Shown here: positions 1-64,000 of the stretch, piece by piece | How positions within the stretch are numbered: position 1 is the first letter of the stretch | Layout of the letters: each line of letters begins with the position of its first letter | Assembly: GCA_913054455.1 (NCBI GenBank) | Contig: CAJXIL010000001.1 | Location: 1-64,000, forward strand | Direction of reading: 5' to 3' | DNA length: 64,000 nucleotides | Source of the DNA: an uncultured Roseobacter sp. | GTDB taxonomy: Bacteria > Pseudomonadota > Alphaproteobacteria > Rhodobacterales > Rhodobacteraceae | Made by a program: the position numbers and the translations under genes | Notes under the pieces: generated by a model | What the model was told of the DNA's origin: nothing | The model's input: only the letters and a program-made list of their open reading frames with translations | Database searches by the model: none

Positions 1-1120
1 CCAGGTTCTTAAAGCCCTCCAGTTCGGTTTCAACGTCCCGCACATCGGCCACATCCAGATTGGCAATTTGTTGTGCCAACATCGAGTGGTTGATGATCAG
101 CTCCCCAACAGCGTTGATAAGCCGGTCCACCCGCTCGAGATCAACGCGCAGTGTTGGATTTGGCCCACGCTGCTCAGATTTTGCGTTCTCGGCTTTGGGG
201 GCCGCAGGCTTGCCGCCGGACACTTCCGGTTTTGCCTCCGGTGTTGGTGCGGGGGCCGGCTGTTCAAAAGGGGCTGCGGGGGTCTCTTCAACCATGGCTG
301 CGGGCTCCGATACAGGCGTTGGGTCTGTTGGGGCACCACCAAAAGCGGCTTCTAGCGCCGCAAGGGCAGCAGCATCCGCTTCCGCGTCACCGGCACCTTC
401 GATTGACAGTTCGCAGAGGCCTTCGACAAACTCAAAGACCGCTTCAACTGTGGATCGTGCTTCGGTGGTGACAAGGGTCAGATTCCAGCTGAGATAGCTT
501 TCCTCTGGATCAATACTGTCAAACCCGGGCAGCTCCATAACATCGAGCTCGATGTTCAGCTCACCCATCTCTTTGAGAGCTTGGAACAGGAAAATGGGCT
601 CATTGCCGGTGCTGTACATGTCCTTGAGGGGACGGAAATGGATCTGATAGGTCTCTTCGGTCGGGGCCGCAGGGATATCAATCGCACTTATATCCATCGG
701 ACCACCAAGCCCCATGGGCTCAAAGGTCAGATCTTCTTCCTCTTCAGGAATGTACTTGTCCAGAGCTTCGATCAGCATGTCGTGATGCGCCTGGTCGGTT
801 TCGCCGCCATCGCGGGCAACGGCGACCAGGTTGTACAGGTGATCGCAGGAGCGCAGCAGCAGCTGGATCAGCGGCTCATCAAGCTCCATCCGGTTGGCCC
901 GGACCTCATCAAAAACAGTCTCAAATCTGTGGGCAAAAGCCACCAACTCGTCCAAGCCAAATGCGCCCGCGCCACCCTTGATCGAGTGAACCGCGCGGAA
1001 AACGGCATTGACTACCTCTGGGTTATGATCGCCTCCTTCGATGGCGCTCAAACCCTCATCCGTTGCTTCAAGGAGTTCTTCGCACTCCTCAAAGAAGGTA
1101 TCTTGGATTGACCCCGACAT
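1..1120 (-). CDS. cheA: Chemotaxis histidine kinase CheA, N-terminal part (cut by window edge)
   Basis: This is the cytoplasmic kinase that passes phosphate from receptor arrays to CheY and CheB. I translated it from the reverse strand; it stays open to the left edge, so about 373 codons are visible. The P1 phosphotransfer domain carries the phospho-accepting histidine in AVHSIKGGAGAF (about residue 45). A less conserved middle follows, then a Pro/Ala/Glu-rich linker, then the start of the dimerisation domain (DRLINAVGELIINHSML). The ATP-binding and CheW-like domains lie outside the window. The ATG is at 1118-1120, one base after the cheY stop codon, so the two are one transcript. The family call is secure; completeness cannot be judged. 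Confidence 0.95.
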   Translation of the reverse strand, partial: MSGSIQDTFFEECEELLEATDEGLSAIEGGDHNPEVVNAVFRAVHSIKGGAGAFGLDELVAFAHRFETVFDEVRANRMELDEPLIQLLLRSCDHLYNLVAVARDGGETDQAHHDMLIEALDKYIPEEEEDLTFEPMGLGGPMDISAIDIPAAPTEETYQIHFRPLKDMYSTGNEPIFLFQALKEMGELNIELDVMELPGFDSIDPEESYLSWNLTLVTTEARSTVEAVFEFVEGLCELSIEGAGDAEADAAALAALEAAFGGAPTDPTPVSEPAAMVEETPAAPFEQPAPAPTPEAKPEVSGGKPAAPKAENAKSEQRGPNPTLRVDLERVDRLINAVGELIINHSMLAQQIANLDVADVRDVETELEGFKNL

Positions 1121-1121
1121 T

Positions 1122-1496
1122 TTATGCCGCAGCCCCGGTTACGCGCTTGAGTGCGAAGATCAGGGAGGCATCATCAAATGGTTTGGTGATCCAACCAGTG
1201 GCACCGGCGTTACGGGCACGTGCCTTCATCTCTGGGGCGCTTTCCGTGGTTAGGACCAGGATTGGAACCTTGGAATTGATGTCAGTGCCGCGCAGTTCTT
1301 CGATCACGCCAAAACCGTCGAGGTTGGGCATGTTGATGTCTGTGATCACCACATCTGGTGCGACATCATCATACATGTCGACGCCTTCGCGGCCATCGAC
1401 CGCACTTACATACTCAAATCCGGCCTCTTCCAGGGTGGCCGCGAGCAGATTCCGGATGGTGCGGGAATCATCGATTGCCAGTACTTTGGTTTTCAT
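1122..1496 (-). CDS. cheY: Chemotaxis response regulator CheY
   Basis: This is a 124-residue single receiver domain, the normal length for CheY, which binds the flagellar switch when phosphorylated by CheA. The acidic pair D9/D10, phosphoacceptor D53 (ITDINMPN), the switch threonine in LVLTTES (about T83) and K105 in the TKPFD loop are all present. It sits between the STAS gene, which it overlaps by 4 bases, and cheA, which begins one base after it. The three form a leftward, translationally coupled unit. Nothing in the sequence departs from a standard CheY. Confidence 0.96.
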   Translation of the reverse strand: MKTKVLAIDDSRTIRNLLAATLEEAGFEYVSAVDGREGVDMYDDVAPDVVITDINMPNLDGFGVIEELRGTDINSKVPILVLTTESAPEMKARARNAGATGWITKPFDDASLIFALKRVTGAAA

Positions 1497-1780
1497 GCTG
1501 TTACCTCGTCTTCAAATCGGTTGGGCTCAAGACCCAAGAGCGTCAGGGACTTGCGGCAGGAATCGTTAATATGGGTTACCGCGAACCCCAGTTCTTCGGA
1601 GCGCCATTGTTGTTCGGCGCTAAGCAACAGTTGCAGACAGCGCGAAGGCATGGCTGCAACATTGCTGCAATCAATCTCCACTGCGGCGGAGCGGGCCCCG
1701 CTCAGAAATGCTGTGAGCGGACTCAACTCTGCAAATGCATTTGGCAATTCCAAAAGGTGTTTCTGCGTTTCTGTGGTCAT
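1493..1780 (-). CDS. STAS-domain protein of the chemotaxis operon
   Basis: This is a 95-residue protein whose pattern fits a STAS (anti-sigma-factor antagonist-like) fold: a short beta strand ending in EIDCSNVAAM, then an amphipathic helix (SRCLQLLLSAEQQW). It has no transmembrane segment or signal peptide. Its stop overlaps the cheY start in ATGA, so it is the first visible gene of the STAS-cheY-cheA unit. STAS proteins usually bind a partner under control of serine phosphorylation; whether this one is a phospho-switch or a scaffold is not visible. The fold call rests on length, pattern and context rather than a strong signature. Confidence 0.75.
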   Translation of the reverse strand: MTTETQKHLLELPNAFAELSPLTAFLSGARSAAVEIDCSNVAAMPSRCLQLLLSAEQQWRSEELGFAVTHINDSCRKSLTLLGLEPNRFEDEVTA

Positions 1781-2229
1781 CTTCCGCGATTCTCACCCCC
1801 ATTGTCGGTGACATGTTTGTATTCGATAGCTTCATAGTTAGGCCTTTGGGCTTAACAATTGATTGCTGCAAACAGTGAGAACAGAGGTTTTGTGCGATTG
1901 AAAACCAGGGAGATCCGCGCATTTTCCTAAAGTTTTTCCGGTTCCTGCAGTGCCGACAAATCAAAAGGAATGATTTCGTTTAACGACAGCACCAAAGGGA
2001 GCGGCGCAAGAGTACCGTATATATAGGCGCTATTTCCTGATGGCTCCAACAGCTCGACTATTGGGATAAAAATGGTGCCTGCTGGACCCAGGAATAGGCA
2101 TGAAATGACTTTAGATTTCTAAAATTGAAATTACTGACGGGGTCCGTAAGCCGCAAATTAACATCTCTTCTGCAATCTAGCCGCTAGTCATTACGCGGTT
2201 TGCCGCGAAACATGCCGCAGGAGAAGAAA
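1781..2229. other. Intergenic region between divergent chemotaxis units
   Basis: About 450 bases lie between the leftward STAS gene and the rightward MCP gene. Both promoters must be here. It is more AT-rich than its neighbours. I see no convincing open reading frame, no clear sigma-28-type promoter and no strong inverted repeat. The only clear signal is the AGGAG ribosome binding site at 2219-2223 in front of the MCP. Confidence 0.5.
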
Positions 2230-4602
2230 ATGCAGGGTCTGAAGTCTCTGAAGATCGCCCACAAACTACCGCTGTTCGTCGTCGGGTTTGGGGTGCTGCT
2301 GACCGCGATTATTGTCACGATCAGTACAATCAACTTTCAGAAAAGCGCCTTTCAACAGGCCGAAAATCAGTTCGAGTCTCTCATTGCTGGGCGCAAAACG
2401 GCTTTTCAGGCGCTGTTGCGCGGGGTCAACGCCGACCTGCTGACGTTGGCAAGTACGCCTTCCACAGCAACGGCCATTCAGCGGCTTTCGGCAGCCTGGA
2501 GCAACCTCGGGGCTGAGGCCTCGGATATCGCACGCAAGACCTATATCGCAGAGAATCCCTTTCCAGCTGGTGAGCGCCACATGCTCGACCGCGGCAAACA
2601 GACGATTCCCTACAATATCCATCACTCCAAGTTTCATCCTTCCTTTCGGACTCTGCTGACAGCGAAAGGCTACTATGATGCCTTCCTGATCAGCATGCCT
2701 GGGGATGTGATCTATTCAGTCTTTAAAGAAGACGACTATGGCACCAACCTGATGAATGGCGCCTACAAAGATAGTGATCTCGCTGTCCTCTTCCGCGAAG
2801 CACTGGAGGCTGAGGCCGGCAGGGTCGTCTTTTCCGATGTGACGCCCTACGCGCCAAGTGACAATGCAGCCGCTGCTTTTGCGGCCACCAAGATTGTCGC
2901 GCCTTCGGGCCAAACGGTGGGTGTTGTGATCCTGCAAATCCCAATGAACATGATCAACAGCATTATGAACGATGATCAGGGTATTGGCGATTCGGTCGAT
3001 ATCTTTTTGGCGGGGCCCGACCTCACCGCGCGCTCGTCTTCCCGCTTTGAAGATGGCCATGCCGTTTTGGACCAGCTGCCTGCCAGCGACTACCTGACAC
3101 AAGCCCTGGAAGGAAACGGTCGCTTTACCACAGAAGCAACTGGCCTGCGCGGCCAACCTGTCGCGGCCTATGCCGAAAGCATTCCACTGGAAAGAGGCAC
3201 CTGGGTTATTGCCATTGAACAAGATCGCCAAGAGCTGCTGGCGCCAGTGGTAAGAGATCGCAATATCTTGATGATTGCCTCGTTGCTGGGCGCTGCCGTC
3301 ATGTCGGTCTTTGGCTGGCTGTTTGCTGGCCGGATTACCCGTCCTTTGGCTCGCATCTGTCGCAATATGGATGCGGTTTCTTCTGGCAATCTGGATATTG
3401 ACGTGCCGGATGCGGACCGCGGTGACGAGATTGGCGAGATCGGTAAGACACTGGTGTCGATGCAGGAAGATCTGCAGCAGGCCCGCATTGCCGAAGAACA
3501 TCGCGCAGAGCTGCAACAGGAACAGCAAATTGTTGTTGAGAACCTGAGCGCGGGTCTGGTCAGGCTTTCTGAGGGCGATTTCTCTCTCCCTATTGAACAG
3601 GTCTTCTCTGGTGAGCACGAAAAACTGCGCCTGAACTACAATCAGACAATCGAGACCCTTAGCGAAACTGTTTCTCAAGTCATTGATTCTTCTAGTTCCA
3701 TTCGCAACGGTGCGACTGAAATTAGCCGTGCCTCTGATGATCTGTCCAATCGGACAGAAAGTCAGGCCGCGACCTTGGAAGAAACAGCGGCCGCTCTGGA
3801 TGAATTGACCGCAAGTGTGAAATCCGCGGCCGATGGCGCCCGTAGTGTTGAAGCCACCATGGACGAAGCAAAGAAAGAGGCAGAGAACACCGGTGAAGTT
3901 GTGCAAAGTGCGGTTTCAGCCATGACTGAAATCGAACAGAGTTCGGATCACATCGGTCAGATCATCTCGGTTATCGATGATATTGCGTTCCAGACCAATT
4001 TGCTTGCGCTTAATGCGGGCGTAGAAGCGGCCCGAGCCGGTGAGGCTGGCAAAGGCTTTGCGGTTGTGGCCTCTGAAGTCCGAGCTCTGGCGCAGCGGTC
4101 TTCTGACGCGGCGATGGAGATCAAGACCCTTATCAGTGACAGCTCGAAACAGGTCGAACGCGGTGTTGATCTGGTTGGCAAAGCTGGGGATGCGCTCAAC
4201 AATATCGTTGAACGCGTCAGCCACATCTCCAAGCTTGTGTCCGGTATTGCGGAGGGGGCCGTGGAACAATCCACAGGGCTCAATGAGATCAATACTGGCG
4301 TGACGCAGTTGGATCAGGTGACACAGCAAAATGCCGCCATGGTGGAACAAGCGACAGCGGCTGGACACCTGCTGAGCTCCGATTCGACGCAGCTGGCGCA
4401 GCTGGTATCTCGTTTCAGCATCAAGGATGGCGCCAAGGTCGTGCAGATGCAGACGGCTGCTTCGCCACCTGCGACGCAGGATCAGCTTCCCTCTGCCCAT
4501 GGAAATGATGACTGGGATTTGGATGAGGTGAAACCAACGCCATCCAGCGTCGCTGCCCACACCGGTGGAAATGCCGCACAGGACCTGTGGCAAGATTTTT
4601 GA
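2230..4602 (+). CDS. Methyl-accepting chemotaxis protein with large periplasmic sensor and C-terminal WQDF tail
   Basis: This is a 790-residue chemoreceptor. TM1 lies at about residues 13-35, followed by a long Cache-like periplasmic sensor region to about 345. TM2 is at about 347-370, then a HAMP linker, then the signalling domain. The hairpin tip is recognisable from DDIAFQTNLLALN through GKGFAVVASEVRALAQ. The protein ends in LWQDF, resembling the tail pentapeptides that tether CheR or CheB to receptors. I chose ATG 2230 over an upstream in-frame ATG at 2200 because AGGAG at 2219-2223 sits 6 bases before it. cheB and cheD follow on the same strand. The ligand cannot be told. Confidence 0.92.
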   Translation: MQGLKSLKIAHKLPLFVVGFGVLLTAIIVTISTINFQKSAFQQAENQFESLIAGRKTAFQALLRGVNADLLTLASTPSTATAIQRLSAAWSNLGAEASDIARKTYIAENPFPAGERHMLDRGKQTIPYNIHHSKFHPSFRTLLTAKGYYDAFLISMPGDVIYSVFKEDDYGTNLMNGAYKDSDLAVLFREALEAEAGRVVFSDVTPYAPSDNAAAAFAATKIVAPSGQTVGVVILQIPMNMINSIMNDDQGIGDSVDIFLAGPDLTARSSSRFEDGHAVLDQLPASDYLTQALEGNGRFTTEATGLRGQPVAAYAESIPLERGTWVIAIEQDRQELLAPVVRDRNILMIASLLGAAVMSVFGWLFAGRITRPLARICRNMDAVSSGNLDIDVPDADRGDEIGEIGKTLVSMQEDLQQARIAEEHRAELQQEQQIVVENLSAGLVRLSEGDFSLPIEQVFSGEHEKLRLNYNQTIETLSETVSQVIDSSSSIRNGATEISRASDDLSNRTESQAATLEETAAALDELTASVKSAADGARSVEATMDEAKKEAENTGEVVQSAVSAMTEIEQSSDHIGQIISVIDDIAFQTNLLALNAGVEAARAGEAGKGFAVVASEVRALAQRSSDAAMEIKTLISDSSKQVERGVDLVGKAGDALNNIVERVSHISKLVSGIAEGAVEQSTGLNEINTGVTQLDQVTQQNAAMVEQATAAGHLLSSDSTQLAQLVSRFSIKDGAKVVQMQTAASPPATQDQLPSAHGNDDWDLDEVKPTPSSVAAHTGGNAAQDLWQDF

Positions 4603-4611
4603 ATAGCCATT

Positions 4612-4658
4612 CTCGGGGCGCGCAAGCTGCCCCGAGGCGACCGTAAACTTCGGTTTTT
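4612..4658 (+). terminator. Possible terminator or attenuator between MCP and cheB
   Basis: A perfect 8-base stem (CTCGGGGC at 4612-4619, GCCCCGAG at 4629-4636) is followed by a weaker stem ending in a run of six T at 4653-4658. It could lower readthrough from the MCP gene into cheB-cheD. The T run is not directly after the strong stem, so efficiency is doubtful. Confidence 0.4.
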
Positions 4659-4685
4659 TGCCGATCAACCTGACTGGGTGACACA

Positions 4686-5690
4686 TTGCCGTCTCAGAAC
4701 TTATTGATCATTACTACTGATCGGGCCTTTGCCCGTTCCATTCAACAGCACATGGAATCTACCTATCCTGGTATGAAGGTGTTTTTGGCCAACAACCTGA
4801 TGATGGCCTACAATCAGGCAGAGGCAGCGCAGCCGGTTTTTGCCTTTGTTGAAGATGGTTTTACCAAGCTGCCAGAATTTGAGATGATGCTGGCGCTGTT
4901 CTCCGCGCTAGACACCCGGTGGGTCGCGGTGATGGATAGTCTTGGGGCGACGCCAGCGCGCAAATCCTCGCCTTTGCTGAACGTCGGAGCCGGGATTTTT
5001 GAACTGACAAAAACGGATTCTCCGGTACAGTTCTCGCAGTACTTTGACATGATGGTCAAAGCCCCCAGGCGTGATCAAACCAGGGCCGGAAAACGAAACG
5101 GCGCAGCTGGCTCTGCGACTGACTTTAAAAAGATCATTCTGATTGGCTCCTCCACAGGTGGGGTAGAAGCTTTGCGCAGCGTTCTCGTTGGTTTTCCGGC
5201 GCAGTGCCCACCAACCTTGATTGTGCAGCACACCGGCAAGAATTTTGGCCAGGGCCTCGTATCGCTGTTGGATCGGATCTGCGCCGCCAAAGTTCTCCCG
5301 GCAGACGACAATATGACGCTGGAGCCAGGACACGTCTATGTTGCGGCGGGTCAGCGGCGCCATATGGGCATGACTCAACGTAAGCCAATGCGGGTGCGCC
5401 TCAAAGAAGGCCCACCTATTTCAGGTCATATGCCTTCTGTTGACGCATTGTTCACCTCTGCCGTGCCATATGGAAAAGAGGTGGTTGCAACCATCTTGAC
5501 CGGCATGGGCCAGGACGGGGCCAAGGGGCTCTTGGCCCTACGCAACGCAGGGGCAACCACCTTTGCGCAGGATGAAAAATCCTCGGTTGTCTATGGAATG
5601 CCACGTGTCGCCTGGGAAACCGGCGCTGCAGAAAAACAAGTTTCCCTAGCCCGTATGGCTGGGGCCCTTTTACAGGCTGCAAAAGCCTGA
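4686..5690 (+). CDS. cheB: CheB-type receptor methylesterase with degenerate receiver domain
   Basis: The C-terminal half is a CheB methylesterase/glutamine deamidase that removes methyl groups from chemoreceptors. The catalytic triad is visible as S156 (IGSSTGG), H182 (VQHTG) and D277 (GMGQDG). The N-terminal 110 residues have receiver length, but the usual acidic pair is reduced (TTD) and the phosphoacceptor position appears to be E56 in FAFVEDG, with K109 kept. So it may not be switched by CheA in the normal way. The start is a TTG at 4686, with no in-frame ATG before residue 23. The total length of 334 is slightly short for CheB. cheD follows 23 bases later. Confidence 0.9.
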   Translation: MPSQNLLIITTDRAFARSIQQHMESTYPGMKVFLANNLMMAYNQAEAAQPVFAFVEDGFTKLPEFEMMLALFSALDTRWVAVMDSLGATPARKSSPLLNVGAGIFELTKTDSPVQFSQYFDMMVKAPRRDQTRAGKRNGAAGSATDFKKIILIGSSTGGVEALRSVLVGFPAQCPPTLIVQHTGKNFGQGLVSLLDRICAAKVLPADDNMTLEPGHVYVAAGQRRHMGMTQRKPMRVRLKEGPPISGHMPSVDALFTSAVPYGKEVVATILTGMGQDGAKGLLALRNAGATTFAQDEKSSVVYGMPRVAWETGAAEKQVSLARMAGALLQAAKA

Positions 5691-5713
5691 GTTTAGTTGA
5701 TAAGGAGTGTGCT

Positions 5714-6277
5714 GTGACAACAGTTTTTGCCAATACTACCTCGGTCACGGTTCTGCAGGGGGAATACCGGGTCTCTACAGATCCTAAAGTGATGTTTTCT
5801 ACCGTTCTCGGCTCCTGTATTGCGGCCTGTATCTATGACGCCGAAAATGGTGTCGGCGGAATGAACCATTTCCTGCTGGCAAACGCCAATGGCAACGGCG
5901 TGAGCGCCCGCTATGGCATTCACGCAATGGAGCTATTGATCAACGGCATCATGAAAAAAGGGGCGCAGCGGAACAACCTCAAGGCCAAGGTCTTTGGCGG
6001 CGCTAAGATGTCTGCGAACCTCTCCGATATTGGTGCGTCTAACTCTGCCTTCGTGCAGCAGTTCCTTCAGGACGAAGGCATTCCTGTCATTTCGTCCAGC
6101 GTTGGTGGCACCTCTGCGCGGCGTGTGCGGTTTCATGCGGTCTCTGGCAGTGCCCAGCAAACCCGGGTGGCAAATGACCGGCGGTTGGGTGAACAGGAAT
6201 TGGCGGCAGCGCGGCCGGCTCCAAAACCCGCTCCAGCGCCAGCGGCAGCCGATCCAGGTGGGCTGACGCTCTTCTGA
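5714..6277 (+). CDS. cheD: Chemoreceptor glutamine deamidase CheD
   Basis: CheD deamidates glutamines on chemoreceptors and in some bacteria is exchanged with CheC-type phosphatases. The family triad is visible as T30 and C35 in STVLGSCIAAC and H52 in GGMNHFLL. The 187 residues include a usual CheD core and a Pro/Ala-rich C-terminal tail of about 25 residues. The start is GTG 5714, with AAGGAG 6 bases upstream. It follows cheB by 23 bases and is closed by a strong terminator, so it ends the MCP-cheB-cheD transcript. Confidence 0.95.
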   Translation: MTTVFANTTSVTVLQGEYRVSTDPKVMFSTVLGSCIAACIYDAENGVGGMNHFLLANANGNGVSARYGIHAMELLINGIMKKGAQRNNLKAKVFGGAKMSANLSDIGASNSAFVQQFLQDEGIPVISSSVGGTSARRVRFHAVSGSAQQTRVANDRRLGEQELAAARPAPKPAPAPAAADPGGLTLF

Positions 6278-6300
6278 TCGCCTACACTGAATTCGCAAAG

Positions 6301-6332
6301 GCCCGCCCCATGAAACACGGGGGTGGGCTTTT
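6301..6332 (+). terminator. Rho-independent terminator after cheD
   Basis: GCCCGCCCC (6301-6309) pairs with GGGGTGGGC (6320-6328) across a 10-base loop with one G-T wobble, followed directly by TTTT. It lies 24 bases after the cheD stop. Confidence 0.8.
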
Positions 6333-6502
6333 GTCTGTCTAGGCCAAGCGTTTCTTTACCCTGGGCGCAGTTTCCTGGCATTGGTGATCTGCATATTTGA
6401 CTTGCCCAAGGGCAATGGCAGAGCTACCCAAAAGGGACGCATTTGTAGCTGGCCCAGGGGGGCTTTGATATCATTTTCCGGATCCGATGTTTCCTTGCGG
6501 CT

Positions 6503-7246
6503 TTGATCTGCTTGAGCGGACTGGGCTTAGCCAAAACCGCTTTGGCGGCGGATGTGACGGTCTTTGCGGCTGCCAGCCTGAAGACGGCATTGGATGAGAT
6601 CAGTGCGAAATTTGAGGCTGACACCGGTCATAGGACCGCCCTGTCGTTGGCGGGGTCTTCGCTCTTGGCGCGTCAGATCGCTTTGGGAGCGCCAGCTGAT
6701 ATCTACCTGCCGGCCAGCCCAGATTGGATGGACTACCTGCAAGACCAAAACCGCATTGTCCCAAGCAGTCGCCGGGACCTTCTGGGCAATAGATTGGTTC
6801 TGGTGGCGCCAAAGCAGAGCGCCCGGATTATTACCGGATTTGAGGATCCAGTTCTTTTCGACCAGCTGGGGCAGGGCAAACTGGCTATGGCCTTGGTTGA
6901 GGCTGTTCCTGCGGGAATATACGGCAAATCCGCGTTTGAAACATTGGGGCTTTGGCCGGACCTCGCCTCTCATATTGCACAGACAGATAATGTGCGCGTT
7001 GCACTTGCACTTGTCGCGGCCGGAGCCGCCCCGCTTGGCGTGGTCTATGCCAGCGATGCCCAAGCCGAGCCTCGCGTATCAGTTTTGGCAGAATTCCCGG
7101 CGCACTCTCACGCTCCGATCCGCTACCCGCTTGCCAAGGTTCAAGGGGCGGGTGGTCCCGCCGTTGAGGCCTTTTATTCCTATCTGCAAGGCCCAGAGGC
7201 GCGCGACGCCTTTGTTTCGGCGGGCTTTGACGTGATTGCGGAGTAG
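6503..7246 (+). CDS. modA: Molybdate ABC transporter, periplasmic binding protein ModA
   Basis: ModA captures molybdate or tungstate in the periplasm for the ModBC importer. The mature protein begins near ADVTVFAAASLKTAL, the typical ModA start, with the anion-binding AGSS motif (LSLAGSSLLARQ) after it and the conserved EAVPAGIYGKSAFE near the hinge. The start is uncertain. TTG 6503 gives a signal peptide without a basic n-region. The frame stays open upstream with no ATG or GTG; an ATT at 6473, with a purine-rich AGGGGGG about 10 bases before it, would give a proper n-region (FRIRCFLAALICL). It is followed by modB 6 bases later and modC. Confidence 0.93.
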   Translation: MICLSGLGLAKTALAADVTVFAAASLKTALDEISAKFEADTGHRTALSLAGSSLLARQIALGAPADIYLPASPDWMDYLQDQNRIVPSSRRDLLGNRLVLVAPKQSARIITGFEDPVLFDQLGQGKLAMALVEAVPAGIYGKSAFETLGLWPDLASHIAQTDNVRVALALVAAGAAPLGVVYASDAQAEPRVSVLAEFPAHSHAPIRYPLAKVQGAGGPAVEAFYSYLQGPEARDAFVSAGFDVIAE

Positions 7247-7252
7247 CGGCGG

Positions 7253-7945
7253 ATGAGCTGGCTTGGCCCCGAAGAATGGCAGGCGGTGGCGCTGTCTCTC
7301 AAAGTTTCGATCTGGGCCAGCCTTGTGACCTTACCTTTTGGTATCTTTACCGCCTACGCGCTGGCGCGTTGGCAATTTCCCGGCAAACAACTGATCAATG
7401 GGCTGGTCCATCTACCACTGATCTTGCCGCCGGTTGTTACTGGTTATCTGTTGCTGCTCACCTTTGGCCCGCAGGCCGGGTTAGGTGGATTTTTGCAGCA
7501 GTTTGGTATGTCTTTTGCCTTTCGCTGGACTGGCGCAGCTTTGGCAGCGGCGATCATGGGCTTCCCGCTTATGGTCCGGGCCATTCGACTGTCGATCGAG
7601 GCCGTGGACCCTAAATTGGAACAAGCCGCTGCGACCCTTGGGGCCAACCCATTTTGGGCCTTTGTCACAGTGACCCTGCCGCTCATCCTGCCTGGTATCC
7701 TTGCCGGTGTCATTCTTGCCTTTGCGAAGGCGATGGGGGAATTTGGCGCCACTATCACCTTTGTTTCAAATATCCCTGGGCAGACCCAAACTCTGCCCTC
7801 GGCGATCTATGCCTTCTTGCAGGTTCCGGGGGGCGAAAGTGCCGCGCTACGTCTGGTCGGGATCTCTGTTGCTGTCGCCATGGGGGCGCTGATCCTCTCC
7901 GAAGTGCTGGCGCGCCGCGCAGCCCGCCGCTTGGGAGGCCTGTGA
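7253..7945 (+). CDS. modB: Molybdate ABC transporter, permease ModB
   Basis: This is a 230-residue inner-membrane permease of the ModB/CysT type with about five hydrophobic segments. The cytoplasmic coupling loop is EQAAATLGANPFWAF, followed by TLPLILPGILAGVILAFAKA; its EAA-like motif docks the ModC ATPase. The segment GEFGATITFVSNIPG is characteristic of ModB. It begins 6 bases after the modA stop, and its own stop overlaps the modC start by one base (TGATG), so the three genes are coupled. Confidence 0.95.
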   Translation: MSWLGPEEWQAVALSLKVSIWASLVTLPFGIFTAYALARWQFPGKQLINGLVHLPLILPPVVTGYLLLLTFGPQAGLGGFLQQFGMSFAFRWTGAALAAAIMGFPLMVRAIRLSIEAVDPKLEQAAATLGANPFWAFVTVTLPLILPGILAGVILAFAKAMGEFGATITFVSNIPGQTQTLPSAIYAFLQVPGGESAALRLVGISVAVAMGALILSEVLARRAARRLGGL

Positions 7946-9042
7946 TGCTTGAGGTGTCTTTGCGCCAGCCCCTGGATGGTTTTACGCTTGATTTGAGCTT
8001 TGAGGCCCCTGCCGGGGTGACAGTACTGTTTGGCGGTTCTGGGGCGGGCAAAACAGCCGTGATCAATGCGGTGGCCGGGCTGAGGCGCCCTGAAAGTGGT
8101 CGGGTGGCGTTGAACGGTCGGGTGTTGTTTGATCTAGGCAAAGGCCTTTGGGTGCCGCCGCACCGCCGTCGCTTGGGCTATATCTTCCAGGAGGCGCGGC
8201 TTTTCCCTCATCTCACCGTACGCCAAAATCTGTTGTTTGGCCGCTGGTTTGCGCCGCGTGGTGCCGTGCGGGAGGATCTGGATCGGATCGTGACCATGCT
8301 TGGCATCGGTGCCTTGATGCAGCGTCATCCCGTAGCGCTGTCGGGGGGGGAAAAGCAGCGGGTGGCCATTGGGCGGGCCTTGCTTTCCAGCCCGGATCTG
8401 ATCCTTGCGGATGAGCCTCTGGCCGCATTGGACGAGGCCCGCAAAGAAGAAATCCTGCCTTATTTTGAACGCCTGCGGGATGAGCTGAAGGTGCCGATGC
8501 TCTACGTCAGCCACTCCGCTGCTGAGGTGGCGCGCCTAGCCACATCCGTCGTGGTGCTGAAAGACGGACAGGTGCAACGCCAGGGTAACGCGGCAGAGGT
8601 CTTTGGTGACGATCGGGTGATGCCAACTGGGGTGCGCGCCGCAGGGGCGCTCCTCGAGGCTCGGTTGTTGCGCCATCATCCTGATGGGCTCAGCGAGCTT
8701 GATGCAGGGGGTGTGTCCCTGTTTTTGCCTCAGGTGCAACAGGCGCCCGGCAGCCTGTTGCGGGTGCGGATCCTGGCGCAGGATGTGATCCTGTCCCGAC
8801 ACCGCCCAGAGGGTTTGTCTGCTCTGAATATATTACCCGCCGAGGTCGAGCAGATCCGTAGTGGCAGCGGTCCTGGCGCCATGGTCTCGCTCAAGACCGA
8901 CGCAGGGCGGGTGCTGGCGCGTATCACCCGGCGTTCTGCTCAGGCGCTGGAGCTATCCTGCGGAACGCCCTGCTACGCCGTTGTCAAATCCGTTGCAATT
9001 GCCCGCAGCGATGTTGGCGGTGCGGTGCCCGTTGACGACTAG
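7945..9042 (+). CDS. modC: Molybdate ABC transporter, ATPase ModC
   Basis: This is a 365-residue ATPase that powers molybdate import. Walker A is GGSGAGKT (near residue 32), the signature is LSGGEKQR, Walker B is LILADEPLAALDE, and the switch histidine is in YVSHS. The C-terminal 85 residues form a MOP/TOBE-type molybdate-binding domain (from about GLSALNILPAEV), typical of ModC and absent from generic importers; it may allow inhibition by internal molybdate. I used the ATG that overlaps the modB stop rather than a longer upstream frame running inside modB. No modE regulator is in the window. Confidence 0.96.
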   Translation: MLEVSLRQPLDGFTLDLSFEAPAGVTVLFGGSGAGKTAVINAVAGLRRPESGRVALNGRVLFDLGKGLWVPPHRRRLGYIFQEARLFPHLTVRQNLLFGRWFAPRGAVREDLDRIVTMLGIGALMQRHPVALSGGEKQRVAIGRALLSSPDLILADEPLAALDEARKEEILPYFERLRDELKVPMLYVSHSAAEVARLATSVVVLKDGQVQRQGNAAEVFGDDRVMPTGVRAAGALLEARLLRHHPDGLSELDAGGVSLFLPQVQQAPGSLLRVRILAQDVILSRHRPEGLSALNILPAEVEQIRSGSGPGAMVSLKTDAGRVLARITRRSAQALELSCGTPCYAVVKSVAIARSDVGGAVPVDD

Positions 9043-9047
9043 ATCAG

Positions 9048-9075
9048 AAAAAAAGGCCACGCCCAAAGCGCGGCC
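9048..9075 (-). terminator. Terminator of the leftward LysM operon
   Basis: Read on the minus strand, GGCCGCGC and GCGTGGCC form an 8-base stem with one G-T pair, followed by seven T. It ends transcription from the 9113-11226 genes and, less efficiently because its T tract is poor, may also stop modC from the other side. Confidence 0.75.
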
Positions 9076-9112
9076 TCTTGTAGGTATCTTCGTAGGTCAA
9101 CCCCTAAGGCGG

Positions 9113-10132
9113 CTACTGCAACTGTGCCCAGAACAGCTCAAGATGGCGGGCAACGATTTCCTCAAACCGTCCCTCTTTCTTCAGAGCCTTCAGGCCAGCA
9201 TTGATCCGGTAGAGATGTGAGGTGCCACGCCAGTGGCGTTTGGAAATCACCACATGCAGCCCCTCTTCGGAGAGGGGGCGTTCCACTGGTAGGATACTGT
9301 TGCGCAGACCTTCCTCTATCAGGGTATTGGCGCCAAGGAACAGATTGACTGTGGCGGCGTCTACACGCCCTTCATTCACCAGATGAAAGCAGGCCGCAGG
9401 GGTGTCCGCCTGAACGAGAGTGATTTTTTCCTCCGTAAGCCAACGACGGCCTGGGCGATCCAGATCATGGGTGAAATACCCCTTGGGGCGGCACAGTGTC
9501 TTGCCCTCCAGATCGCTGTCTTGCTCAAAGGAAAACCCTGCATCCGCACGGGCAAAGAGCATGATTGGAATGGTGATCAGCGGCTCGGAGAAATGAAAGT
9601 TCACGCAGCGTTTATCCTGCGGCGTGGTCTCACAATCCGGCTTGAACCAGGGGAACCCCATATCAAACTCTTTGTCGTCGAGTTTTGGGAACAGATGTTT
9701 GGACCAGTCATTTTCCCAAGTGATCGAATAGGAAACAGGAGAGGGAGTGAGCTCCATTGCGGCGTTCACCAGCTCGGTAATCAAGCCCTGACCTGGCAAA
9801 TCCTGATCCGTGAAAGGGGCAAACCCACCCCCGGTCAGCAGTTTCATCTCGGCATCATCGCGGCGCAGCGGCGTGGCATCTGGGGCGGATACGCCCTTGG
9901 CGCAGGGAATGTGCAGAACCTTGCCCGGCTCGGCAACGGGGCCGGTCAGACGGCTTTGGTTGCCGTAGTAGATAAGGGTCCAGCGACCGCGATCCCCATA
10001 ATGGTGTTCTGCAATCGAGAAGAGCGTATCACCGGGTTGAACACGGTAATCCACGTCACAAATGGCCCAGGCAGTCACTGGGCTGAGAAAGCCCAGCACA
10101 ATAGCCAGTGAGAGTGATAGCTTTTTCAGCAT
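9113..10132 (-). CDS. LysM-domain / periplasmic solute-binding fusion protein (copy 1)
   Basis: This is a 339-residue exported protein. A signal peptide (to about TAWA, residue 23) precedes a LysM domain (YRVQPGDTLFSIAEHHYGD to about VLHIPC), which in other proteins binds peptidoglycan. The rest resembles a family-3 solute-binding domain, from about KLLTGGGFAPFTD, with a GFPWFKPDC motif and several cysteines. The neighbouring gene is a paralogue with the same architecture and many identical motifs (RCVNF, GKTLCRP, GRRWL). No permease or ATPase is nearby, so a wall-anchored sensor or scavenger is more likely than an ABC importer. The ligand is unknown. Confidence 0.85.
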   Translation of the reverse strand: MLKKLSLSLAIVLGFLSPVTAWAICDVDYRVQPGDTLFSIAEHHYGDRGRWTLIYYGNQSRLTGPVAEPGKVLHIPCAKGVSAPDATPLRRDDAEMKLLTGGGFAPFTDQDLPGQGLITELVNAAMELTPSPVSYSITWENDWSKHLFPKLDDKEFDMGFPWFKPDCETTPQDKRCVNFHFSEPLITIPIMLFARADAGFSFEQDSDLEGKTLCRPKGYFTHDLDRPGRRWLTEEKITLVQADTPAACFHLVNEGRVDAATVNLFLGANTLIEEGLRNSILPVERPLSEEGLHVVISKRHWRGTSHLYRINAGLKALKKEGRFEEIVARHLELFWAQLQ

Positions 10133-10143
10133 GATAGCCTCTC

Positions 10144-11226
10144 CTAGAACTCAGCCCAGATGCGGGAGAGGTGATCCTCGATGATGCGCTGGTAGGTGCC
10201 ATCGTCGCGCACGTTCTTCAGACCCTCGCTGACCAGCGCCATCATTTCTTCGGCGCGGGGATGGGTTTTGTGCACCACCGCGTGGATGCCCAGAACCGAC
10301 AGAGGCTGTGGCAGAACATTGAACTGGCCTGCCAGATCATGCTCTTTCATAACGCTGCGACCGGTGAATTCATTGATCGCAACCGCGTCGGCCTCACCTT
10401 TTGCCACCATGTCAAAGCAGTCTTTGACCGTATGAGGGGATTTCAGGGTGATCTTGTTGTCCGCAATCCAGCGGCGGCCAGAGCCATCCAGGTCGAAGGT
10501 CAAATAGCCATTGGGGCGGCACAGGGTCTTGCCCAGAATGTCGGCGTCATCCTCAAAGGTGAAGGGGCGGCTTTTGTCGACGAAGAGCAGCATCAGGGTC
10601 TCAAACATCGAGTCCGAGAACAGGAAGTTCACACAGCGATAGCTGTCGGGCATGCTGTCGCAATCGGGTCGATACCAGGGAAAGCCCACGTCGAGCAGGG
10701 CGTTGGACAGTAGGGGGTCAAAATGGGATCCCCAGTCATTCACCCAGTGGATGGCATAGCCTTCTTTTGGGGCCGCCGAGGTCATAACTGCATCCATTAC
10801 ATCCGTGATTAACCCGCCATTATGCGAAGCCTTGGAGGTAAAGGGGGCGTAGTCATCACCTGTCAGCAGATTGATTTTCTGCCGAACCGATGCATTGCCT
10901 GGTGTCACTTTTACGGGCGCTGCGGCAACCGGGGCTGCGCTGGCGGCCTTGGTGCCGCCCTCCAAGCCGGTCGGCAATCCGTTGATACAGGGCATCCGCA
11001 GTTTCATACCGACGCGAATTGCATTTGGCTTGGGGCCAATGGCGTCGATGTTTTGCGAATGGATGGTGCTCCAAGTGCCAACATCCTTGTACAACCGGTC
11101 CGCGATCACAGACAGGCTGTCTCCGGATCTGACCTTGTAGTAACCACCACAGGTTTCAGCAGCGAGGGTCTGTGCGGAAAATAGGCCGACAACTGCAAGA
11201 GTTGCTGCCAGGAGCGTGTTCTTCAT
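10144..11226 (-). CDS. LysM-domain / periplasmic solute-binding fusion protein (copy 2)
   Basis: This is a 360-residue paralogue of the gene that follows it 11 bases downstream. It has a signal peptide ending near TLAAE, then a LysM domain (YYKVRSGDSLSVIADRLYKD). An Ala/Pro-rich linker of about 35 residues, longer than in copy 1, leads to a family-3-like binding domain (KINLLTGDDYAPFTSK, GFPWYRPDC, GKTLCRPNGY, GRRWI). The two copies look like a tandem duplication that has diverged. They form an operon read leftward and closed by the terminator at 9048-9075. Its function beyond likely peptidoglycan association cannot be read from sequence. Confidence 0.85.
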   Translation of the reverse strand: MKNTLLAATLAVVGLFSAQTLAAETCGGYYKVRSGDSLSVIADRLYKDVGTWSTIHSQNIDAIGPKPNAIRVGMKLRMPCINGLPTGLEGGTKAASAAPVAAAPVKVTPGNASVRQKINLLTGDDYAPFTSKASHNGGLITDVMDAVMTSAAPKEGYAIHWVNDWGSHFDPLLSNALLDVGFPWYRPDCDSMPDSYRCVNFLFSDSMFETLMLLFVDKSRPFTFEDDADILGKTLCRPNGYLTFDLDGSGRRWIADNKITLKSPHTVKDCFDMVAKGEADAVAINEFTGRSVMKEHDLAGQFNVLPQPLSVLGIHAVVHKTHPRAEEMMALVSEGLKNVRDDGTYQRIIEDHLSRIWAEF

Positions 11227-11394
11227 GTGGTTCCCCCCAGGGATGCAAATAATTCGGTCGCCACGATCTAAGCCGTGTTTGAGTTGAGACCGGTTGGAAA
11301 TTGAGAAGGTATTTGATCGGGTCCGGTGCAGTCAGGAGCCCAAAGTTGACAGAGCCCTCAGGATGGCAGGATCCCAAGGACGACATGTTTCGTT

Positions 11395-12267
11395 TTATTG
11401 GCCGCCAAACAGTGTCAACAGCGCGTCGGTGTTGACCTCACCTGAGCTTGTCAACAACAGGGCGGGCACGGCCACTTTTTGCGTGCGATGCGCGTCGTTG
11501 ACCATTTGATCGATGTACTGGCGCGATTGCCCCTGCTCCAGTGCCGTCAACACCATGGCATAAAGTCCACTGACCTCTCCCATATTCACAGAGGTAGGTG
11601 CGGCTGTTTCAGGCAGCGCGGCTGCGTATGACTTTGGCGTCCCATTGCGCAGGGCGGCCAGTGTGCCTGCGGTGATCTGGGCCACTATGTCAGCATTGTT
11701 TGCGTCAGAGGCTGCGGCCAACTGCGCAACAGGGGTCGTCGACAAAGTTCCAGCATCAGCCGCAGCAATGACTGGGCTATAGCCCGAAGCCCCTGCCAAG
11801 CCCCCGCCTTGTATCTCACTGTCAGATCCTGAAAATTGCAAGAAGGTCAGGGCGATAGCAGCAATGCCCAAAACAGCGGCCGCGGCGATGAGTTTTATCA
11901 TTTTCATAGAAAGTCCCGGCGGAGGCAAAATTACAGAATCGATCGGCGTCGTGTCATGGGCACGCTCAGCAAACCCATCGTTCCAAGGCGCAGAAGCCGA
12001 AGGCGTGGTGGGTTCTACGGATGAAATAACACTGTGCGCTGCGCCATTCGTTTCGATATTTGCTGGTTCATTAAGATCGTTGATCGCCAAATCAGGAGGG
12101 CGCGCTTCGCCGTCGTGCGGGGAAACCACCTGCAACCCCGACTTTGCAACGACGCGGATATTGCCTTTGGTGACAACCGCGTTGAGCTTGACCGGTTTGG
12201 ACGTTGGCGCAGTTGAAGGGGTGTCATCTGTGGGGAAATCTAAGGACTGTAGCACTGAATCTGTCAC
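11395..12267 (-). CDS. Unrecognised single-pass membrane protein
   Basis: I do not recognise this 290-residue protein. The first 120 residues are polar, rich in Pro, Ser, Thr and acidic residues, and probably disordered. One transmembrane helix follows (about residues 120-143, MKMIKLIAAAAVLGIAAIAL), then an Ala-rich outer region with small repeated AAA/LAA patches ending in NTDALLTLFGGQ. A cytoplasmic N-terminus and periplasmic C-terminus would be expected. The start is a GTG at 12265-12267 with a poor ribosome binding site. It lies 168 bases upstream of the LysM genes on the same strand and may belong with them. Confidence 0.6.
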   Translation of the reverse strand: MTDSVLQSLDFPTDDTPSTAPTSKPVKLNAVVTKGNIRVVAKSGLQVVSPHDGEARPPDLAINDLNEPANIETNGAAHSVISSVEPTTPSASAPWNDGFAERAHDTTPIDSVILPPPGLSMKMIKLIAAAAVLGIAAIALTFLQFSGSDSEIQGGGLAGASGYSPVIAAADAGTLSTTPVAQLAAASDANNADIVAQITAGTLAALRNGTPKSYAAALPETAAPTSVNMGEVSGLYAMVLTALEQGQSRQYIDQMVNDAHRTQKVAVPALLLTSSGEVNTDALLTLFGGQ

Positions 12268-12677
12268 CCTTTAACGCGGCATACTGGACGGTCTTTGGGC
12301 GGATATGCCAAGACTTTCCTCTAAGTTAACAATTTATTAACCAATTGCCGAATCAGCGTCAACATGGCGTTGCGCTTGGAATTTCGGCACCTCTTCTTGC
12401 TTTGCAAAATGAGATTAAAAACTATGTGTAGCTTTGGTTTTAAACGATAAAATGCCTGACTTTGGACAATGCGGCTGCGGGTTCTCATGCGCAAAAGCCA
12501 CATGTCAACACTATACTGGGAAATTTCAATATCTTCCCTGGGCTGCTTTTGCGTTGCATTGATGCAATTTAGGGTAGAAATTTGTACGCCTAGGCCAAGC
12601 ACTCCTTCAGGCCTTACCCATTGCTTCCGCAAAGGGGGCATCTTGAGCGCTCGGGCCCACGAGTCTTGGGGAGGAGC
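12268..12677. other. AT-rich intergenic region
   Basis: About 410 bases lie between the membrane-protein gene and the end of hutF. The part near 12315-12350 is very AT-rich (TTAACAATTTATTAACC), which would suit a promoter for the leftward gene ending at 11395. Short frames on both strands lack ribosome binding sites and recognisable motifs. I see nothing else here. Confidence 0.45.
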
Positions 12678-14048
12678 CTAGCCGATCTCTGATAGCAGAT
12701 CGGACATTGCCTTACGGTAACGGGCAACGACTGGATCACGGGCAATATGGCGCCCCGCCTGAACAGTATGACGTCCTGCTGACCACAGATCGGTGATAAC
12801 ACTGTCTTTGGCGGCGAAGACAAGCCCATCCAAAATCTGGTCATTTGTCAGAGCGCAGAGCGATGGATGGTTGGTCTCGATGGCCAGTAGATCCGCCCAT
12901 TGGCCTTCCGCTATTTCTCCCTTTCCACGCCCTAGGGTCAGGGCGCTGCCCTTGGCGGCACCGGTGTAGAGCGCATGGCCGACCGAGCCTTCACCTCGGA
13001 CCAGAACATTGCGCGCCAGGTCCCGCAGGCGCTGTGAATACTCAAGTGTACGCAGCTCTTCTGTGAGGGAGATCAATACATTGGAATCCGACCCCACCCC
13101 AAAGGCTCCGTTCGCTTCCAGATAGGTGGCGCCATTAAAAGGGCCGTCGCCAAGATTGGCTTCCGTTATCGGGCAAAGACCGGCAACTGCGCCGGATCGG
13201 GCCATGGCGATTGTCTCGTCCTGGGTCATATGAGTGGCGTGGATCAGGCACCAGTTTTGACTCACCGGGGCATTGGCCATGAGCCATTCAACCGGGCGCG
13301 CGCCGAGACCGGCCAGGACCTCTTGAACCTCCTTTGGCTGTTCAGCGATATGAATATGGACAAGGCAGTCCTCAGCTTGGGTTTGCAAGACCCGTGCAAG
13401 ATCGTCTGGTGCGGTGGCCCGCAAGGAATGTGGGGCAATGCCAACCTGACAATCGGCGGGCAGGGTGGAGGCCGCGCTGCGCGCGAGCTCCACAAGCCTG
13501 CAAAACTGGTCTACATCATTGCCAAACCGCAGCTGCCCCGGTTCTAGCGGTCGTTTGCCGACCCCTGCATAGCTATAGAGGACTGGGAGATGGGTGAGGC
13601 CGATACCCGTTTCAACCGCGGCCGCCATGATCCGGTCCGAATGCTCTGCCAGGTTATCATAGGTTTGGCCGTCTTTTTGGTGGTGCAGGTAGTGGAATTC
13701 TCCGACCGAAGCATAGCCTGCCTCCTGCATTTCCATAAAGACCAAAGCGGCGATGGCTTCGATTTGGTCTGGGGAAAGGTGAGCGGTAAAGCGATACATG
13801 AGTTCGCGCCAGGTCCAAAAACTATCGCGCCCGGCCAGGCGGTATTCGGTCATCCCGGCCATGGCCCGCTGAAAGCTATGGCTGTGCAAATTCCCCAGCG
13901 CGGGCAAAAGGCTGTCGACCCGGCAATCGCTGGATGCAGGCTGGGTGTTGACGCAGATCTCTGAAATCTTGCCGCCATGCAGTGTCAGGCGCACTTGCTC
14001 AGCCCAGCCTGTGGTCAATAGTGCACGTTTTGCAAAGATCGTGGTCAT
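12678..14048 (-). CDS. hutF: Formimidoylglutamate deiminase HutF
   Basis: HutF hydrolyses N-formimino-L-glutamate to N-formylglutamate and ammonia, the step before HutG in this version of histidine breakdown. The 456-residue protein is an amidohydrolase: the metal-binding motif LGNLHSHSFQRAM is near residue 55, further histidines follow in VHIHIAEQP and IHATHMT, and the metal aspartate is in GVGSDSNV. It is transcribed away from hutIHGU across an 83-base region holding a 14-base palindrome, the likely HutC operator. Length and motifs match the family. Confidence 0.95.
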   Translation of the reverse strand: MTTIFAKRALLTTGWAEQVRLTLHGGKISEICVNTQPASSDCRVDSLLPALGNLHSHSFQRAMAGMTEYRLAGRDSFWTWRELMYRFTAHLSPDQIEAIAALVFMEMQEAGYASVGEFHYLHHQKDGQTYDNLAEHSDRIMAAAVETGIGLTHLPVLYSYAGVGKRPLEPGQLRFGNDVDQFCRLVELARSAASTLPADCQVGIAPHSLRATAPDDLARVLQTQAEDCLVHIHIAEQPKEVQEVLAGLGARPVEWLMANAPVSQNWCLIHATHMTQDETIAMARSGAVAGLCPITEANLGDGPFNGATYLEANGAFGVGSDSNVLISLTEELRTLEYSQRLRDLARNVLVRGEGSVGHALYTGAAKGSALTLGRGKGEIAEGQWADLLAIETNHPSLCALTNDQILDGLVFAAKDSVITDLWSAGRHTVQAGRHIARDPVVARYRKAMSDLLSEIG

Positions 14049-14062
14049 TTCTTACCTCGTTT

Positions 14063-14076
14063 TATGTCTAGACATA
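14063..14076. promoter_or_regulatory. Probable HutC operator between hutF and hutI
   Basis: TATGTCTAGACATA is a perfect 14-base palindrome midway between the divergent hutF and hutI starts. This is where a GntR-family repressor such as the HutC encoded at 19386-20108 would act. A partly similar sequence (TTGTCTAAGTGTATAG, near 20118-20133) lies in front of hutC and may mediate autoregulation. HutC repressors are normally released by urocanate. Confidence 0.65.
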
Positions 14077-14131
14077 TGACATATTGATTTGTACGAGAAA
14101 AGAGGAAAACAGATTTTTGTGGAGGTCACCC

Positions 14132-15343
14132 ATGACGACAGAGGGTCACGTTTTTACCGAGCTACGTGCGGCTACTCTTGTCGCCGGAGCAGGACCCTAT
14201 GGGCTCGTTGATGCCGCAGCGATTGCCGTGGTTGAGGGGAAAATCGCCTGGGTCGGCCCCGAAAGCGAGCTACCAGTCGCCTTTGAGGGCTGCCCCAAAA
14301 CCTCCTTGGGCAACCGTTTGGTCACCCCAGGTTTGATCGACTGCCACACCCATGTGGTGCATGGTGGCAATCGCGCTGCGGAATTCGAGATGCGCCTCAA
14401 CGGAGCCAGTTATGAAGAGCTTGCACGGGCAGGCGGTGGTATTGTCTCCACAGTCACCGCCACCCGTGCTGCCACCGTGGAGGCGTTGGTCGCTCAAGCG
14501 CTACCCCGCATTGACGCCATGCTGGCTGAAGGGGTCACCACGGTAGAAGTGAAATCCGGATATGGCTTGGACCAAGAGACCGAGTTGAACATGCTGCGGG
14601 CGGCCCGCGCCTTGCCAGAGCATCGCGCAATTCGGGTTGTGACCAGTTTTCTTGGGGCGCATGCGGTACCTGCGGAGTACAGCGGCAATGCTGATGGCTA
14701 TATCGCAGAGGTCTGTATCCCAACGCTGCGCGCAGCCCATCGCGAAGGTCTGGTTGATGCGGTTGATGGCTTTTGCGAAGGAATAGCGTTTTCCCCAGCC
14801 CAGATCGCACAGGTCTTTGATGAGGCACGCCGTTTGGGCCTGCCGGTGAAACTTCACGCAGAGCAGCTGTCCAATCTGGGCGGGGCCAAACTGGCGGCCA
14901 GTTACGGTGCGCTTTCTGCCGACCATATCGAATACCTTGATGGTGACGGGGTTGCCGCCATGGCGGAGGCTGGAACCGTGGCGGTGATTCTGCCTGGTGC
15001 CTTTTATACCCTGCGCGAAACACAAATGCCGCCGCTGGATCTGTTGCGCGCTGTGGGCGTGCCCATGGCGCTGGCCACCGATTGCAATCCTGGTTCTGCA
15101 CCGATGACGTCGCTTTTGCTGGCGATGAATATGGGCTGCACCCTGTTTCGCATGACGCCCGAAGAAGCCCTGTGCGGTGTCACTAGCCATGGGGCCCAGG
15201 CTCTTGGGCTTTCGGACCGCGGCTGCCTTGCCGTGGGGCAGCTTGCGGATCTTGCGGTTTGGGACGTCGCTCATCCGGCAGAGCTGGCCTATCGCATTGG
15301 CTTTAACCCTCTTTACGCGCGCATTATTGGAGGTTCCCTGTGA
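14132..15343 (+). CDS. hutI: Imidazolonepropionase HutI
   Basis: HutI hydrolyses imidazolone-5-propionate to N-formimino-L-glutamate. The 403-residue protein is an amidohydrolase: the first metal motif is [11 protein letters not shown], with later ligands in [18 protein letters not shown] and the aspartate in LATDCNPG. I chose ATG 14132, not an upstream in-frame ATG at 14084, because GGAGGT at 14121-14126 sits 5 bases before it and the 14084 start would lie inside the operator region. Its stop overlaps the hutH start by 4 bases. Confidence 0.96.
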
Positions 15344-16890
15344 CCAACCAAACCTTGACCCTGACCCTCACGCCTGGTGCGGTTTCTCTTGCCGAGCTTG
15401 AACGGGTTTTCCGCGAAGAATGCGCTGTGCGTCTCGATGCGAGTTGCCGTCCGGACATTGAGCGCGCGCATAGCCATATCGCCGCCGCCGCTGCTGGAGA
15501 GGCCGCAGTTTATGGGGTCAATACAGGCTTTGGCAAATTGGCCAGCGTCAAAATCGCGGCTGAGGATACCGCCACTTTGCAACGCAACCTGATCCTAAGC
15601 CACTGTTGTGGTGTCGGCCCGGCGATACCGCGGGCCCATGCGCGTTTGATGATGGTGCTGAAATTGCTCAGCCTTGGCCGTGGTGCCTCTGGGGTGCGGT
15701 TGGAGGTCATCGATCTGCTTGAGGCTATGTTGGAAAAAGGCGTTACCCCGGTCATTCCGGCGCAGGGTTCGGTTGGGGCCTCTGGCGATCTGGCGCCGCT
15801 CTCGCATATGGCAGCGGTGATGATGGGGGCGGCTGAGGCGGAGTATGACGGTCGGATCCTGTCGGGAGAGGCGGCGCTTGCGGCGGCTGGTCTGGCTCCG
15901 ATCGAGTTTGGCCCCAAAGAGGGGCTGGCGCTGATCAATGGCACGCAGTTTTCCACCGCCTTTGGCCTCGTCGGCCTGTTTGGGGCCTGGCAAGCGGCCC
16001 AAAGCGCGCTTGTGACCTCGGCGTTGACCACGGATGCGATTATGGGATCCACGGCGCCACTGCAGCCTGAAATTCATAGCCTGCGCGGTCATCGCGGTCA
16101 GGTAGAGGCCGCTGCCACCATGCGGTTGCTGCTTGCGGGATCGGTCATTCGCGAAAGTCACCGTGACGATGATGCCCGCGTGCAGGATCCCTATTGTATC
16201 CGTTGTCAGCCACAGGTGGTTGGTGCCGCGATGGATGTGCTGCGCCAAGCCGCGCTGACGCTGGAGATCGAGGCCAACGCCGCCACTGATAACCCGCTGG
16301 TGCTGGTTGGCGCTGATCTGATTGTCTCGGGCGGGAATTTTCACGCAGAGCCTGTTGGCTTTGCCGCCGATATGATCGCGCTGGCAATTGCCGAGATCGG
16401 CGCCATCGCTCAACGCCGCATTGCGCTGATTGTCGATCCGGTGCTGAGCCACGATCTGCCGCCTTTCCTGACGCCCAATCCTGGCCTCAACTCCGGCTAT
16501 ATGATTGCTGAGGTGACAACAGCCGCGTTGATGAGCGAGAACAAGCACCTGGCCAACCCCTGCGTCACCGATAGCACGCCGACCTCTGCCAATCAGGAAG
16601 ACCATGTTTCCATGGCTGCTCATGGTGCAAGGCGTCTCGGGCAGATGCTGGTGAATCTCGAACGCATCCTCGGGGTTGAGCTGCTCTGCGCGAGCCAGGG
16701 CGTGGAATTCCGCGCTCCTTTATCCACCAGCGACGCATTGCAGCACGTGATCGCAAAGCTGCGGGACGCGGTGCCGCCCTTGGACGAGGATCGCTACACT
16801 GCACCGGATATTGAGGCCGCTTCGGCGCTGATCATGTGCGGAGAAATTGCAAGGTGTAGTCAGATCGCCATGCCGGAGCTGGGAGCATGA
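15340..16890 (+). CDS. hutH: Histidine ammonia-lyase HutH
   Basis: HutH deaminates L-histidine to urocanate, the entry step. The 516-residue length is typical. The Ala-Ser-Gly triad that cyclises into the MIO electrophile is A147-S148-G149 in [14 protein letters not shown]. Further family motifs are [24 protein letters not shown] and [13 protein letters not shown]. The start is GTG 15340, overlapping the hutI stop. The stop overlaps the hutG start as ATGA, so hutI, hutH, hutG and hutU are coupled in translation. Confidence 0.97.
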
Positions 16891-17690
16891 TCTCCGCTGT
16901 TGATGTCACCAGAGGCGACAGCCCCTTGGTTCTGGGTCTGCCCCATACAGGGACATATGTCCCTGCAGAGGTTGCAGCAAAGCTGAACGCGCGGGGAAGG
17001 GGGTTGGATGACACCGATTGGCACATTGACAGGCTCTATGAGGGGCTTTTGCCCGATGTGACCTCTGTCCGTGCGGTCTTTCATCGCTATGTGATCGATG
17101 CCAACCGGGATCCCTCGGGGGTCTCGCTCTACCCTGGCCAAAACACCACGACTTTGGTTCCGCTGACGGATTTTGATGGTCACCCTATCTGGGATCAGGA
17201 GCCAGATGCAGCAGAGATTGACTCCCGCTGCCGGGAATTTCACGCGCCTTATCATAGGGCACTTGAGGCAGAGCTGGCACGGGTGAAAGCCATACACGGC
17301 TTTGCCATTCTTTATGATTGCCACTCGATCCGCAGCACTATTCCCTTTCTGTTTGAAGGAGTCCTGCCGGACTTCAATACCGGGACAAATATGGGCCGTA
17401 CCTGTGACCCCGAACTCGAGGAGATTGTGGTCTCAGCCTGCACAAAGGCCAAGAACTATGGGTCTGTGTTGAACGGCCGTTTCAAAGGTGGCTGGACCAC
17501 CCGCCACTATGGCCGCCCTGATGAAGGCCTGCATGCCATTCAAATGGAACTGGCGCAAAGCACCTATCTAACCCGCGAGGCCGCCCCTTGGATCTATGAC
17601 CAGACCAAGGCCAACCGCCTGCGTGAACATTTACATACCATTCTCACTCGCCTGGCTGACTGGGCGCCCCAGACCGGAGGAAACACATGA
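16887..17690 (+). CDS. hutG: N-formylglutamate deformylase HutG
   Basis: HutG hydrolyses N-formyl-L-glutamate to glutamate and formate, completing the HutF/HutG branch. The 267-residue protein belongs to the zinc-dependent N-formylglutamate amidohydrolase family: it opens with [13 protein letters not shown] and has [10 protein letters not shown] and LYDCHSIRS, whose histidine and aspartate fit the metal site, plus HAIQMELAQ. It overlaps hutH upstream and hutU downstream by 4 bases each. Having both hutF and hutG shows formate, not formamide, is the end product here. Confidence 0.95.
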
Positions 17691-19369
17691 CCGATCCCCG
17701 AAAAAACACCCGCGATGTCTTTCCACCCACCGGATCTGAAATCACTGCCAAAAGCTGGCTGACCGAAGCACCAATGCGCATGTTGATGAACAACCTGCAC
17801 CCTGATGTGGCCGAGAACCCGCATGAACTGGTGGTCTATGGCGGCATTGGTCGCGCCGCGCGCACCTGGGAAGATTTTGACCTCATCGTTGACAGTCTCA
17901 AGGATCTGGAGGCCGATGAAACTCTGTTGGTGCAATCAGGTAAACCCGTGGCCATCGTCAAAACCCACGAGGACGCCCCCCGTGTCTTGATCGCCAATTC
18001 CAACCTGGTGCCGCATTGGGCCAATTGGGATCACTTCAACGAACTCGATAAAAAGGGTTTGATGATGTACGGCCAAATGACCGCCGGCTCCTGGATCTAC
18101 ATCGGAACACAAGGCATCGTTCAAGGCACCTACGAGACCTTTGCAGAGGCTGGTCGTAAGCACTATGGCGGTGATCTCAGTGGGAAATGGATCCTCACGG
18201 GTGGTCTAGGGGGGATGGGTGGCGCCCAGCCTCTGGCCGCAGTTATGGCTGGCGCCTGCTGTTTGGCGGTGGAGTGCAATCCCGATAGCATCGATTTCCG
18301 GCTGCGCACAAAATACTTGGATGAAAAGGCCGAGACTCTGGATGAGGCCTTGGCGATGATCGCAAAATGGACCGCTGCGGGGGAAGCCAAGTCGGTCGGC
18401 CTGTTGGGCAACGCCGCCGATGTTTTCCCTGAACTGTTGGCCCGTGCCGAGTCTGGCGGTATGCGCCCTGACATCGTCACCGACCAGACATCCGCACATG
18501 ATCCGGTCAATGGCTATCTGCCACTGGGCTGGACAATGGGGGAATGGAAAGCACGGCGCGAAAGCGATCCCAAAGCAGTGGAAACAGCGGCGCGGGCCTC
18601 GATGCGGGTGCAGGTAGAGGCCATGTGCAAGTTCCACGCCATGGGCGTGCCCACCTTGGACTACGGCAACAACATCCGTCAGATGGCGCTGGAGGAAGGG
18701 CTGGAGAACGCCTTTGATTTCCCCGGATTTGTACCCGCCTATATCCGCCCGCTGTTCTGTCGTGGCATTGGCCCTTTCCGCTGGGTGGCCCTGTCTGGTG
18801 ATCCCGAAGACATTCGTAAGACCGATGCCAAGATGAAGGAACTGTTCCCGGAGAATACTCATCTGCACAACTGGCTCGATATGGCCCAGGAGCGTATTGC
18901 CTTTCAGGGGCTTCCGGCGCGAATTTGCTGGATCGGTCTGGGCGATCGTCACAAGGCGGGGCTGGCCTTCAACGAAATGGTGAAAAACGGCGAGTTGAGC
19001 GCACCGGTGGTGATTGGTCGAGATCATCTGGATTCGGGCTCGGTTGCCTCGCCCAATCGCGAGACTGAGGCTATGATGGATGGCTCTGACGCGGTGTCGG
19101 ACTGGCCGCTGCTGAACGCACTCACCAATACCGCCTCAGGTGCGACTTGGGTGTCGCTACACCACGGGGGCGGCGTCGGCATGGGCTTTTCCCAGCACTC
19201 CGGTGTGGTGATCTGTGCCGATGGCACCGATGCCGCCGCCAAGCGGCTGGAGCGCGTGTTATGGAACGACCCGGCTTCGGGCGTGATGCGTCACGCGGAT
19301 GCGGGTTACGAAGAGGCCAAGGAATGCGCCCGTGTGCACAACCTGCGCCTGCCTGCCATCTTGAAATAA
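17687..19369 (+). CDS. hutU: Urocanate hydratase HutU
   Basis: Urocanase hydrates urocanate to imidazolonepropionate using tightly bound NAD. The length of 560 is standard. Family landmarks include [16 protein letters not shown], the glycine-rich [30 protein letters not shown] and the C-terminal [15 protein letters not shown]. It overlaps hutG by 4 bases and ends the hutIHGU operon; hutC then comes from the opposite strand, tail to tail. Confidence 0.97.
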
Positions 19370-19400
19370 AAAAGGGCGGCGCGGTTTAATACCGCGTCGT
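19368..19400 (-). terminator. Terminator of hutC
   Basis: On the minus strand, CGCGGT and ACCGCG form a stem around a 5-base loop that can extend by several weaker pairs. A run of six T follows, read as the A run at 19368-19373. The hutC stop codon lies in the loop. The structure also faces the end of hutU but lacks a T run in that direction. Confidence 0.55.
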
Positions 19401-20108
19401 CATTCGATGGCCAGGACGGAAGGTCTGGCGCACAAATGTGATCGCCTCTTCCTTGAGCCAGGTGGAGCGCTCCACCGTGAACAGGGCTTCATCCTGTGCA
19501 CAGCCCAGATACTCTGCCAGTTCCGGGGTCGCGGCTGTGGCCGAAAAGGCAATTTCAGCATCCGAAAAGGGCACCGTAGAGACCAGCCATTCATTTGGCC
19601 CCAGCGTGCTGAAATCGGCCTCTTCTGCCTGAGGCAGGATGGAGAGGGAAATCCAGCGGTCCTCAAACTGATAGGGCAGGCCATCTGCGTAATGCATGCA
19701 GGTCAGGTGCAGCACCTGGGTGCCCTGATCCAGGCTCAAACGGGCACAGAGCCAATGGGGCGCCGCCTGCACTGCACGGTTGATCAAGGTATAACGATAG
19801 GCTGCGTTTTGCTCTTCAATTTCCGCTCGGACAATAGGGATAGAAAACCGTGCCTGGCGAAGGGGCGCCTGGCGGACGCGGGTGCCGGCCTTACGACGGC
19901 GCTCAACCACCCCTTCATCAGCCAGTTCTCGCATGGCGCGATTGACGGTGGCGCGGGCGCAGCCATAGCTTTCGGCCAAGTCCATCTCATTGGGCAGCAA
20001 CCCACCTGGTGCCCATTCCCCCGAGGTGATTTTTCCCATGATGTCGGCTTTGACGTGCCGGAATGTAGCCTTCATGATCTCTGCGCCTTTGTCGTTAAGT
20101 GCAATCAT
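19386..20108 (-). CDS. hutC: Histidine utilization repressor HutC (GntR family)
   Basis: This is a 240-residue GntR/HutC-type repressor. The N-terminal winged helix spans about residues 15-80, with recognition region GCARATVNRAMRELADEG followed by the wing RRRKAGTRV. The C-terminal UTRA effector domain (from about RFSIPIVRAEI to FTVERSTWL) is where urocanate would bind. It lies tail to tail with hutU, 16 bases apart. Either ATG 20108 or an in-frame ATG at 20075 could be the start; both have only AAAGG-like ribosome binding sites. The probable target is the palindrome at 14063-14076. Confidence 0.93.
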   Translation of the reverse strand: MIALNDKGAEIMKATFRHVKADIMGKITSGEWAPGGLLPNEMDLAESYGCARATVNRAMRELADEGVVERRRKAGTRVRQAPLRQARFSIPIVRAEIEEQNAAYRYTLINRAVQAAPHWLCARLSLDQGTQVLHLTCMHYADGLPYQFEDRWISLSILPQAEEADFSTLGPNEWLVSTVPFSDAEIAFSATAATPELAEYLGCAQDEALFTVERSTWLKEEAITFVRQTFRPGHRMTTRY

Positions 20109-20374
20109 AAAGGCCTTTTGTCTAAGTGTATAGGTCGAGGCCTCGGTTGCAGAGCGCTGAGGGTTTCCAGCAATGTTGCAGCAGTCTTAGCCTGTCCGGC
20201 AGTGATACTCCATGCAACGCCCAGAAGTTAGGTGTTTCTCTCAGTTTTGCTTTTCCACAGGGCTTTAGCTCGGCGGGCCATAAATCGTGAACGCAGAAGT
20301 GTCAAAACTGCTTGGGTTGCCTATAGGAGAAGTGTACAACTTCGTCAGTTTATAGTTACGGTACTTTAGCCAGT

Positions 20375-22711
20375 ATGGATAGTTTCCACACCGACTCTCG
20401 TTTTGAAACTCGGGATAGCCTGGGCCATTTTGAACAATTGGCCACGCCAATTTGGGTTTTTGACGTCGACAATCATAAAATTTGGTGGGCAAACGCGGCA
20501 GGCATTTTGTTTTGGGAAGCGCCAAGCCTGGAGGACCTGCTAAAGCGAGACTTTTCCACCGACAGTGACATGGTGCGCACTCGCCTGCGTCAGATTGTAG
20601 GCAACGGCCCTGGCCAAAACCGAATCCAGGACACTTGGACGCTTTATCCCAATGATGCGCCAAAGAATGTCATATTGTCGTTTCTACCCATCACCATCGA
20701 ACAGGGCACAAATGCCGTTCTAATCGAGGTGAAGCAATTTGTCGGCAGCATGGTCGATGCCGAGTCTCTGCGGATCCTCGAAGCGACGCGCGCCTCGGCT
20801 CTGATGGTCAGCACTTTTTCGGCTGAAGGCGAGTTGCTCGCGCAAAACCCCGCGGCGCTGAGCTGTTACGGGCCTCCCAGGCCGGGATTGACCGGCAATG
20901 AAATGGCTAGCCGCCTAAAGGACCCAAACGTTGCCGTGCAGTTATTGGAAACCGCAAAAAACGGCAAAAGCCTGGATCTGGAACAACTTGTCTGGACCCA
21001 GAATGGATCTCGCGTGCATCGAATTCTGGCCCGGCGCGGGCGCGACCCCATTACCGGTGCTTTTGCAGTCATTGTCAGCGAAGAGGATGTGACCAAACAG
21101 AACGCCCTGCAGTTACAGATGCAGAGGCTGAACGCTCAGTTGGAACGCAAAGTCGAAGAACGAACCCGGCGGCTTGACGCCAGCGAGGAACGCTATGCCT
21201 TGGCCACCCAAAGTGTTGCAGTCTGGGATTGGGACATTGCGCAAAATCACCTTTATTTCTCTCCCAGTTTTCTCGAAGCGCTTGAGTGGGGACCTGATAC
21301 CAAAATCGATACTCTTGTTGGCGAAAATGGGGACGGCCTGCTGCAGAAAATATTGCATCCCGATGATACCCAGTCCTTTCTCGCGGAGCTCACCCGCCAT
21401 TTAAAAGAACCAAATGAGCCATTCAGCCACGAGCATCGGCTGAAAACCGGGTTGGGAAAGTACCGCTGGTTTCATGCGCGTGGCAAAGCAATTGCTGGCC
21501 CAGATGGACGCGCTGCGCGTTCTGTCGGAATCTTGACAGATATTACGGAAAGGAAGGAGCTCGAAGCCACTCTTCTCGCTGCTCACCGCGCGGATGCTAT
21601 TGGACAGCTATCGGGCGGCATCGCACATGATTTCAATAACCTGCTTACGGTGATCCTGGGCAATGCAGAATTGCTGGAAATGGCTGATGGTTCCAAACAC
21701 GAGCTGACCGCCGCCATCAAGAAGGCCGCGCTGCGCGGTGCCGATTTGACACGCCATCTGCTGGCCTATTCCTGCAAGCAAACCCTCCATCCGAGCCCTA
21801 TGGATTTGTCTCAGCTGATCATGAGCATGCGCAAACCGCTCCTGGCCAAACTTGGCGCGGGGATAGAGGTCGAGACAAAAATTTCTGGCGGGTTATGGCC
21901 TGTTTATGCCGATGCAGCCCAGGTCGAAAGCGCAATTCTGCACCTCGCCATTAACGCCGGGGATGCCATGCCAGAGGGTGGGAAGCTAGAGATTTCCTGC
22001 CAGAACCATCTGGTTACCGAGGCACAGCCTCTGCCAGGGGGGGAGCATAGTTTAAAGCCCGGGGAATACGTTGAAATCTTGATCCGCGATACTGGTGAGG
22101 GGATGACCCCAGACACGCTTAACCGCGCCTGTGAGCCCTTTTTTACCACGCGCAAACTTAGCCAGGGCAGTGGTTTAGGCCTTTCCATGATTTTTGGTTT
22201 TGCACAGCAATCAGGCGGCGGTTTTGCTTTGCTCAGTGAGCTGGGGCAGGGCACCAGTGCTTCACTTTTTCTGCCCCGATCCCTGCAGAATCCGGAAGCA
22301 AGTAAGGCGCCAAACTTGGCCACTCCAATCCCCGGCAATGGGGAGAATATTCACCTGCTGGAGGACGACAGGGCGGTGCAAAGCACGCTGCGCAGTATTC
22401 TGGAGTCACTAAACTACCGAGTTACACAGTCAAGCGATGCCGCCTCTGCCATGCAGGTGATTTCGCAGGGCCCGAGGCCAGCACTGATCCTCGCGGATAT
22501 TGTACTGCCAGGCGGCGAAAGCGGTTTGGAGTTTGTTGACCGGCTTGGGGATCACTTCCCCCAGATCAAAGCAGTGTTGATGTCAGGCTATACCCAAGAT
22601 GAAGCCACGCTGGATGCGCTGTCCCAGCGTGGCCATATTTTCCTGCAAAAGCCGATGAACAAGGCACGGTTGTCGCATATTCTACAGACAGCGCTGCAGA
22701 ATAAGACCTGA
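20375..22711 (+). CDS. PAS-domain hybrid histidine kinase with C-terminal receiver
   Basis: This is a 778-residue signalling kinase without obvious transmembrane helices, so probably cytoplasmic. Two to three PAS-like regions occupy about residues 15-400, split by a short coiled coil (LQMQRLNAQLERKVEERTRR). The third ends in DITERKELE. The dimerisation/phosphotransfer domain has H418 in GGIAHDFNNLLTVILG, and the ATPase domain shows FFTTRK and GSGLGLSM. A receiver follows with phosphoacceptor D708 in LILADIVLPGG. No partner output regulator is adjacent, so the target is unknown. The ATG at 20375 has a weak ribosome binding site. Confidence 0.9.
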   Translation: MDSFHTDSRFETRDSLGHFEQLATPIWVFDVDNHKIWWANAAGILFWEAPSLEDLLKRDFSTDSDMVRTRLRQIVGNGPGQNRIQDTWTLYPNDAPKNVILSFLPITIEQGTNAVLIEVKQFVGSMVDAESLRILEATRASALMVSTFSAEGELLAQNPAALSCYGPPRPGLTGNEMASRLKDPNVAVQLLETAKNGKSLDLEQLVWTQNGSRVHRILARRGRDPITGAFAVIVSEEDVTKQNALQLQMQRLNAQLERKVEERTRRLDASEERYALATQSVAVWDWDIAQNHLYFSPSFLEALEWGPDTKIDTLVGENGDGLLQKILHPDDTQSFLAELTRHLKEPNEPFSHEHRLKTGLGKYRWFHARGKAIAGPDGRAARSVGILTDITERKELEATLLAAHRADAIGQLSGGIAHDFNNLLTVILGNAELLEMADGSKHELTAAIKKAALRGADLTRHLLAYSCKQTLHPSPMDLSQLIMSMRKPLLAKLGAGIEVETKISGGLWPVYADAAQVESAILHLAINAGDAMPEGGKLEISCQNHLVTEAQPLPGGEHSLKPGEYVEILIRDTGEGMTPDTLNRACEPFFTTRKLSQGSGLGLSMIFGFAQQSGGGFALLSELGQGTSASLFLPRSLQNPEASKAPNLATPIPGNGENIHLLEDDRAVQSTLRSILESLNYRVTQSSDAASAMQVISQGPRPALILADIVLPGGESGLEFVDRLGDHFPQIKAVLMSGYTQDEATLDALSQRGHIFLQKPMNKARLSHILQTALQNKT

Positions 22712-22767
22712 TACAGTTCAGGCACTTGCCCCGACAGCATTGCTGGCCTTTGGTTCTGAGGCGTGCG

Positions 22768-23217
22768 TCAAAGAATATCCAACGAGACCTTGACCCGATC
22801 CATCACCACTGAGGTATTGAACCGGCTGACATTGGACTCGTCGAAGAAATACTCTTGGGTAAAGGCCTCATATTCTTTTAGATCTTTGGTGACGACAATG
22901 AGAATGAAATCGGCTGCACCAGTGGCATAGTAGCATTGCTGCACCTCGGGTGCCGCCCTCATGCGCTGTTTGAACGCGTCGAGGTGCATACGGCTTTCGC
23001 GTTCTAGTACCACCTCTACAATCGCTGTCATTTCGCGGCCCAGCTTGGCTGGGGAGAGTACGGCAATTTCGCTGTGAATGACGCCAGAGTCGCGCAGGCG
23101 TTTCACCCGTTTTTGCACCGCAGGTGGGGACAGGCCTACTTCGAGGCTCAGCGCATCTGCGGTCAAACGGGCATTGCCCTGCATCAGCTTCAGTATTTCC
23201 AGATCTTTGTCGTCCAT
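22768..23217 (-). CDS. Lrp/AsnC-family transcriptional regulator
   Basis: This is a 149-residue regulator of the Lrp/AsnC type. The N-terminal helix-turn-helix (LTADALSLEVGLSPPAVQKR) opens with DLEILKLMQGNARL, followed by a RAM effector domain (EVQQCYYATGAADFILIVV). It lies just upstream of the M24/lyase/M20 operon on the same strand as read on the map (its stop is at 22768 and it follows them). The likely effector is an amino acid or a metabolite of that operon; this is inferred from position only. Confidence 0.92.
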   Translation of the reverse strand: MDDKDLEILKLMQGNARLTADALSLEVGLSPPAVQKRVKRLRDSGVIHSEIAVLSPAKLGREMTAIVEVVLERESRMHLDAFKQRMRAAPEVQQCYYATGAADFILIVVTKDLKEYEAFTQEYFFDESNVSRFNTSVVMDRVKVSLDIL

Positions 23218-23284
23218 GTGCCGATAAAGCGCAGAAGCAAGTCAAAGGACAACCGGTTTCTGCGCTTTTCCTCAGGGGTGTTTG

Positions 23285-24454
23285 CTAAATCACCGGAAGT
23301 TCCGGTGGTGCGCGCCGGGTCAGCAGCTTAGCCCCGTCGGCACGGATGACGATGTTTTCTTCATGGACCATGATCAGGCCGTCGCCATAGCCCAAGGAGG
23401 GTTCCAGCGTTAGCACCATGCCTTCCTGAAGGCGGGTGCCGTCAAACTCTGCATGAGAAGGCTGTTCGGTCAGCTGCATCCCAAGCCCATGCCCCAACCG
23501 GCCAATGTCGCCGCTTTGATCGTCAAGCTCTGCAATCACGCCTTGCATGGCCTGAAACAGATCCCGGCAGCTGTTGCCCGGCTGGGCTGCTGCCAACCCA
23601 GCCTCGGTGGCGCGCCACAATACATCATAGGCACGGCGGGCGGTATCATCCGCAGTTCCGACGGCAAAGTTGCGATCAAAATCGCAAAAATACCCGTCCC
23701 ATGTGGCGCCAGTGTCCAGCATCAGAATATCCCCGGCTTGCAAAGGGCGGCGCGAGGGGGGGGAGATCACATCTGCATAGCCTCCCGGCCCAGCACCGCC
23801 GACCAGATAGGGGACATCATCCGCGCCCTGGGCCAGTGCCTCGCGTCGAAAGGCACGAAAGACCTCCTCTAGCGGCATTCCCTGTGAAATTTGTTTCGGC
23901 ACTTGATCGAATGTGGCAGACCCAATTGTGCAGATATGGGCCAGTTTTTCGATCTCGGCTGCTGATTTGACCATCCGTAACCCCTGGATCAATCCGGTCG
24001 CATCAGTGAGCTGCAGACCCGGAAGTGCCTGCACCAGCCGTTCCCAGTCCCCCAAGGGCATCCTCAGGGAGGTCTCATGCCCTTTCAGAATGCCAAGCCG
24101 CGCCCCGCGTCGTGCCAAGGGCGCCAAGAGGTCGTGCAGCAAGCTGATGCCATCATCCTGCGGGGCAGGGGCGCTCCAGCTGCGAATATCTTCGATCCAG
24201 GTCTGCCGCATCAAGGCGGCGCCAATTTCAGGGGTTACCGCGATTGGCTTGCCCGATGCCGGAATGAATAAGAACCAGGGTCGTGTCGGGCTTTGCCAAA
24301 ACAGGGTGTGGAACCCGCTGAAATAGCGCACATCCGCTTCTGTCATGAGCAGTAAGCCTTCCAGGCTTTTCTGCGCCATTAGTGCCTGTGCTTTTTGCGT
24401 GCGCGCTTGAAATTCCGTCTGCGGAAACCCGCGTGCTGGGGCCTTACGCTGCAT
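23285..24454 (-). CDS. M24-family peptidase-fold hydrolase (Xaa-Pro dipeptidase / ectoine hydrolase-like)
   Basis: This is a 389-residue M24 protein with a creatinase-like N-terminal domain and a pita-bread metal domain from about residue 170. Visible ligands are the aspartates in ILMLDTGATWDGYFCDFDR, the histidine in GHGLGMQLTEQPS and glutamates in LTLEPSLG and HEENIVI. I chose ATG 24454, which has GGGAGA ahead of it and overlaps the end of the lyase gene by 11 bases; a longer frame to 24511 runs deep into that gene. Such enzymes cleave small amide or cyclic-amidine bonds. The substrate here probably relates to a diamino acid, judged from the neighbours. Confidence 0.88.
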   Translation of the reverse strand: MQRKAPARGFPQTEFQARTQKAQALMAQKSLEGLLLMTEADVRYFSGFHTLFWQSPTRPWFLFIPASGKPIAVTPEIGAALMRQTWIEDIRSWSAPAPQDDGISLLHDLLAPLARRGARLGILKGHETSLRMPLGDWERLVQALPGLQLTDATGLIQGLRMVKSAAEIEKLAHICTIGSATFDQVPKQISQGMPLEEVFRAFRREALAQGADDVPYLVGGAGPGGYADVISPPSRRPLQAGDILMLDTGATWDGYFCDFDRNFAVGTADDTARRAYDVLWRATEAGLAAAQPGNSCRDLFQAMQGVIAELDDQSGDIGRLGHGLGMQLTEQPSHAEFDGTRLQEGMVLTLEPSLGYGDGLIMVHEENIVIRADGAKLLTRRAPPELPVI

Positions 24455-25637
24455 CGAGGTCTCCCATGATCTGGGCAAAAATGGCGGGATCCGTGACCCC
24501 TTCTGAGCCAATCAGCAAGACACGTGATCCCGCATCCAATTCCAGTTTTTGGGAAAGGTCGATATCTTGGCGTGCCGCGATCACTGCAGCCAAGCCAGCA
24601 ATGGCGCTTTCGCCCGCTTCAATTGCCAGATCCGCGTCCAGGGGCCGCGCCAAAAGGCGTACCGTAGGGGCTACAAGAGAATCCGGTATGGTCAGAAAAT
24701 CGGAAACCTCCTCTGCCAGAATTTCCCAGGCCATTCCTGAGGGTTCCCCACAGGACAGGCCGGCCATCATTGTTTCTTCTTGAATGGCAACACTGGTAGC
24801 GGTGCCCGCGCGGCCACTTTCAAACAGGCAGGCGGCCAGTTCTGGTTCGACAATCACCACCCGTGGGCCTTTTGCCCCCCAATGTTGTCGCAGCCCAGCA
24901 ACGACTCCTGCGGCCAGTCCGCCGACCCCGCCTTGCAAGAACACATGGGTTGGGGCCTGCTCCAGGCTGTCGCAGATTTCTTGCGTCATCACACCGTAGC
25001 CGGCCATGACGTCACGGGGCGGTTCAGAGTAGCCCTCCCATGAGGTGTCGGAGACTACAAACCAGCCGTTTTCTTCGGCTTCTTGTTTGGCCAGAAGAAC
25101 GGAGTCGTCGTAGTCGCCTGCGATACGGATCACGTCGGCGCCCAAATCACGCATGGCGGCAGCCCGTCCTTCGCTGACCTCGGCATGGATATAGATCCGG
25201 CAAGGGGCGCCAAATCGCTGGCAGCCCCAGGCCAGTGACCGACCGTGGTTGCCATCGGTGGCAGAGACCAGAGTGATTTTGGCGGCCTTTGCTTTGTATT
25301 TGCCTTCTCGGATATCCTGCAATGAGACCGCATGCCCCAGATTTGCCGAGAGCTGCCGTTGCAGCACCCGTTGCGCCGCATAGGAACCGCCAAGCGCCTT
25401 GAAACTGCCCAGGCCAAACCGCGGGCCTTCATCCTTATACAGCAGCTCACCAACACCGATCTTGTCCGCCAGTGCCTTGAGCGAGACCAGTGGTGTTGGG
25501 GCATAGCCCTGCCACTGGGTGATTTCAGCACGGGAGGTGGCAAAGTCCTGTCGGGACAAAACTCTCTCGACGGCGTCACCCTGGCGTTTTTTGGCAGCGA
25601 CATGGCCCAGCTTTGGGAGAGTGAGAAAATCAAACAT
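24444..25637 (-). CDS. Diaminopropionate ammonia-lyase-like PLP enzyme
   Basis: This is a 397-residue fold-type II PLP enzyme of the tryptophan synthase beta family. The PLP lysine is K80 in the signature GPRFGLGSFKALGG, which is typical of 2,3-diaminopropionate ammonia-lyase (YgeX). Other matches are SATDGNHGRSLAWG and the phosphate-binding glycine loop GGVGGLAAG. DpaL turns 2,3-diaminopropionate into pyruvate and two ammonia. It overlaps the M20 gene by 8 bases upstream and the M24 gene by 11 downstream. The E. coli ygeX region also pairs this enzyme with an M20 amidohydrolase (YgeY). Activity on a different beta-amino substrate cannot be excluded. Confidence 0.85.
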   Translation of the reverse strand: MFDFLTLPKLGHVAAKKRQGDAVERVLSRQDFATSRAEITQWQGYAPTPLVSLKALADKIGVGELLYKDEGPRFGLGSFKALGGSYAAQRVLQRQLSANLGHAVSLQDIREGKYKAKAAKITLVSATDGNHGRSLAWGCQRFGAPCRIYIHAEVSEGRAAAMRDLGADVIRIAGDYDDSVLLAKQEAEENGWFVVSDTSWEGYSEPPRDVMAGYGVMTQEICDSLEQAPTHVFLQGGVGGLAAGVVAGLRQHWGAKGPRVVIVEPELAACLFESGRAGTATSVAIQEETMMAGLSCGEPSGMAWEILAEEVSDFLTIPDSLVAPTVRLLARPLDADLAIEAGESAIAGLAAVIAARQDIDLSQKLELDAGSRVLLIGSEGVTDPAIFAQIMGDLDAA

Positions 25638-26784
25638 CGGTGGTCTTTCTGTTTGGCAGACGATCACGGACCAGTTCTGCCCATAGGGCAGCTCCAATCG
25701 GCAAAAGCGCATCATTGAAATCATAATCGGCAGAGTGCAGCGGCTGGCCATGGGCGCCATCCTCGCCATTGCCCAAGAGCAGGAAGCAGCCGGGAACAGC
25801 GGCGCAGAAATGGGCAAAATCCTCCGAAAAGCTCATTGGGGGGCGATCTGCGAGTGTTGCGAGCTGCATGCTTTGTGCCACACGCACCACCGCCTCTGTT
25901 GGATCTTTGGCATTCAGTGTTTCGATAAATTCCGTGTCAAAGCTCATCGTGGCAGTGACGCCATGGGCGGCTGCGACGCCACTGGTGATTTGGCGCATGA
26001 ACCGTTCCAGTGCCAGACGGTCCTCCGGTGCGCGCGCCCGCACGTCGCCTTTGAGCCGTGCAAGGCCCGGCAGCACATTGCGTTGGCCATCAGTGATGAA
26101 CTCGGTGACAGAGACCACAGCTCCGGAGGAGGGGGACAGCTTGCGGGAGACAATCGTCTGTAAAGCGAGAACCAGTTCAGCGCCCACAGTAATGGCATCT
26201 ACCCCCACGTGGGGCATCGAAGCATGCCCGCCCTGTCCCTGCAGGGTGATCTCAAACAGGCTTTCACTGGCGCAGATTTGTCCCTGGCAGGTCGAAACCT
26301 GGCCAAGCGGATCGCCAGGCAGATTGTGGATTGCGTAAATTTCTTCGAGCTCAAAACGCTCCAGCAGGCCCTCAGCGATCATCGTCTGCGCCCCCAGTCC
26401 ATGTTCCTCATTTGGTTGGAAGATAAAAACCACGGTGCCATCAAAATCGCGGCTCTGGGCCAGCGTTTCAACGGCGCCCAATAGCATGGTCATATGACCA
26501 TCATGGCCACAGGCGTGCATCACGCCGGTGTTTTGTGATCTGTAATCTTGATCTGTGGTTTCATGAATTGGCAGCGCGTCCATATCTGCGCGTAGGCCGA
26601 TTGCACGATTGCCGTGGCCAGACTTCAGCACACCAACAACGCCGACGCCCTCGTGTACTTCAAGGCCGAGCTGCCGCAACCGTTCCGCCACACGCGCCTT
26701 GGTGCGATGCTCATCAAAGCCAAGCTCCGGGTCCTGGTGAAACTGCTGGCGCAGCGCTGTCAGGCGCTTGTGAAATTCGTCCAT
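25630..26784 (-). CDS. M20-family metal-dependent amidohydrolase
   Basis: This is a 384-residue M20D amidohydrolase of the hippurate/IAA-amino-acid hydrolase type. The family metal cysteine and histidine are in MHACGHDGHM, with a glutamate pair in QPNEEHG, a histidine at AIHNLPG, and GHASMPHVGVD in the lid domain. Such enzymes release N-acyl groups from amino acids. It is the first gene of a leftward operon with overlapping downstream genes, so it probably deacylates an N-acylated diamino acid before the PLP lyase acts. The acyl group cannot be read from sequence. Confidence 0.9.
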   Translation of the reverse strand: MDEFHKRLTALRQQFHQDPELGFDEHRTKARVAERLRQLGLEVHEGVGVVGVLKSGHGNRAIGLRADMDALPIHETTDQDYRSQNTGVMHACGHDGHMTMLLGAVETLAQSRDFDGTVVFIFQPNEEHGLGAQTMIAEGLLERFELEEIYAIHNLPGDPLGQVSTCQGQICASESLFEITLQGQGGHASMPHVGVDAITVGAELVLALQTIVSRKLSPSSGAVVSVTEFITDGQRNVLPGLARLKGDVRARAPEDRLALERFMRQITSGVAAAHGVTATMSFDTEFIETLNAKDPTEAVVRVAQSMQLATLADRPPMSFSEDFAHFCAAVPGCFLLLGNGEDGAHGQPLHSADYDFNDALLPIGAALWAELVRDRLPNRKTTDV

Positions 26785-27079
26785 TTTAAGATCCCCATGC
26801 TGGGTCCGAATTTACCCAGAACCGCGTCGGGGTGGCATCATTGTTGCCTGCGAAGGAAATAAATTACCTCTCGGATTGCCGGTTTTGTGATTGTTTTCAG
26901 ATCTGCTATTGATTCAAAGCTTCGAAAACTCAGAATTGGCGTCCAATGCTTCACTGAACGGTCACGAAACATAAACACCTTTGCGCCCAAAATAGTGTGC
27001 TTTTCCAGCCGTTCCCTTTCAACGCGGCTCTCTGTAAAAGGCGATACGACCTAACTCAAACCTGTCTGGAACGTGGTAC

Positions 27080-27808
27080 ATGCTTAGATCTTGGCTGGCA
27101 AAACTCCTCGCTCGCTCCGAGCCTGTTGCCCCTTTGTCTCCAGGCGGACCCTTCTGCGCCATTGGGGATATCCACGGGCGTTTTGATCTGTTGACGCGCT
27201 TGCTGACCAAGCTCGAACCAGAGTTGCAAGTTATCTGCGTTGGCGACTACGTGGACCGCGGCGAACACAGCGCTGAGGTTTTGGGGTTTCTCCAGACGCA
27301 CCCGGAGATCACCTGCCTCATGGGCAACCATGAGCAAATGCTTTTGTCGTTTCTAGATGATCCAAAGGCGGCTGGGCCCCGTTGGTTGCGATATGGTGGT
27401 CTGCAAACACTGGCCAGTTTTGGTGTGGCGGGGGTTAGCGATACCTCACAGGGGAAAGATCTTGAAAGGGCTTGCGAGGCTCTGACGGTGGCAATGGGGG
27501 CGGACCTCATCGACTGGCTGCGACGTCTTCCCCTGTCTTGGCAGTCGGGAAACATCTTTGTGACCCATGCTGGCTGTGATCCCACGGTGTCGGTCGAGGA
27601 GCAGAGCGCCAGTCATCTGTTGTGGGGGCATCCGGAGTTCCTAAAAACGCAACGCCAGGATGGAAAATGGGTTCTGCATGGTCATACGATAGTGGATGCA
27701 CCGAGTGCCGAGGCAGGCCGCATTTCCATCGATACGGGAGCCTTTGCCACTGGGCGGCTCACGGCTGCTGTGGTCAAAGGTCAAGCCGTCGAGTTTCTTC
27801 AGGCTTAA
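27080..27808 (+). CDS. PPP-family serine/threonine protein phosphatase-like protein
   Basis: This is a 242-residue metallophosphatase with the full PPP signature in order: GDIHG (near residue 29), GDYVDRG (about 55) and GNHEQ (about 80), with later metal histidines in VTHAG and LHGHT. The length matches bacterial PrpA-type phosphatases and diadenosine tetraphosphatase-like members. It stands alone, with a 295-base gap upstream and no kinase next to it. The substrate could be a phosphoprotein or a dinucleotide polyphosphate; the sequence does not decide. Confidence 0.9.
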   Translation: MLRSWLAKLLARSEPVAPLSPGGPFCAIGDIHGRFDLLTRLLTKLEPELQVICVGDYVDRGEHSAEVLGFLQTHPEITCLMGNHEQMLLSFLDDPKAAGPRWLRYGGLQTLASFGVAGVSDTSQGKDLERACEALTVAMGADLIDWLRRLPLSWQSGNIFVTHAGCDPTVSVEEQSASHLLWGHPEFLKTQRQDGKWVLHGHTIVDAPSAEAGRISIDTGAFATGRLTAAVVKGQAVEFLQA

Positions 27809-27954
27809 GCAGAGTATGCTCTTAAAAGAATAGGGGCTTTGCCAGCGCTCCGGCTTTGCGGTCCATATCCATGTGTCACAGCGAGAAGAGAATTTCCTTC
27901 CAGTGCTATGCTATCGATATGTAGGGTTGGCGACTTTGCCGCCCCACTTCGCTT

Positions 27955-29214
27955 TTAGAGGCGCAGATCGGAGGCGTCCTGTGGCAGGATGTACTTCAGG
28001 TCGTAGAGCACCGCATCCTCGCCGCCGAAAGCGCGGAAATCACTTTCCTGCATCTGGATGAAGGCGCTATGGGCAACTGCGAGGATGATACCATCATAGG
28101 CCTGCTGCTCGGGCTGGGCGACGAGTTCCACACCCAAGCTTGCCTTTGCGGCGGCAGGATCGGCGTGGGGGTCGTGCACATCGACGCTTAACCCGTAGTC
28201 TTCCAGCCCTCGCAGCACATCAATGACACGGGTGTTCCGCAGGTCTGGGCAGTTTTCCTTGAAGGTTAATCCCATGATCAGCACGCGGTGCATGGGCTTG
28301 CCGCGTTTGACCAGGGCCTTGATCATCTGCTGGGCAACGTATGTCCCCATACCGTCGTTCAAACGGCGGCCTGCCAACAGTATATCCGGATGATAGCCCA
28401 GGCTTTCGGCCTTGTGAGTCAGGTAATAGGGGTCCACTCCGATACAGTGCCCGCCAACAAGGCCTGGACGGAAGGGGAGAAAATTCCACTTGCTGCCAGC
28501 GGCCTTTAGCACAGCCTCTGTGTCTATGCCCATACGGTTGAAAATCATCGCAAGCTCGTTCACCAAGGCGATATTGATATCGCGCTGGCTGTTTTCGATC
28601 ACTTTTGCAGCCTCGGCCACGCGGATGCTGGGTGCCAGATGGGTGCCAGCGGTTACGACCTCTTTGTAGAGCGCATCCACCTGCGCCGCCACTGCGGGGG
28701 TGGAGCCAGAGGTCACCTTGGTGATATCGGGTAAGCGGCGATTTTTGTCACCAGGATTGATCCGCTCGGGCGAATAGCCGACGTGGAAATCCTGATTGAA
28801 CCGCAGGCCGGATTCCGCTTCTAGGACCGGCACGCAGTCTTCTTCTGTGGCGCCGGGGTAGACGGTGCTTTCGTAGATCACCAGATCGCCAGGTTTCAGA
28901 ACGGCGCCAACGGTTTTGGAGGCCGCCAACAAAGGGCGCAGGTCGGGGCGATGGCTGGCATCTACCGGGGTGGGCACGGTGACGATATAGATCCTGGCAT
29001 CAGAGATTTCATCAGGATTTGAAGTCAGCGCCAGATGGCTTGCCTCGCTCAGCTCTTGTGGCGAGATTTCGCGGGTTTGGTCCGCGCCTGCGCGCAGTTC
29101 TGCGATGCGCGCGCCATCTATGTCAAACCCTAGGGTGGCACGATGCCGTCCAAAGGCCACCGCGAGGGGCAGACCCACATAGCCAAGGCCAATGATGCAA
29201 ATCTGATCTGGCAT
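27955..29214 (-). CDS. UDP-N-acetyl-hexosamine 6-dehydrogenase-like protein (TviB/WbpA type)
   Basis: This is a 419-residue nucleotide-sugar dehydrogenase that oxidises the C6 hydroxyl of a UDP-sugar in two NAD-dependent steps. It opens with the NAD-binding motif CIIGLGYVGLPLA. The catalytic cysteine is C257 in VGGHCIGVDPYYL and the conserved lysine motif is AAKVIENSQRDINIALVNE. LTFKENCPDLRNT marks the third domain. The version resembles TviB, making UDP-GalNAcA or UDP-GlcNAcA, more than plain UDP-glucose dehydrogenase. I chose ATG 29214 for its AGGAG site, not the frame start at 29313. No glycosyltransferase is next to it. Confidence 0.9.
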   Translation of the reverse strand: MPDQICIIGLGYVGLPLAVAFGRHRATLGFDIDGARIAELRAGADQTREISPQELSEASHLALTSNPDEISDARIYIVTVPTPVDASHRPDLRPLLAASKTVGAVLKPGDLVIYESTVYPGATEEDCVPVLEAESGLRFNQDFHVGYSPERINPGDKNRRLPDITKVTSGSTPAVAAQVDALYKEVVTAGTHLAPSIRVAEAAKVIENSQRDINIALVNELAMIFNRMGIDTEAVLKAAGSKWNFLPFRPGLVGGHCIGVDPYYLTHKAESLGYHPDILLAGRRLNDGMGTYVAQQMIKALVKRGKPMHRVLIMGLTFKENCPDLRNTRVIDVLRGLEDYGLSVDVHDPHADPAAAKASLGVELVAQPEQQAYDGIILAVAHSAFIQMQESDFRAFGGEDAVLYDLKYILPQDASDLRL

Positions 29215-29457
29215 GCTCTGCTCCTGCAGGTTTGGGATGCCCGGATGGCGCCCTTTTGCAGATGCCCATATAGACCCTTGCCGGGTGGGCCACCAGCCCC
29301 ACCAGATTGGCATTCGGCCCGCCGGCTAGCAGATTGCCCACCTAATTGACGCGATAAAGGGAAGAACAAACATTGAAGCCCGAAAAGAATGTGTAGCTTG
29401 GCTATCGTCAAACCTATGCTGTTTAAGTATTTTATCCCTGCGCGAGGAGGCTAGGAA

Positions 29458-31119
29458 ATGTTCAGAATCGGCACACTCGTCCCGCGGTTTTCTCTACCAT
29501 GTCTGTTGCTGGGCGTGCTTTTGTTTGCCGCCTCCTTGACACCGTCTCTGATCCCCCGTGGCCCGGCTGTGCAGGGTATTCTTGGCGGGGTCCTAATTTC
29601 ACTTGGATACCTTTTTGGTCGAGCGGCTGATTTGATATGGCGCGCCGCCGATATGCCACGCCTGCAAGGAAAACTGGCCGCTTCTTTGAACCTCGCCCTC
29701 CTTGGCATCACTGTATCGGTGACCGTCTTGACTATTTGGTTCCACTTGGACTGGCAGAATGAACTGCGGCAGAAAATGGGACTGGAACCTGCAGAAGCGC
29801 AATACCTCACGACCATTCTTGTCTCAGCGCTCATCACATTTGCCATTGCATTCGTCATGGGCATTTTGATTTCGGGGGTATTTAGATGGGTCAGAGCAGC
29901 CTTTTATCGGATTATGCCTGTTCGGCGCGCAAATATTCTTGGGGTTATCACTGTCATTCTCCTCCTATTTGTTGTTACGCGTGACGGTCTTTTCGATCGC
30001 GCTGTTACGGGGCTGGATGAAAGCTATGAAGCCGCGCAAAAGTTATTCGAAAATGCTCCGCCTAGGCCAACAGCAGAGCACAAGGCAGGATCTGCCGCGT
30101 CCTTGATCGACTGGGCGGCGATGGGACAGCCCGGTCGTGATTTTGTGATGACTGGCCCTGATGCGAAAGCGATCTCTGCGTTTTCCGGTAAGCCAGCGCT
30201 TGAACCAATCCGTGTCTACGTCGGACGTGCGAATGGTGACACGGCTAAAGAACGGGCGCAGCTGGCTCTTGCCGAACTCAAACGGCTCAAAGCCTTTAAT
30301 CGAAAGGTACTGATTGTTGCCAGCCCCACGGGAACCGGCTGGATGGATCCTGGCTCCCACGACCCGGTTGAGTACATGCACAACGGAGATATCGCGACGG
30401 TGAGTGCGCAGTATTCCTATCTTCAATCGCCTCTGGCGCTGGTTTTGGAAACCAAGACCGGCTTGGATCAGGCCACCGCCCTTCTCGAAACCGTGCATGA
30501 GTACTGGAAAACACTGCCGCAGGACAGCAGACCCCGCCTTTACGCGCATGGATTGAGCCTTGGCGCCTGGTCCTCCATGTATGCTACCAACCTTTTCAGG
30601 CTCGTCGGAGACCCGATTGATGGTGCTTTTTGGGTCGGTCCGCCGTTTCCCTCCCGTTTCTGGCAATATGTTCAGCACTCACGTCGGCCAGGCAGCTCTT
30701 GGTGGTTGCCGACAATCGGCGATGGCTCATTGGTCCGATACGCTTCTCATATCTCGGATGCATCACAAGCCAAATCGGAGTGGGGCAGTATGCGCATTGT
30801 TTTTCTGCAATACTCGAGCGATCCCATTGTTTTCTATGATCCCTATTCTCTGTGGCGGGCGCCGCCCTGGATGAATGACCCACCCGCTCATGATGTTTCT
30901 ACGCGCCTTAAGTTCATCCCGATTGTGACCCAGTTTCAGCTCGCGTTCGATTTGGCTTTGGCTTTTGATGCCCCTGCGGGCCACGGTCACGCCTACTACG
31001 CCCAAGACTATATCGCCCCATGGGCAGAGGTGACCGCCCCTGAGGACTGGACGCAAGAGGACACCAGGCGGTTGAAAGAGAGATGCAACTTGGGTGTGCA
31101 GCAGGGGTGTAGAAACTGA
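29458..31119 (+). CDS. Membrane-bound alpha/beta hydrolase (Abhydrolase_9-like)
   Basis: This is a 553-residue protein with four hydrophobic segments in its first 190 residues, then a large soluble domain. The soluble part carries a serine-hydrolase nucleophile elbow in AHGLSLGAWSS and a histidine-rich end (PAGHGHAYYAQDY). This arrangement matches the Pfam pair Abhydrolase_9_N/Abhydrolase_9, which is known but not biochemically defined. A strong ribosome binding site (GAGGAGG) precedes ATG 29458. A lipid or ester substrate at the inner membrane is plausible. Its neighbours give no pathway clue. Confidence 0.82.
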   Translation: MFRIGTLVPRFSLPCLLLGVLLFAASLTPSLIPRGPAVQGILGGVLISLGYLFGRAADLIWRAADMPRLQGKLAASLNLALLGITVSVTVLTIWFHLDWQNELRQKMGLEPAEAQYLTTILVSALITFAIAFVMGILISGVFRWVRAAFYRIMPVRRANILGVITVILLLFVVTRDGLFDRAVTGLDESYEAAQKLFENAPPRPTAEHKAGSAASLIDWAAMGQPGRDFVMTGPDAKAISAFSGKPALEPIRVYVGRANGDTAKERAQLALAELKRLKAFNRKVLIVASPTGTGWMDPGSHDPVEYMHNGDIATVSAQYSYLQSPLALVLETKTGLDQATALLETVHEYWKTLPQDSRPRLYAHGLSLGAWSSMYATNLFRLVGDPIDGAFWVGPPFPSRFWQYVQHSRRPGSSWWLPTIGDGSLVRYASHISDASQAKSEWGSMRIVFLQYSSDPIVFYDPYSLWRAPPWMNDPPAHDVSTRLKFIPIVTQFQLAFDLALAFDAPAGHGHAYYAQDYIAPWAEVTAPEDWTQEDTRRLKERCNLGVQQGCRN

Positions 31120-31350
31120 CACTCCACTTGCTGAGCCGCTCAGTACCCCTTGCAAGGTGGCTCGTGAAAACGGCGCAAAACTGACAAATAAGGCTCTCTT
31201 GGCGTGGCAGAATGAGTCTCAGCTGGACCTGCCTCATACATCGACGGCAGGTCTGCGGACAAATCACCATTTCGCTGCGGCTGCGCCAATGTCGGCTTTT
31301 GGTCTGGCTAAGTTAGTGACACAACGCAGTTTGCAACCTACGGTACCCAG

Positions 31351-31812
31351 ATGAACGCAACAGACAATCAAATGCATAAGGTCATATTTGATCTCGGCTC
31401 TGACATTTGGCATGGTCATTCAACTGAAAGTGTGTGGGCAACCAACCTTGGTTCGGGTGTCTATCGGCTTGAGAATTCGCCGTTCTTTGCAAAGGGCATC
31501 AGCTTCCGGGACGCTGTCATGACAAGCCAGGTCGAAGGCCAGATAAAAGTTGTCGGCCTCGGTCCAAAATCTGGGCATTCTACATACCGAATTCTTGTTT
31601 TGCAGGACAAGCATGATCCTGGGTTGTTTGCCGAATCGTGGAAACCGCTCGAGCATCTTGGATGCTCATACGAACATGGAAACTTTGGGTATCAACTGTA
31701 TGCGATAGACGTTCCCGCGAGTGTAGATATCGAAACTGCGTATGCTTTTTTGGAACGCGGAGAACAAAAGGGGGCGTGGGATTTCGAGGAAGGCCACTGC
31801 GGTCATTTTTGA
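31351..31812 (+). CDS. DUF4265-like hypothetical protein
   Basis: This is a 153-residue soluble protein. The arrangement VWATNLGSGVYRLENSPFFAKGISFRDAV, an inner GHSTYRILV strand, and a C-terminal region with YAIDVPASVDIETAYAFLERGE resembles the DUF4265 family (split here into parts of under 20 residues: GSGVYRLENSPFFAKGISF is the core). Members have no established function and often sit in horizontally moved regions. Base composition from about 31120 to 31990 is lower in GC than the flanks, which fits a recent arrival. It has no operon partner. Confidence 0.6.
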   Translation: MNATDNQMHKVIFDLGSDIWHGHSTESVWATNLGSGVYRLENSPFFAKGISFRDAVMTSQVEGQIKVVGLGPKSGHSTYRILVLQDKHDPGLFAESWKPLEHLGCSYEHGNFGYQLYAIDVPASVDIETAYAFLERGEQKGAWDFEEGHCGHF

Positions 31813-31993
31813 AAACACCTTGCATTGATTATTTTTATGACTTCGCATTGAAGCAGCCATTCGTGCGTCCCGCTGCATCAGTCACTCTGGGCTCACCGCC
31901 GCCGTTCGCCGCGCCAAATCGACACAGAGATCGGAGATCAAGGCGGCTGAGCGGGACCTTACTGCCACAAATAAATATGGTCTCATTGCCTGC

Positions 31994-32728
31994 TTAGTCG
32001 ATATTGTAGCTTGGCAATTGGGCTAGCGCGTTGCGCAAGGCATCCCCCCAGCTTGAAGAAACCGCTTGGTAATAGGCATCGTCCACTTCGATCCGTGGTC
32101 TCGCGGTGGCTACAAAGCTGTCTTGAAAATAGACATGAAGATCAAGGGGGAGCCCAACTGACAAATTCGCCTTAATCGTTGAATCAAATGAGACGATCAG
32201 CAGTTTGACGGCGTCCTCAAATGACATGTCAGGGTCGTAGGCCCGTACAAGGATCGGCTTGCCATATTTGGCTTCGCCAATCTGGAAGAACGGGTTGTCC
32301 TCCGTGATTTCAATGAAATTGCCTTCGGGGTAGATCAAAAACATCGTCGGTGCCCCGCCTTTGATCTGGCCTCCTACAATCACCGAGGCTTTGAATTTCG
32401 ACGATGCTTGCTGTCCTTCAGTATGGCTATCGGAAATCACTTCTCTCAATGTCGAGCCTACAAGCCGGGCGATCTGAAACATTGTTGGCAGTTCCAATAT
32501 GGAGGGGCTGCGTTCCGTTGTGATCTTTGACCGTTCCTCTAGGAGACTAACCAGGGATTGGGTTGTTGCAAGATTGCCCGATGTCATCAGCGTGATGACC
32601 CGTTCGCCCGGAACATCCCAAGTGAACATTTTTCGCGTGACCGAGAAATTATCTACGCCTGCGTTGGTGCGGGTATCGGACATGAAAACCAAGCCCTTGT
32701 TCAATCGTAGTCCGACGCAATAGGTCAT
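31994..32728 (-). CDS. Anbu, proteasome-related N-terminal nucleophile peptidase
   Basis: Anbu is a bacterial relative of the 20S proteasome beta subunit and HslV. The 244-residue length is typical. The chain begins MTYCVGLRLNKGLVFMSDTR; removal of Met would expose Thr2 as the N-terminal nucleophile. The early beta hairpin, the SDTRTNAGVDNF motif and the family's LVLVRA-like strands (here GKPILVRAYDPDMSFEDAV) are in place. It is the last gene of a leftward five-gene operon in the usual Anbu company. It is likely a cytoplasmic peptidase whose substrate is tied to the amide-forming neighbours. Confidence 0.88.
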   Translation of the reverse strand: MTYCVGLRLNKGLVFMSDTRTNAGVDNFSVTRKMFTWDVPGERVITLMTSGNLATTQSLVSLLEERSKITTERSPSILELPTMFQIARLVGSTLREVISDSHTEGQQASSKFKASVIVGGQIKGGAPTMFLIYPEGNFIEITEDNPFFQIGEAKYGKPILVRAYDPDMSFEDAVKLLIVSFDSTIKANLSVGLPLDLHVYFQDSFVATARPRIEVDDAYYQAVSSSWGDALRNALAQLPSYNID

Positions 32729-32775
32729 TGTTATGGTCCAGTACGGGGTAGAAAGTTCGAAACAGTCTCCCGTAT

Positions 32776-33573
32776 CTATTGCTGAATTTGCAGCGATACA
32801 ATCATCGTCTCGTCCAAAGCGCCCCTGCGAATGCCCGTGATGGGTGCCGCATCTCGTGAATCGAGGCCAGTTGCGATCCTGACGTAACGCTCGTCCGGTG
32901 AAATGCCATTCGAGACGTCAAAGCCGACCCACCCCAGCCCCTCAAGATGGGCCTCGGCCCAGGCGTGGCTGGCATCTTGATCGATCCGGTCGTCCATCAT
33001 GAGATATCCACTAACGTAGCGTGCTGGAATGCCTGCCACCCGCGTCGCAGCAACGAAGATTTGCGCATGGTCCTGGCAAACGCCACCACCAGCCTTCAGC
33101 GCCTCTTCGGCGCTGGTCCCTGCGAAGGTATTCGCTTCGCCATAGGGTGCCGCTGCGAGTATTTCTTTTGACAATGCGTGGAGATTGCTCAGCGTATCGC
33201 CTTTGGCACGGATTTGTTTAGCGAGCTTGCGAATTCCACGGCCAGGTGTTGTGCGGGGCGTGGATTGGCAAAAATGCCAAAGCGGTGCCTTGCCGTAGAT
33301 TTTGCCAAAGATACCATCAGATGAATGGGTTTCGACCACGCCTGAGACCTGAACTGAGACTTCGGTCGTGCCGGCATCGGCCTGAACCAATAGCGTTTGG
33401 TTTTGATATTGATCTTGAAACTCAAGCTCCTGCACCCCGCCGGAAATCGAGATATTCCAGTCCAGAACCGTTTGGTGCTTTGTGGAGGTCGGGGTCAGGC
33501 GCACCTGTTGCAAGCCGTAAGAGACCGGTGCATCATAGGTGTATTGGGTCGTATGAGAGATTTCCAGTTTCAT
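32776..33573 (-). CDS. Transglutaminase-like protein of the Anbu operon (first)
   Basis: This is a 265-residue protein. The N-terminal beta domain (MKLEISHTTQYTYDAPVSYG) is the usual opening of bacterial transglutaminase-like proteins, and a papain-fold catalytic domain follows. The triad reads C166 (GGGVCQDHAQ), H203 (DASHAWAEAHL) and D219 (VGFDVSNG). Such domains form or break isopeptide bonds, and this type regularly co-occurs with Anbu and alpha-E. It begins 12 bases before the alpha-E stop region and lies 47 bases upstream of anbu. No signal peptide is seen, so it is probably cytoplasmic. Confidence 0.9.
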   Translation of the reverse strand: MKLEISHTTQYTYDAPVSYGLQQVRLTPTSTKHQTVLDWNISISGGVQELEFQDQYQNQTLLVQADAGTTEVSVQVSGVVETHSSDGIFGKIYGKAPLWHFCQSTPRTTPGRGIRKLAKQIRAKGDTLSNLHALSKEILAAAPYGEANTFAGTSAEEALKAGGGVCQDHAQIFVAATRVAGIPARYVSGYLMMDDRIDQDASHAWAEAHLEGLGWVGFDVSNGISPDERYVRIATGLDSRDAAPITGIRRGALDETMIVSLQIQQ

Positions 33574-33585
33574 AGTTTCAAATGC

Positions 33586-34527
33586 CTATCCGATGAACCG
33601 ATAGTCTTTTTCGATTTGCTGTCCGATCGCGTTGATGTCGTCGATAAAGGCTGTGATGAATTGATGCAGTCCCTCGTCAAAAACTGTTGCAATCGTGTGC
33701 CCGCGTAGCCTGTCACGCTGCGCGCTAATCATGTCGTGACAGGTCAAACGGGTGCCATAATCCTTGGCGAGAAAACCGAGACTCTCTTCTAGAATTCGGC
33801 TGCAAAAGGACAGAGAGCGTGGAAAGCGTGGGTCAAGAATGAGGAAGTCAGCGACGCTGGCGGGCGTCATGTTTTCATCGTTGAGCCAGCGAAACGACCG
33901 GTGCGCAGAAACCGAGCGCAAAATGGTTTCCCATTGCACGTTATCCAAAGCAGACCCGACAAAACTGGCGGAAGGTAATAGCGTGTAATACTTCACATCA
34001 ATGATCCGCGCTGTATTGTCTGCTCTTTCCAATGCGATGCCCATTTGGGTGAAATCAAAAATATCATTGCGCAGCATTGTGCCGTGCAGAGCCCCGCGGA
34101 CCAATGCGCTATGGCGGCGAATCTCTCCGAGCACGGCTGGTAGGTCCGTTTCCTTGACAGGTGACTTGAGTGTCTGTTTCAAGCCCATCCAGCCCTCATT
34201 GACAGCCTCCCACACCTCTGTGGTCAAGGCGGTTCGAACCATACGGGCGTTGGTCCGTGCTTTTTCGACAGCTGAGAGAACACTTGACAGATTGGCGGGG
34301 TCACGCAGCAGGAAATCCACCACATAGGCGGCTTCGTAGGTGTCGTATTTTGCGTCATAATTGCTGCGGGCACCCGCTGTGGTCACAACAGATTTCCATT
34401 CGGAAGCAGGATCATTGGACCGTGTCAGAGCAATCCTGAAACCGGCTTCGACAAGGCGCGCAGTATTTTCGCAGCGTTCCAATAAGCGAAACATCCAATA
34501 GAGGCCACCCGCGGTTTTTCCAAGCAT
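33586..34527 (-). CDS. Alpha-E domain protein (DUF403)
   Basis: This is a 313-residue, almost entirely helical protein of the alpha-E family, recognisable from its opening MLGKTAGGLYWMFRLLERC and from NTARIIDVKYYTLLP and RSVSAHRSFRWL. Its biochemical role is not established. Comparative genomics links it to circularly permuted ATP-grasp ligases, transglutaminases and Anbu. Here it lies 4 bases after the ATP-grasp stop and 12 bases before the first transglutaminase-like gene, fully inside that arrangement. Confidence 0.9.
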   Translation of the reverse strand: MLGKTAGGLYWMFRLLERCENTARLVEAGFRIALTRSNDPASEWKSVVTTAGARSNYDAKYDTYEAAYVVDFLLRDPANLSSVLSAVEKARTNARMVRTALTTEVWEAVNEGWMGLKQTLKSPVKETDLPAVLGEIRRHSALVRGALHGTMLRNDIFDFTQMGIALERADNTARIIDVKYYTLLPSASFVGSALDNVQWETILRSVSAHRSFRWLNDENMTPASVADFLILDPRFPRSLSFCSRILEESLGFLAKDYGTRLTCHDMISAQRDRLRGHTIATVFDEGLHQFITAFIDDINAIGQQIEKDYRFIG

Positions 34528-34531
34528 TCTG

Positions 34532-35959
34532 CTAGTCCTCCAGAACCCAAGTGTCTTTGGTGCCGCCGCCCTGACTAGAGTTGACCACCAGAGAACCGGC
34601 CTTCAAAGCTACGCGGGTCAGCCCGCCAGGGGCTATGTCAATACCCTCAGGAGATACCAGGGCAAAGGGCCGTAGATCGACGTGACGCGGCGCAAGGCCT
34701 TTTTTGGCAAAGATGGGCACTGTCGACAAAGACAGGGTTGGCTGCGCGATATAGTTGCCTGGATTTCTGCGCAGTTTGGCGGCAAAGGAGGACAGCTCTT
34801 TCTTGCTGGCCGCTGGCCCCACAAGCATCCCGTAGCCGCCTGAACCGTGAACCTCTTTCACCACAAGCTCTGCCAGATGTTCCAGCACATAGGCCAGCGA
34901 GTCTGGTTCTGAACAGCGCCATGTCTCGACGTTCTTCAAGATTGCTTTCTCGCCAGTATAGAACTCGATGATATCAGGCATGTAGGAGTAGATCGCTTTG
35001 TCGTCAGCAATGCCTGTACCAGGTGCGTTGGCAATCGTGATGTTGCCGGCGCGGTAGACATCCATGATCCCCGGAACACCCAGCATGGAGTCTGGGTTGA
35101 AATTCAGCGGGTCAAGATATTCATCATCGACCCTGCGATACAGAACATCGATATTCTTGTAGCCCCTGGTTGTTCGCATTGCGATGTGGCCGTCCACGAC
35201 CATCAGATCATGACCTTCTACCAGCTCGACGCCCATCTGATCGGCGAGAAACGAATGCTCAAAATAGGCAGAGTTGTGAATTCCAGGCGTCAGAATGGCC
35301 ACAGTGGGTTTGCCAGCGCATCCTTGGGGCGCACATGCGGCAAGGGAGCGCCGCAGGTTCTTGGGATAGTCGCTGACCCGTTGAACTTTGATCTGGCTAA
35401 ACAGTTCGGGGAACATGTGCAGCATCGTTTCGCGATTTTCCAGCATATAGGACACACCCGACGGGGTACGGGCGTTGTCTTCTAGCACGTAAAAATCATC
35501 CTCACCCGTGCGCACCAGATCAGTGCCAACGATGTGGGTGTAGACTTTACCCGGTGGTGTGATGCCGATCATCTGCGGCAGGAACGCTTCATTGCGCGAA
35601 ATCAATTCAGTTGGCACGATCCCCGCCCGCAGGATTTCTTGTCGGTGATAAATGTCGTGCAGGAAAGCATTGATGGCAACCACACGCTGCTTGATCCCTT
35701 TGGACAATTTTGTCCACTCGCGGTTTGCGATGATCCTGGGGATCAGGTCAAACGGGATCAAACGTTCTTGGGCCTCGGCTTGCCCATAGACATTAAAGGT
35801 GATGCCGGTTCGTCTAAAAAACGCCTCGGCTTCCTTTGATTTCTTTGAAAGACGCGTGGGGTCTTCGTTTGCAAACCACTTTTGGTATTCGGCATACGGA
35901 GCGCGTACGCCATCTGAACCCAAAAGCATTTCATCAAAGTGGCGGCGTTCTAAATCCAT
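34532..35959 (-). CDS. Circularly permuted ATP-grasp protein (DUF404/DUF407)
   Basis: This is a 475-residue member of the circularly permuted ATP-grasp group, distant from glutathionylspermidine synthase C-terminal domains. Recognisable parts are FDLIPRIIANREW, FYVLEDNARTPSGVSYM, NIDVLYRRVDDEYLDPL, ANAPGTGIADDKAIYSYMP and KEVHGSGGYGMLVGP, several of them nucleotide- or metal-binding. Enzymes of this type join a carboxylate to an amine using ATP. The product and substrates of this family are not established. The start at 35959 lies 48 bases after the second transglutaminase gene. Confidence 0.92.
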   Translation of the reverse strand: MDLERRHFDEMLLGSDGVRAPYAEYQKWFANEDPTRLSKKSKEAEAFFRRTGITFNVYGQAEAQERLIPFDLIPRIIANREWTKLSKGIKQRVVAINAFLHDIYHRQEILRAGIVPTELISRNEAFLPQMIGITPPGKVYTHIVGTDLVRTGEDDFYVLEDNARTPSGVSYMLENRETMLHMFPELFSQIKVQRVSDYPKNLRRSLAACAPQGCAGKPTVAILTPGIHNSAYFEHSFLADQMGVELVEGHDLMVVDGHIAMRTTRGYKNIDVLYRRVDDEYLDPLNFNPDSMLGVPGIMDVYRAGNITIANAPGTGIADDKAIYSYMPDIIEFYTGEKAILKNVETWRCSEPDSLAYVLEHLAELVVKEVHGSGGYGMLVGPAASKKELSSFAAKLRRNPGNYIAQPTLSLSTVPIFAKKGLAPRHVDLRPFALVSPEGIDIAPGGLTRVALKAGSLVVNSSQGGGTKDTWVLED

Positions 35960-36007
35960 AAGAACACTTTAGGAGGTACTGATGCTTTAGCAATGCGTAT
36001 TGTTCGG

Positions 36008-36787
36008 TCAGATAATTCGCGACACATTAACTGCCTGTTTTTTGAGCGACATACTGCCGTAGGAGGTCATGAAAGAGACGTCTGCTGCGTCCCTGCCCAC
36101 ACCAATTCGGGCAATCTCGCTCGCTTTTGCCATGCCGGTCGGGTCGACCAAATGCCACTGGCCCTCTAGATAAACCTCTGCCACGGCGTGAAAATCCTGG
36201 GGGGTGACATCTGGCGCATAGGCGCTCACAAATCGGGCGGGAATGCCCACTGCACGTGCCATTGCGATCAAGACATGCGCATAGTCACGACAAACGCCTG
36301 CACGCGCCCCAAAACTGTCCGTTGCGGTTGTCATACCGTTGCTCACAAGGTTGTCGTAGGTGAATTCGTTCCTGATCCATTTGGACATCACTGCAATCAA
36401 CTGCCCACCAGAACGCGGCCCAAACAAAGCTGGGACAGAATTCAGGAAGTCTTCAGGGTGACAGTATCTTGAGGGCATCAGAAATTTAGTGACCTCACTG
36501 GGGATCTGGTTGAGCGGTGTGGTTTGCAGATCAGACAGTTCAACACTTTGCCGATCTACCACGACCTTGGTTTGATACAGGCACTCAAACGCGTCGGCCA
36601 CGCGCAGCCAGCGCCTGATCCCAACCTGCTCTTCACCTCGCACAATATTGGTTTCAATATCGGATGAAATGCGAAACTGCATCTCCTCGAGCCGTTGCTC
36701 GGGATCTTGTGCCACCTCAATCTGCAGCAAAAGATCGCAAGGCTGTGCGCATGTGTAGATGAGGTGGGCCTGAATCGATAGAAGCAA
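36008..36787 (-). CDS. Transglutaminase-like protein of the Anbu operon (second)
   Basis: This is a 259-residue transglutaminase-like protein and the first gene of the operon. The triad reads C166 (RAGVCRDYAHV), H200 (PQDFHAVAEVY) and D215 (HLVDPTG). It is clearly a different subtype from the copy at 32776: the N-terminal domain differs, and its catalytic Cys is followed by RDYA rather than QDHA. The start is TTG 36787 with GAGGA 7 bases upstream. Two transglutaminase-like proteins in one operon suggest two separate amide substrates or a make-and-break pair. Confidence 0.88.
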   Translation of the reverse strand: MLLSIQAHLIYTCAQPCDLLLQIEVAQDPEQRLEEMQFRISSDIETNIVRGEEQVGIRRWLRVADAFECLYQTKVVVDRQSVELSDLQTTPLNQIPSEVTKFLMPSRYCHPEDFLNSVPALFGPRSGGQLIAVMSKWIRNEFTYDNLVSNGMTTATDSFGARAGVCRDYAHVLIAMARAVGIPARFVSAYAPDVTPQDFHAVAEVYLEGQWHLVDPTGMAKASEIARIGVGRDAADVSFMTSYGSMSLKKQAVNVSRII

Positions 36788-37051
36788 GAGGTATCCTCAC
36801 GGGGCGAGCAGGGCGAAAACGTATGACGTTTATGCTCTCATCTTACGGCCAAAGTGTCGATGCATTTTCCGGCTAAGGCCCAATGGGCCGTTCGGATAAC
36901 CCAGCTGTCTGAGACGGGCAAATCTAGCTCAGTGTGGGCTGTGCTTTCCCTACTTTTCGGAAAGCTTAGGGAGCCAACCGCAACGGAGATTGGAATGCGA
37001 GGGTGCCTTTTGCATCAGCTGGGGCCATATAGTTACCAGAGGGCAGCTAAA

Positions 37052-37840
37052 TCAGTGCAGTTGACTTGGTTGTACAAACCGAAGCCGAAACCGATCCCAC
37101 AAGGCCCTGAACGGGTTCCTTTGGGGCGGGGTTGCCTCACGAGATTTTTCCGAAATAAATTCTGCCAGTTTCTGGACATTTGGTTCAAGGAAATAGGTGC
37201 CATGCTTTCCCTCCAAGAAGTCCCAAGAATACTGGGAGTTCCGCTCACTCCAGAATTCAATGGGGTTTCGCGTTGAGAGGAATGGATTGAACCCGCTCTC
37301 ACGGCCAAACAGCATGAACCTTTGGCCGCGGTAGGTTCTCTTACCGATGTAGTCTATCGACAAAAGATAGGGGGACACGCCTGCGTCATCCATCATTTGT
37401 ATCGCCATGGATTCGGCAATTGGCGCACCTTGGCAATTGCCGCCAATGAGAAAGCTCGAGGCGCCTTTCACCTGCCTGACGCTTTCAATGTAGCGTTTCG
37501 CAAGGGGTTCGTTGAACCTAGTTTTCAGCCCCCATTTGTTCGTAATACCGCTAAACGAACCCATGGCATAGAGAGGCTGGTTTTCGTCCAAATGGTTGGC
37601 CAGAAGGAAAGGTTCGGCCCAGCTGTTGAAGCACCAAAACAAGGGTGGTTTCTTTCCTTTGGTATTCCAGGCAAGAAAGTCCCCAACAGCGCTAGGTGCA
37701 TGTTTTGAGGCCCGGTTCTTTTCGGCCAAGATAGCGGCAAAAATGTCTTCGAACTCAGCTGCGGGCCCCGGCGACAGGGTCTCAGGAAGCATTTTGTTCG
37801 GCACATAGCTCCAACGTTTATAGGCATCGGTATTGGTCAT
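37052..37840 (-). CDS. Thioesterase-fold protein with cysteine nucleophile
   Basis: This is a 262-residue alpha/beta-hydrolase of the NRPS/PKS thioesterase type. It shows the opening strand PPLFWCFNSWAEPFLL, then HLDENQPLYAMGS. The nucleophile elbow is GGNCQGAPIA with C136 where most have serine; the acid is probably D163 (SIDYIG), and the histidine H213 is in EGKHGTYFLEPNVQKLAEFI. Cysteine at this place is known in lactone- or lactam-forming thioesterases and in PHA synthases, where acyl transfer is favoured over hydrolysis. It lies 65 bases after the ACP gene on the same strand. It therefore probably offloads or transfers the ACP-bound intermediate. Confidence 0.8.
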   Translation of the reverse strand: MTNTDAYKRWSYVPNKMLPETLSPGPAAEFEDIFAAILAEKNRASKHAPSAVGDFLAWNTKGKKPPLFWCFNSWAEPFLLANHLDENQPLYAMGSFSGITNKWGLKTRFNEPLAKRYIESVRQVKGASSFLIGGNCQGAPIAESMAIQMMDDAGVSPYLLSIDYIGKRTYRGQRFMLFGRESGFNPFLSTRNPIEFWSERNSQYSWDFLEGKHGTYFLEPNVQKLAEFISEKSREATPPQRNPFRALWDRFRLRFVQPSQLH

Positions 37841-37905
37841 GTCGGTTCTATTTCTTGATCACCGAAGCGGGCGGAACCCTTGGAGGGGAGGGGATGAAAA
37901 GTAGT

Positions 37906-38166
37906 TTAGACCAGCCGCGCAACGACATCATAAACAGATTCAGTCCGCCTCATGAATGTTTCAGGATGCACTCGGAGTTTGAAAGTGTTCTGTAGTTCGA
38001 TGGCCATGGTAACTGCGTCAATAGAATCCAAATCATACTCCGACAAGAGGTCGGACGCATCCAGGCTATCAGTTGGCTCCCCAATGATGGTTGCCAGATA
38101 GACCAAAATCCAACGGTTCAAGGTTTCGCTATCAAGGGTTTGTACCGCGTGCACGGAGGGCTCCAT
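37906..38166 (-). CDS. Acyl carrier protein
   Basis: This is an 86-residue carrier protein. The phosphopantetheine serine is S48 in the DSIDAV motif (SEYDLDSIDAVTMAIEL), preceded by an acidic helix and followed by FMRRTESVYDVV. The motif follows polyketide/peptide-type carriers more than the fatty-acid AcpP consensus DSLDTVE. It sits 39 bases downstream of an ATP-grasp gene and 65 bases upstream of a thioesterase-fold gene, all leftward. No phosphopantetheinyl transferase, ketosynthase or adenylation domain is nearby, so loading must come from elsewhere or from the ATP-grasp enzyme. Confidence 0.9.
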   Translation of the reverse strand: MEPSVHAVQTLDSETLNRWILVYLATIIGEPTDSLDASDLLSEYDLDSIDAVTMAIELQNTFKLRVHPETFMRRTESVYDVVARLV

Positions 38167-38205
38167 TCAAAGTCAGAGGGAAGAATGAGGATGCAGGCAA
38201 GTGCA

Positions 38206-39258
38206 TTATGTTGTCTTATAGTGGCGCTCAAGGAGGTTCAGTATTTTAGCGGCGACATCGACCTTTTTTCCTTGCCATGGGTAGTAAAAGGACAGGAGCG
38301 CCGGGCTCGCATTGAATTCCAGCAGCCAGTAATTGTCGTCCGTGGCCGGCACCGTGTAATTCTCAATCACCAGGTCGACACCAGAGTAAAGCAGGCCGGG
38401 AATTTCCTTGCAGGCTTTGGCGACGATCTCTCGATAGCTGGGGTGTACCTCGTCCCAGAACAAATAACTGTCCGCCCCTGCCGTCGCATTGGAGACGCCG
38501 CTTAGGAAAACGCGCTCGCCGGCTGACGGAATATCCTCCAGTGTCCGGCCGTGACGCTCCAGATACTCGCAAATGGCCTCGCCGATGGGAAACTGAGGGT
38601 GTGTTGGCAGTTTGCGCTCGGCGCGTTCCGCGTTTTTAGCTTGCGCCAGTTGCAACAAAGACGAGCATCCATCACCGACCACACTGCAGGGGCGCCCGTA
38701 GCGGATCCCGACGACCTCCGGTTCAACGTAAAAAAACCGAAAATGTTCGCCGGTGACACTCTCTTCGATCAGGATGTTGGGAAAGCGCGCAGCAACGCGA
38801 TCAATTGCGGTTTTGAGCCAGGCCTCCTCAGTGATGTTTGGGAAAACGCAACGTCCCTCAGACCCGTGATTGGGTTTAACGCAGATCGGACCAGAGAAAT
38901 CCTTAAAGGATGCATAGGCAGCTTCGAGATTGCGCCGGCGAAAGAACTGGCCTTTGGGGACGCTAAAGCCCTTGCTGGAAAGATGCTGTTTGCATTTAAA
39001 TTTGTGGGCTATCAGCAATGAGGCATCGTGGTTCACATTCAGGCCAATGCGGTCCCATTCGTCACTGCCCTGTGCCAGCAACATGCCGCGCGCATAAAAG
39101 AATTCTTGGCCGGCGATGTAGAATGTGAGCCAGGTATTCCGCTTACCCCCAGATTGTACAATTTTTGTGACAGTGGGGATTCCCCTGGCCTCTGCTGCTG
39201 CCTTTACATGGGTGGAATGCAGGTCCAGTTTGGCCTCTGGAGCTTCAAGAATCGGCAC
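38206..39258 (-). CDS. ATP-grasp amino acid ligase (cyanophycin synthetase / GshF-like)
   Basis: This is a 350-residue ATP-grasp enzyme. ATP-binding parts are ICVKPNHGSEGRCVF, ILIEESVTGEHFRFFYV and RPCSVVGDGCSSLLQL, and the metal-binding end is DLVIENY...WLLEFNASPALL. The VVGDG...LSGVSNATAGADS arrangement matches the ATP-grasp domain of cyanophycin synthetases and GshF, which join amino acids by activating a carboxyl as acyl phosphate. I prefer GTG 39258, with AAGGGGG upstream, over a frame start at 39429 that would run into the divergent gene. It is probably the peptide- or amide-forming enzyme of the ACP/thioesterase cassette. Confidence 0.82.
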   Translation of the reverse strand: MPILEAPEAKLDLHSTHVKAAAEARGIPTVTKIVQSGGKRNTWLTFYIAGQEFFYARGMLLAQGSDEWDRIGLNVNHDASLLIAHKFKCKQHLSSKGFSVPKGQFFRRRNLEAAYASFKDFSGPICVKPNHGSEGRCVFPNITEEAWLKTAIDRVAARFPNILIEESVTGEHFRFFYVEPEVVGIRYGRPCSVVGDGCSSLLQLAQAKNAERAERKLPTHPQFPIGEAICEYLERHGRTLEDIPSAGERVFLSGVSNATAGADSYLFWDEVHPSYREIVAKACKEIPGLLYSGVDLVIENYTVPATDDNYWLLEFNASPALLSFYYPWQGKKVDVAAKILNLLERHYKTT

Positions 39259-39374
39259 TTCTGCCCCCTTGCTTCTTGTGAATGCATGCGGTCTTGACCT
39301 ACTGGTCGAAAGGGGTAACAAGCTTAAATAGTTAAATTGTTTCAAACCTATCAAAAAAATTTGAGAGGGTGTCA

Positions 39375-40481
39375 ATGACAAAAATTGGCTTGCTGTACTT
39401 TCGCAAAGTCCCTGTCGCGACCATGCCAAGGCTACGTATGCGTGCGCTCCTGGCTGAGGCTGCGCTGCAGGACCTTGATCTGGTCTTGCTCAACCCACAG
39501 GATTGCAAGCCTGAGGAAAAGACGATCGTCACCAAACGTTTCATCGGGGGGGAGTGGGATCAGCAAGAGGAGGCCTTGCCTGATGTTGTTTACATCGTGG
39601 GCGCGCCTCTTTTGCCTGCCCACGCAGTGGTCAACACGCTGGTGCGAGAAAACTGTCGGATCATCGCTGACAAAGGCGTCAATAAGCTAAAGCTGGCGAC
39701 GATCTTGGCTGGAAGCCCTGCAGAAGCCTATCTGCCGCCAACGGAGAAAATTCCCGATGAGGCGCCTGCCGAGATGCTCTGTGACTTTCTGCGCGCCAAT
39801 GGCGGCGCGGTTGTGAAACGGGCCAACGGCAACCAAGGCGTTGGCCTGTTCTTTGTTACTCAGGAACCAGGCACGGAAACCTGGCAGGTTAAATCTGATA
39901 GCAAGGTCTTCTTGGGGACGCTAGAAGAGGCGGCAAACTATGTAGCAAAGCGTATTGCCGGGCGTATGAGGTATCGAGCCTATTTGGCACAACGCCATAT
40001 CTGTTCAGTGGCGGGCGACGGTCGGCCTGCGGATGTGCGCGTACATGTGCAGCGCCATGCAGATGGCGCCTGGGGTATTACCCGCGCCTATGTGCGCTTG
40101 GCCGAGGTGGGCATGCCCTTGGCGAATATCAGCAAAGGCGGCTATCAAGGCCCCCTGGAAGGGTTTCTCAATCAGCGAAAGGTGCGCGCTCCTGCCGAGA
40201 TTGAAGCGGAACTCCTGGAGGCTGCGGTATCTATCGCGGAGGTGGAGGATAGTTATCGCCCGCGGCCGTTGAGTGAGCTGGGAATCGATTTTTTGATTGA
40301 TGAAAAAGACCAGATTTGGCTGATCGAAACCAATACTTTCCCACAGAGCTTTTTGCATGAGCATGACAGGGCTATGCATTTTCTTTCCTACTGCAAATGG
40401 TTGGCAGAACAGGAGCGACAGCTAGACCGGGTAATCCAGCCGATGGCTGCCAACGCGCAAGAAAACCAAGATTTAGCCTGA
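39375..40481 (+). CDS. ATP-grasp protein, YheC/YheD or glutathione-synthetase-like
   Basis: This is a 368-residue ATP-grasp protein, divergent from the cassette above across 116 bases. The N-terminal domain (KIGLLYFRKVPVATMPRLR) is a Rossmann-like pre-ATP-grasp domain. The ATP-grasp part shows GGAVVKRANGNQGVGLFFV, DVRVHVQRHADGAWGITRAY, ISKGGYQGP and the final ELGIDFLIDEKDQIWLIETN, whose Glu and Asn bind magnesium. It is not closely related to the ATP-grasp enzyme at 38206, so the locus has two different ligases. GAGAGG lies 6 bases before ATG 39375. The substrate is unknown. Confidence 0.82.
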   Translation: MTKIGLLYFRKVPVATMPRLRMRALLAEAALQDLDLVLLNPQDCKPEEKTIVTKRFIGGEWDQQEEALPDVVYIVGAPLLPAHAVVNTLVRENCRIIADKGVNKLKLATILAGSPAEAYLPPTEKIPDEAPAEMLCDFLRANGGAVVKRANGNQGVGLFFVTQEPGTETWQVKSDSKVFLGTLEEAANYVAKRIAGRMRYRAYLAQRHICSVAGDGRPADVRVHVQRHADGAWGITRAYVRLAEVGMPLANISKGGYQGPLEGFLNQRKVRAPAEIEAELLEAAVSIAEVEDSYRPRPLSELGIDFLIDEKDQIWLIETNTFPQSFLHEHDRAMHFLSYCKWLAEQERQLDRVIQPMAANAQENQDLA

Positions 40482-40556
40482 AGAGCGTACAATGAATGAA
40501 CGCAAAAGCTTCGCGGTTGTCCCAATATCAGTATCTGGCTCCTTGTTGCGAAGGAG

Positions 40557-41444
40557 CTAGTGTTTATTTGTCCGTTTTTTTGCCTGCGAGGTGAGCCAAG
40601 ATACAACCGTGTCAATGGCAGCATTCGACGTGGTTTTGCGCAACGTCAACAAGTAGAAATCCTGAGCTCCGACGCTGTTCACCGGTCCAATCTCAAGCAG
40701 ATTTCCAGCGTCTATGTCATTGGCCACGAGAAAACGGCTGACCAAGGCGACACCTTGACCAGAGATCGCTGCATCCACTGCAAGGGCAGTTTGGCTGAGC
40801 CGAAGACCCCGTTTGCTTTGGTCTCCTATCCCCCATTCCGACAGCACCCTTGGCCAGAGATCATGTGTGTCATGAATTTTCGGCAAGTGGGCTAGCGTTT
40901 CATCGCTGTAGGGAGGTCGCGCGGTTTTCACCAGTTTGGGGGCAACTACGGCGATTAGATTTTGTCTAAATAAAAGCGTGGCATCTAGTGCTGCGCCGAA
41001 CGGTGGCGATCCCTGTCTAATGGCGAGGTCAATGCCGTCACTATGGAAACTAGAGACTTTTTCAGTTGCCAGAATACGCAAATCTATCTCGGGATGCCTG
41101 TTTGAGAAATCTGGTAGGTTTGGAATCAGCCACTTTGAAGCAAAGGTTGGCGTGACACTGATCAGAACTTTTCCGTTCTCAGGCTTTAGCTGGGCCGTCG
41201 CCGAGCGCAGCTCGGCAAAGGCGTGTGCAATTCTCTCGTGATAGCTGCGGCCAGCAGGTGTCAGGGCAAGTCCTTTGGGGAGACGTTCAAAAAGCGTGAT
41301 GCCGAGATGCGCTTCAAGTTGACGTACCTGCTGTGCCACGGCCCCTTGGGTAACGCCTATCTCATCTGCAGCGGCACGAAAATTCAGCCTACGGCCAGAA
41401 ACATCAAAGGCTCGTAGCCCGTTGAGGGGAGGAAGATCTATCAT
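40557..41444 (-). CDS. LysR-family regulator (GcvA-like)
   Basis: This is a 295-residue LysR regulator. The helix-turn-helix is near residues 18-45 (NFRAAADEIGVTQGAVAQQV), followed by the linker helix and a periplasmic-binding-like effector domain. The opening LPPLNGLRAFDVSGRRLNF is typical of the GcvA/AmpR subgroup. It is divergent from the SDR gene starting at 41542 across a 97-base gap, so it probably controls that gene and the small membrane protein. The inducer is unknown. Confidence 0.92.
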   Translation of the reverse strand: MIDLPPLNGLRAFDVSGRRLNFRAAADEIGVTQGAVAQQVRQLEAHLGITLFERLPKGLALTPAGRSYHERIAHAFAELRSATAQLKPENGKVLISVTPTFASKWLIPNLPDFSNRHPEIDLRILATEKVSSFHSDGIDLAIRQGSPPFGAALDATLLFRQNLIAVVAPKLVKTARPPYSDETLAHLPKIHDTHDLWPRVLSEWGIGDQSKRGLRLSQTALAVDAAISGQGVALVSRFLVANDIDAGNLLEIGPVNSVGAQDFYLLTLRKTTSNAAIDTVVSWLTSQAKKRTNKH

Positions 41445-41541
41445 TTGACGATAGTATTTCTACTGGCGCGAAACATCAATTCTCAATCCTGGAACTTCTC
41501 AAGACCCAATATAATAGACGGGAAAAGCATTGGAGTTGGAT

Positions 41542-42246
41542 ATGTCAGTAGAAAAAGTAGCCCTGGTAACAGCAGGTGGTAGCGGGATGGGCGCAGACGC
41601 AGCGCGGCGGCTTGCAGCTGACGGATTCAAGGTCGGTATCCTCTCATCATCGGGTAAAGGCGAAGCACTAGGCACTGAACTCGGCGGTTTTGGTGTCACC
41701 GGGTCCAATCTCAATGGCGATGATTTGTCCAGGCTTGTGCAGGGGGCACAGGAGCGGTGGGGCCGGGTGGATGTTTTGATCAATTCGGCAGGACACGGTC
41801 CTAAGGGGCCGGTGTTGGAAATCAGCGATGACGATTGGCACCAGGGTATGGAGGTGTATTTGATGAATGTGATCCGCCCGACGCGGTTGATCACGCCCCT
41901 GATGCAAAGACAGGGAGGTGGGGCGATCATTAATATCTCTACCTTTGCCGCGTTTGAACCTGATCCGCTCTTCCCGACATCTGGTGTGTTTCGCGCCGGG
42001 TTGGCTGCTTTCTGCAAGCTGTACTCCGACAAATACGCCTCAGACAACATTCGCATGAACAACGTCTTGCCCGGCTTTATCGATAGCCTGCCTGAAACCG
42101 CAGACCGCAAGGCCCGCATTCCGATGGGGCGCTATGGCCGTACCGAAGAAGTGTCTTCGATCATCTCGTTACTCGCTTCTGAGGATGGCGGCTACATGAC
42201 CGGCCAAAATTTGCGCATTGACGGGGGATTAACCCGTGCCGTCTGA
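41542..42246 (+). CDS. Short-chain dehydrogenase/reductase lacking the Tyr-Lys catalytic pair
   Basis: This is a 234-residue SDR-fold protein. The cofactor loop reads VTAGGSGMGADAA, the NSAG motif is near residue 81 and the conserved serine is S133 (INISTF). Where classical members have YxxxK, the sequence is S147-G-V-F-R151 (FPTSGVFRAGLAAF), so both catalytic residues are replaced. LPGFIDS and the C-terminal MTGQNLRIDGGL are normal. It may use other chemistry or have a binding role. The ATG at 41542 has GGAG 6 bases upstream. Its stop overlaps the next gene by 11 bases. Confidence 0.88.
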   Translation: MSVEKVALVTAGGSGMGADAARRLAADGFKVGILSSSGKGEALGTELGGFGVTGSNLNGDDLSRLVQGAQERWGRVDVLINSAGHGPKGPVLEISDDDWHQGMEVYLMNVIRPTRLITPLMQRQGGGAIINISTFAAFEPDPLFPTSGVFRAGLAAFCKLYSDKYASDNIRMNNVLPGFIDSLPETADRKARIPMGRYGRTEEVSSIISLLASEDGGYMTGQNLRIDGGLTRAV

Positions 42247-42487
42247 CCTGGCCTTTAACTCAGAGCTCCGTGAACGCCTTGTATTCACGGTTAAATGGGC
42301 GGCATCCGCCATTCAAATCATGGGGTACACTGCGACGGGATTTGGCTGGACACCCTGGAACCTCTATCTGTTTCTAGTTGGTGTTCTGGGGTGGTTTGCC
42401 GTTGGCGCATTATGGAACGACAAAGCCTTGATGCTTGTCCACCTTGTTGCACTCGGAGCCATGATTGCAGGCATGACGAGCAGTTAA
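42236..42487 (+). CDS. Small two-helix membrane protein (DUF6552-like)
   Basis: This is an 83-residue protein with two or three hydrophobic stretches: WAASAIQIMGYTATGFG, NLYLFLVGVLGWFAVGAL and LMLVHLVALGAMIAG. It starts at a GTG inside the last codons of the SDR gene, an 11-base overlap that signals translational coupling. The pattern resembles small Rhodobacteraceae membrane proteins placed in DUF6552; I recall that label rather than having checked it. A function as a membrane partner of the SDR-like protein is only a guess. Confidence 0.65.
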   Translation: MPSDLAFNSELRERLVFTVKWAASAIQIMGYTATGFGWTPWNLYLFLVGVLGWFAVGALWNDKALMLVHLVALGAMIAGMTSS

Positions 42488-42587
42488 ACTCCTTATGCTG
42501 CCCTTGAAGAAAATCACAGCGTTTATCAATACGGACACAGAGCGGCCTTTGCCCCCCCATTAGGCAGGTCTGTTTTCCATTGGAGAG

Positions 42588-42932
42588 TTAGCTTTGCAAA
42601 GGGTCTGTCAAATCAGGCAGTGCAACAATTTCTGCGCAGTTTTCGATTTGCCCTCCGCAACAATCTGCGATCAGAAACTGGACGAGCGCATTCACACTTG
42701 CAAGGTTCGCCGAGTAGTGGATTTCGCGTTGATGACGGGTTGCTGTTAGGACGCCTGCGCGTTTCAGAATGGACAGGTGGCCAGAAAGGGTTGATGGCTT
42801 TGTCCCCAGTCGGCGCGAGACTTCCAGAGCAGGCAAGCCTTTTGGGCCAATTCTGACCAACAACCGGAAAGCCTCCAGTCTTGTGGGGTGTGCAAGGGCC
42901 GTAAAGGCGTCAATGGCATCGGCTTGATCCAT
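42588..42932 (-). CDS. arsR: ArsR-family arsenite-responsive repressor
   Basis: This is a 114-residue winged-helix repressor. The DNA-binding region is SRRLGTKPSTLSGHLSILKR with the wing REIHYSANL. Near the C-terminus a cysteine trio in DCCGGQIENC has the spacing found in arsenite-sensing ArsR proteins whose metalloid site is at the C-terminal end, rather than in the CVC motif of the E. coli type. It is divergent from a four-gene operon ending in arsH across about 110 bases containing a perfect palindrome. It should repress that operon and release it on binding As(III) or methylarsenite. Confidence 0.92.
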   Translation of the reverse strand: MDQADAIDAFTALAHPTRLEAFRLLVRIGPKGLPALEVSRRLGTKPSTLSGHLSILKRAGVLTATRHQREIHYSANLASVNALVQFLIADCCGGQIENCAEIVALPDLTDPLQS

Positions 42933-43002
42933 AATTCGTTATTGCCCGAAATGACGAAGCTTGACAAGTGAACCGGTCTGGCCTCATTTAGCGAAATAAC
43001 AC

Positions 43003-43018
43003 TTCGGCATTTGCCGAA
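43003..43018. promoter_or_regulatory. Probable ArsR operator
   Basis: TTCGGCATTTGCCGAA is a perfect inverted repeat (7-2-7) 24 bases before the proposed start of the DoeB-like gene and in the divergent gap to arsR. A related half-site, TTGCCCGAAAT, lies nearer arsR (about 42940-42950). The position suits a repressor acting on both promoters. Confidence 0.7.
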
Positions 43019-43041
43019 ATATTGTTTTGGGGGAACCACTG

Positions 43042-44061
43042 TTGGCTGCAACATCCATTACGTCTGAAGTTGACTTCAACGCGACCGGGAAGCAGACGGC
43101 TTTTTTGCGCGTGCCACATTCTGTCCACCGTTCGGCCTATGGTTGGATCCCTGTCCCGATCACCTGCATCCAGAACGGTGAAGGCCCGACCCTTGTCATA
43201 ATGGCTGGAAACCACGGCGACGAATATGAGGGGCAGATCGCGGTTTCGAACCTGGCGCGTTCGTTAGATGCGGCAGACATTCGTGGACGGTTGATATTGT
43301 TGCCGATGGTGAATGCCCCCGCAGCCGAGGCCGGTTTGCGCACATCGCCAATTGACTCTGGTAATCTCAACCGCTCGTTTCCGGGCAGCGCCACCGGCAC
43401 GCCAACTGAAATGATTGCGCATTACGTCGAAGAGGTTCTGATGCCTCTAGCGGACTATTCCGTTGATCTGCACTCTGGTGGCAGTTCTTTGTACTACCCG
43501 CCAACACTGTTGCGTGGACAAGGGCATAGCCCTGAAGAAACCAAGGCTCTGGTCGGACTGCAAGACGCGTTTGATCTCCCCTATGCATGGGTGTTTACCA
43601 GCGGTGGTGGGCGCAGCAGCACGGCGCGTACAGCAATGGGGGCTGCCAATCGTAAGGGCGTTGTCAATGTGATGGCGGAACTTGGCGGGAGCGGCGTAGT
43701 CACGCCTGAGATCCTTCAGCGCACTGAACGGGGCTTGCGACGCATTCTGAACTCTTTGGGCATGTTGCCAGACTACCAGCTAGACGCGCGCCGTGGTACC
43801 CGAGAGCTGAACGCGCAGGGTTCGGTCTATGCCTATTCGGCGGGGCTATTTGAGCCACTGAAAGCGATTGGAGATGAGATCAAAGTGGGGGAAACGGTCG
43901 GCCTTATTCACCACCCAGAAACGCCGGGATCTGAGCCCGATAAGATTACCTCTCCCTATGCGGGGATCGCCCTGTGCCAACGCGCTATGGCGCAGGTTGT
44001 GCGGGGTGATGCAGTATTTCAAATCGCCTCCGACGCCGAGCCGGAAGCGCACAAGGCATGA
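43042..44061 (+). CDS. Succinylglutamate desuccinylase/aspartoacylase-family deacylase (DoeB-like)
   Basis: This is a 339-residue zinc-dependent deacylase. The zinc ligands are in MAGNHGDEYEGQIAV and in SVDLHSGGSSLYYPP; the N-terminal strand ITCIQNGEGPTLVIM and GNLNRSFPGSATG are typical of the DoeB/EutE group, which removes acetyl from N-alpha-acetyl-2,4-diaminobutyrate in ectoine catabolism. No other ectoine gene is present; it is instead the first gene of an ArsR-controlled operon. No ATG is available, and TTG 43042 with GGGGGA upstream is the best start, with another in-frame TTG at 43027. A role on an N-acylated arsenical amino acid is possible but unproven. Confidence 0.82.
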   Translation: MAATSITSEVDFNATGKQTAFLRVPHSVHRSAYGWIPVPITCIQNGEGPTLVIMAGNHGDEYEGQIAVSNLARSLDAADIRGRLILLPMVNAPAAEAGLRTSPIDSGNLNRSFPGSATGTPTEMIAHYVEEVLMPLADYSVDLHSGGSSLYYPPTLLRGQGHSPEETKALVGLQDAFDLPYAWVFTSGGGRSSTARTAMGAANRKGVVNVMAELGGSGVVTPEILQRTERGLRRILNSLGMLPDYQLDARRGTRELNAQGSVYAYSAGLFEPLKAIGDEIKVGETVGLIHHPETPGSEPDKITSPYAGIALCQRAMAQVVRGDAVFQIASDAEPEAHKA

Positions 44062-44155
44062 AGGTGCAGCCCCTCACGCTTACCGTGATCTGCGACAGCT
44101 ATCACATGCGGCAACATCGACGGGGCACGGTTTGTATTCCCCACAGGAGACGATC

Positions 44156-44821
44156 ATGACGCTTGAACGACGCCTTATGGCAGAATGGCTTGGGACGTTT
44201 TCGCTTTTGGCAACCGTCATTGGCTCCGGCATCATGGCCGAGCGCTTGGCAGATGGGAATGTCGCAATTGCGCTTTTGGGAAATACGATCCCGACCGGGG
44301 CAATCCTTGTGGTGCTGATTACGATATTCGGCCCCATTTCGGGCGCGCATTTCAACCCGGCGGTCACCTTGTGCTTTGCCCTGCGCCAAGAGATCGAAAA
44401 GCGTGACGCGCTTTTTTACGTTGGCGCGCAGGTGTTTGGTGGGATCATTGGCGTGCTGGCAGCCCATGTTATGTTCGACCACCCGCTGGTCGATCCGTCC
44501 ACCACCACCCGCAGCGGCATCGGCCAATGGGTGGGTGAGTTTGTCGCGACCTTTGGCCTGGTAGGTACGATCCTTGCCTGTTTGAAGGCGCGCCCAACTG
44601 CGGTGCCAATGGCTGTTGGCCTATATATCACCGCGGCCTATTGGTTCACCTCTTCCACATCCTTTGCAAACCCCGCTGTCACGATTGCGCGTGGGTTTTC
44701 GGACACTTTCGCAGGAATTGCGCCAGTGGATGTGGCCGCTTTCATTGTGGTTCAGGTGATCGCGGCTGTGATGGCGACAGGGTTCTTTGGCTGGCTACTG
44801 CGTGAGGAAAACGATGGCTGA
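44156..44821 (+). CDS. aqpS: Aquaglyceroporin-family channel (AqpS-like)
   Basis: This is a 221-residue MIP channel with six membrane helices and both half-helix signatures, HFNPAVTL near the first third and FANPAVTI near the last. In Sinorhizobium meliloti the ars operon encodes such a channel, AqpS, which lets arsenite or methylarsenite leave the cell. Its place here between arsR and arsH makes the same role likely. ATG 44156 is preceded by AGGAG. The next gene starts 8 bases inside its end. Ordinary glycerol or water transport cannot be ruled out from sequence. Confidence 0.88.
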   Translation: MTLERRLMAEWLGTFSLLATVIGSGIMAERLADGNVAIALLGNTIPTGAILVVLITIFGPISGAHFNPAVTLCFALRQEIEKRDALFYVGAQVFGGIIGVLAAHVMFDHPLVDPSTTTRSGIGQWVGEFVATFGLVGTILACLKARPTAVPMAVGLYITAAYWFTSSTSFANPAVTIARGFSDTFAGIAPVDVAAFIVVQVIAAVMATGFFGWLLREENDG

Positions 44822-45992
44822 GGCATTCGATTTTGACGAGGTGATCAATCGCCGCGAGGTGCCTGCGCTCAAAACCCACCGCATGGTGCTGGGCGAGGAC
44901 GGGATGGACCTGTTTCCGGGAGGGGTCGCGGACATGGATTTTCGTGCCCCTCAACCCGTGCTGGACGCAATGACGCAGCGGTTAGCCCATGGTGTCTTTG
45001 GCTATGAGACCGTGCCGGATGGCCTGTTGCCTGCCCTCACGGGATGGATGAAGGACAGACATGGCTGGAATATTGTTCCCGACCACATCCTGCGTGCGCC
45101 CAATGTGCTCAACAGCCTGTCGATGGCGGCAAATCTGTTCACCAACCCCGGTGACGGCATCATCGTTCAGCCGCCCGTGTTCTTTGATTTCGCCGATATT
45201 ATTGCCGAGAATGGACGGTGCCTAGTTGAAAACCCGCTTGTTTTGTCCGCAGGCAAGTATGACATGGACTTTGAAGGCCTGGAGGCCTGCGCCGCCGACC
45301 CGCGCACCAAAATGCTCTTCTTGTGCAATCCACATAATCCCGTGGGGCGGGTCTGGAGCAAGGAAGACCTGGCGCGGCTTGGCGCAATTTGTCGCCAGCA
45401 CGGGGTGTTCGTCGTGGCGGATGAAATTCACGGGGATATCACCTTTTCGGGGCACGCCTACACACCCTTTGCTACGGTCTCAGAAGCAGATGCAATCAAC
45501 TCCATCACCTGCCTGTCCCCCGCCAAGAGCTTCAACATTGCGGCCTGTTGCGGGGCGTTCACCATCGTACCTGATGAGGGACGTCGTAATGCCTTCAAGG
45601 CTGAGAACAGTCGCCTGACGGTGAATAAGAACAACGCCTTTGCAAGTGTGGCAATGGAAGCGGCCTACAGGCAGGGCGGCCCATGGTTGGACGCGGCTGT
45701 TTCATACATCGAGGGCAATCTAGCTCTGGTGCTCGCGCGTTTAAACGATATCCCGGAAGTCACCTTGATCACGCCCGAAGGCACGTTCCTGCTATGGCTC
45801 GATTTTCGTGCCTTGGGCTTGGCCCAGGATGACTTGACCCGATTTTTGCGCACAGAGGCCGGCTGGGCCATTACCCGCGGCATTGCATTTGGAGAAGCAG
45901 GCAAAGGGTTCGGACGCCTGAATATAGCCTGCCAACGGGCGCGCCTGGACCAGGCCCTTGATGGGCTAGATGCGGCAATTTCAAAACGATGA
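44814..45992 (+). CDS. PatB/MalY-like PLP-dependent C-S lyase or aminotransferase
   Basis: This is a 392-residue fold-type I PLP enzyme. The opening [36 protein letters not shown] and [12 protein letters not shown] are typical of the MalY/PatB cystathionine beta-lyase group. The PLP lysine is in [15 protein letters not shown] and an arginine near the end ([12 protein letters not shown]) would bind the carboxylate. It overlaps aqpS by 8 bases and is followed closely by arsH. Such enzymes remove thiols from cysteine conjugates; inside an arsenic operon, a cysteine- or homocysteine-linked arsenical is an attractive but unproven substrate. Confidence 0.88.
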
Positions 45993-45999
45993 GACAAAC

Positions 46000-46710
46000 A
46001 TGACTGACACACCCAACATCGAAGATGACCACTTTCGCGCCATTGACAGTGATCGGCTGTTCGCAAGCGACGACATCGGTCACGCACCCCGTATTTTGCT
46101 GCTCTATGGCTCCCTCCGGGCGCGATCCTTTAGCCGCTTGATGACCGAGGAAGCCGCCCACGTTCTACATCGTTTCGGGGCCGAGACTAAGACCTTCAAC
46201 CCCAGCGGATTGCCACTGCCCGATGATACCGAAGCGGACCATCCAAAGGTTCAGGAACTACGCGACTTGGTGGCCTGGAGCGAAGGCATGGTCTGGTGTT
46301 CGCCGGAACGACACGGCGCCATGACAGGCATAATGAAATCGCAGATCGACTGGATTCCGCTCTCGCTCGGGGCTGTCCGGCCAACCCAAGGCAAGACCCT
46401 GGCGGTTATGCAGGTCAATGGCGGCTCGCAAAGCTTCAATGCTGTTAATCAGTTGCGTATTCTTGGTCGCTGGATGCGCCTTCTGACGATCCCCAACCAA
46501 TCCTCTACGCCCAAGGCCTTTCTGGAATTCGACGATAATGACCGGATGAAGCCATCGCCAAACTACGACCGGATGGTTGATGTCATGGAGGAATTGGTCA
46601 AATTCACGCTCCTCACTCGGGGGCGTTCTGATTACCTTGTTGAACGTTATAGTGAGCGGAAAGAAACCGGTGAAGCGTTGATCAGGCGCGTGAACCAGAC
46701 GGCGATCTGA
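46000..46710 (+). CDS. arsH: ArsH, NADPH-dependent FMN organoarsenical oxidase
   Basis: ArsH oxidises trivalent methylated or aromatic arsenicals to the less toxic pentavalent forms. The 236-residue flavoprotein is very close to the family pattern: FMN phosphate loop [13 protein letters not shown], then [32 protein letters not shown] and [15 protein letters not shown]. It is the last gene of the operon and follows the PatB-like gene by 7 bases. I prefer ATG 46000 to an in-frame ATG at 45970 lying inside the previous gene. It is the firmest sign that the operon concerns arsenic. Confidence 0.95.
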
Positions 46711-46773
46711 CGCGCTTTCGGGGAGCCCGCAGGTTTTGTTTGCATGCGCGTCATACCCGTCGCGGCGCGCGTG

Positions 46774-47697
46774 TCAGCTGCGATGTCTAGGCGTCCTGTG
46801 GGCCACATTTGCACGACCCAATTGATCGATCAGAAAATCCATAAAAACACGGACTTTGGCTGAAACGACATTGCTTTTAGGATAGATCAGCCAAAGCGCC
46901 GGTTCGGTCGACAGGGCATAGTCGGGCAATACACGGGTCAGGGTTCCGTCTGCGATTTCCTCTTGCACCGCCCAGAGCGAATTGACGGAAATGCCGGCCC
47001 CGTTGAGCGTCGTTAGTTTTTGGGTCAACCCATCGTTCAGGATCAGACAATGCGCGGCGGACTTGGGGTCAAACAGCGCCTGCATCCCGTTGTTAGAGAT
47101 CAAGGCCTTTGGTTCGGTATCTTTAAAGGCAATCAATCGGTGTTTCGCCAGGTCTTTTGGATTAGCCGGAGTGCCATACCGTTCCAGATAAGCGGGCGAA
47201 GCACAAAGGATACGGGTATCATCTGCCAGTTTGCGCGCGGTGAGACTGCTATCGGCAAGAACCGCGTTGCGCAGGGCGAGGTCAAAGCTGCCCTCGATCA
47301 GATCAAACTGCGAATCTGATAGATGCAGGTCGAGCCGAAGGTCAGGGTACTTGTCCATAAATGCCGGCAACAGCGGTGCTAAGTAGAGTTGTGCAAAGGT
47401 GCTGGGCGCCGCAAAGCGCAGGGTGCCGCTGACCTTGGTACGGCCTTTGCCTAGCGCGGCCAGCGCGGCTTCCTCCTGAGCGATCATTTCACGCGCGTAG
47501 GGCAAAAAATCCTGCCCCTCGAGGGACAGTGAAACCTTGCGGGTTGAGCGATGCAGCAAATCCGCGCCGACAAGACGCTCTAGCTTGGCGATACGTGTGC
47601 TTGCGACTGCAGGCGCCATGCCCAGTGTGCGACCCGCCGCGCTGATATTCAGCGTCTCACAGGCGAGAACAAAAAGGCGCAGGGTTTGAGTGTCCAT
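46774..47697 (-). CDS. LysR-family regulator (CrgA/DsdC-like subgroup)
   Basis: This is a 307-residue LysR protein. The helix-turn-helix is near residues 16-40 (NISAAGRTLGMAPAVASTRI), with the usual linker RLVGADLLHRSTRKVSLS and an effector domain with APSTFAQLYLAPLLP. It is convergent with arsH and divergent from the SDR gene at 47796. An imperfect inverted repeat in the 98-base gap is a candidate binding site. Control of the SDR is the simplest reading. Confidence 0.92.
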   Translation of the reverse strand: MDTQTLRLFVLACETLNISAAGRTLGMAPAVASTRIAKLERLVGADLLHRSTRKVSLSLEGQDFLPYAREMIAQEEAALAALGKGRTKVSGTLRFAAPSTFAQLYLAPLLPAFMDKYPDLRLDLHLSDSQFDLIEGSFDLALRNAVLADSSLTARKLADDTRILCASPAYLERYGTPANPKDLAKHRLIAFKDTEPKALISNNGMQALFDPKSAAHCLILNDGLTQKLTTLNGAGISVNSLWAVQEEIADGTLTRVLPDYALSTEPALWLIYPKSNVVSAKVRVFMDFLIDQLGRANVAHRTPRHRS

Positions 47698-47708
47698 ATT
47701 ATTTACTT

Positions 47709-47730
47709 ATTCGGAATTCTGAATTCGAAT
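47709..47730. promoter_or_regulatory. Inverted repeat in LysR-SDR gap
   Basis: ATTCGGAATTC and GAATTCGAAT face each other across a single T; the left arm has one extra G. It lies 12 bases from the LysR start in the divergent gap, where LysR regulators usually bind. Function is inferred from position. Confidence 0.45.
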
Positions 47731-47795
47731 ATACCCTGTTTATATAGGAAACAGAAGTGATAATTCTGTTAGCGAGACGAGCACAGGAGCTGCCA

Positions 47796-48584
47796 ATGAC
47801 TAAGACAATTCTCATCACGGGCGCTACCGATGGTATCGGTCTTTTGACAGCGCAAACTCTTGCGGCTGAAGGGCATAGAATCCTCTTGCATGGTCGCAAT
47901 GTGGCCAAGCTGGAGGCAGCGGCAAAAACTGTCGGCGGCACCACAGAGCAATATATCGCGGATCTGTCGAATATGGCGCAGGTACATGCACTGGCCGCGG
48001 CCATTGTTGCAAAGCACAATCAGATTGATGTGGTTATCAACAACGCTGGCATCCTCAAGACCCCGGTCACCAAGATCAAAGAGGGGTACGATATTAGGTT
48101 TGTGGTGAATACCTTTGCCCCCTATGCGCTGACGCGCGACCTGCTGCCGATCATGGCGAAAGACGGTCGTGTCGTGAACCTATCCTCGGCTGCGCAGGCA
48201 CCGGTTGATCTGGAGGCGCTGCTGGGGCGCAAAAAGCTGGACGATATGGGCGCCTATGCCCAGAGCAAACTGGCCATTACAATCTGGTCCCGCGAGATGG
48301 CAAAGGCCCTGCCTGAGGGCCCCGTGATTGTCGCCGTGAACCCAGGCTCCTTGCTGGCCTCGAAAATGGTCAAAGAGGGCTTTGGCATTGCCGGCAACGA
48401 TCTGAGTATTGGCGTGAGCATTCTGCGCGAAGCCGCATTGGGGACCTCATTTGCAGATGCCAGTGGCAAATATTTTGACAATGACAGCGGGCAGTTTACG
48501 CAGCCACATGCGGCTGCGCTGGATGCGGCGCATAGTGCCGATGTGATGCAGGCTATCCAGGATGTGCTGACCCCACAGCCCTAA
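47796..48584 (+). CDS. Short-chain dehydrogenase/reductase (retinol dehydrogenase-like)
   Basis: This is a 262-residue classical SDR. The cofactor loop is ITGATDGIGLLTAQ, NNAG is near residue 83, the catalytic serine is in VVNLSSAAQA, and the active-site Tyr-Lys is YAQSK. The long loop between serine and tyrosine (LEALLGRKKLDDMG) resembles retinol/protochlorophyllide reductase-type members. ATG 47796 is preceded by AGGAG; a frame start at 47757 lacks one. The gene stands alone downstream of a divergent LysR gene. The substrate is unknown. Confidence 0.9.
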   Translation: MTKTILITGATDGIGLLTAQTLAAEGHRILLHGRNVAKLEAAAKTVGGTTEQYIADLSNMAQVHALAAAIVAKHNQIDVVINNAGILKTPVTKIKEGYDIRFVVNTFAPYALTRDLLPIMAKDGRVVNLSSAAQAPVDLEALLGRKKLDDMGAYAQSKLAITIWSREMAKALPEGPVIVAVNPGSLLASKMVKEGFGIAGNDLSIGVSILREAALGTSFADASGKYFDNDSGQFTQPHAAALDAAHSADVMQAIQDVLTPQP

Positions 48585-49266
48585 ACCGCTTCGGCCCGAC
48601 TGAAACCGGGCCTTGCCCCCCATCAAAACCAAAGTAATCGGCCAGAGAATTCTGCGCGGCGCCGAGATAGGCAAGCCAGTGAAGTATGAGAACTTCAGGG
48701 CATTTGACATCAAAGTCGAAAGCGCTATTGCCACTGTCATCTCTTATTTGGGGGCAGTGAATGCGTAAGGTCAGGAAATACTGTCCGATTTTAATAGGCT
48801 GGCCAGCGGTTGGAACGCGACATAAAGGTGGTTATCGTTCTATCTGACAGCCCGGAAATCTGATCTGCCGCTATGACTCTGAACTCCTGAAGGAGATGCC
48901 CACCGAGCCCGCGTCACGTGAGGAGCCGCAGTTGCTTGATCTGTAATCGGTTTGAGAGCGCATCATCAGGTTCAGCTGCCCGGCTTTGATGAAGGTCCAA
49001 CAGAGCTTGATGCGAGGAAGCGTTGGAGCGCGCCGACAACATCAACCGACGGTTTTGCCCCGTTCTATAGTCAGTCGTGCGCCATTTGGGCGTGCTTACG
49101 AGGGGCGCCATCCGCGCAGCCCTCGTAATGCTGTTTTCGAAGCGCAGCCAAAGATGCAGTTTTAATTGTATTCAAAACCGGAAAACTGAACTTAGTTTTG
49201 GGCCAATTTACTCAAATATGTAGTGCTATACATAGCTCGCATCTCTTACTTACTAGGATGCGCACA
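48585..49266. other. Gene-poor stretch, possibly decayed
   Basis: About 680 bases have no gene with a start, ribosome binding site and recognisable product. Short open stretches remain, for example an unstarted frame ending at about 48768 with IKTKVIGQRILRGAEIGK and another ending at about 48945 with SELLKEMPTEPASREEP. They look like tails of lost genes but I cannot name them. A weak hairpin (GGCCCG/CGGGCC, 48593-48612) follows the SDR. The last 130 bases are AT-rich and probably hold the promoter of the next gene. Confidence 0.45.
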
Positions 49267-50253
49267 ATGAAAGCCATGACCCTCACTGCTTACGGTGAAA
49301 CCGCAAAATTCGAGGCTGCCGATCTCCCCAAGCCAGAGCCGATCTCGGGCCATGTTGTGGTCCGCATTGCGGCCAGCAGCGTGAACACAGTTGACACAAT
49401 GATCCGGGCAATGGGCCGTGACCTGCCGCTTTCTCCGGCTCTGCCTGCGGTATTGGGCATGGATTTTGCCGGGGTCATTGAGGCCGTTGGCGAAGGCGTG
49501 AGCGCGTTTGCCGTTGGCGATGAGGTCTACGGCTGCGCCGGCGGATTGGCTGATTTACAGGGCGCATTGGCTGAGTTCATGCTCGCCGATGCGCGCTTGA
49601 TTGCCCACAAACCTAAATCCATCTCAATGCGCGAGGCCGCGGCCATGCCTCTGGTTGGCATCACCGCCTATGAGGGGCTAGAACGGACAGGCGTCAGGGC
49701 GGGCCAAAAGGTTCTGGTGCAGGGAGGCGCAGGCGGCGTTGGTCACCTGGCAGTGCAGCTGGCCAAACACTTTGGCGCAGAGGTCTATGCCACCGGCACG
49801 GGCCACACCCAGATGGGCGTGATCCAGGGGTATGGCGCGACGCCAATTGATTTTGCTGCTGAAAAGATCGTCGATTATGTAGCAAAATATACCGACGGTG
49901 CAGGGTTTGATGTGATCTTCGACACCGTTGGCGGCGCCAATATGACCAATTCCTTCGAGGCCGCAGCGCTGAACGCCAATATCGCCTCAACCGTAGGTCT
50001 GCTGGAAATAGATCTGTCGCCTGCACATTTCAAAGGATTGTCGCTGCACATCGTCTTCATGCTGTTGCCAATGCTTAGTAATCTAGGTCGTGAAAACCAC
50101 GGGACGATCCTGGCTGAGCTGGCAAAAATAGTAGATCAAGGCGCATTGAAGCCTCTTCTGGATGAGGCTGTATATGGTCTCGGTAACGTCGCTGGGGCCT
50201 ATGACCACCTGACCAGCGGAAAGGCCATCGGCAAGGTTGTGATAGACGTCTAA
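49267..50253 (+). CDS. Zinc-type alcohol dehydrogenase / quinone oxidoreductase-like protein (MDR)
   Basis: This is a 328-residue medium-chain dehydrogenase/reductase. The N-terminal GroES-like part (VVVRIAASSVNTVDTMIRA, GMDFAGVIEAVGEGV) lacks the zinc-binding cysteine cluster, fitting the quinone-oxidoreductase group. The NADPH-binding loop is VQGGAGGVGHLAVQLAKHFGAEV (core GGAGGVGHLAVQL). ATG 49267 is preferred to upstream in-frame starts because AGGA lies before it. It precedes, but is not clearly joined to, the LacI operon. The substrate is unknown. Confidence 0.9.
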   Translation: MKAMTLTAYGETAKFEAADLPKPEPISGHVVVRIAASSVNTVDTMIRAMGRDLPLSPALPAVLGMDFAGVIEAVGEGVSAFAVGDEVYGCAGGLADLQGALAEFMLADARLIAHKPKSISMREAAAMPLVGITAYEGLERTGVRAGQKVLVQGGAGGVGHLAVQLAKHFGAEVYATGTGHTQMGVIQGYGATPIDFAAEKIVDYVAKYTDGAGFDVIFDTVGGANMTNSFEAAALNANIASTVGLLEIDLSPAHFKGLSLHIVFMLLPMLSNLGRENHGTILAELAKIVDQGALKPLLDEAVYGLGNVAGAYDHLTSGKAIGKVVIDV

Positions 50254-50315
50254 CCAAACGAGATGGTGTCTGAAAGCGACTGTCACACTCCTGTAGAGAA
50301 TCACCTGTAACAAAT

Positions 50316-50331
50316 ATGGAAACGTTTCCAT
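50316..50331. promoter_or_regulatory. LacI-family operator
   Basis: ATGGAAACGTTTCCAT is a perfect 16-base palindrome of the classic LacI-family type with a central CG, 12 bases before the start of the LacI gene. It points to autoregulation and control of the ABC genes transcribed from the same promoter. Confidence 0.85.
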
Positions 50332-50343
50332 TCAGGTGCTGTC

Positions 50344-51432
50344 ATGCCCCCAAAGGCCAAGGTCACAATCAAAGATGTCGCGCTCAAAGCGGGATGTGGC
50401 ATTGCGACTGCAAGCCGGGTTTTGAACAATTCAGGCCCCACCAGTGCTGAGGTACGCGAACGGGTTAACAGGGCAGCACTCGATCTTGGGTTTTCCTTCA
50501 GCGCCATCGGCCGCGCTTTGCAGAGCAGCAAATCCATGACTGTGGGCTGCCTTGTGCCCTCGCTCGCGAATCCGGTTTTTGCCGAAGCAGTGCAAGGCGT
50601 TCAAAATGAGCTGGTCGGTACCAATTATCAGCTTTTGATTTCCAGCTCGAACTATGATGACAAAGCCGACGACGCTGCGATTTCGACACTTGTCTCCAAA
50701 GAGGTGGACGGGTTGATCGTGACAATGGTGGCACCAGAACGGAGCCCGGCCCTGAAACTGGCACATCAGCGCGGCATTCCTGCTTCGCTGATGTTCCATG
50801 ACCCAATTAAGGGGTTTGCGACCTCATATGTGGACAATTTCGAAGCCGCGCGCGATGTGGCGCAGCGGTTTTCAGAGTGCGGCCACCGCCGGACCGGATT
50901 TCTGGCTTTGCGTCTTGCGACATCAGACCGCTCACGCAATCGCTACGCCGGTTTCCATGCTGAGTGCCGGGCGCGCGGGATGCCCGATCCGGCCCTTATC
51001 GAGCTTAGTGAAACAGACGCAAATCGACCTGAAAAACTGGCAGCTATCCTTGCCGCTCATCCCGACCTAACGGCGATTTTTGCCTCAAATGATTTTCTTG
51101 CTATTGCAGTGCAGAAAGCAGCACGCCTTTTGGGCTGGATCGTCCCGCGCGATTTATCCGTTGTCGGCTTTGACGGGATCGAAATTGGCAAGCTTCTGGA
51201 TGTTCCGCTTGCGACGATTGAAACCATGCCTGAGAAGATGGGCCGTCAGGCCGCGAAGTCACTTCTCACCGCGATGCAGGGAGGAGTGCTAGAGCAATTG
51301 CCCCCCCTTCCTTTCAGATTTCGCGCAGGCGCCACGCTTGCAGCGCCGCGCGCGAAAAGCCGAGACGACGGTCGGGTTGCAGCCCAACCGCCGTCAGTTC
51401 CCCTGATCAAGACCATACTCAAACAAGGATGA
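50344..51432 (+). CDS. LacI-family transcriptional regulator
   Basis: This is a 362-residue LacI regulator. The helix-turn-helix (VTIKDVALKAGCGIATASRV) and hinge helix (NRAALDLGFSFSAIGRAL) are at the N-terminus, and a periplasmic-binding-like effector domain follows. The start ATG lies just after a perfect operator palindrome. The solute-binding gene begins 4 bases after its stop, so the regulator is the first gene of the transporter operon. The effector is probably the imported compound or the product of the phosphodiesterase at the operon end. Confidence 0.94.
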   Translation: MPPKAKVTIKDVALKAGCGIATASRVLNNSGPTSAEVRERVNRAALDLGFSFSAIGRALQSSKSMTVGCLVPSLANPVFAEAVQGVQNELVGTNYQLLISSSNYDDKADDAAISTLVSKEVDGLIVTMVAPERSPALKLAHQRGIPASLMFHDPIKGFATSYVDNFEAARDVAQRFSECGHRRTGFLALRLATSDRSRNRYAGFHAECRARGMPDPALIELSETDANRPEKLAAILAAHPDLTAIFASNDFLAIAVQKAARLLGWIVPRDLSVVGFDGIEIGKLLDVPLATIETMPEKMGRQAAKSLLTAMQGGVLEQLPPLPFRFRAGATLAAPRAKSRDDGRVAAQPPSVPLIKTILKQG

Positions 51433-51436
51433 ACCC

Positions 51437-52432
51437 ATGAAACATACTGCTCTTGCGATGCTCTTCGCAACCACCATTGCCGCCCCCGCCATGGCGGAAG
51501 ATGCAATCTGCTATAACTGCCCACCGCAATGGGCCGACTGGGCCTCGATGCTCGAGGCGATTGATAAGACCCTCGATATCCAGATGCCGCATGACAACAA
51601 AAACTCAGGCCAGACGCTGAGCCAGCTTCTCGCTGAGCGCGCAAGCCCGGTGGCAGACGTGGCCTATTACGGTGTCACAACCGGCATCAAGGCCGGCAAT
51701 GAAAAAGTGGCACAGCCCTATAAGCCTGCCGGCTTTGAAGAGATCCCAGAAGGGCTGAAAGATCCCGAAGGCAACTGGTTTGCCATTCACTACGGCACGC
51801 TTGGTTTCTTTGTGAATGTTGATGCTCTGGGCGGCGCTGATGTGCCGCAGTGCTTTGCCGATTTGACCAAGCCCGAATACCGCGGGATGGTGGGCTATCT
51901 CGACCCCTCTTCGGCCTTTGTAGGTTATGCTGGTGCTGTGGCGGCAAATATCGCTTTTGGCGGCGATCTGGGCAACTTTGATCCCGCGATCAAATACTTC
52001 AACGACCTAGCTGCAAACGATCCGATCGTTCCCAAGCAGACCTCCTTTGCACGGGTCGTCTCCGGCGAGATCCCAATCCTGTTTGACTATGACTTCAATG
52101 CCTATCGCGGCAAATACGAAGAGGACGGAAATTTTGAGTTTGTCCTGCCCTGCGAAGGATCTGTGCGCGTGCCCTACGTCATGAGCCTCGTTGCCGATGC
52201 GCCGAACCCTGAACTTGGCAAGCGGGTGCTAGACTTCATCTTGTCGGACGAAGGTCAGGCGATATGGACAAACGCCTATCTGCAGCCGGCCCGGCCCGTG
52301 GAACTGCCCGCAGAAGTCGCCGAAAAATTCCTGCCCGCCAGCGAATATGAGCGCGCGATGGCCGTGAACTATGCCGAGATGGAAAAGGCGCAGGCGGGTT
52401 TTGGCCAGCGCTATCTCTCCGAAGTTAAGTAA
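51437..52432 (+). CDS. ABC transporter periplasmic binding protein (iron/phosphonate/polyamine type)
   Basis: This is a 331-residue exported binding protein with a signal peptide ending at about APAMA/ED (residue 20). The pattern GLKDPEGNWFAIHYGTLGF, DLTKPEYRGMVGYLDPSSA and PVELPAEVAEKFLP belongs to the type II binding proteins that serve ferric iron, 2-aminoethylphosphonate, thiamine or putrescine importers. Two cysteines near the mature N-terminus (ICYNCPP) are unusual for this group. The neighbouring phosphodiesterase suggests a phosphodiester such as a glycerophosphodiester as cargo. Confidence 0.87.
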   Translation: MKHTALAMLFATTIAAPAMAEDAICYNCPPQWADWASMLEAIDKTLDIQMPHDNKNSGQTLSQLLAERASPVADVAYYGVTTGIKAGNEKVAQPYKPAGFEEIPEGLKDPEGNWFAIHYGTLGFFVNVDALGGADVPQCFADLTKPEYRGMVGYLDPSSAFVGYAGAVAANIAFGGDLGNFDPAIKYFNDLAANDPIVPKQTSFARVVSGEIPILFDYDFNAYRGKYEEDGNFEFVLPCEGSVRVPYVMSLVADAPNPELGKRVLDFILSDEGQAIWTNAYLQPARPVELPAEVAEKFLPASEYERAMAVNYAEMEKAQAGFGQRYLSEVK

Positions 52433-52501
52433 CGCGAAACCAAACGGTCGGGCGGAGCGCCGTTGCTTCGCCCGATTGTTGTCTGCCTTGGAATTATCTG
52501 C

Positions 52502-53305
52502 ATGACACAACGCCAATTCCTGCTGCTTTGCTTCTTGCCGCTGGCGATATTCACGCTGGCCTTTCTGGCCTTGCCGCTCGCGCGTCTTATTCTCGCCTCA
52601 AGCGAGAGCGAAGCAGGCTGGGCGATCTATCTAAAAATCCTGCAAACCCCGCGCTATCTTTCGACGCTGTTTCAAACCGTTTTGGTTTCCATCGCTGTGA
52701 CCTTTACGGCCCTGGCGATCTCGACCACTGCAGGCCTGTTTCTGGTGCGCAACAAATTCCCAGGGCGAGGGGTGCTTTTGTCAATCCTCACTTTGCCACT
52801 GGCTTTTCCAGGGGTGGTTGTCGGTTTTATGATCATCCTTTTGGGTGGACGTCAGGGTTTGGTAAACCAGCTACTGCCGGGCCATTGGGTCTTTGCCTAT
52901 TCTGTCTTTGGCCTGTTTCTGGGCTATCTCTATTTCTCGATTCCGCGGGTGTTGCTGACTGTAATGGCCGCTGCGGAGAAGATTGATCCAGCTTTGGAGG
53001 AGGCGGCGCTGACACTGGGCGCGCCTTCTTATCGGATTATCCTTGATGTCCTGCTCCCCGCCCTCGCGCCGGCATTGATCGCAGCGGGTGCGATTGCTTT
53101 TGCCACCGCAATGGGCGCCTTTGGTACCGCCTTTACCCTCGCCACCAATATCGATGTTCTGCCGATGGTCATCTATACAGAGTTCACGCTGTCAGCGAAT
53201 ATCGCCATGGCCTCGGCTCTCTCTGTAGTTCTGGGCCTTGTGACCTGGGCATTGCTGCTGATCGCCCGTAGTTTCTCTGGCACGACCGTGGCGGCAGGAG
53301 GCTGA
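52502..53305 (+). CDS. ABC transporter permease, first subunit
   Basis: This is a 267-residue permease with six hydrophobic segments. The coupling motif is EEAALTLGAPSYRIILDVLLPALAP (core EEAALTLGAPSYRIILD), typical of the PotB/FbpB/PhnU type. GAFGTAFTLATNIDVLP matches permeases for phosphonates or iron. I prefer ATG 52502 over a frame start at 52463 because the added residues do not look like permease sequence. The second permease follows after one base, so the pair is probably translated together as a heterodimer. Confidence 0.92.
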   Translation: MTQRQFLLLCFLPLAIFTLAFLALPLARLILASSESEAGWAIYLKILQTPRYLSTLFQTVLVSIAVTFTALAISTTAGLFLVRNKFPGRGVLLSILTLPLAFPGVVVGFMIILLGGRQGLVNQLLPGHWVFAYSVFGLFLGYLYFSIPRVLLTVMAAAEKIDPALEEAALTLGAPSYRIILDVLLPALAPALIAAGAIAFATAMGAFGTAFTLATNIDVLPMVIYTEFTLSANIAMASALSVVLGLVTWALLLIARSFSGTTVAAGG

Positions 53306-53306
53306 C

Positions 53307-54098
53307 ATGCTGAAATCACCCACAAAGCTCCTCCAGCTCATCGTGACACTCGCGGCCTGTGCTTTCCTCTTCGTACCAACCCTGCAATCGGTCTTGGCTG
53401 GGGTTACCGCCAATTACTTCAGGGGCGTGTCTTCGGGCCTGACCCTGAAATGGGTTGGGCAGGTCTGGGAGCTCTATGCGGGAAGCATTTTTTTGTCGAT
53501 ACAGATTGCCCTGGCCTGCCTTGCGGCTACGCTGATTATCGGCGTTCCGGCGGCCTATGCGTTGGCAAGAAACCCAGGACGCATCTCACGTGTGCTCGAA
53601 GAATTTATCTCGCTGCCACTCGCCGTGCCCGGCCTCGCGCTGGCGTTGGCGCTACTGCAGCTTTATGGAACCAACCACGGCTTTCGCACCCATTGGAGCT
53701 TTGTCCTCGTCGGTCACGTGCTTTACACGCTGCCGTTCATGGTCCGCTCGGTGATGTCGGTCTTGGCCGCAATTGACCTCAAAACGCTGGAAGAGGGAGC
53801 GGCGTCACTTGGAGCCAGCCCGCAACGACGGTTTTTCGATATCGTTGTCCCCAATGCTCTACCTGGTATTCTTGCGGGTGCACTCACGGTTGTTACCCTC
53901 TCGATAGGAGAGTTCAATCTAACCTGGATGCTGCATACGCCCCATCTGAAAACCCTGCCAGTTGGGTTGGCCGATAGCTATGCCTCAATGCGGCTCGAAG
54001 TCGCGTCAGCCTACACGCTGGTCTTTTTTGTAATGATCGTGCCGCTTCTCCTCGCCATGCAATGGGCCTCTGCCCGCGCTCAAAGGATCACTCAATGA
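53307..54098 (+). CDS. ABC transporter permease, second subunit
   Basis: This is a 263-residue permease with six hydrophobic segments. Its coupling loop is EEGAASLGASPQRRFFDIVVPNALPG (core EEGAASLGASPQRRFFD). SLPLAVPGLALALALLQLYG and SIGEFNLTWMLHTP are typical of the PotC/PhnV group. It begins one base after the first permease and overlaps the ATPase start by 4 bases (ATGA), so the operon is tightly coupled. Confidence 0.92.
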   Translation: MLKSPTKLLQLIVTLAACAFLFVPTLQSVLAGVTANYFRGVSSGLTLKWVGQVWELYAGSIFLSIQIALACLAATLIIGVPAAYALARNPGRISRVLEEFISLPLAVPGLALALALLQLYGTNHGFRTHWSFVLVGHVLYTLPFMVRSVMSVLAAIDLKTLEEGAASLGASPQRRFFDIVVPNALPGILAGALTVVTLSIGEFNLTWMLHTPHLKTLPVGLADSYASMRLEVASAYTLVFFVMIVPLLLAMQWASARAQRITQ

Positions 54099-55129
54099 CG
54101 TTGACACTGCGCAATATCGCCAAGACCTTTGCTGGCGGAACCCGTGCCCTTTTGCCCACCGACTTAGAGATCAACAAGGGCGAGATTGTCTCGCTCTTAG
54201 GCCCGTCGGGCTGCGGAAAATCGACGCTTCTGCGCATCATTGCCGGGCTTGAAACGGCCGACCCAGGGGCTGCGATCCATTTTGACGGCGAGGATGTAAC
54301 CGCGCAACCAGTGGAAAGCCGCAAGGTTGGCATGGTGTTCCAGTCCTATGCGCTGTTTCCCAACATGTCGGTGCGTGGCAATATCGCCTATGGGCTGAAG
54401 ATGCAAAAGCTGCCCAAATCCGAAATCAAAGCGCGTTTGGATGAGGTTATCACCCTGTGTCAGCTTGAAAAATACGTGTCCCAGCCCATCGCATCCTTGT
54501 CAGGTGGGCAACGCCAGCGGGTTGCTTTGGCCCGCGCCTTTGCACCGCGCCCACGGCTCTTGCTGCTGGATGAACCGCTCTCGGCGCTTGATGCCGCGCT
54601 GCGAACCCAATTGCGCGATGAATTGGCACAGCTGCTGCGTAACTTTGGCATTACCGCAATTTTCGTGACCCATGACCAGAATGAAGCAATGGCCATCGCT
54701 GATCGCGTCGCTGTGATGTCCCATGGCAAAGTCGCGCAGATCGGCACACCGGAAGCGCTCTATCGCAATCCGGATACCGCCTTCGTCGCCAGGTTCGTTG
54801 GGGATGCCCAGCCACTTGTTGGCCAGATCGAAGGCAATATGCTCTATCTCGAGGGCGGAACACTGCCACTGCCGAGAGCGGCAGAGGGGCATCAGGCCTT
54901 CGTGCGCGCCGAGGATATCCGCCTTGAACCGCAAGGGCCGCTTTGTGCCAGGGTCGAAGCGGTTACCTTCCTGGGCGCCCACTACCGTATTGCGCTTACT
55001 GGCGCGGCAAAGGAGACGCTGTTTGCCCTATATGGCGGGCTAAATGCCCCCAATCCTGGCGACACCGTGCGCCTTGCCATCGCGCCTCAATCGATCCTCA
55101 CCCTGCCAGCTGATAAAGAAGCCGCATAG
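54095..55129 (+). CDS. ABC transporter ATPase (spermidine/phosphonate/iron family)
   Basis: This is a 344-residue ATPase. Walker A is GPSGCGKST (near residue 38), the Q-loop is VFQSYALFPNMSV, the signature is LSGGQRQR, Walker B is LLLLDEPLSALD and the switch histidine is in VTHDQNEA. The C-terminal 110 residues form a TOBE-type regulatory domain. The start at 54095 overlaps the permease stop. Its stop is directly followed by the phosphodiesterase ATG. The subfamily is PotA/PhnT/FbpC-like, in line with the binding protein. Confidence 0.93.
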   Translation: MTLTLRNIAKTFAGGTRALLPTDLEINKGEIVSLLGPSGCGKSTLLRIIAGLETADPGAAIHFDGEDVTAQPVESRKVGMVFQSYALFPNMSVRGNIAYGLKMQKLPKSEIKARLDEVITLCQLEKYVSQPIASLSGGQRQRVALARAFAPRPRLLLLDEPLSALDAALRTQLRDELAQLLRNFGITAIFVTHDQNEAMAIADRVAVMSHGKVAQIGTPEALYRNPDTAFVARFVGDAQPLVGQIEGNMLYLEGGTLPLPRAAEGHQAFVRAEDIRLEPQGPLCARVEAVTFLGAHYRIALTGAAKETLFALYGGLNAPNPGDTVRLAIAPQSILTLPADKEAA

Positions 55130-55948
55130 ATGCCCCGCTTTGTTCAAATCACCGACACCCACATCGTCGCCAAAGATGCCCTTGTCTGTGGCCAGTCTGA
55201 TTCCTCCAAGGCACTGGAAGCTGCCATCACGACACTCAATACTAAATTGCCTGTGCTGGGAGAGGTTGATTGCGTGATTGTGACGGGGGACCTGACGGAC
55301 CATGGCACGCCGCAAGAATACGCGCAGTTTACCGCGATCATGGCGGGTCTCAAATTGCCTTGGCTTGCAGTTCCGGGCAATCACGATCAGCGTGAGGCAA
55401 TGCGTACAAGTCTTTCGGCTGCATCCTGGATGCCGCGATCCGGCCCCATCCAATGGCACCACGATTTAGGTGCATTTTCATTGATCGGTCTCGATACGCT
55501 GTTGGAAGGCGCCCATCACGGCGAGCTTTGCAAGGAAGGGTTTGCCTTCTTGGACGCAACTCTGACTGCGATTGGAACGCAGCCCGTGATCATCGCGACC
55601 CATCACCCCTGGATGCACTCTGGTATTGCAGCCATGGATGCTGACAATCTGCGAAACGGCGCGGCGCTGATGGACCGTTTGGAAGCGCACCCTGGTCCCG
55701 TGCGCATGATTTCGGGACATGTCCACCGCGCGCTGACCACACAAATCGGACGCGTGACCTGCCAGGTGGCCCCCGCAACCTGCCATGCGGTAGATATCGA
55801 CCATCGCCCAGGAGTTTCAAACGGGTTGATCTTGGAACCCGGCGCAGTGACCATTCACAGCTGGCTCACCACGCCAGAACCCTGCCTGGTCTCTGATATT
55901 ATCCCAACTGGCGTGTTCGCTGGCCCCTGGCCGTTTAGTGATGGCTGA
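55130..55948 (+). CDS. Calcineurin-type phosphodiesterase (GpdQ/CpdA-like)
   Basis: This is a 272-residue metallophosphoesterase of the class III phosphodiesterase group, which includes the glycerophosphodiesterase GpdQ and the cAMP phosphodiesterase CpdA. Metal motifs are in order: ITDTHI (D8, H11), VTGDLTDHG, VPGNHDQ, TTHHP-like ATHHPWMHSG, and ISGHVHRAL. There is no signal peptide, so it acts in the cytoplasm. It starts at the base after the ABC ATPase stop, which argues strongly that it hydrolyses the imported compound. A cAMP role cannot be excluded. Confidence 0.88.
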   Translation: MPRFVQITDTHIVAKDALVCGQSDSSKALEAAITTLNTKLPVLGEVDCVIVTGDLTDHGTPQEYAQFTAIMAGLKLPWLAVPGNHDQREAMRTSLSAASWMPRSGPIQWHHDLGAFSLIGLDTLLEGAHHGELCKEGFAFLDATLTAIGTQPVIIATHHPWMHSGIAAMDADNLRNGAALMDRLEAHPGPVRMISGHVHRALTTQIGRVTCQVAPATCHAVDIDHRPGVSNGLILEPGAVTIHSWLTTPEPCLVSDIIPTGVFAGPWPFSDG

Positions 55949-56003
55949 AGCCGTGCTAACCTAGACCTAGGTTGGGCTAACCACCGCATTTTTTAGCGTA
56001 CCT

Positions 56004-56030
56004 TGTCACAAAGGCTCTCATCCAACCGTC
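56004..56030 (+). promoter_or_regulatory. ECF41-type sigma factor promoter
   Basis: TGTCACA (56004-56010) and CGTC (56027-56030) are separated by exactly 16 bases, the published promoter signature of ECF41 sigma factors. It lies 30 bases before the three-gene operon that encodes an ECF41 factor, so the operon is very probably autoregulated. Confidence 0.85.
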
Positions 56031-56060
56031 ATATCTCTGAAACTCGAATTTGGAGGGATG

Positions 56061-56447
56061 ATGCGAAACTTGTTAATGATCGGGATTGGGGGGCTCTCAG
56101 TAATGACTGCCGCCTATATGTGGACCGCCACCCAGCACTGGTATGACACTATTCCGGGGGTCAGTCTTACCGGCCCGTTGAACTCCCACTTTGCGAAGGA
56201 TGTCGCGCTAGCCTATCTGACAAGCGGGGTCGCGTTGATCTGGGCTGGGGTAAAACAGGATAGATATATTGGCCTGTTTGGCGCTGCTTGGTTGGCGTTA
56301 CATGCTCTGTTTCACATCTGGATCTGGGTCCATCGGGGCGCGCCTGTAGACTTAGTTGCGCTTATCAACCTTACAGGTATTCAATTGCCTGCCTTTATTG
56401 GCCTTGCCTCGGCGATCAGCCTGACTTCGGAAAAGGTGAAAACATGA
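56061..56447 (+). CDS. Small four-helix membrane protein of the ECF41 operon
   Basis: This is a 128-residue protein with four hydrophobic segments: LLMIGIGGLSVMTAAYMW, VALAYLTSGVALIWAGV, YIGLFGAAWLALHALFHIW and LPAFIGLASAISL. I do not recognise the family with certainty. A pair of ATGs occurs at 56058 and 56061; GGAGG at 56052-56056 suits the second. Its stop overlaps the start of the AhpD-like gene by 4 bases. Being first under an ECF41 promoter, it may be a membrane component in the redox role of the operon. Confidence 0.75.
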   Translation: MRNLLMIGIGGLSVMTAAYMWTATQHWYDTIPGVSLTGPLNSHFAKDVALAYLTSGVALIWAGVKQDRYIGLFGAAWLALHALFHIWIWVHRGAPVDLVALINLTGIQLPAFIGLASAISLTSEKVKT

Positions 56448-56986
56448 TCCTTAGACTTCTCAAAGCAGGCATTCGGCGGTTCGGATCGCGTTACAATTAC
56501 GATACAACCTATATGACCCATGTTGCAGACATCTCAACATCGGCAGGACTTCGACTATCTATGCTATCGACCTATAGCCAGTTCCGTGGCCCGCAAAAGG
56601 CCCAGAACGTCTGGGCCGGCGCCATGCTTGCATCGACACGGGAAGGAGACTGTGGGCCATGTGTGCAACTGATTGTTGATATGGCGTTGGAGGCCGGAGT
56701 TCCGACCGACCAAATCGCTCGTTGCCTCACGGGCCATGCGAAATCGGCCGGGGAAGTTGGCTTAGGATTCAGATTTTCCCATGCTGCCATTTCTGACTCT
56801 CCAGAATTGGAAAGCCTGCGCAGGGAGATTGAAACACGCTTTGGCGAAACAGCCGTCGTTGCGGCGTCATTTGCGGCTTCTAGCGGACGCATATACCCAG
56901 TGTTGAAACGAGGCCTGGGCTTCGGTCATGCTTGCAGTCTTGTGACGATCGAAGACGAACCAGTAAAGGTCCTGCACCAAACATGA
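56444..56986 (+). CDS. AhpD-like / carboxymuconolactone decarboxylase-fold protein
   Basis: This is a 180-residue helical protein. The redox motif C70-G-P-C73 in EGDCGPCVQLIVDMALEAG (core GDCGPCVQLIVDM), followed by a helix with GVPTDQIARCL, is typical of AhpD/CMD-fold peroxidase-like proteins. Genes of this fold are the classic neighbours of ECF41 sigma factors. It overlaps both neighbours by 4 bases (ATGA). The AhpD family's usual histidine after the second cysteine is here Val-Gln, so strict peroxidase activity is uncertain. Confidence 0.85.
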   Translation: MILRLLKAGIRRFGSRYNYDTTYMTHVADISTSAGLRLSMLSTYSQFRGPQKAQNVWAGAMLASTREGDCGPCVQLIVDMALEAGVPTDQIARCLTGHAKSAGEVGLGFRFSHAAISDSPELESLRREIETRFGETAVVAASFAASSGRIYPVLKRGLGFGHACSLVTIEDEPVKVLHQT

Positions 56987-57858
56987 ACATCTCGGTTGAA
57001 ATATTTGAAGCGGAGCGAACCAAGCTGATTTCGCTTTGCTATCGCATGCTGGGCGAACGTGCGCGTGCGGAGGATGTGGTACAGGATACCTGGCTGAAAT
57101 GGGCGGTGGCGGACAGAGGTCAGATTGACAACCCAGCGGCTTGGCTGCGCCGGGTTGCCACGAACATCGCGATAGACACCCTGCGCAGCGCGCATCACCA
57201 ACGCGAGGTATATGTAGGTCCCTGGCTTCCCGAGCCTCTCATTCAATCAGAGACGCTAGAGCCAAGGCACCCGTTTGAGCTTGCCCAGGAATGCGAATTG
57301 GCCCTGTTGTGGGCCATGGAACGTCTCACCGAAAGAGAACGCGCAGCGTTTATTCTTCGGGAGGCGTTTGATGCCAGCTACGCGGAAATCGCTGACACGC
57401 TGGGCACAACGGAAGCCAGCTGCCGTCAACTTGTCAGTCGCTCTCAGAAGAAGTTACAAGACTCCGGACCTCGCTTCGATGCGACACCAGAGGAAGTATC
57501 TGATTTGAGTCAGCGCTTCTTCATGGCGATCATGGCGGAAGATTTTGACACAGCCCTCTCTCTCTTGAGCCCCAGCTCAATTGCGTTGTCAGATGGTGGC
57601 GCCAAAAGACGCGCAGCCCGGCGCCCGCTCGTGGGTGGGAGCGAGATCCTTCAAGTGTTCCGTGCTTTGTATGAGAAAGCACGGAACGAGCCGGGTTGGA
57701 CGACACAAATATCAACGGTGAATTCCAAGCCCGCGTTTCTGCGCTACCAATTCGGACAGTTGGATTCCATCACGACACTCGCCCCAGATTACCACGGGAA
57801 AATTGCCTGGCTATATATCATGCGAAATCCAGACAAAATCCAAGAAACCCTACATTAG
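56983..57858 (+). CDS. ECF41-family RNA polymerase sigma factor
   Basis: This is a 291-residue extracytoplasmic-function sigma factor with a long C-terminal extension. Region 2 is LCYRMLGERARAEDVVQDTW and region 4 is LTERERAAFILREAFDASYAEIA (core SYAEIADTLGTTEASCRQL). The linker carries WLPEPL, a hallmark of ECF41. The extension from about residue 165 is a SnoaL-like domain with DGGAKRRAARRP at the place of the group's DGGGK motif. ECF41 factors lack a classical anti-sigma factor and are controlled by this extension. It is the last of three coupled genes. Confidence 0.93.
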   Translation: MNISVEIFEAERTKLISLCYRMLGERARAEDVVQDTWLKWAVADRGQIDNPAAWLRRVATNIAIDTLRSAHHQREVYVGPWLPEPLIQSETLEPRHPFELAQECELALLWAMERLTERERAAFILREAFDASYAEIADTLGTTEASCRQLVSRSQKKLQDSGPRFDATPEEVSDLSQRFFMAIMAEDFDTALSLLSPSSIALSDGGAKRRAARRPLVGGSEILQVFRALYEKARNEPGWTTQISTVNSKPAFLRYQFGQLDSITTLAPDYHGKIAWLYIMRNPDKIQETLH

Positions 57859-58180
57859 TGATGACCTATTGGCAGTCATATGCTGAAAAAGAAAAACCAG
57901 TCAGTATGCGCTCATAGATTTCCTGCGGCACCGCAGCGCCTTGGCCCTTCATCAGGGTGCAGACAGATAGGTTATGAGGGAGAGTTCGCAGCAAAAATGC
58001 GAGGCCTATTCAGACCGAAGGTCCTCTGCGCATACCCCCATTGCTCTTAAAAGTACTATGGTAGGCAAGGCAGGAGGCGACCTTGTTTGCCAAAGTGTCG
58101 CAATTGAGCCTGCATATTATGTGCGCGCACTGCACGGTTTTGGGCATGCTTCAAATGCGCTCGGGGAGGGGCTAGCATAA
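57859..58180. other. Intergenic region before the BCCT transporter gene
   Basis: About 320 bases follow the sigma factor gene. A 68-codon frame ends directly at the transporter start but lacks a ribosome binding site and any motif, so I do not call it. I see no terminator hairpin with a T run and no clear operator. A purine-rich GGGAGGGG (about 58159-58166) lies upstream of the transporter ATG. Confidence 0.45.
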
Positions 58181-59998
58181 ATGAAACAGCCATTTACTGA
58201 TCTTGAAATAAAAAAAGCCGGTTCAGGTTTCTACGAAGGGCACAGCGTCGAAATCGCTCTGCTGAGCAAAGGTATTATCGTCGCTCTGGTGATTTGGGCT
58301 TTGATCTGGCCCGCAAATGCCAATGGTGTTCTAGGGAGCCTGAATTGGCGAATTCTTGAAGATTTTAATGCATTCTACATCATCATAGTTGGCTTCTTTG
58401 CGTTCTTTTTGCTGGTCGTTGCAGCCCTGCCGCAGACAGGAAAGCGGGTCATGGGCAGAAATGGGGAAGCCCCTGAATTTTCAAACTTTTCATGGTTTTC
58501 AATGATGTTCGGGGCAGGTCTGGGCGTTGGCCTGATGGTATTTGCGACTGCAGAGCCCTTGGGTCTTTGGGGGTCAAACCCCTTGGTCGTTTCCGGTGCC
58601 GTCGAAGGCAATACAACCGAGGCGCTCCAATCAGGCTACCGCTATACCTTCTTGCACTACGGTTTTCATGCCTGGGCCATTTATGTGGTGACGGGGCTGT
58701 CACTGGCCTACTATGCCTATACACGCGATATGCCACTCACCATTCGTTCTGCTTTGACTCCATTGTTTGGCAAATGGGTCAACGGCATACTGGGACATGT
58801 CGTTGATGTCTTGGGCGTTGTTGCAACCATTCTTGGTGTTTCGGTGACGATTGGGTTTGGTGTCAGCCAGTTCATTGACGGGGTTTATGCAATTACTGGC
58901 ATGGAATGGATGATGGACATGACCGGAGATGCGCCAGCGCCGGGAACAGTTGGGCTGATTGCAGGCCTCGTTGTCATCATGGGCCTGTCTATCATATCCG
59001 CGGTTTCAGGTGTCGGTCGCGGCGTAAAATACCTTTCAAACCTGAACTTGGTTCTGTCGGTCATACTGCTGTTGACCTTCGTGGTGTTCGGCTCGTTCCT
59101 GTTCGCCATGACGACCTATGCGAGCGCCTTTGTAGACTATGTCTTGAACTTTGCCTCGCTCAGCTTTGGGGCCTATGGCCCGCAATCGGCAGACGCATTT
59201 GCGGCGGCCTTGCCTGAGGCAGCAAAGCCTTTGGCCGGTGAACTTAAGGCCGGTGCCACCAATGCTTGGGGATCTTACGATGGGTTTGTTGGCGGACTGA
59301 CAGGCGCCGCGGCTGAGCTTCCAGCGGAAACCCTGGCTGTGGTGTATGAGGCTGGCAATGAGGGGCGTCAGTTTGGTTGGCAGGCTGGCTGGACAACCTT
59401 TTACTGGGCTTGGTGGATCGCCTTTTCACCCTTTGTCGGTCTGTTTCTTGCACGGATCTCCAGAGGGCGCACCGTGCGTGAATTCATTATAGGCTGCGTC
59501 TTTGCACCTGCGATGGTTTGCTTCGCATGGATGACCATTCTGGGCGGCACCGCCATTGATCTTGAACTGACTGGAGCCGCCGAAGGCGTCATAATCGGCG
59601 CCTCAAACACATCCAAGCTTTTTGTTACCCTCGGCGAAATGATCTCAGGCGGCTTTCTGTCTGGCATCACCATCATGTGCGTGGTCTTAATCATGACGTT
59701 CCTGGTGACATCAGCGGATTCAGGCATCCTGGTGATGAATACGATCATGTCAGGTGGCGAGCAGGATACAGGCATCAAACATCGCATCGTTTGGGGGGTT
59801 TTGCTGACGTTTGTAATCGGCGCGCTTCTCATCGCTGGCAAGACCAACGGTGGAGCCGACCCCATGGAGGCCTTGAAAAGTGCAATGATTATTGGGGCGC
59901 TGCCATTCACCGTCGTAATGGGTTTAATGTGTCTCGCGTTGGTCAAAGCGCTGTTCCGGGACGGAAAACGAGAGGCTCTTTCAACGCCTTCGAACTAA
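58181..59998 (+). CDS. BCCT-family betaine/choline/carnitine-type transporter
   Basis: This is a 605-residue membrane protein with about twelve helices. Family landmarks are GAGLGVGLMVFATAEPLG for the glycine-rich betaine-site helix, GWTTFYWAWWIAFSPFVG and LARISRGRTVREF. These proteins import quaternary or sulfonium compounds such as glycine betaine, choline, carnitine or DMSP with sodium or protons. An unusually long segment (about residues 340-400, Ala/Glu-rich) lies in the middle loop. It precedes the mde genes, so a sulfur-containing substrate is possible. A strong terminator follows. Confidence 0.93.
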   Translation: MKQPFTDLEIKKAGSGFYEGHSVEIALLSKGIIVALVIWALIWPANANGVLGSLNWRILEDFNAFYIIIVGFFAFFLLVVAALPQTGKRVMGRNGEAPEFSNFSWFSMMFGAGLGVGLMVFATAEPLGLWGSNPLVVSGAVEGNTTEALQSGYRYTFLHYGFHAWAIYVVTGLSLAYYAYTRDMPLTIRSALTPLFGKWVNGILGHVVDVLGVVATILGVSVTIGFGVSQFIDGVYAITGMEWMMDMTGDAPAPGTVGLIAGLVVIMGLSIISAVSGVGRGVKYLSNLNLVLSVILLLTFVVFGSFLFAMTTYASAFVDYVLNFASLSFGAYGPQSADAFAAALPEAAKPLAGELKAGATNAWGSYDGFVGGLTGAAAELPAETLAVVYEAGNEGRQFGWQAGWTTFYWAWWIAFSPFVGLFLARISRGRTVREFIIGCVFAPAMVCFAWMTILGGTAIDLELTGAAEGVIIGASNTSKLFVTLGEMISGGFLSGITIMCVVLIMTFLVTSADSGILVMNTIMSGGEQDTGIKHRIVWGVLLTFVIGALLIAGKTNGGADPMEALKSAMIIGALPFTVVMGLMCLALVKALFRDGKREALSTPSN

Positions 59999-60022
59999 AA
60001 TAGACATCACTACAGGTAGAGG

Positions 60023-60049
60023 AGAGGCGTCATTTGTGGCGCCTCTTTT
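60023..60049 (+). terminator. Terminator after the BCCT gene
   Basis: AGAGGCG (60023-60029) and CGCCTCT (60040-60046) form a perfect 7-base stem with a 10-base loop, followed by TTT and more pyrimidines. It lies 24 bases after the BCCT stop codon. Confidence 0.8.
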
Positions 60050-60167
60050 CTGCGTTTCGGTTCATCTACGGTTCCTGCCAATTGCGCACAGGGGCTGCAA
60101 AATGCGAAATGTCGCCGCCGTCGGCCTCCCAGGGATCGAGGGAAAGGATTAAGCGGCAAACAAGACA

Positions 60168-60635
60168 TCAAACATCAGGAAATACAGGCGTGTTTTTGAC
60201 GATGTTGTAACAAAGGCTGCTGTCGATAGAGGCGATACCGCCAATTGCATGTAGCCGATTGCGAATAAAGTCATCGTAACCATCGAGGTCTTTGACCAGG
60301 ACATGCAGCAAATAGTCCTGCCCTCCCGTCAACAAATAGCAGACCAGAATTTCGTCGATCAGTTTGATGCGGCTTTCGAAATGTGAAACGCACTCTTTGG
60401 TGTGCCGCTCCAGACGGATAGAGATAAAGGCCATCATCGAAAGGCCATACTGTTTGGGGTCTATGTCGGCATTGTAACCCCGGATAACGCCACTCTCCTC
60501 GAGTATCCGTAACCGTCGCAAACAGGGGGAAGGAGACAAGTTAACCTCCTCAGCAAGTGCGTGATTGGTGATGCGCCCATTGCGTTGCAACGCCTGGAGA
60601 ATTTGGCGGTCCTTCGCATCCAACTTTGTATTCAT
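60168..60635 (-). CDS. mdeR: Lrp/AsnC-family regulator of methionine gamma-lyase (MdeR-like)
   Basis: This is a 155-residue Lrp/AsnC regulator. The helix-turn-helix is ITNHALAEEVNLSPSPCLRR and the RAM domain contains EILVCYLLTGGQDYLLHVLV. It is divergent from the methionine gamma-lyase gene across about 200 bases. In Pseudomonas putida the Lrp-type regulator MdeR is divergent from mdeA-mdeB and activates them, the same arrangement as here. I chose ATG 60635 with GGAGA upstream; a frame start at 60716 would add a poorly conserved 27-residue lead. Confidence 0.9.
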   Translation of the reverse strand: MNTKLDAKDRQILQALQRNGRITNHALAEEVNLSPSPCLRRLRILEESGVIRGYNADIDPKQYGLSMMAFISIRLERHTKECVSHFESRIKLIDEILVCYLLTGGQDYLLHVLVKDLDGYDDFIRNRLHAIGGIASIDSSLCYNIVKNTPVFPDV

Positions 60636-60737
60636 ATCTCTGTCTCCCGGCGGCATGCGCTCACCGAGTAGTAAGGCACGAATCATCCCAAATCTGACGT
60701 TTTCTGGCGTTCTCATTAGATATATAAAAGGGTTTGT

Positions 60738-60760
60738 GAAATCTTCTGCTAAGAAATCTT
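60738..60760. repeat. Direct repeats in the mdeR-mdeA promoter region
   Basis: GAAATCTT occurs at 60738-60745 and again at 60753-60760, a 15-base period, in an AT-rich part of the divergent promoter region. It may be part of the binding site of the Lrp-type regulator. Only two copies are seen. Confidence 0.5.
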
Positions 60761-60837
60761 AATTTTCGAGTGATCTTTGGCAGTTTCATCCAAACATCGT
60801 GCGGGACATTGGACTTCAGTTAACTGGAGACCTCCGC

Positions 60838-62040
60838 ATGACCCGTCTTACCGATGATTTTGCCACCCGTGCCATTCACCATGGCTATGATCCTCAGCAA
60901 AACCAAGGCGCGCTGACGCCACCGCTGCATATGACATCAACCTTTGTTTTTGAAACCGCCGAGGCGGGTGGCGAAATGTTTGCAGGCGAACGTCAGGGGC
61001 ATTTCTATTCGCGTATTTCCAACCCCACCAACGACCTGCTGGAGCAGCGCATTGCATGTCTGGAAGGCGCAGAAGCCGGTCTGGCGCTGGCGTCAGGCAT
61101 GGGTGGCATCACTTCAACGCTTTGGACACTGCTGTCCCCAGGCGATGAGCTGATCATCGACAAGACGCTCTATGGCTGCACCTTTGCCTTTATGCAGCAT
61201 GGGCTGAGCAAGTTTGGCATCACGGTGACGCCTATCGACATGACTGATCCGGTGAATTTGGAGCGCGCTATCAGCGAAAACACCCGTGTTGTCTACTTTG
61301 AAACTCCAGCCAATCCGAACATGCGCCTGGTTGATATTGCCGCTGTATCCGCAATCGCAAAAACCGCCGGTGCAATCGTAGTCGTCGACAATACCTATGC
61401 CACGCCCTTTTTGACCCGGCCATTGGAGCACGGGGCAGATATTGTTGTGCATTCCGCGACCAAATATCTGGGTGGCCACGGAGATCTGGTTGCCGGTTTG
61501 GTCGCCGGTAGTGCCGAGATGATCCAGCAGATCCGCCTGTTTGGTATGAAAGATATGACCGGCGCGGTGATCTCTCCCTTCAACGCCATGTTGGTGCTGC
61601 GCGGCATCAAAACGCTTGCTTTGCGGATGGAGCGCCATTGTCAAAGCGCAATGACTGTTGCCCAGATGCTGGAGGCGCATCCCGCTGTCCGCGAAGTCCA
61701 CTACCCCGGCCTGACCAGCTTTGCGCAACATGATTTGGCGAAACGGCAAATGGATGGCTTTGGGGGCATGATCGCCTTTGAACTGGAAGGCGGCATTGCA
61801 GCGGGCCGCGCCATGATGAACGCCCTGACCATGATTGGGCGGGCAGTCTCATTGGGGGATGCCGAAACGCTGATCCAGCACCCCGCCAGCATGACTCATT
61901 CCACCTACTCTCCCGAAGAACGGGCAGAACACGGCATTAGCGACGGATTGATCCGGCTATCGATCGGATTGGAGGGCGTTGAAGACATACTTGCCGATCT
62001 GAGCTCTGCCTTGCCCGCGCCCCAGACCGCTGCTGCCTAA
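60838..62040 (+). CDS. mdeA: L-methionine gamma-lyase
   Basis: This enzyme cleaves L-methionine to methanethiol, 2-oxobutyrate and ammonia. The 400-residue length fits. Y112 and C114 in TLYGCTFAFMQHG are diagnostic: the cysteine equals C116 of the P. putida enzyme and separates it from cystathionine gamma-lyases. The PLP lysine is K209 in HSATKYLGGHGDLV. I chose ATG 60838 (TGGAGACC upstream) rather than a frame start at 60799. It is also known as megL. It is divergent from the Lrp-type gene and 32 bases before the E1 gene. Confidence 0.95.
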   Translation: MTRLTDDFATRAIHHGYDPQQNQGALTPPLHMTSTFVFETAEAGGEMFAGERQGHFYSRISNPTNDLLEQRIACLEGAEAGLALASGMGGITSTLWTLLSPGDELIIDKTLYGCTFAFMQHGLSKFGITVTPIDMTDPVNLERAISENTRVVYFETPANPNMRLVDIAAVSAIAKTAGAIVVVDNTYATPFLTRPLEHGADIVVHSATKYLGGHGDLVAGLVAGSAEMIQQIRLFGMKDMTGAVISPFNAMLVLRGIKTLALRMERHCQSAMTVAQMLEAHPAVREVHYPGLTSFAQHDLAKRQMDGFGGMIAFELEGGIAAGRAMMNALTMIGRAVSLGDAETLIQHPASMTHSTYSPEERAEHGISDGLIRLSIGLEGVEDILADLSSALPAPQTAAA

Positions 62041-62072
62041 ACAATAAACGACCAAGGAAACAGGAGATGAAC

Positions 62073-64000
62073 ATGCAACAGGGTTTCAATCCATCGGCAG
62101 CAGTTGCCGACACCGATCCGGAAGAAACGCGCGATTGGGTAGAGGCTTTCCTTGGTCTCAAAAACGCAGTGGGCGCAGACCGTGCCCGCTTCATCCTAAA
62201 ACAGCTTGAAGACACAGCCCGGCTCGAAGGACTGAACTCCGGTGAGCAACCCTATTCGTCTTACCGCAATACCATATCTGTCGAGCAACAGGGCACCTAC
62301 CCCGGCGATCTAGAGATCGAATCCCGGCTGACCTCAATTATGCGCTGGAACGCTCTGGCCATGGTGGTGCGCGCCAATGAGGCCTATGGCGGCCTGGGTG
62401 GACATATCGCCAGCTATGCCTCTGCAGCCGAGATCTTTGAGGTTGGATTTAACCATTTTTTTCGTGCCCGCGACGACAGTTTTGGCGGCGATCTGGTCTA
62501 CTACCAGCCTCATTCTGCCCCTGGCATCTATGCACGCGCCTTTTTGGAAGGGCGTCTGGACCGGACCCAACTGGCCAACTATCGCCAGGAGGTTGCCGGC
62601 AATGGGCTGTGTTCCTACCCTCATCCCTGGCTGATGCCCGATTTCTGGCAATTCCCCACCGGATCCATGGGAATTGGGCCGCTCAATGCGGTCTATCAGG
62701 CGCGCTATATGCGCTATCTTGAAGCGCGCGGCTTCGCCCAAACCCAGGACCGCCATGTCTGGGGCGTGTTTGGCGACGGCGAGATGGACGAGCCGGAATC
62801 CATTGCCGGCCTCACACTGGCTGCACGCGAGGGATTGGATAACCTGACCTTTATCGTCAATTGCAATCTACAGCGTCTGGATGGTCCGGTGCGCGGCAAT
62901 GGCCAGGTGATCCAAGAGCTGGAATCCCTGTTCATCGGCGCGGGTTGGAATGTGATCAAGGTGCTTTGGGGATCTGAATGGGATGAACTGTTTGCCCGTG
63001 ACAAAGACAATGTGCTGTTGAGCCGTTTTGCCCAAACCGTTGATGGACAATACCAAAATCTTGGCGCCAAGGATGGCGACTATAACCGGGAAAAGTTCTT
63101 TAATGCGGATCCACGCAGTGCCGCTTTGGTCAGCCATATGTCCGAGGAGGAAATCAACAACCTCAAACGCGGCGGCCATGATCTGCGCAAACTCTATGCA
63201 GCCTTTGCCGCCGCCAAGGCCGAAAAGGGACGACCAACCGTCATCCTCGCCAAAACCAAAAAGGGATATGGCATGGGCGGCGCTGGCGAAAGCCGGATGA
63301 TCGCGCATCAGGCCAAGAAAATAGACACGGAGGCACTGTTTCAGTTTCGCGACAGGTTCAATCTTCCCATCTCGGATCAGGACGTAGAAGAGATGAACCT
63401 ATTTGAGCCGAAAGCAGAGAGCAAAGAAATGATCTATCTGCACGCAAAGCGTCAGGCGCTGGGGGGCTATATGCCCAAGCGGGAGCGCGCCGCTCCAAAG
63501 GCCAGCATGGCCGCTGCTCCGGCACTGGAAAAATACGGAAAATTTGCGCTGGAGGCGGATGGCAAGGAAATGTCCTCCACTATGGCGGCCGTTCGGATGA
63601 TGGGTGGACTGCTCAAGGACAAACAGTTTGGCCCTCGCGTTGTTCCCATTGTCGCAGATGAGGCCCGTACCTTTGGTATGGATAACCTGTTCCGTCAGAT
63701 TGGCATCTATGCGCCCTATGGTCAGCTCTATACCCCCGAAGATGCCGGATCGATGATGTACTACAAAGAAGCTGAAAATGGTCAGCTTCTGGAAGAAGGC
63801 ATCACCGAAGCCGGCGCGCTTTCGTCTTGGGTGGCTGCGGCGAGTTCCTACTCCATCCACGGCATGCCGATGCTGCCCATCTACATCTACTATTCCATGT
63901 TTGGGTTCCAACGGGTTGGCGATTTGATCTGGGCCGCAGCGGATCAGCGTGCGCGCGGTTTCCTTCTGGGCGCCACAGCCGGGCGTACCACCCTATCGGG
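62073..64000 (+). CDS. mdeB: Homodimeric 2-oxoacid dehydrogenase E1 (AceE/MdeB-like), cut by window edge
   Basis: This is the first 642 codons of an AceE-type, thiamine-diphosphate-dependent E1. The thiamine motif runs from FGDGEMDEPES to NCNLQRLDGPVRGN, and GHIASYASAAEIFEVGFNHFF-like AceE landmarks precede it. The gene is open at the right edge (full AceE is about 880-900 residues). Next to methionine gamma-lyase, it corresponds to P. putida MdeB, which acts on 2-oxobutyrate rather than pyruvate. I prefer ATG 62073, 6 bases after AGGAG, to ATG 62067. Alphaproteobacteria normally use a two-subunit pyruvate E1, which strengthens the specialised reading. Confidence 0.93.
   Translation, partial: MQQGFNPSAAVADTDPEETRDWVEAFLGLKNAVGADRARFILKQLEDTARLEGLNSGEQPYSSYRNTISVEQQGTYPGDLEIESRLTSIMRWNALAMVVRANEAYGGLGGHIASYASAAEIFEVGFNHFFRARDDSFGGDLVYYQPHSAPGIYARAFLEGRLDRTQLANYRQEVAGNGLCSYPHPWLMPDFWQFPTGSMGIGPLNAVYQARYMRYLEARGFAQTQDRHVWGVFGDGEMDEPESIAGLTLAAREGLDNLTFIVNCNLQRLDGPVRGNGQVIQELESLFIGAGWNVIKVLWGSEWDELFARDKDNVLLSRFAQTVDGQYQNLGAKDGDYNREKFFNADPRSAALVSHMSEEEINNLKRGGHDLRKLYAAFAAAKAEKGRPTVILAKTKKGYGMGGAGESRMIAHQAKKIDTEALFQFRDRFNLPISDQDVEEMNLFEPKAESKEMIYLHAKRQALGGYMPKRERAAPKASMAAAPALEKYGKFALEADGKEMSSTMAAVRMMGGLLKDKQFGPRVVPIVADEARTFGMDNLFRQIGIYAPYGQLYTPEDAGSMMYYKEAENGQLLEEGITEAGALSSWVAAASSYSIHGMPMLPIYIYYSMFGFQRVGDLIWAAADQRARGFLLGATAGRTTLS

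Follow-up and report, generated by a model that had tools for sequence, protein, structure and literature searches.

Why an ECF41 sigma factor operon should begin with the gene for a small membrane protein, and whether that protein informs the sigma factor or belongs to what the sigma factor switches on, is the question raised by a locus in a 64,000-nucleotide stretch of DNA (the window) from an uncultured Roseobacter sp. A 2012 study described ECF41 sigma factors, their promoter and their partner genes for carboxymuconolactone decarboxylase (CMD), oxidoreductase and epimerase, and drew hypothetical genes within ECF41 loci without studying them (PMC3426412). No membrane partner is named for ECF41 in those parts of a 2022 review that were available (PMC8999054), and the gene may have been noticed earlier elsewhere. 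The locus is presented here as a variant of a known ECF41 operon type, and first sight of the membrane gene is not claimed. Taken as a whole, the reading that we consider reasonably probable is that of an autoregulated ECF41 operon in which the membrane protein and an adjoining dithiol protein are the output and form an envelope-linked redox or detoxification pair.

The operon consists of three genes on the + strand, encoding a membrane protein of 129 aa (56061..56447), a dithiol protein of 180 aa that is a remote CMD relative (56444..56986) and an ECF41 (SigJ-type) sigma factor of 291 aa (56983..57858), with an ATGA overlap at both junctions. The earliest possible start of the first gene, at 56058, lies 27 bases past the CGTC of the promoter; the second ATG, at 56061, is the likelier start because it is better spaced from GGAGG and is common to the relatives. 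Downstream of the operon, at 58181-59998, is a gene for a 605-aa transporter-like membrane protein, of BCCT type by eye, which is also found downstream in the closest relative (L007); the flanks differ in other relatives.

The sigma factor scored 289.8 bits against the NCBIfam SigJ model (cut-off 271) and matched the M. tuberculosis SigJ structure 5xe7 nearly end to end (E 8e-49), the C-terminal extension included. Pfam regions 2 and 4 were both found, together with a C-terminal extension of the ECF41 kind of about 100 residues. The original prediction had recognized an ECF41 member from WLPEPL and DGGAK, and this identity was borne out. WLPEP (W81-P85, 57223-57237) lies in the linker joining regions 2 and 4 and is invariant across nine aligned sequences, and the extension carries DGGAK (57592-57606) and also NPDKI (57826-57840), as expected of an ECF41 extension, in which we take motifs of the DGG.K and NPDK type to be conserved. 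The adjoining gene encodes only a remote CMD relative, and this missing clear CMD link is not decisive because ~30% of published ECF41 genes have no link to a CMD, oxidoreductase or epimerase gene (PMC3426412). Judged by its sequence and by its promoter, the sigma factor is an ECF41 member, and its gene is the only ECF41 sigma gene in the host genome.

The promoter at 56004-56030 (+ strand), with TGTCACA as the -35 element (56004-56010), a 16-base spacer and CGTC as the -10 element (56027-56030), is, as had been predicted, an exact match to the published motif TGTCACA-n16-CGTC (PMC3426412). In R. sphaeroides and S. meliloti, ECF41 promoters of this form have been located from transcript ends (PMC3426412, PMC6180224), and one of the loci compared here (L027) has a promoter identical in every letter to that mapped for R. 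sphaeroides RSP_0606. The motif occurs once in the window, and at least one match was obtained in 14 of 100 shuffles; a sigma-70 promoter scan of the region found none, with 1.4 expected. Of 54 loci spanning four architectures, the window's own locus excluded, 52 carry the motif upstream of whatever gene comes first (0.62 expected from shuffled upstream stretches), and the spacer was 16 in 51 of these. In nine good relatives it is found at nearly equal distance despite differing flanking genes. Its conservation indicates that the promoter is real and lends support to the predicted autoregulation, and in this species the promoter probably depends on the sigma factor of its own operon.

The genome-wide motif search that had been proposed was run on the host genome, a draft of 3.88 Mb in 237 contigs that is 86% complete. 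The TGTCACA-CGTC pattern with a spacer of 15-17 was found four times, the operon promoter included; a second match was inside a peptidase-like frame and a third opposite a long coding frame, and a relaxed promoter pattern gave two further matches, both inside long frames. With the strict 16-base spacer the operon promoter was the sole intergenic match. The fourth match, intergenic and with a spacer of 15 (L004:1501-1526), resembles tandem Pho boxes and lies 5' of a phosphate-binding-protein-like gene, and serves as a caution for motif scans. A wider regulon in the host genome was considered and rejected; because the remaining matches are in or opposite coding frames or are Pho-box-like, the operon appears to be the sole convincing ECF41 target in this draft genome, which agrees with the finding in two other species that the only target found for the ECF41 sigma factor was its own operon (PMC3426412).

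The three genes recur as a unit. Scanning 84,980 species genomes with the membrane protein turned up nine good relatives, each of which has these three genes in this order. At least 10 copies of the membrane family were found in 150 Rhodobacterales genomes, 9 of them directly 5' of dithiol and ECF41 genes; among the matches listed, nine of the other ten ECF41 matches in these genomes have an ordinary NGCxxCxxMH-type CMD gene and no membrane gene, and for one partial match no partner gene was found. The full trio was present in at least 13 of 289 alphaproteobacterial genomes, representing at least 10 families, to which later matches add two more. No sign of a spread beyond Alphaproteobacteria was seen among the matches listed from a sample of the phylum, all of which belonged to this class. 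The survey of ECF41 loci envisaged in the original prediction thus found the membrane gene to recur in related loci. Architectures of membrane and sigma genes (L084, L089, L103), of dithiol and sigma genes (L068-L073) and of CMD and sigma genes are also present. A quick tree built from 53 sigma factors places the window within a clade of 20, all with the trio (SH-aLRT 99). The presence of the membrane gene changes about 8 times on this tree, with fewer changes forced by the well-supported branches; partners are therefore swapped or lost while the sigma factor and the promoter stay.

Two of the genomes are unusual in other respects. L031, L037 and L038 lie on one contig (genome G038) and comprise a CMD and ECF41 locus, a membrane, dithiol and ECF41 locus and a lone membrane gene 5' of an amidase-like gene. 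The trio of L065 (G175) looks degenerate, with F in place of the first cysteine of CxxC, stops in the dithiol frame, a shortened sigma factor and no promoter motif, which may reflect decay or an assembly error.

The most likely role of the membrane and dithiol proteins is that of output, not sensor, of the switch. They are regarded as targets because they are found behind ECF41 promoters with no adjacent sigma gene, and because the membrane gene is found beside CMD genes where there is no sigma gene. A membrane and dithiol unit (L062:2935-3902) and a dithiol gene (L074:2877-3527) each follow an exact ECF41 promoter and lack a neighbouring sigma gene, and both genomes have a separate CMD and ECF41 locus with its own promoter on another contig (L116, L117); these units are possible targets in trans, and the regulon may thus extend in trans. 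Neither a sigma gene nor an ECF41 promoter accompanies the membrane gene at L093:3021-3874 and L094:2975-3813 (the latter in reverse-complement coordinates), where it directly precedes an ordinary CMD gene. Its plasmid copies, rhizobial and other, have SDR, NmrA-like, MBL-fold and alpha/beta-hydrolase genes nearby. Lone copies on rhizobial and Bosea plasmids (L083, L099, L101, L105) stand beside SDR/NmrA-like oxidoreductase and alpha/beta-hydrolase/MBL-fold genes, which are partly enzyme classes used by ECF41 loci elsewhere.

The original prediction had also allowed that the membrane protein might supply the sigma factor with a signal, in which case it would sense the state of the envelope or its redox state and control the sigma factor in the way that membrane anti-sigma factors do. 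Its gene is the first of the operon, on one transcript with the sigma gene, and in L084, L089 and L103 lies directly 5' of the ECF41 sigma gene with no CMD gene between, an arrangement that would suit such a role. However, no cytoplasmic anti-sigma domain was found in the protein, which is nearly all membrane helix, and because its predicted cytoplasmic parts amount to a few residues there is no room for an anti-sigma domain of known kind. The gene is missing from about half of the Rhodobacterales ECF41 loci, among the matches listed, and is without a neighbouring sigma gene in L062, L093, L094 and the plasmid loci, and ECF41 sigma factors are held to be controlled by their own fused domain. 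Signal input through the membrane protein is therefore unlikely.

The output reading leads to the chemistry of the two proteins. The four-helix membrane protein expected from the first gene was confirmed at the level of structure prediction, with four long helices at residues 2-23, 43-66, 69-92 and 99-120 (pLDDT 84). Its charges obey the positive-inside rule with both ends inside, which would place H44 (56187-56189), D48 (56199-56201), H82 (56301-56303) and H86 (56313-56315; P0001 numbering) near the outer face. These residues are invariant in an alignment of 18 diverse family members, and the predicted three-histidine/one-aspartate cluster resembles a site for a metal or cofactor. The protein contains no cysteine in this species and none is conserved across the family. 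This makes thiol exchange between the two proteins unlikely, and the idea was discarded; of the earlier proposal of a redox partner, a redox role in general may hold and thiol exchange as its means falls away.

No match to the membrane family was found in Pfam or NCBIfam. Sequence searches of PDB-solved structures yielded none for the membrane or the dithiol protein (a 0.12 match to glucan synthase was regarded as chance), and structure searches gave weak matches only for both. One family considered was DoxX, with the operon then being a variant of the known DoxX-thiol oxidoreductase complexes. The membrane protein has four helices and small size in common with DoxX-like membrane proteins, and TMEM35A/NACHO, which we take to be grouped with these, was among its top matches in the PDB structure search (prob 0.99, TM 0.58, E 0.26). 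That match is weak, however, and no significant sequence-profile relationship was found, there being no Pfam match and an hhalign probability of 2% against DoxX_2 proteins of related genomes (7-row set). To our knowledge, the invariant H/D/H/H pattern is not a feature of DoxX proteins. Membership in DoxX was rejected, and an operon of this type is very unlikely.

The dithiol protein had been called AhpD-like, of which the CxxC and a remote CMD relationship stand. It scored 14.6 bits against the Pfam CMD model PF02627, below the cut-off of 23 (E 0.034); its family compared with ordinary CMDs by hhalign at 94% and E 9e-8, with CxxC aligned on CxxC, and a fold search placed CMD, AhpD and Bmp8 on top, without significance. 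The CxxC occupies the same place of the helical fold as in the AhpD/CMD family, and its two cysteines, C70 and C73, are present in 19/19 aligned sequences. D69, C70, G71 and C73 (in D69-C70-G71-P-C73, 56648-56662), P152, K155, G159 and an extra cysteine, C164 (56933-56935), are invariant. In contrast to AhpD/CMD proteins, the dithiol protein is longer, carries the invariant P152, K155, G159 and C164 and has no histidine after CxxC. A histidine four residues past the second cysteine, invariant as H56 in the ordinary ECF41-linked CMD set, was found in 0/19 of the dithiol sequences, and AhpD peroxidase activity is therefore not to be assumed. At the profile level, the protein appears to be a remote, altered CMD relative.

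It is highly improbable that the two upstream genes are mere passengers behind the promoter with no common function. Although architectures change often (the roughly 8 membrane-gene changes on the sigma tree), gene order, overlaps and distance to the promoter are repeated in at least 10 families whose flanking genes differ, and the pairing of membrane and CMD genes is also seen outside ECF41 loci.

In the autoregulated operon that we propose, the SnoaL-like C-terminal domain would hold the sigma factor back until it meets a small molecule, and the released sigma factor would transcribe the operon from TGTCACA-N16-CGTC, giving more sigma factor and two effector proteins. In B. licheniformis and R. 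sphaeroides, truncation of the ECF41 extension raises activity and its full removal abolishes it. The membrane and dithiol proteins would act together in a shared pathway, the dithiol protein through its CxxC and perhaps C164, and the membrane protein through its outward-facing cluster, which could hold a metal or other cofactor. The redox part of this proposal is weakened because deletion of ECF41 sigma and CMD genes in published work produced neither a reproducible phenotype nor an oxidative-stress phenotype (PMC3426412), and direct contact of the two sites is not obvious because the dithiol cysteines are presumably cytosolic and the membrane invariants are predicted to be outside. A rather doubtful extension is that the membrane protein represents a new enzyme family of the envelope, one that binds a cofactor or metal (signature HF..D and H...H) and works in one pathway with CMD-superfamily CxxC proteins. 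That pathway would be the long-missing function of ECF41 sigma factors in Alphaproteobacteria, and might also supply the ligand that their SnoaL-like domain senses.

The closest known systems are R. sphaeroides RSP_0606-RSP_0607 and S. meliloti SMb20029-rpoE9, which have the same promoter form, a sigma factor with a fused C-terminal domain and a CxxC protein gene 5' of the sigma gene on one transcript (PMC3426412, PMC6180224). In both the CMD gene is first and no membrane gene is reported, whereas here the membrane gene is first. The R. sphaeroides-type CMD (L027) has the ordinary NGCxxCxxMH, whereas the CxxC protein of the window is of a remote type with DCGPC, in which that histidine is absent and one more cysteine is invariant. 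M. tuberculosis SigJ has the same sigma architecture over nearly its full length, including the SnoaL-like domain, but is distant in sequence from the sigma factor of the window; the comparison covered the sigma factor alone.

A membrane family with no Pfam or NCBIfam model thus joins the short list of ECF41 partners, and the ECF41-linked pathway, whatever its nature, can involve the membrane. The recurrence of an unrelated second protein behind the ECF41 promoter narrows the question of the signal and purpose of these widespread sigma factors. The pairing of membrane and dithiol proteins across many Alphaproteobacteria is a concrete handle on the role of ECF41, and offers defined residues for mutation.
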